Of a stretch of 7,791 bases of DNA, positions 1-7,791 are shown in pieces. Numbering within the stretch: position 1 is the stretch's first letter; each line of letters opens with the position of its first letter. The position numbers and the translations under genes are program-made. The stretch lies in the NCBI GenBank assembly GCA_001803565.1, contig MHDQ01000065.1:1-7791 (forward strand), given 5' to 3'. Origin of the DNA: Nitrospinae bacterium RIFCSPLOWO2_12_FULL_45_22. GTDB taxonomy: Bacteria; 2-12-FULL-45-22. The notes beneath the pieces are model-generated. The model searched no databases. It saw only the letters and a list, made by a program, of their open reading frames with translations, and had not been told where the DNA came from.

Positions 1-165
1 ATGATGCTTTTGCAAAACATCCGGAGCGGTTCAAGGGGAAGATGCCAAAACCGGTGGCCTTGCCCGAGGCGGCCTGGATCAATAAACCGACGCCAGAAAA
101 TAGTGATCAATTGTGACACTAAATTCCTTAATAGAGGTGTCTCATTTCCATTGACAAGTTCCGAT
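1..165 (+). mobile_element. Right end of an IS3-family insertion sequence (partial)
   Basis: This stretch contains the transposase C-terminus, a short untranslated tail and a probable terminal inverted repeat around 134-165 (gtgtctcatttccattgaca, then agttccg). The rest of the element lies left of the window, so neither the left repeat nor a target duplication can be checked. The end at about 165 is a guess: IS3-family termini normally finish in CA, and the exact border cannot be fixed without the other end. The element sits about 65-70 bp upstream of holA. Confidence 0.6.
3..116 (+). CDS. IS3-family transposase OrfB, C-terminal fragment
   Basis: The frame is open from the left window edge to a TGA at 114-116 and gives 37 residues, including HPERFKGKMPKP followed by LPEAAWINKP. 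The pattern HPERF, then basic and proline-rich residues, then LPEAxWIN, is the usual C-terminal tail of one large group of IS3-family OrfB transposases (DDE integrase fold). The catalytic DDE residues would lie upstream and are not visible, so nothing can be said about activity. It could belong to an intact element or to a remnant. The identification rests on this short but distinctive tail. Confidence 0.72.
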   Translation, partial: DAFAKHPERFKGKMPKPVALPEAAWINKPTPENSDQL

Positions 166-230
166 ATACCAGGGCAATGAAGCGGATAAGCCTAAAATGT
201 TTATCTTATCATCTCATCTATCATCGCTGA
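135..230 (+). other. Short open frame ending 1 nt before holA; possible remnant of an upstream cistron
   Basis: After an in-frame TAG at 132-134 this frame stays open to TGA at 228-230, one base before the holA ATG. An internal ATG at 177 would give the 17-residue peptide MKRISLKCLSYHLIYHR, but it has only a poorly spaced AGGG before it. The peptide is not recognised. It could be the 3' tail of a gene cut by the insertion sequence, which would explain why holA lacks a ribosome binding site. It could equally be chance. Confidence 0.2.
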
Positions 231-231
231 T

Positions 232-1224
232 ATGGAATTTAAAGCCCTAACACGAGAATTAAGCAAAGGGATAGTAAAACCGGTATATCTCTTTTATGGC
301 CCAGAGAGATTATTATTGGAAGAAAGTATAGAGCTACTGAAGGAGAAGTTGGTAGAAGGAGCGAGCCAGAAAGGATGGAACTACTATGTCGTTTATGGTA
401 AAGAAGTTAAAGCAACCACTATCCTGGAGAAAGCCCGCACCCTCCCCTTCTTTGCCGGCCATAGGTTAATCCTGATCCAGGAAGCTGACTCATTACCCTG
501 GGCAGAGCAAGAGAAACTGATCCCCTATTTGCAAGCCCCGGTCTCCTTTACCTGCTTAGTCTTAATAGGTGATACATCAGCTCCCCTGGCGCAACTGGAG
601 CCCTATATCAAGGCCAAAGGGGCCATAGTAGAATTCTCTACCCTATCTCCCGGTGAAGTATTGCGCTGGATAAAAGAAAAAGTTGAGGGTTTTGGGTATA
701 AAATCACTCCTGAGGCAGGCCGGTATTTATTGGAAAATAATGGTCCGGACCTCCTGCAAATAAAGAGTGAATTAGATAAAGCTATCGCCTTTACCGGGAA
801 AAGTGGTTCATGGATAGAGTTAAAAGACTTACAAGAACTTTGCTGGCATGCTACTACTCATACTATTTTTGATCTAGTAGCTGCCCTGGGTAATAGGAAG
901 AAAGAGGAAGCCCTTTATCTGCTCCAATGTCTACTGAGACAGAATGAGGCGCCACTCTTGATCTTAAACCTTATAGTTCGTCACTTTCGTCAGTTGTGGC
1001 AAATTAAGGATCTGCAGGCCAATAATTACTCCATAGACCAGGTAGGAAAACTGTTAGGCCTCTTGCCTTATCGAATAAAGAAATACCTCGACCAGGCCAG
1101 CAAGTTTTCCTGGGACGAATTAAAAGATATGTTCGCCAGCTTTTTAGAAATAGACCTGCTTCTTAAATCTACCGATATCCCGGGCAAGATATTATTAGAA
1201 AATTTTATTTGGCGGCTATCTTAG
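232..1224 (+). CDS. holA: DNA polymerase III subunit delta (HolA)
   Basis: HolA is the delta subunit of the clamp loader. It opens the beta sliding clamp during chromosomal replication, working with delta-prime and tau/gamma in the cytoplasm. At 330 residues it is normal for the family. Visible landmarks are the N-terminal YLFYGPERLLLEE (residues 19-31, a degenerate AAA+ P-loop region), LPFFAGHRLILI (71-82, a typical delta-subunit strand), the IFDLVAALG segment (212-220), and the helical collar domain with LLRQNEAPLLILNLIVRHFR (234-253). The ATG at 232 is the only sensible start: the frame upstream has a TAA at 193-195 with no start codon between. No Shine-Dalgarno sequence precedes it. The upstream neighbour is an insertion-sequence end, whereas in many Gram-negatives holA follows leuS and lptE. 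The 3' end overlaps convergent rpsT by 20 bp. Confidence 0.95.
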   Translation: MEFKALTRELSKGIVKPVYLFYGPERLLLEESIELLKEKLVEGASQKGWNYYVVYGKEVKATTILEKARTLPFFAGHRLILIQEADSLPWAEQEKLIPYLQAPVSFTCLVLIGDTSAPLAQLEPYIKAKGAIVEFSTLSPGEVLRWIKEKVEGFGYKITPEAGRYLLENNGPDLLQIKSELDKAIAFTGKSGSWIELKDLQELCWHATTHTIFDLVAALGNRKKEEALYLLQCLLRQNEAPLLILNLIVRHFRQLWQIKDLQANNYSIDQVGKLLGLLPYRIKKYLDQASKFSWDELKDMFASFLEIDLLLKSTDIPGKILLENFIWRLS

Positions 1225-1477
1225 TAGATACTTTTTTAGCGATGCGGGCTATCTTGCGCGAGGCAGTCCGATGATGAATAACACCTTTGGAAGCGGCTTT
1301 CTGCAGAGTAGACATGACCTGGGATAACTGCTTGTTAGCCCCTTCGGTATCTTTCTTTTGAAGCCCCTGGTCTATCCGTCCCACGGCAGTTTTGCAAGCA
1401 GATTTTATGCTTCGATTCCTCAACCGGCGGACGTTATTCTGTCTTATCCTTTTAAGGGTGGATTTACTTGTGGCCAA
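1205..1477 (-). CDS. rpsT: Small ribosomal subunit protein bS20
   Basis: This 90-residue, strongly basic protein matches S20, which binds 16S rRNA during 30S assembly. Hallmarks are the start MATSKSTLKRIRQNNVRRLRN, the central KTAVGRIDQGLQ segment, and the C-terminal LQKAASKGVIHHRTASRKIARI. Usual family length is about 85-90. Translation starts at TTG (1475-1477), read as Met. An excellent AGGAGG lies 8 nt upstream and no other start is available. E. coli rpsT also uses UUG and is autoregulated at translation, so the same control is possible here (inference). The gene converges on holA with a 20-bp overlap of the two coding ends and no room for a terminator between them. That neighbourhood (holA beside an oppositely oriented rpsT) is common in bacteria. 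Confidence 0.97.
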   Translation of the reverse strand: MATSKSTLKRIRQNNVRRLRNRSIKSACKTAVGRIDQGLQKKDTEGANKQLSQVMSTLQKAASKGVIHHRTASRKIARIAKKVSTKIAAK

Positions 1478-1485
1478 AAAGGCTC

Positions 1486-1491
1486 CCTCCT
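1486..1491 (-). promoter_or_regulatory. Strong ribosome binding site of rpsT deciding a TTG start
   Basis: Read on the - strand this is AGGAGG inside AGAGGAGGGAG (1483-1493). Eight nucleotides separate it from the TTG at 1477. The strong site compensates for the weak start codon and is the main reason for choosing TTG. Confidence 0.85.
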
Positions 1492-1592
1492 CTTATAATT
1501 AGGACACATGTTCTCACAGATACGGACATCCAAAGTTCAACCTCCCAATATCAAGTGGCAAAGCCGGGAGATTTTGCTTTGAGTTTTGGTGT

Positions 1593-1620
1593 TTGAACTT
1601 TTATAGCAGTTCTTTATATT
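1593..1620 (+). promoter_or_regulatory. Candidate sigma70-type promoter for xerD (and perhaps glnD)
   Basis: TTGAAC (1593-1598) is followed after 16 nt by TATATT (1615-1620). These match the -35 and -10 consensus at 4/6 and 5/6. It overlaps the rpsT candidate on the other strand, and its -35 lies inside the 9-bp inverted-repeat arm. The leader to xerD would be about 125 nt. Confidence 0.28.
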
Positions 1621-1629
1621 AATAGCCAA
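1600..1629 (-). promoter_or_regulatory. Candidate sigma70-type promoter for rpsT
   Basis: On the - strand TTGGCT (1624-1629) is followed after 18 nt by TATAAA (1600-1605). These match the -35 and -10 consensus at 4/6 and 5/6. Transcription would start near 1593 and leave a leader of about 115 nt before the TTG codon. The match was found by eye, and A+T-rich DNA yields such matches by chance. Confidence 0.38.
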
Positions 1630-1751
1630 ATAATCTGTCTGCATCTGTGTCCAAAACGGAAACTTCGGTACTATAAATTTGCTTCTATATGTTTAGCATA
1701 ATTGGGGGATAAAGGCAAGTAGCGAATAACCGCGCAGGGGTCAAGGAGAGT

Positions 1752-2642
1752 ATGATGCTTACTTTAATAGATGAGTTTATTGACTATCTAGCCATCGAGA
1801 AGAGACTCTCTCATAATACCCTGGAGGCATACCGGCGGGACCTGACCAAATTTGCTGCCAAACAAAAATGCTGTACTGATAAAGACCTTCTGCAGTTAGG
1901 ACGTAAAGATATAATGGTCTATCTCTCTGCCCTAAAGAAGGAAAGTATGGCTAATTCCTCTATGGCCCGGCATCTGGTAACCCTGAGATGCTTTTATCGT
2001 TTCCTGATAGCAGAAAAGGGATTAGAAGAAGACCCAACCGCTAATATAGACTCTCCTTCCCTCTGGAAAAAACTCCCTAAGGTATTGACCCATCAAGAGG
2101 TAGAAGCCTTATTGAATCAACCTAATACTAATACTTCCCTTGGTATCCGGGATGCGGCCATGTTAGAAGTCCTTTATGCTACTGGCTTGCGGGTTTCAGA
2201 ACTGATCTCTCTGACTATAAATGATATTAACCTGGAAGCAGGCTATCTGATGACGTACGGTAAAGGCTCAAAAGAACGGATCGTCCCTATGGGGGAATTG
2301 GCCATACAGCGGCTAAGGGACTATCTTTACCAGGTTAGACCCAAATACTCCAGGGACAGTAATAGCCCGACACTATTTTTAAATCGCTCCGGTAAAGGCT
2401 TAACCCGACAGGGTTTTTGGAAAGTGATCAAAAAACATGCTAAGGCTGCGGGAATAAAAGGAGAGATTACTCCCCATTGTCTACGCCATTCCTTTGCTAC
2501 CCATCTGTTGGGAGGTGGGGCGGACCTGCGTTCAGTCCAAAAGATGTTGGGCCATGCCGATATAACTACTACTCAAATCTATACCCATTTAACCAAAGAG
2601 AAGTTGCGAGATTTATATAATAAATTTCATCCCCGATCCTGA
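1752..2642 (+). CDS. xerD: Site-specific tyrosine recombinase XerD (XerC/XerD family)
   Basis: It resolves chromosome dimers by strand exchange at dif, normally with XerC and under FtsK control. The N-terminal SAM-like core-binding domain covers about residues 3-90 and the catalytic domain about 105-290. All catalytic residues are present: R147 in ATGLRVSEL, K171 in GKGSKER, H242 and R245 in PHCLRHSFATHLL, H268 in LGHAD, and nucleophile Y277 in TTTQIYTH. Their spacing is within two residues of E. coli XerD (298 aa). The GADLR after the HxxR box favours XerD over XerC, but one Xer protein cannot be assigned with certainty. Two tandem ATGs exist (1752 and 1755). The AGGAG at 1744-1748 is 3 nt from the first and 6 nt from the second, so 1755 may be the true start. 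glnD follows 78 bp downstream on the same strand. Confidence 0.93.
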   Translation: MMLTLIDEFIDYLAIEKRLSHNTLEAYRRDLTKFAAKQKCCTDKDLLQLGRKDIMVYLSALKKESMANSSMARHLVTLRCFYRFLIAEKGLEEDPTANIDSPSLWKKLPKVLTHQEVEALLNQPNTNTSLGIRDAAMLEVLYATGLRVSELISLTINDINLEAGYLMTYGKGSKERIVPMGELAIQRLRDYLYQVRPKYSRDSNSPTLFLNRSGKGLTRQGFWKVIKKHAKAAGIKGEITPHCLRHSFATHLLGGGADLRSVQKMLGHADITTTQIYTHLTKEKLRDLYNKFHPRS

Positions 2643-2647
2643 CACAG

Positions 2648-2702
2648 GTTGTAGGTTCTAAGTTCTAAGTTCTAAGTTCTAGGTTGGTTCAACCTAGAAC
2701 CT
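2648..2702. repeat. Heptanucleotide tandem repeat ending in a perfect hairpin
   Basis: Heptads of gttcta(a/g) run at 2655-2661, 2662-2668, 2669-2675 and 2676-2682, preceded by a one-mismatch unit gttgtag at 2648-2654. The last unit forms the left arm of a perfect 11-bp stem: gttctaggttg (2676-2686), a 3-nt loop (gtt), then caacctagaac (2690-2700). The first aggttcta (2653-2660) can pair instead with tagaacct (2695-2702). It fills almost the whole xerD-glnD gap. Confidence 0.85.
2676..2700 (+). promoter_or_regulatory. Stem-loop directly upstream of the glnD ribosome binding site
   Basis: The 11-bp perfect stem with a 3-nt loop ends 7 nt before the glnD Shine-Dalgarno GAGGAA (2708-2713). No T-run follows, so it is not a standard intrinsic terminator. 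In an xerD-glnD transcript it could protect the xerD 3' end or affect ribosome access to glnD. The structure is seen in the sequence; the role is inference. Confidence 0.4.
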
Positions 2703-2720
2703 ATTACGAGGAAATAATCT

Positions 2721-5348
2721 ATGGGTTTCGCTGGAGAGCGTATGGAATATATTGGTTTTTTGCGGGACTTTATCCGGCAAGAAAGGGACAAGATAAGGGA
2801 TAAGCACCAACAGGGGGCGGGAGGCAAAGAAATAGCTAATGATTACTCTTTATTGGTTGATAAGGTCATAGAGAAGGCCTTTGAGCTGGCTATCGTCTCT
2901 TCTGAGAAACCCTCTAATCTCGCCCTGGTAGCTATTGGGGGATATGGCAGGGCAGAGTTGTCCCCTTATTCGGATGTAGATATATTGTTTTTACATGCAA
3001 AAAAAATACCACCCTGGGAACAGGAGGTTATCCACCAGACCCTTTGCTTTCTCTGGGACGTAAAACTCCAGGTAGGGCATAGCAGCCGCTCTATCAGTAA
3101 TTGCATAGAAATGGCCAGGGGAGACCTCACCATCAAGACCTCTCTTCTGGAGGCTAGATATTTGCTGGGCTCTAAAGAAGTATTTGCTGAATTCTATAAG
3201 ACCTTCCAGAGAGAGATCATAGAAAAGGGGGCAAGGGATTTCATCAAACAAAAAATAGAAGAGAGAAATCAGCGGTATGCTCTATACGATACCTCTGCTA
3301 ACCTTTTAGAGCCCAATGTTAAAGAAAGCCCCGGTGGATTAAGGGATTATCATACTGTATGTTGGTTGGTAAGGGGCAGGTACCCTTCTGATACTATGGA
3401 AGGATTAAGCCCGGCCGGAACCCTATTCTCTGAAGAGCTGGAGGCATTTAATAAAGCCTATGACTTTATCCTGAGGGTGAGAAATGAGATGCATTTGACC
3501 AGCCAAAAAAAGAGCGATGTCCTGGCTTTACAGATACAAGATAAAATAGCTAATAATCTCGGTTATTGCCCAACGGGCCATTTTACCCGGGCAGAAACCT
3601 TTATGAAAGATTATTATATCCAGGCCAATATCGTAAAGAAATTTTCTTCCACGATCATTAACCGATGTCAAGAAGAGAGAGGGCTACGGAAGATGTTTAG
3701 TTATCTAGCTAAAAAGGAATTGGGTCATGGTTTATATGTATGGGAAAAGGAAATCCGACTGAAAAAGCCTACAGATAACATATTCCAGGAAAACCCCTGG
3801 CTGATCCTGGAGGTATTTGCCCTGGCCGGGCGGGAGAATCTTAGCCTCAGCGAAGAGTTAAAGCAGTTAATTAAGTCCCATCTCTATTTAATAGGGGATA
3901 ATTTCCGTGAGGATAGGGAGATAGCCCAGAAATTCTTTGCTATCCTTAAAGAGAAAAAGGCCGGAAAAGCCTTACGCCAGATGCACGAACTAGGTCTCTT
4001 AGGGCAATATATACCCGAATTTGGTGAGATAACCTGTTTGATCCAGCATGATCTCTACCATAAATATACCATAGATGAGCACTGCCTCCGGGCCATCGAA
4101 TGCTTAGAAGAACTTCCTAATACAGAAACGGCCGAGCTTAAGGGGCTAGCCCAAATCTACCAGAATCTCAGCCACCCGGAGATCACTAAGCTGGCCTTAC
4201 TACTCCATGATCTCGGCAAGAGCCAGGGCCCTAACCACGCAGAGATCGGGGCCCTTATGGTAAGAAATATATTAAAACGCCTATGTTTACCTGAAATAGT
4301 CAAAGAAAAGGTAGAACTGTTAGTTCATCACCATATCCTCATGAACCATACCGCCCAACGCCGAGACGTACATGACAAGGAAGTAATCAAACAGTTTTCG
4401 GAGGTAGTTAAAGATACCGATAATTTGCAACGCCTATATCTCCTCACTTATGCTGACCTGAAGGCCGTCGGGCCTGGAGTATGGACAGTATGGAAGGGGG
4501 CCTTGCTCTGGGAACTCTATCACAAAACCCGCGACTATCTCTCTAAAGGCGATGAGGAGGTAATTAGTGGGGAAGAGTTCCTGGAACGCTTAAAGCAAGA
4601 GTTATTAGAAGACCTGATAGATGAGGTGGAACCCGAAGGCATTGAGAGTCACCTGGAGCGTATGCCGTACAAATACATTCTCTCTACGTCAGTAGAGAAG
4701 ATAGCAGGACATATCCGCCTGATAGAAGCCTTACGGCAAAGGCATGAGGAACCGCTCTTAAGCTATCAGCACAATACCCAGATAGGCTATACCGAGATAA
4801 TGGTCTGTACTCATGATAAGCCCGGGATATTTTCTCAGATTGCTGGGGTATTGGCCTCTAAAGATGTTAATATATTAGGGGCACAGATATATACCGGTAA
4901 AGATGGCATAGCAATAGATACCCTTCAAGTAGCCACTCTTCAAGAGCAACCCCTATTAGAAGAAGACCTATGGCAGGCTATAAGATTAGAGCTAGATGCT
5001 ATCCTCCGGGAAGAGAAAAAAGTAGAAGACCTGGTTAACAAACGAAAGAAGGTCTTGTCTCCCCTTACGGACAAAAAGATCAGTGTACCTACCGTAGTCA
5101 AGCTAGACAACCGGCTCTCGGATACCCATACTGTCATAGAGGTCTTTACCCAGGACCGCCTGGGCCTGCTCTTTGATATTACCAATACCTTATACAAACT
5201 GGGTATAGATATCTACCTGGCCAAGATTTCTACTGAACTACAAAAGGCTATTGACGTATTCTATGTAACTAACCTGGCCGGTGAGAAGATTATGGATGAA
5301 GGAGAATTATCCAATATTAAAGAGACCCTCCTTGAGGTGTTAAGCTAA
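2721..5348 (+). CDS. glnD: Bifunctional [protein-PII] uridylyltransferase / uridylyl-removing enzyme
   Basis: GlnD senses glutamine, adding UMP to PII proteins when nitrogen is scarce and removing it when glutamine is plentiful. All domains are visible in its 875 residues (E. coli 890). The nucleotidyltransferase centre has GGYGRAELSPYSDVD at 73-87, with GG and the catalytic acids D85 and D87. The GlnD linker has ESPGGLRDYH (202-211). The HD hydrolase domain has HDLYHKYTIDEH (443-454), LLLHDLGK (493-500, HD = H496/D497), H506, HHH (536-538) and TYADL with D579. Two C-terminal ACT domains lie at about 691-765 and 803-873 and should bind glutamine. Every key residue is intact. GAGGAA at 2708-2713, 7 nt before ATG 2721, supports that start; ATG 2742 (M8) is a weaker alternative. 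No PII or glutamine synthetase gene is in the window. It lies downstream of xerD and may be cotranscribed with it. Confidence 0.96.
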   Translation: MGFAGERMEYIGFLRDFIRQERDKIRDKHQQGAGGKEIANDYSLLVDKVIEKAFELAIVSSEKPSNLALVAIGGYGRAELSPYSDVDILFLHAKKIPPWEQEVIHQTLCFLWDVKLQVGHSSRSISNCIEMARGDLTIKTSLLEARYLLGSKEVFAEFYKTFQREIIEKGARDFIKQKIEERNQRYALYDTSANLLEPNVKESPGGLRDYHTVCWLVRGRYPSDTMEGLSPAGTLFSEELEAFNKAYDFILRVRNEMHLTSQKKSDVLALQIQDKIANNLGYCPTGHFTRAETFMKDYYIQANIVKKFSSTIINRCQEERGLRKMFSYLAKKELGHGLYVWEKEIRLKKPTDNIFQENPWLILEVFALAGRENLSLSEELKQLIKSHLYLIGDNFREDREIAQKFFAILKEKKAGKALRQMHELGLLGQYIPEFGEITCLIQHDLYHKYTIDEHCLRAIECLEELPNTETAELKGLAQIYQNLSHPEITKLALLLHDLGKSQGPNHAEIGALMVRNILKRLCLPEIVKEKVELLVHHHILMNHTAQRRDVHDKEVIKQFSEVVKDTDNLQRLYLLTYADLKAVGPGVWTVWKGALLWELYHKTRDYLSKGDEEVISGEEFLERLKQELLEDLIDEVEPEGIESHLERMPYKYILSTSVEKIAGHIRLIEALRQRHEEPLLSYQHNTQIGYTEIMVCTHDKPGIFSQIAGVLASKDVNILGAQIYTGKDGIAIDTLQVATLQEQPLLEEDLWQAIRLELDAILREEKKVEDLVNKRKKVLSPLTDKKISVPTVVKLDNRLSDTHTVIEVFTQDRLGLLFDITNTLYKLGIDIYLAKISTELQKAIDVFYVTNLAGEKIMDEGELSNIKETLLEVLS

Positions 5349-5352
5349 AAAT

Positions 5353-5369
5353 CCTGGTAATTCCCCAGG
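5353..5369 (+). terminator. Small hairpin after glnD, possible weak terminator
   Basis: cctgg (5353-5357) and ccagg (5365-5369) form a 5-bp stem with a 7-nt loop, 4 nt after the glnD stop. Only a mixed pyrimidine stretch (tctcctt) follows, not a T-run, so efficiency would be low. Confidence 0.28.
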
Positions 5370-5378
5370 TCTCCTTCA

Positions 5379-5492
5379 TTGCAAAATTAACAATGTAAAA
5401 TTAGCAATTAACAACGTCAGGCAAAAGGCATTAAATCTTCGATTACTTCTCGACCCTATTATTTTGAAATGCTAATTTTGCATTTTGCATTG
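5379..5492. repeat. Degenerate A+T-rich heptad repeats in inverted orientation
   Basis: The left block has five heptads in register: ttgcaaa (5379-5385), attaaca (5386-5392), atgtaaa (5393-5399), attagca (5400-5406) and attaaca (5407-5413). The right block carries the reverse complement of the same pattern: tgctaat (5470-5476), tttgcat (5477-5483) and tttgcat (5484-5490). aaaattagca (5397-5406) pairs perfectly with tgctaatttt (5470-5479). About 56 bp of non-repeat DNA lies between the blocks. It occupies the convergent glnD/ferredoxin gap. Confidence 0.75.
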
Positions 5493-5500
5493 AAAGTGGG

Positions 5501-6514
5501 CTAGGCTGCCTGGGCTATCTTCATATTGATAGCTCCTGCCTCACACCCAACAACACATACCCCGCAGCCAAAGCAGTTTTCAGCTATAAGGGCTCCTTTC
5601 AATTTCTTCCCTTGGGGAAACTTCTTCATCTCTATTGCAATAAATGGGCATCTATCCACACATTCCTGGCAACCAATGCAAGCCTCTGGATCAATCACTG
5701 GCTGATAGCGACTCTTCAGCAAGGCATTTTTCACCGTACCATAAGCCACCCCAGGGTCTATCAAGGCACAGCAATCGGCACAGCAACTACATATTAAACT
5801 AAGGCTCGAGGTCACCATAGGCTGCATATGGACCAAGGCAGACTCTTCGGCCAGGGCATTGGCTTCCAGGGCCTGATCCAGCGTAAGCTTTTTCCCTGAT
5901 CCGCGTTTTATTGCATAGTCAGCCCATTTATTGAACTGGAAACAGACCTCCAGTGGAGCATCACAGTTCCTTAAGGGCACGCGGCAAGAGCAAGGCACTA
6001 CCGCAATCATTTCTGCCTCCCTCATAATCGTCTGCATATTTTCTTCTGGCAAGACATCTCCCTGTGACATCTGACTGCTACTCTCCAGGGATTTCCAGGC
6101 AGGAATAACCCGGGCAAAAGGCCGTTGCATCTTTCCCCACTCCTCCCCTATGTGCTTACGCCATTCTTTCTCATAAAATTCTTTCCATAAATCAAGAAGC
6201 TCAGCATCTATATATTTCTTTGCACTAGCTAATGAGGCATCATGCAACTGGGTTACTTCCCTAACGAGTCGAGGCCCTTTACTGGTGCTTACGGTCAACC
6301 CCCTCGCCATGAACTCGTCCATTTTCTCGCTCAAAGCCGCCTCAGTCATAGAGAATTTTTGTGCCAACTGCTCCGGCGCAGCCGGCAACTCTAACAGGAT
6401 AGCGGCTTCCTGTTCCGTCGCCATCTTCTTGAGTATTTTCATCAGATATTCAGAAGGTGGATAATTTAATCTTTCTGCCAGTTTCTTATATATATCGCTA
6501 TTAGCCATGGTCAT
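5501..6514 (-). CDS. Cysteine-rich two-[4Fe-4S] ferredoxin-like protein with a possible N-terminal winged helix
   Basis: The 337-residue protein has no signal peptide or membrane segment, so it is probably cytoplasmic. The C-terminus carries two classical 4Fe-4S motifs: CIGCQECVDRCP (C279, C282, C285, C289) and CFGCGVCVVGC (C314, C317, C320, C324). Ahead of them lie CSCRVPLRNC with a further Cys (C175, C177, C184, C191) and the dense ICSCCADCC (C242, C244, C245, C248, C249). This combination is familiar from ferredoxin-like proteins of anaerobes, whose exact function I do not know. Residues about 28-90 are predicted to form helices and a basic wing, resembling a winged-helix domain; residues 95-130 are charged and helical. 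Electron transfer or redox sensing is inference. Two starts are possible: ATG 6514 (3 nt after GGAGG) and ATG 6508 (9 nt after it, the more usual distance). It converges on glnD. The upstream porin gene is co-oriented but about 240 bp away, so a separate promoter is likely. Confidence 0.85.
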   Translation of the reverse strand: MTMANSDIYKKLAERLNYPPSEYLMKILKKMATEQEAAILLELPAAPEQLAQKFSMTEAALSEKMDEFMARGLTVSTSKGPRLVREVTQLHDASLASAKKYIDAELLDLWKEFYEKEWRKHIGEEWGKMQRPFARVIPAWKSLESSSQMSQGDVLPEENMQTIMREAEMIAVVPCSCRVPLRNCDAPLEVCFQFNKWADYAIKRGSGKKLTLDQALEANALAEESALVHMQPMVTSSLSLICSCCADCCALIDPGVAYGTVKNALLKSRYQPVIDPEACIGCQECVDRCPFIAIEMKKFPQGKKLKGALIAENCFGCGVCVVGCEAGAINMKIAQAA

Positions 6515-6604
6515 TTACCTCCCTCGATTAAGTCATATTCTCGTTCTCAAAACATAGCTCTTCCCCTCAACATATTTTTCCGCACCACCCCCTTAATAGG
6601 GATC

Positions 6605-6638
6605 TGACCCGATAAAATCTTTGCATAAAATTTGACCC
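6605..6638 (-). repeat. Direct repeat tgaccc with associated ataaaat, upstream of the ferredoxin-like gene
   Basis: tgaccc occurs at 6605-6610 and again at 6633-6638, 28 bp apart. Between them ataaaat occurs twice. On the - strand this reads as two gggtca boxes just downstream of the candidate -10. A short ccct-taat-aggg hairpin (6590-6601) lies next to it. It could be an operator or decayed mobile-element sequence. Confidence 0.3.
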
Positions 6639-6640
6639 TA

Positions 6641-6670
6641 AGTATACCGCAATAAGAAAAAAAGGGGCAA
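6641..6670 (-). promoter_or_regulatory. Candidate sigma70-type promoter for the ferredoxin-like gene
   Basis: On the - strand TTGCCC (6665-6670) and TATACT (6641-6646) are separated by 18 nt. The -10 matches at 5/6 and the -35 at 4/6. The start would be near 6634, giving a leader of about 120 nt. It partly overlaps the candidate terminator of the upstream gene. Confidence 0.38.
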
Positions 6671-6691
6671 TATAAAAAATTTAACACCCCC
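6657..6691 (-). terminator. Candidate intrinsic terminator of the DUF1302-like gene
   Basis: On the - strand a G-run (from 6691) is followed by an A+T-rich loop, then TTGCCCC (6664-6670) and seven Ts (6657-6663). GGGG/CCCC plus wobble pairs give a modest stem directly before the T-run, about 65-90 nt past the stop codon. The long loop and short stem weaken the call. Confidence 0.4.
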
Positions 6692-6753
6692 ATTCTTACC
6701 GCCGGATGAATTGAAGGAGGAAAATCTCTCGGCCTAGGGGGCCCATCGGTAAA

Positions 6754-7791
6754 TCAGAACTCATAATTAAGGGAAAATTCTATCTGGTCCCGATCGTTAT
6801 ACATACCCCAAAAATCATCTGAATGTCCATAGAACCCCCAATAACGGACAAAAAAGGTAATATAGTCCGAGAGTCGGTAACTGATCTTAAGCCGCAACTG
6901 GCCGGAACCATCATCTACCAACCCTTCTGTCCAGTTGATCTCTAGCCGATCATCGGTAAATTTAAAGGATTTGGAGAGGCTAAAGAGAAAGACCCTCTGG
7001 TCCCTGGGTAGTAAACTCCCTATACTCCTGAGGTCATGATCGTATTTAAAGATATGGGTCTGCTGTAACTGCAATAATAACCATAGCTCACCCTTAAATA
7101 GAAATGTCTCCAGGGCTAAGGCGCTCAGGAGCCGATTCGTTTTTGATACCCCGTCTCGAGATATAGGCTCTCCTATATTGGTATAATACTCATTTAAGGT
7201 ATACAATATTTCTGATCGTAGTATCCAGGGCCGGCCTACCATATAAAAACTCTTATCCAGATCAAATCCGAATTGAGACAGCCGGGTATGCTTGGGTTCC
7301 ACGAATATCACCTCTGGTATACTGGTATGAGGGCTCAGGAGATAGCCCCGCCGGAAGAAGGTAGGGCTATCATTCCAGGTATAGAAATATATGAAGCTCA
7401 TATCCCAACCGTGTTTAATCATATTAGCCCGGATACCCCATTCATGGTTAAGGAAATTTGCTGATGGCTCGCTCCTACTCAGAGTATGGATATATCTGGG
7501 GATAGGGGGCAGATTAAGGGAAAAGGGGCCAGCCAGAGGTGGGAACTTGGCCCCTTCAAAATCGGGTATCCATATAAACTGGAGGTAATAATCCTTCCAC
7601 CTATAGATCCCATTGGCCATCCAAAGGGGTAGCCTTAGCCACTCATAATCATCCTGGGTAAATACAGCTCCATAACGGTTATCATTGGGATTTATTATGT
7701 CTATAACCTTACCATCCATCTTACCCCATACTATCTGCTGTTTTCCCAGGATCAATTCCCATTGTTTATAAAAGATATGGGCATATAGTTC
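6754..7791 (-). CDS. DUF1302-like outer-membrane beta-barrel protein, C-terminal 345 residues (5' end off window)
   Basis: The frame is open to the right window edge. The codons before the TTG at 7755 read ELYAHIFYKQWE, so that codon is an internal Leu and the gene is partial. The visible start WELILGKQQIVWGKMDG, then DIINPNDNR, is the signature of DUF1302-type barrel proteins of Gram-negatives, in which a GRQ/GKQ-VWG motif is followed by D-x-INP-x-D. RLPLWMANGIY and FIWIPDFEGAKFPP continue the family pattern. The remainder alternates polar and aromatic residues as in amphipathic barrel strands, and the protein ends NYEF, the C-terminal Phe expected for BAM-dependent insertion. The signal peptide would lie outside the window. 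The transported substrate, if any, is unknown. It is co-oriented with the ferredoxin-like gene but separated by about 240 bp. Confidence 0.75.
   Translation of the reverse strand, partial: ELYAHIFYKQWELILGKQQIVWGKMDGKVIDIINPNDNRYGAVFTQDDYEWLRLPLWMANGIYRWKDYYLQFIWIPDFEGAKFPPLAGPFSLNLPPIPRYIHTLSRSEPSANFLNHEWGIRANMIKHGWDMSFIYFYTWNDSPTFFRRGYLLSPHTSIPEVIFVEPKHTRLSQFGFDLDKSFYMVGRPWILRSEILYTLNEYYTNIGEPISRDGVSKTNRLLSALALETFLFKGELWLLLQLQQTHIFKYDHDLRSIGSLLPRDQRVFLFSLSKSFKFTDDRLEINWTEGLVDDGSGQLRLKISYRLSDYITFFVRYWGFYGHSDDFWGMYNDRDQIEFSLNYEF

Follow-up and report, generated by a model that had tools for sequence, protein, structure and literature searches.

Heptad-armed palindromes on both sides of glnD in a Nitrospinae bacterium: probable MITE-like dispersed elements with 7-bp slippage acting on the copies

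Two heptad loci beside glnD

The question raised by this locus is why a single gene, glnD, has runs of 7-bp units together with inverted units on both of its flanks, with unit sequences that differ between the two sides. The sequence-only reading of the window (the whole stretch of 7,791 nt that was analysed) had explained this by a genome-wide process, such as strand-switching slippage or a heptad-generating enzyme, and not by a single transposed repeat. According to the present analysis, both loci are probably MITE-like dispersed palindromes, with 7-bp slippage acting on the copies. The features concerned are the following.

1752..2642, + strand: xerD-like tyrosine recombinase gene (Pfam Phage_integrase, E 3e-53), upstream neighbour of locus 1
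2646..2686, + strand: locus 1 heptad array, GTTGTAG, then three times GTTCTAA and GTTCTAG (TRF period 7; imperfect-array scan)
2690..2703, - strand: locus 1 inverted heptads CAACCTAGAACCTA (a 14-nt inverted repeat with 93% complementarity)
2721..5348, + strand: glnD (Pfam GlnD_UR_UTase, HD, ACT), bracketed by loci 1 and 2
5375-5494: locus 2, whole element, a 120-bp noncoding palindrome with heptad arms, between genes
5375..5410, + strand: locus 2 left arm, 36 nt, in heptad register, with the end TTCATTGC (copy comparison)
5411..5461, + strand: locus 2 core, 51 nt (copy comparison)
5462..5494, + strand: locus 2 right arm, 33 nt, containing ATTTTGCATTTTGCATT (arm lengths across copies)
5501..6514, - strand: 4Fe-4S protein gene (Pfam Fer4 families), convergent neighbour of locus 2

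The heptad runs and inverted heptads on both flanks were real according to TRF and the inverted-repeat search (2646-2703 and 5375-5494), and the units of the two loci were confirmed to be unrelated. Locus 1 occupies the 78-nt gap between the xerD stop at 2642 and the glnD start at 2721. TRF placed its array at 2655-2685 (period 7, 4.4 copies, 95% match), and positions 2673-2686 and 2690-2703 pair as a hairpin with a 3-nt loop. The RNA fold of the locus has an energy of -21.6 kcal/mol (z -2.76 versus shuffles, single strand), and its 3' end is situated about 4 nt upstream of GAGG, the ribosome-binding site of glnD. The order of a run followed by its inverse, as originally described for both flanks, applies to locus 1 but not to locus 2, located between glnD and the convergent 4Fe-4S gene, where the inverted partner precedes the array (30-nt arms 5385-5414 / 5462-5491, 77% complementary). 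The ATTTTGC array in the right arm of locus 2 covers positions 5475-5491 (TRF, 2.4 copies, 100% match), and the RNA fold has z values of -2.3 (+ strand) and -2.8 (- strand) versus shuffles. A small separate hairpin, CCTGG...CCAGG, is present at 5353-5369 directly 3' of the glnD stop (fold -6.5 kcal/mol). The GlnD protein is at best 44% identical to named relatives.

Repeat periods and inverted partners

The period and partner statistics cover 940 kb of the 3.67 Mb genome, distributed among 81 contig stretches. A first sample of 266 kb, including the window, had 11 exact period-7 runs with nine or more matches, and a first-order Markov shuffle had none. In the 940 kb, 32 such runs were noncoding, versus about 4 expected for the whole sample; chance as the origin of the heptad runs was ruled out by the shuffles. 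The same count gave 0-10 runs for each of the periods 3-6 and 8-13, and 27 and 16 for periods 14 and 21, which are multiples of 7. Imperfect noncoding arrays of at least 21 bp numbered 39 for period 7, and 1, 1, 27 and 7 for periods 5, 6, 8 and 9, respectively. The pattern is genome-wide, as had been proposed, and period 7 is far above periods 5, 6 and 9, but period 8 also reaches a high count. Period-7 arrays were present at a density of 30 per 100 kb in noncoding and 2.5 per 100 kb in coding DNA. Also the expected excess of inverted partners was found: about 54% of the period-7 arrays had one within 120 bp, versus 3-5% with swapped and 1% with shuffled flanks, which is approximately a tenfold difference. 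Only 8% had a second direct copy.

The period-8 arrays belonged mainly to two families with other units, one resembling CACGAAGG and the other TAATGACC, and 63% of the noncoding ones (n = 27) had an inverted partner. The period-7 excess is thus real, yet the genome is not purely heptad, and a strictly heptad-making process is not supported, as these 27 arrays are likewise arranged with inverted partners. The array-plus-inverse layout of the families TAATGACC/TTATTGGG and CACGAAGG/CTTTGTGG can be seen at L075 3432-3497, L098 12324-12394, L010 9741-9824 and L021 1475-1582. At L071 4034-4149, TCTTTGC/TGCTCTT heptads form a long minisatellite that has a higher-order repeat of 21 bp and adjoins an assembly N run. 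Many hairpins are followed by the motif AAAATGRAAATTCCTATRC..TCAAGTTA (L014 1165, L057 10318 on the - strand, L098 10239 and 14 other places in the same genome).

One genome of the same order, G001 (GlnD 53% identical; 68% complete), was compared and was richer in period-7 arrays: its 41 kb of noncoding DNA had 73 of them, versus 0, 0 and 2 of periods 5, 6 and 8, and 57% had an inverted partner, versus 10% with swapped flanks. The units in G001 (GTTTTAR, TTAGGGR, AGCTCAT, AATTTGC) differ from those in the window, and the outer flanks common to the GTTTTAR copies form imperfect inverted ends. Heptad arrays were present in 48 of the 175 intergenic regions of G001, a density at which these elements have a large share in shaping its intergenic DNA. 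The motif AAAATGRAAATTCCTATRC..TCAAGTTA, with GGAAATTCC, follows hairpins also at many G001 loci (e.g. L118, L130). Four more distant genomes, each sampled on a small scale, had one period-7 array in total. Near glnD in 80 named genomes of other groups (46 kb noncoding), six period-7 arrays and none of periods 5, 6 or 8 were detected, which agrees with the published bacterial heptad excess. The word ATTTTGCATTTTGCATT was present in 11 of 192 genomes and its reversed control in one of 192. The cross-phylum TRACTGA test was positive only in the genome of the window among 98 genomes, and the reversed control in two.

Copies, arms and the origin of the palindromes

The right arm of locus 2 occurs in about 31 places genome-wide, and most of these copies have both arms. 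The view that no single transposed repeat is involved was not upheld, locus 2 being one of about 30 dispersed copies and the unit family of locus 1 having 127 exact pattern matches in G001. The locus-2 family has terminal inverted repeats, with TTCATTGCAAAATTA at the left end and the reverse complement of the right end starting with TTCAATGCAAAAT. The left arm is 36 nt long in 15 copies and 22 nt in seven; the right arm is 40 nt nearly everywhere, but the window copy, at 33 nt, is short by exactly one heptad, ATTGCTA. The arm lengths thus form steps of 7, the few rows with arms of 26 and 29 nt being elements of the same family read on the opposite strand, and one 33-nt row, L336, a premature cut by the search pattern. 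Since copies differ in arm length by whole heptads and the window copy lacks one, gain and loss of units, or slippage, acts on the copies. The core ranges from 15 to 162 nt, the commonest length being 15 nt. Some copies (L075 2350-2580, L006 1430-1490, L090 2850-2995) are enclosed in an outer inverted shell of CACGGATGAACACGG-like sequence, so that the palindromes are concentric.

Right arms of different locus-2 copies were 95.5% identical, while the two arms within one copy were 79.9% identical and arms between copies 79.2% (permutation p = 0.15, 22 copies). The palindrome is therefore copied as a finished unit, and on this comparison of sequences the locus-2 copies have demonstrably spread with both arms preformed. 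Local strand switching or correction between arms predicts the opposite pattern.

The movement of preformed palindromes and the gain or loss of single heptads are both visible in one nested insertion. A filled locus-2 copy in L103 and the empty copies in L075 and L006 have flanks 100% and 97% identical with a 66-bp gap between them. The 66-bp insert is another heptad palindrome, located in the core and carrying TAGGA at both ends; it is the sole resolved insertion with a clear direct duplication, and none was evident around the copies of the locus-2 family or the GTTTTAR copies of G001. The insert palindrome has seven matches in the genome, and its copies in L308 and L309 have one TTTGAGC-type heptad more than those in L305 and L306. 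The two copies of the insert in L306 and L307 (G000:C302 4561-4630, 5484-5550) have the same flanks and are separated by about 923 bp on one contig, possibly through local tandem duplication. A CGTCATTCCGGGCTTGACCCGGAATCC palindrome, unlike the heptad families, is inserted at L072 2594-2736 relative to L088. Among the indels that distinguish dispersed noncoding copies from each other, 19 were of 7 bp, versus 8 of 6 bp and 4 of 8 bp (p = 0.0013); between copies in G001 there was no 7-bp indel peak. Slippage, as assumed in the sequence-only reading, is retained as a secondary process in 7-bp steps, seen in arm lengths and indels, but not in combination with strand switching.

The status of locus 1 is less certain, because exact three-unit GTTCTAR arrays were found in the genome only at locus 1 and on one other contig. 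Its membership in a mobile palindrome family would follow from G001, in which several copies of the unit family have common flanks. Also the xerD-glnD gap of G001 contains a heptad hairpin, GTTTTAAGTTTTAAGTTTTAGGTTTTAGGGCTTAAAACTTAAAACCTAAAC, which belongs to a dispersed family whose copies have common outer flanks. With arrays in 27% of G001 intergenic regions, a hairpin in the same gap is not a rare coincidence; its presence in both genomes, although striking, is only suggestive, and orthologous conservation is not claimed. The comparison of conserved neighbours between the two genomes comprised 19 gene pairs only.

In the favoured reading, of MITE-like palindromes with slippage of their copies, the elements would be about 60-250 bp long, noncoding and intergenic, mostly between co-directional genes. 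The palindromes of the locus-2 family were dispersed in preformed state, and another heptad palindrome entered the core of one copy, flanked by a short direct duplication. A transposase acting in trans may move the elements. The 7-bp period may result from bacterial slippage favouring 7 bp (Mrazek's hypothesis, as summarised in PMC4692102 and PMC4679880), and the presence of several unrelated units side by side would reflect that of several element families, to one of which locus 1 presumably belongs.

Replication slippage with strand switching, building a heptad run and then its inverse separately at each site, would account for the period-7 excess and the frequent inverted partners, and the inverted part of locus 1 is similar to the innermost heptads of the array beside it. 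The arm identities reject it for locus 2, however, and in L103 a whole palindrome is seen inserted elsewhere, so as a general explanation it is unlikely. Movement of REP/REPIN-type palindromes by a Y1 (RAYT) transposase is extremely unlikely: the palindromes are short, extragenic and present in many copies, and five Y1_Tnp matches were found in the genome, but the locus-2 ends TTCATTGC and GCATTGAA have neither the GTAG nor the CGTC tag, and G001 (68% complete), the relative richest in heptad palindromes, had no Y1_Tnp match. The direct duplication of 5 bp at the sole resolved insertion would not be expected of Y1 transposition.

Regulatory RNA hairpins conserved and selected at particular genes, for example as a glnD leader, are suggested by the hairpin in the same gap of G001, the closeness of locus 1 to the glnD ribosome-binding site and folds more stable than shuffles. 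This explanation is nevertheless very unlikely, as the G001 copy carries the flanks of a dispersed family in a genome where such arrays are common, no Rfam family matched in the window, and the arrays only tend to be close to the upstream stop without significance (p = 0.066 and 0.077). Gaps with arrays were co-directional in 28 of 32 cases in the genome of the window, compared with 342 of 454 among all gaps. A terminator role was rejected, as arrays were not in excess at convergent ends in G001. A more speculative idea, and a decidedly unlikely one, is that a trans-acting system in this bacterial order would read hairpin shape and not sequence, inserting heptad palindromes into palindrome tips and so maintaining many unrelated nested units in concentric shells.

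As regards the host, the dispersed palindromes are probably near-neutral passengers that form hairpins in intercistronic or 3' RNA; on grounds of economy, such a passenger role, with the RNA hairpins being incidental, is preferred. Locus 1 could be a putative modulator of glnD expression, and locus 2 a putative two-way 3'-end hairpin.

Comparison with known repeat systems

Heptads are the commonest class of long bacterial repeats, mostly intergenic and with a unit that differs by genome, and slippage has been proposed as their origin (Mrazek 2007, as cited in PMC4692102 and PMC4679880); the same two papers mention the period-7 intergenic STRR repeats of cyanobacteria. These LSSR/STRR repeats resemble the present ones in having more tandem 7-bp units than expected by chance, most of them intergenic, and in their variable unit number, here seen as arm lengths in 7-nt steps and 7-bp indels. 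In those summaries they are described as direct arrays, whereas here they are the arms of dispersed palindromes. The GGGAATC repeats of Xanthomonas are intergenic heptad arrays with variable unit number and 70-75 convergent inverted pairs per genome (PMC4692102); here, 54% of the arrays have a close partner. They consist, however, of one G-rich unit with G-quadruplex potential, while the units here are many, unrelated, nested and mostly A+T-rich, and GTTCTAA and ATTTTGC have no G-tracts. A Beggiatoaceae genome similarly contains numerous sets of intergenic heptads, but these are of one unit, TAACTGA, with 169 direct sets just before start codons versus one inverted set (PMC4679880); here about half of the arrays have an inverted partner.

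MITEs are likewise short, noncoding and dispersed with inverted ends, and one insertion with direct duplication was seen here, none being evident around the locus-2 copies; the arms of the present palindromes, however, consist of heptad arrays that vary in unit number. REP/REPIN elements, as outlined in PMC2817692 and PMC3116915, are also small extragenic palindromes in many copies, and on that outline they differ from the present ones in arms, end tags and direct duplication. The elements connect heptad microsatellites with small mobile palindromes, subjects that are usually treated apart. Together, the nested insertion and the stepped arm lengths (22/36 and 33/40 nt) offer a natural experiment in which dispersal can be told from slippage, and so a test of why bacterial slippage prefers 7 bp. 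A heptad excess and inverted heptad pairs are already published for other bacteria; new, within the literature searched, is that one genome has many unrelated units and that these form dispersed palindromes, nested in each other and with arms that vary in steps of a heptad.
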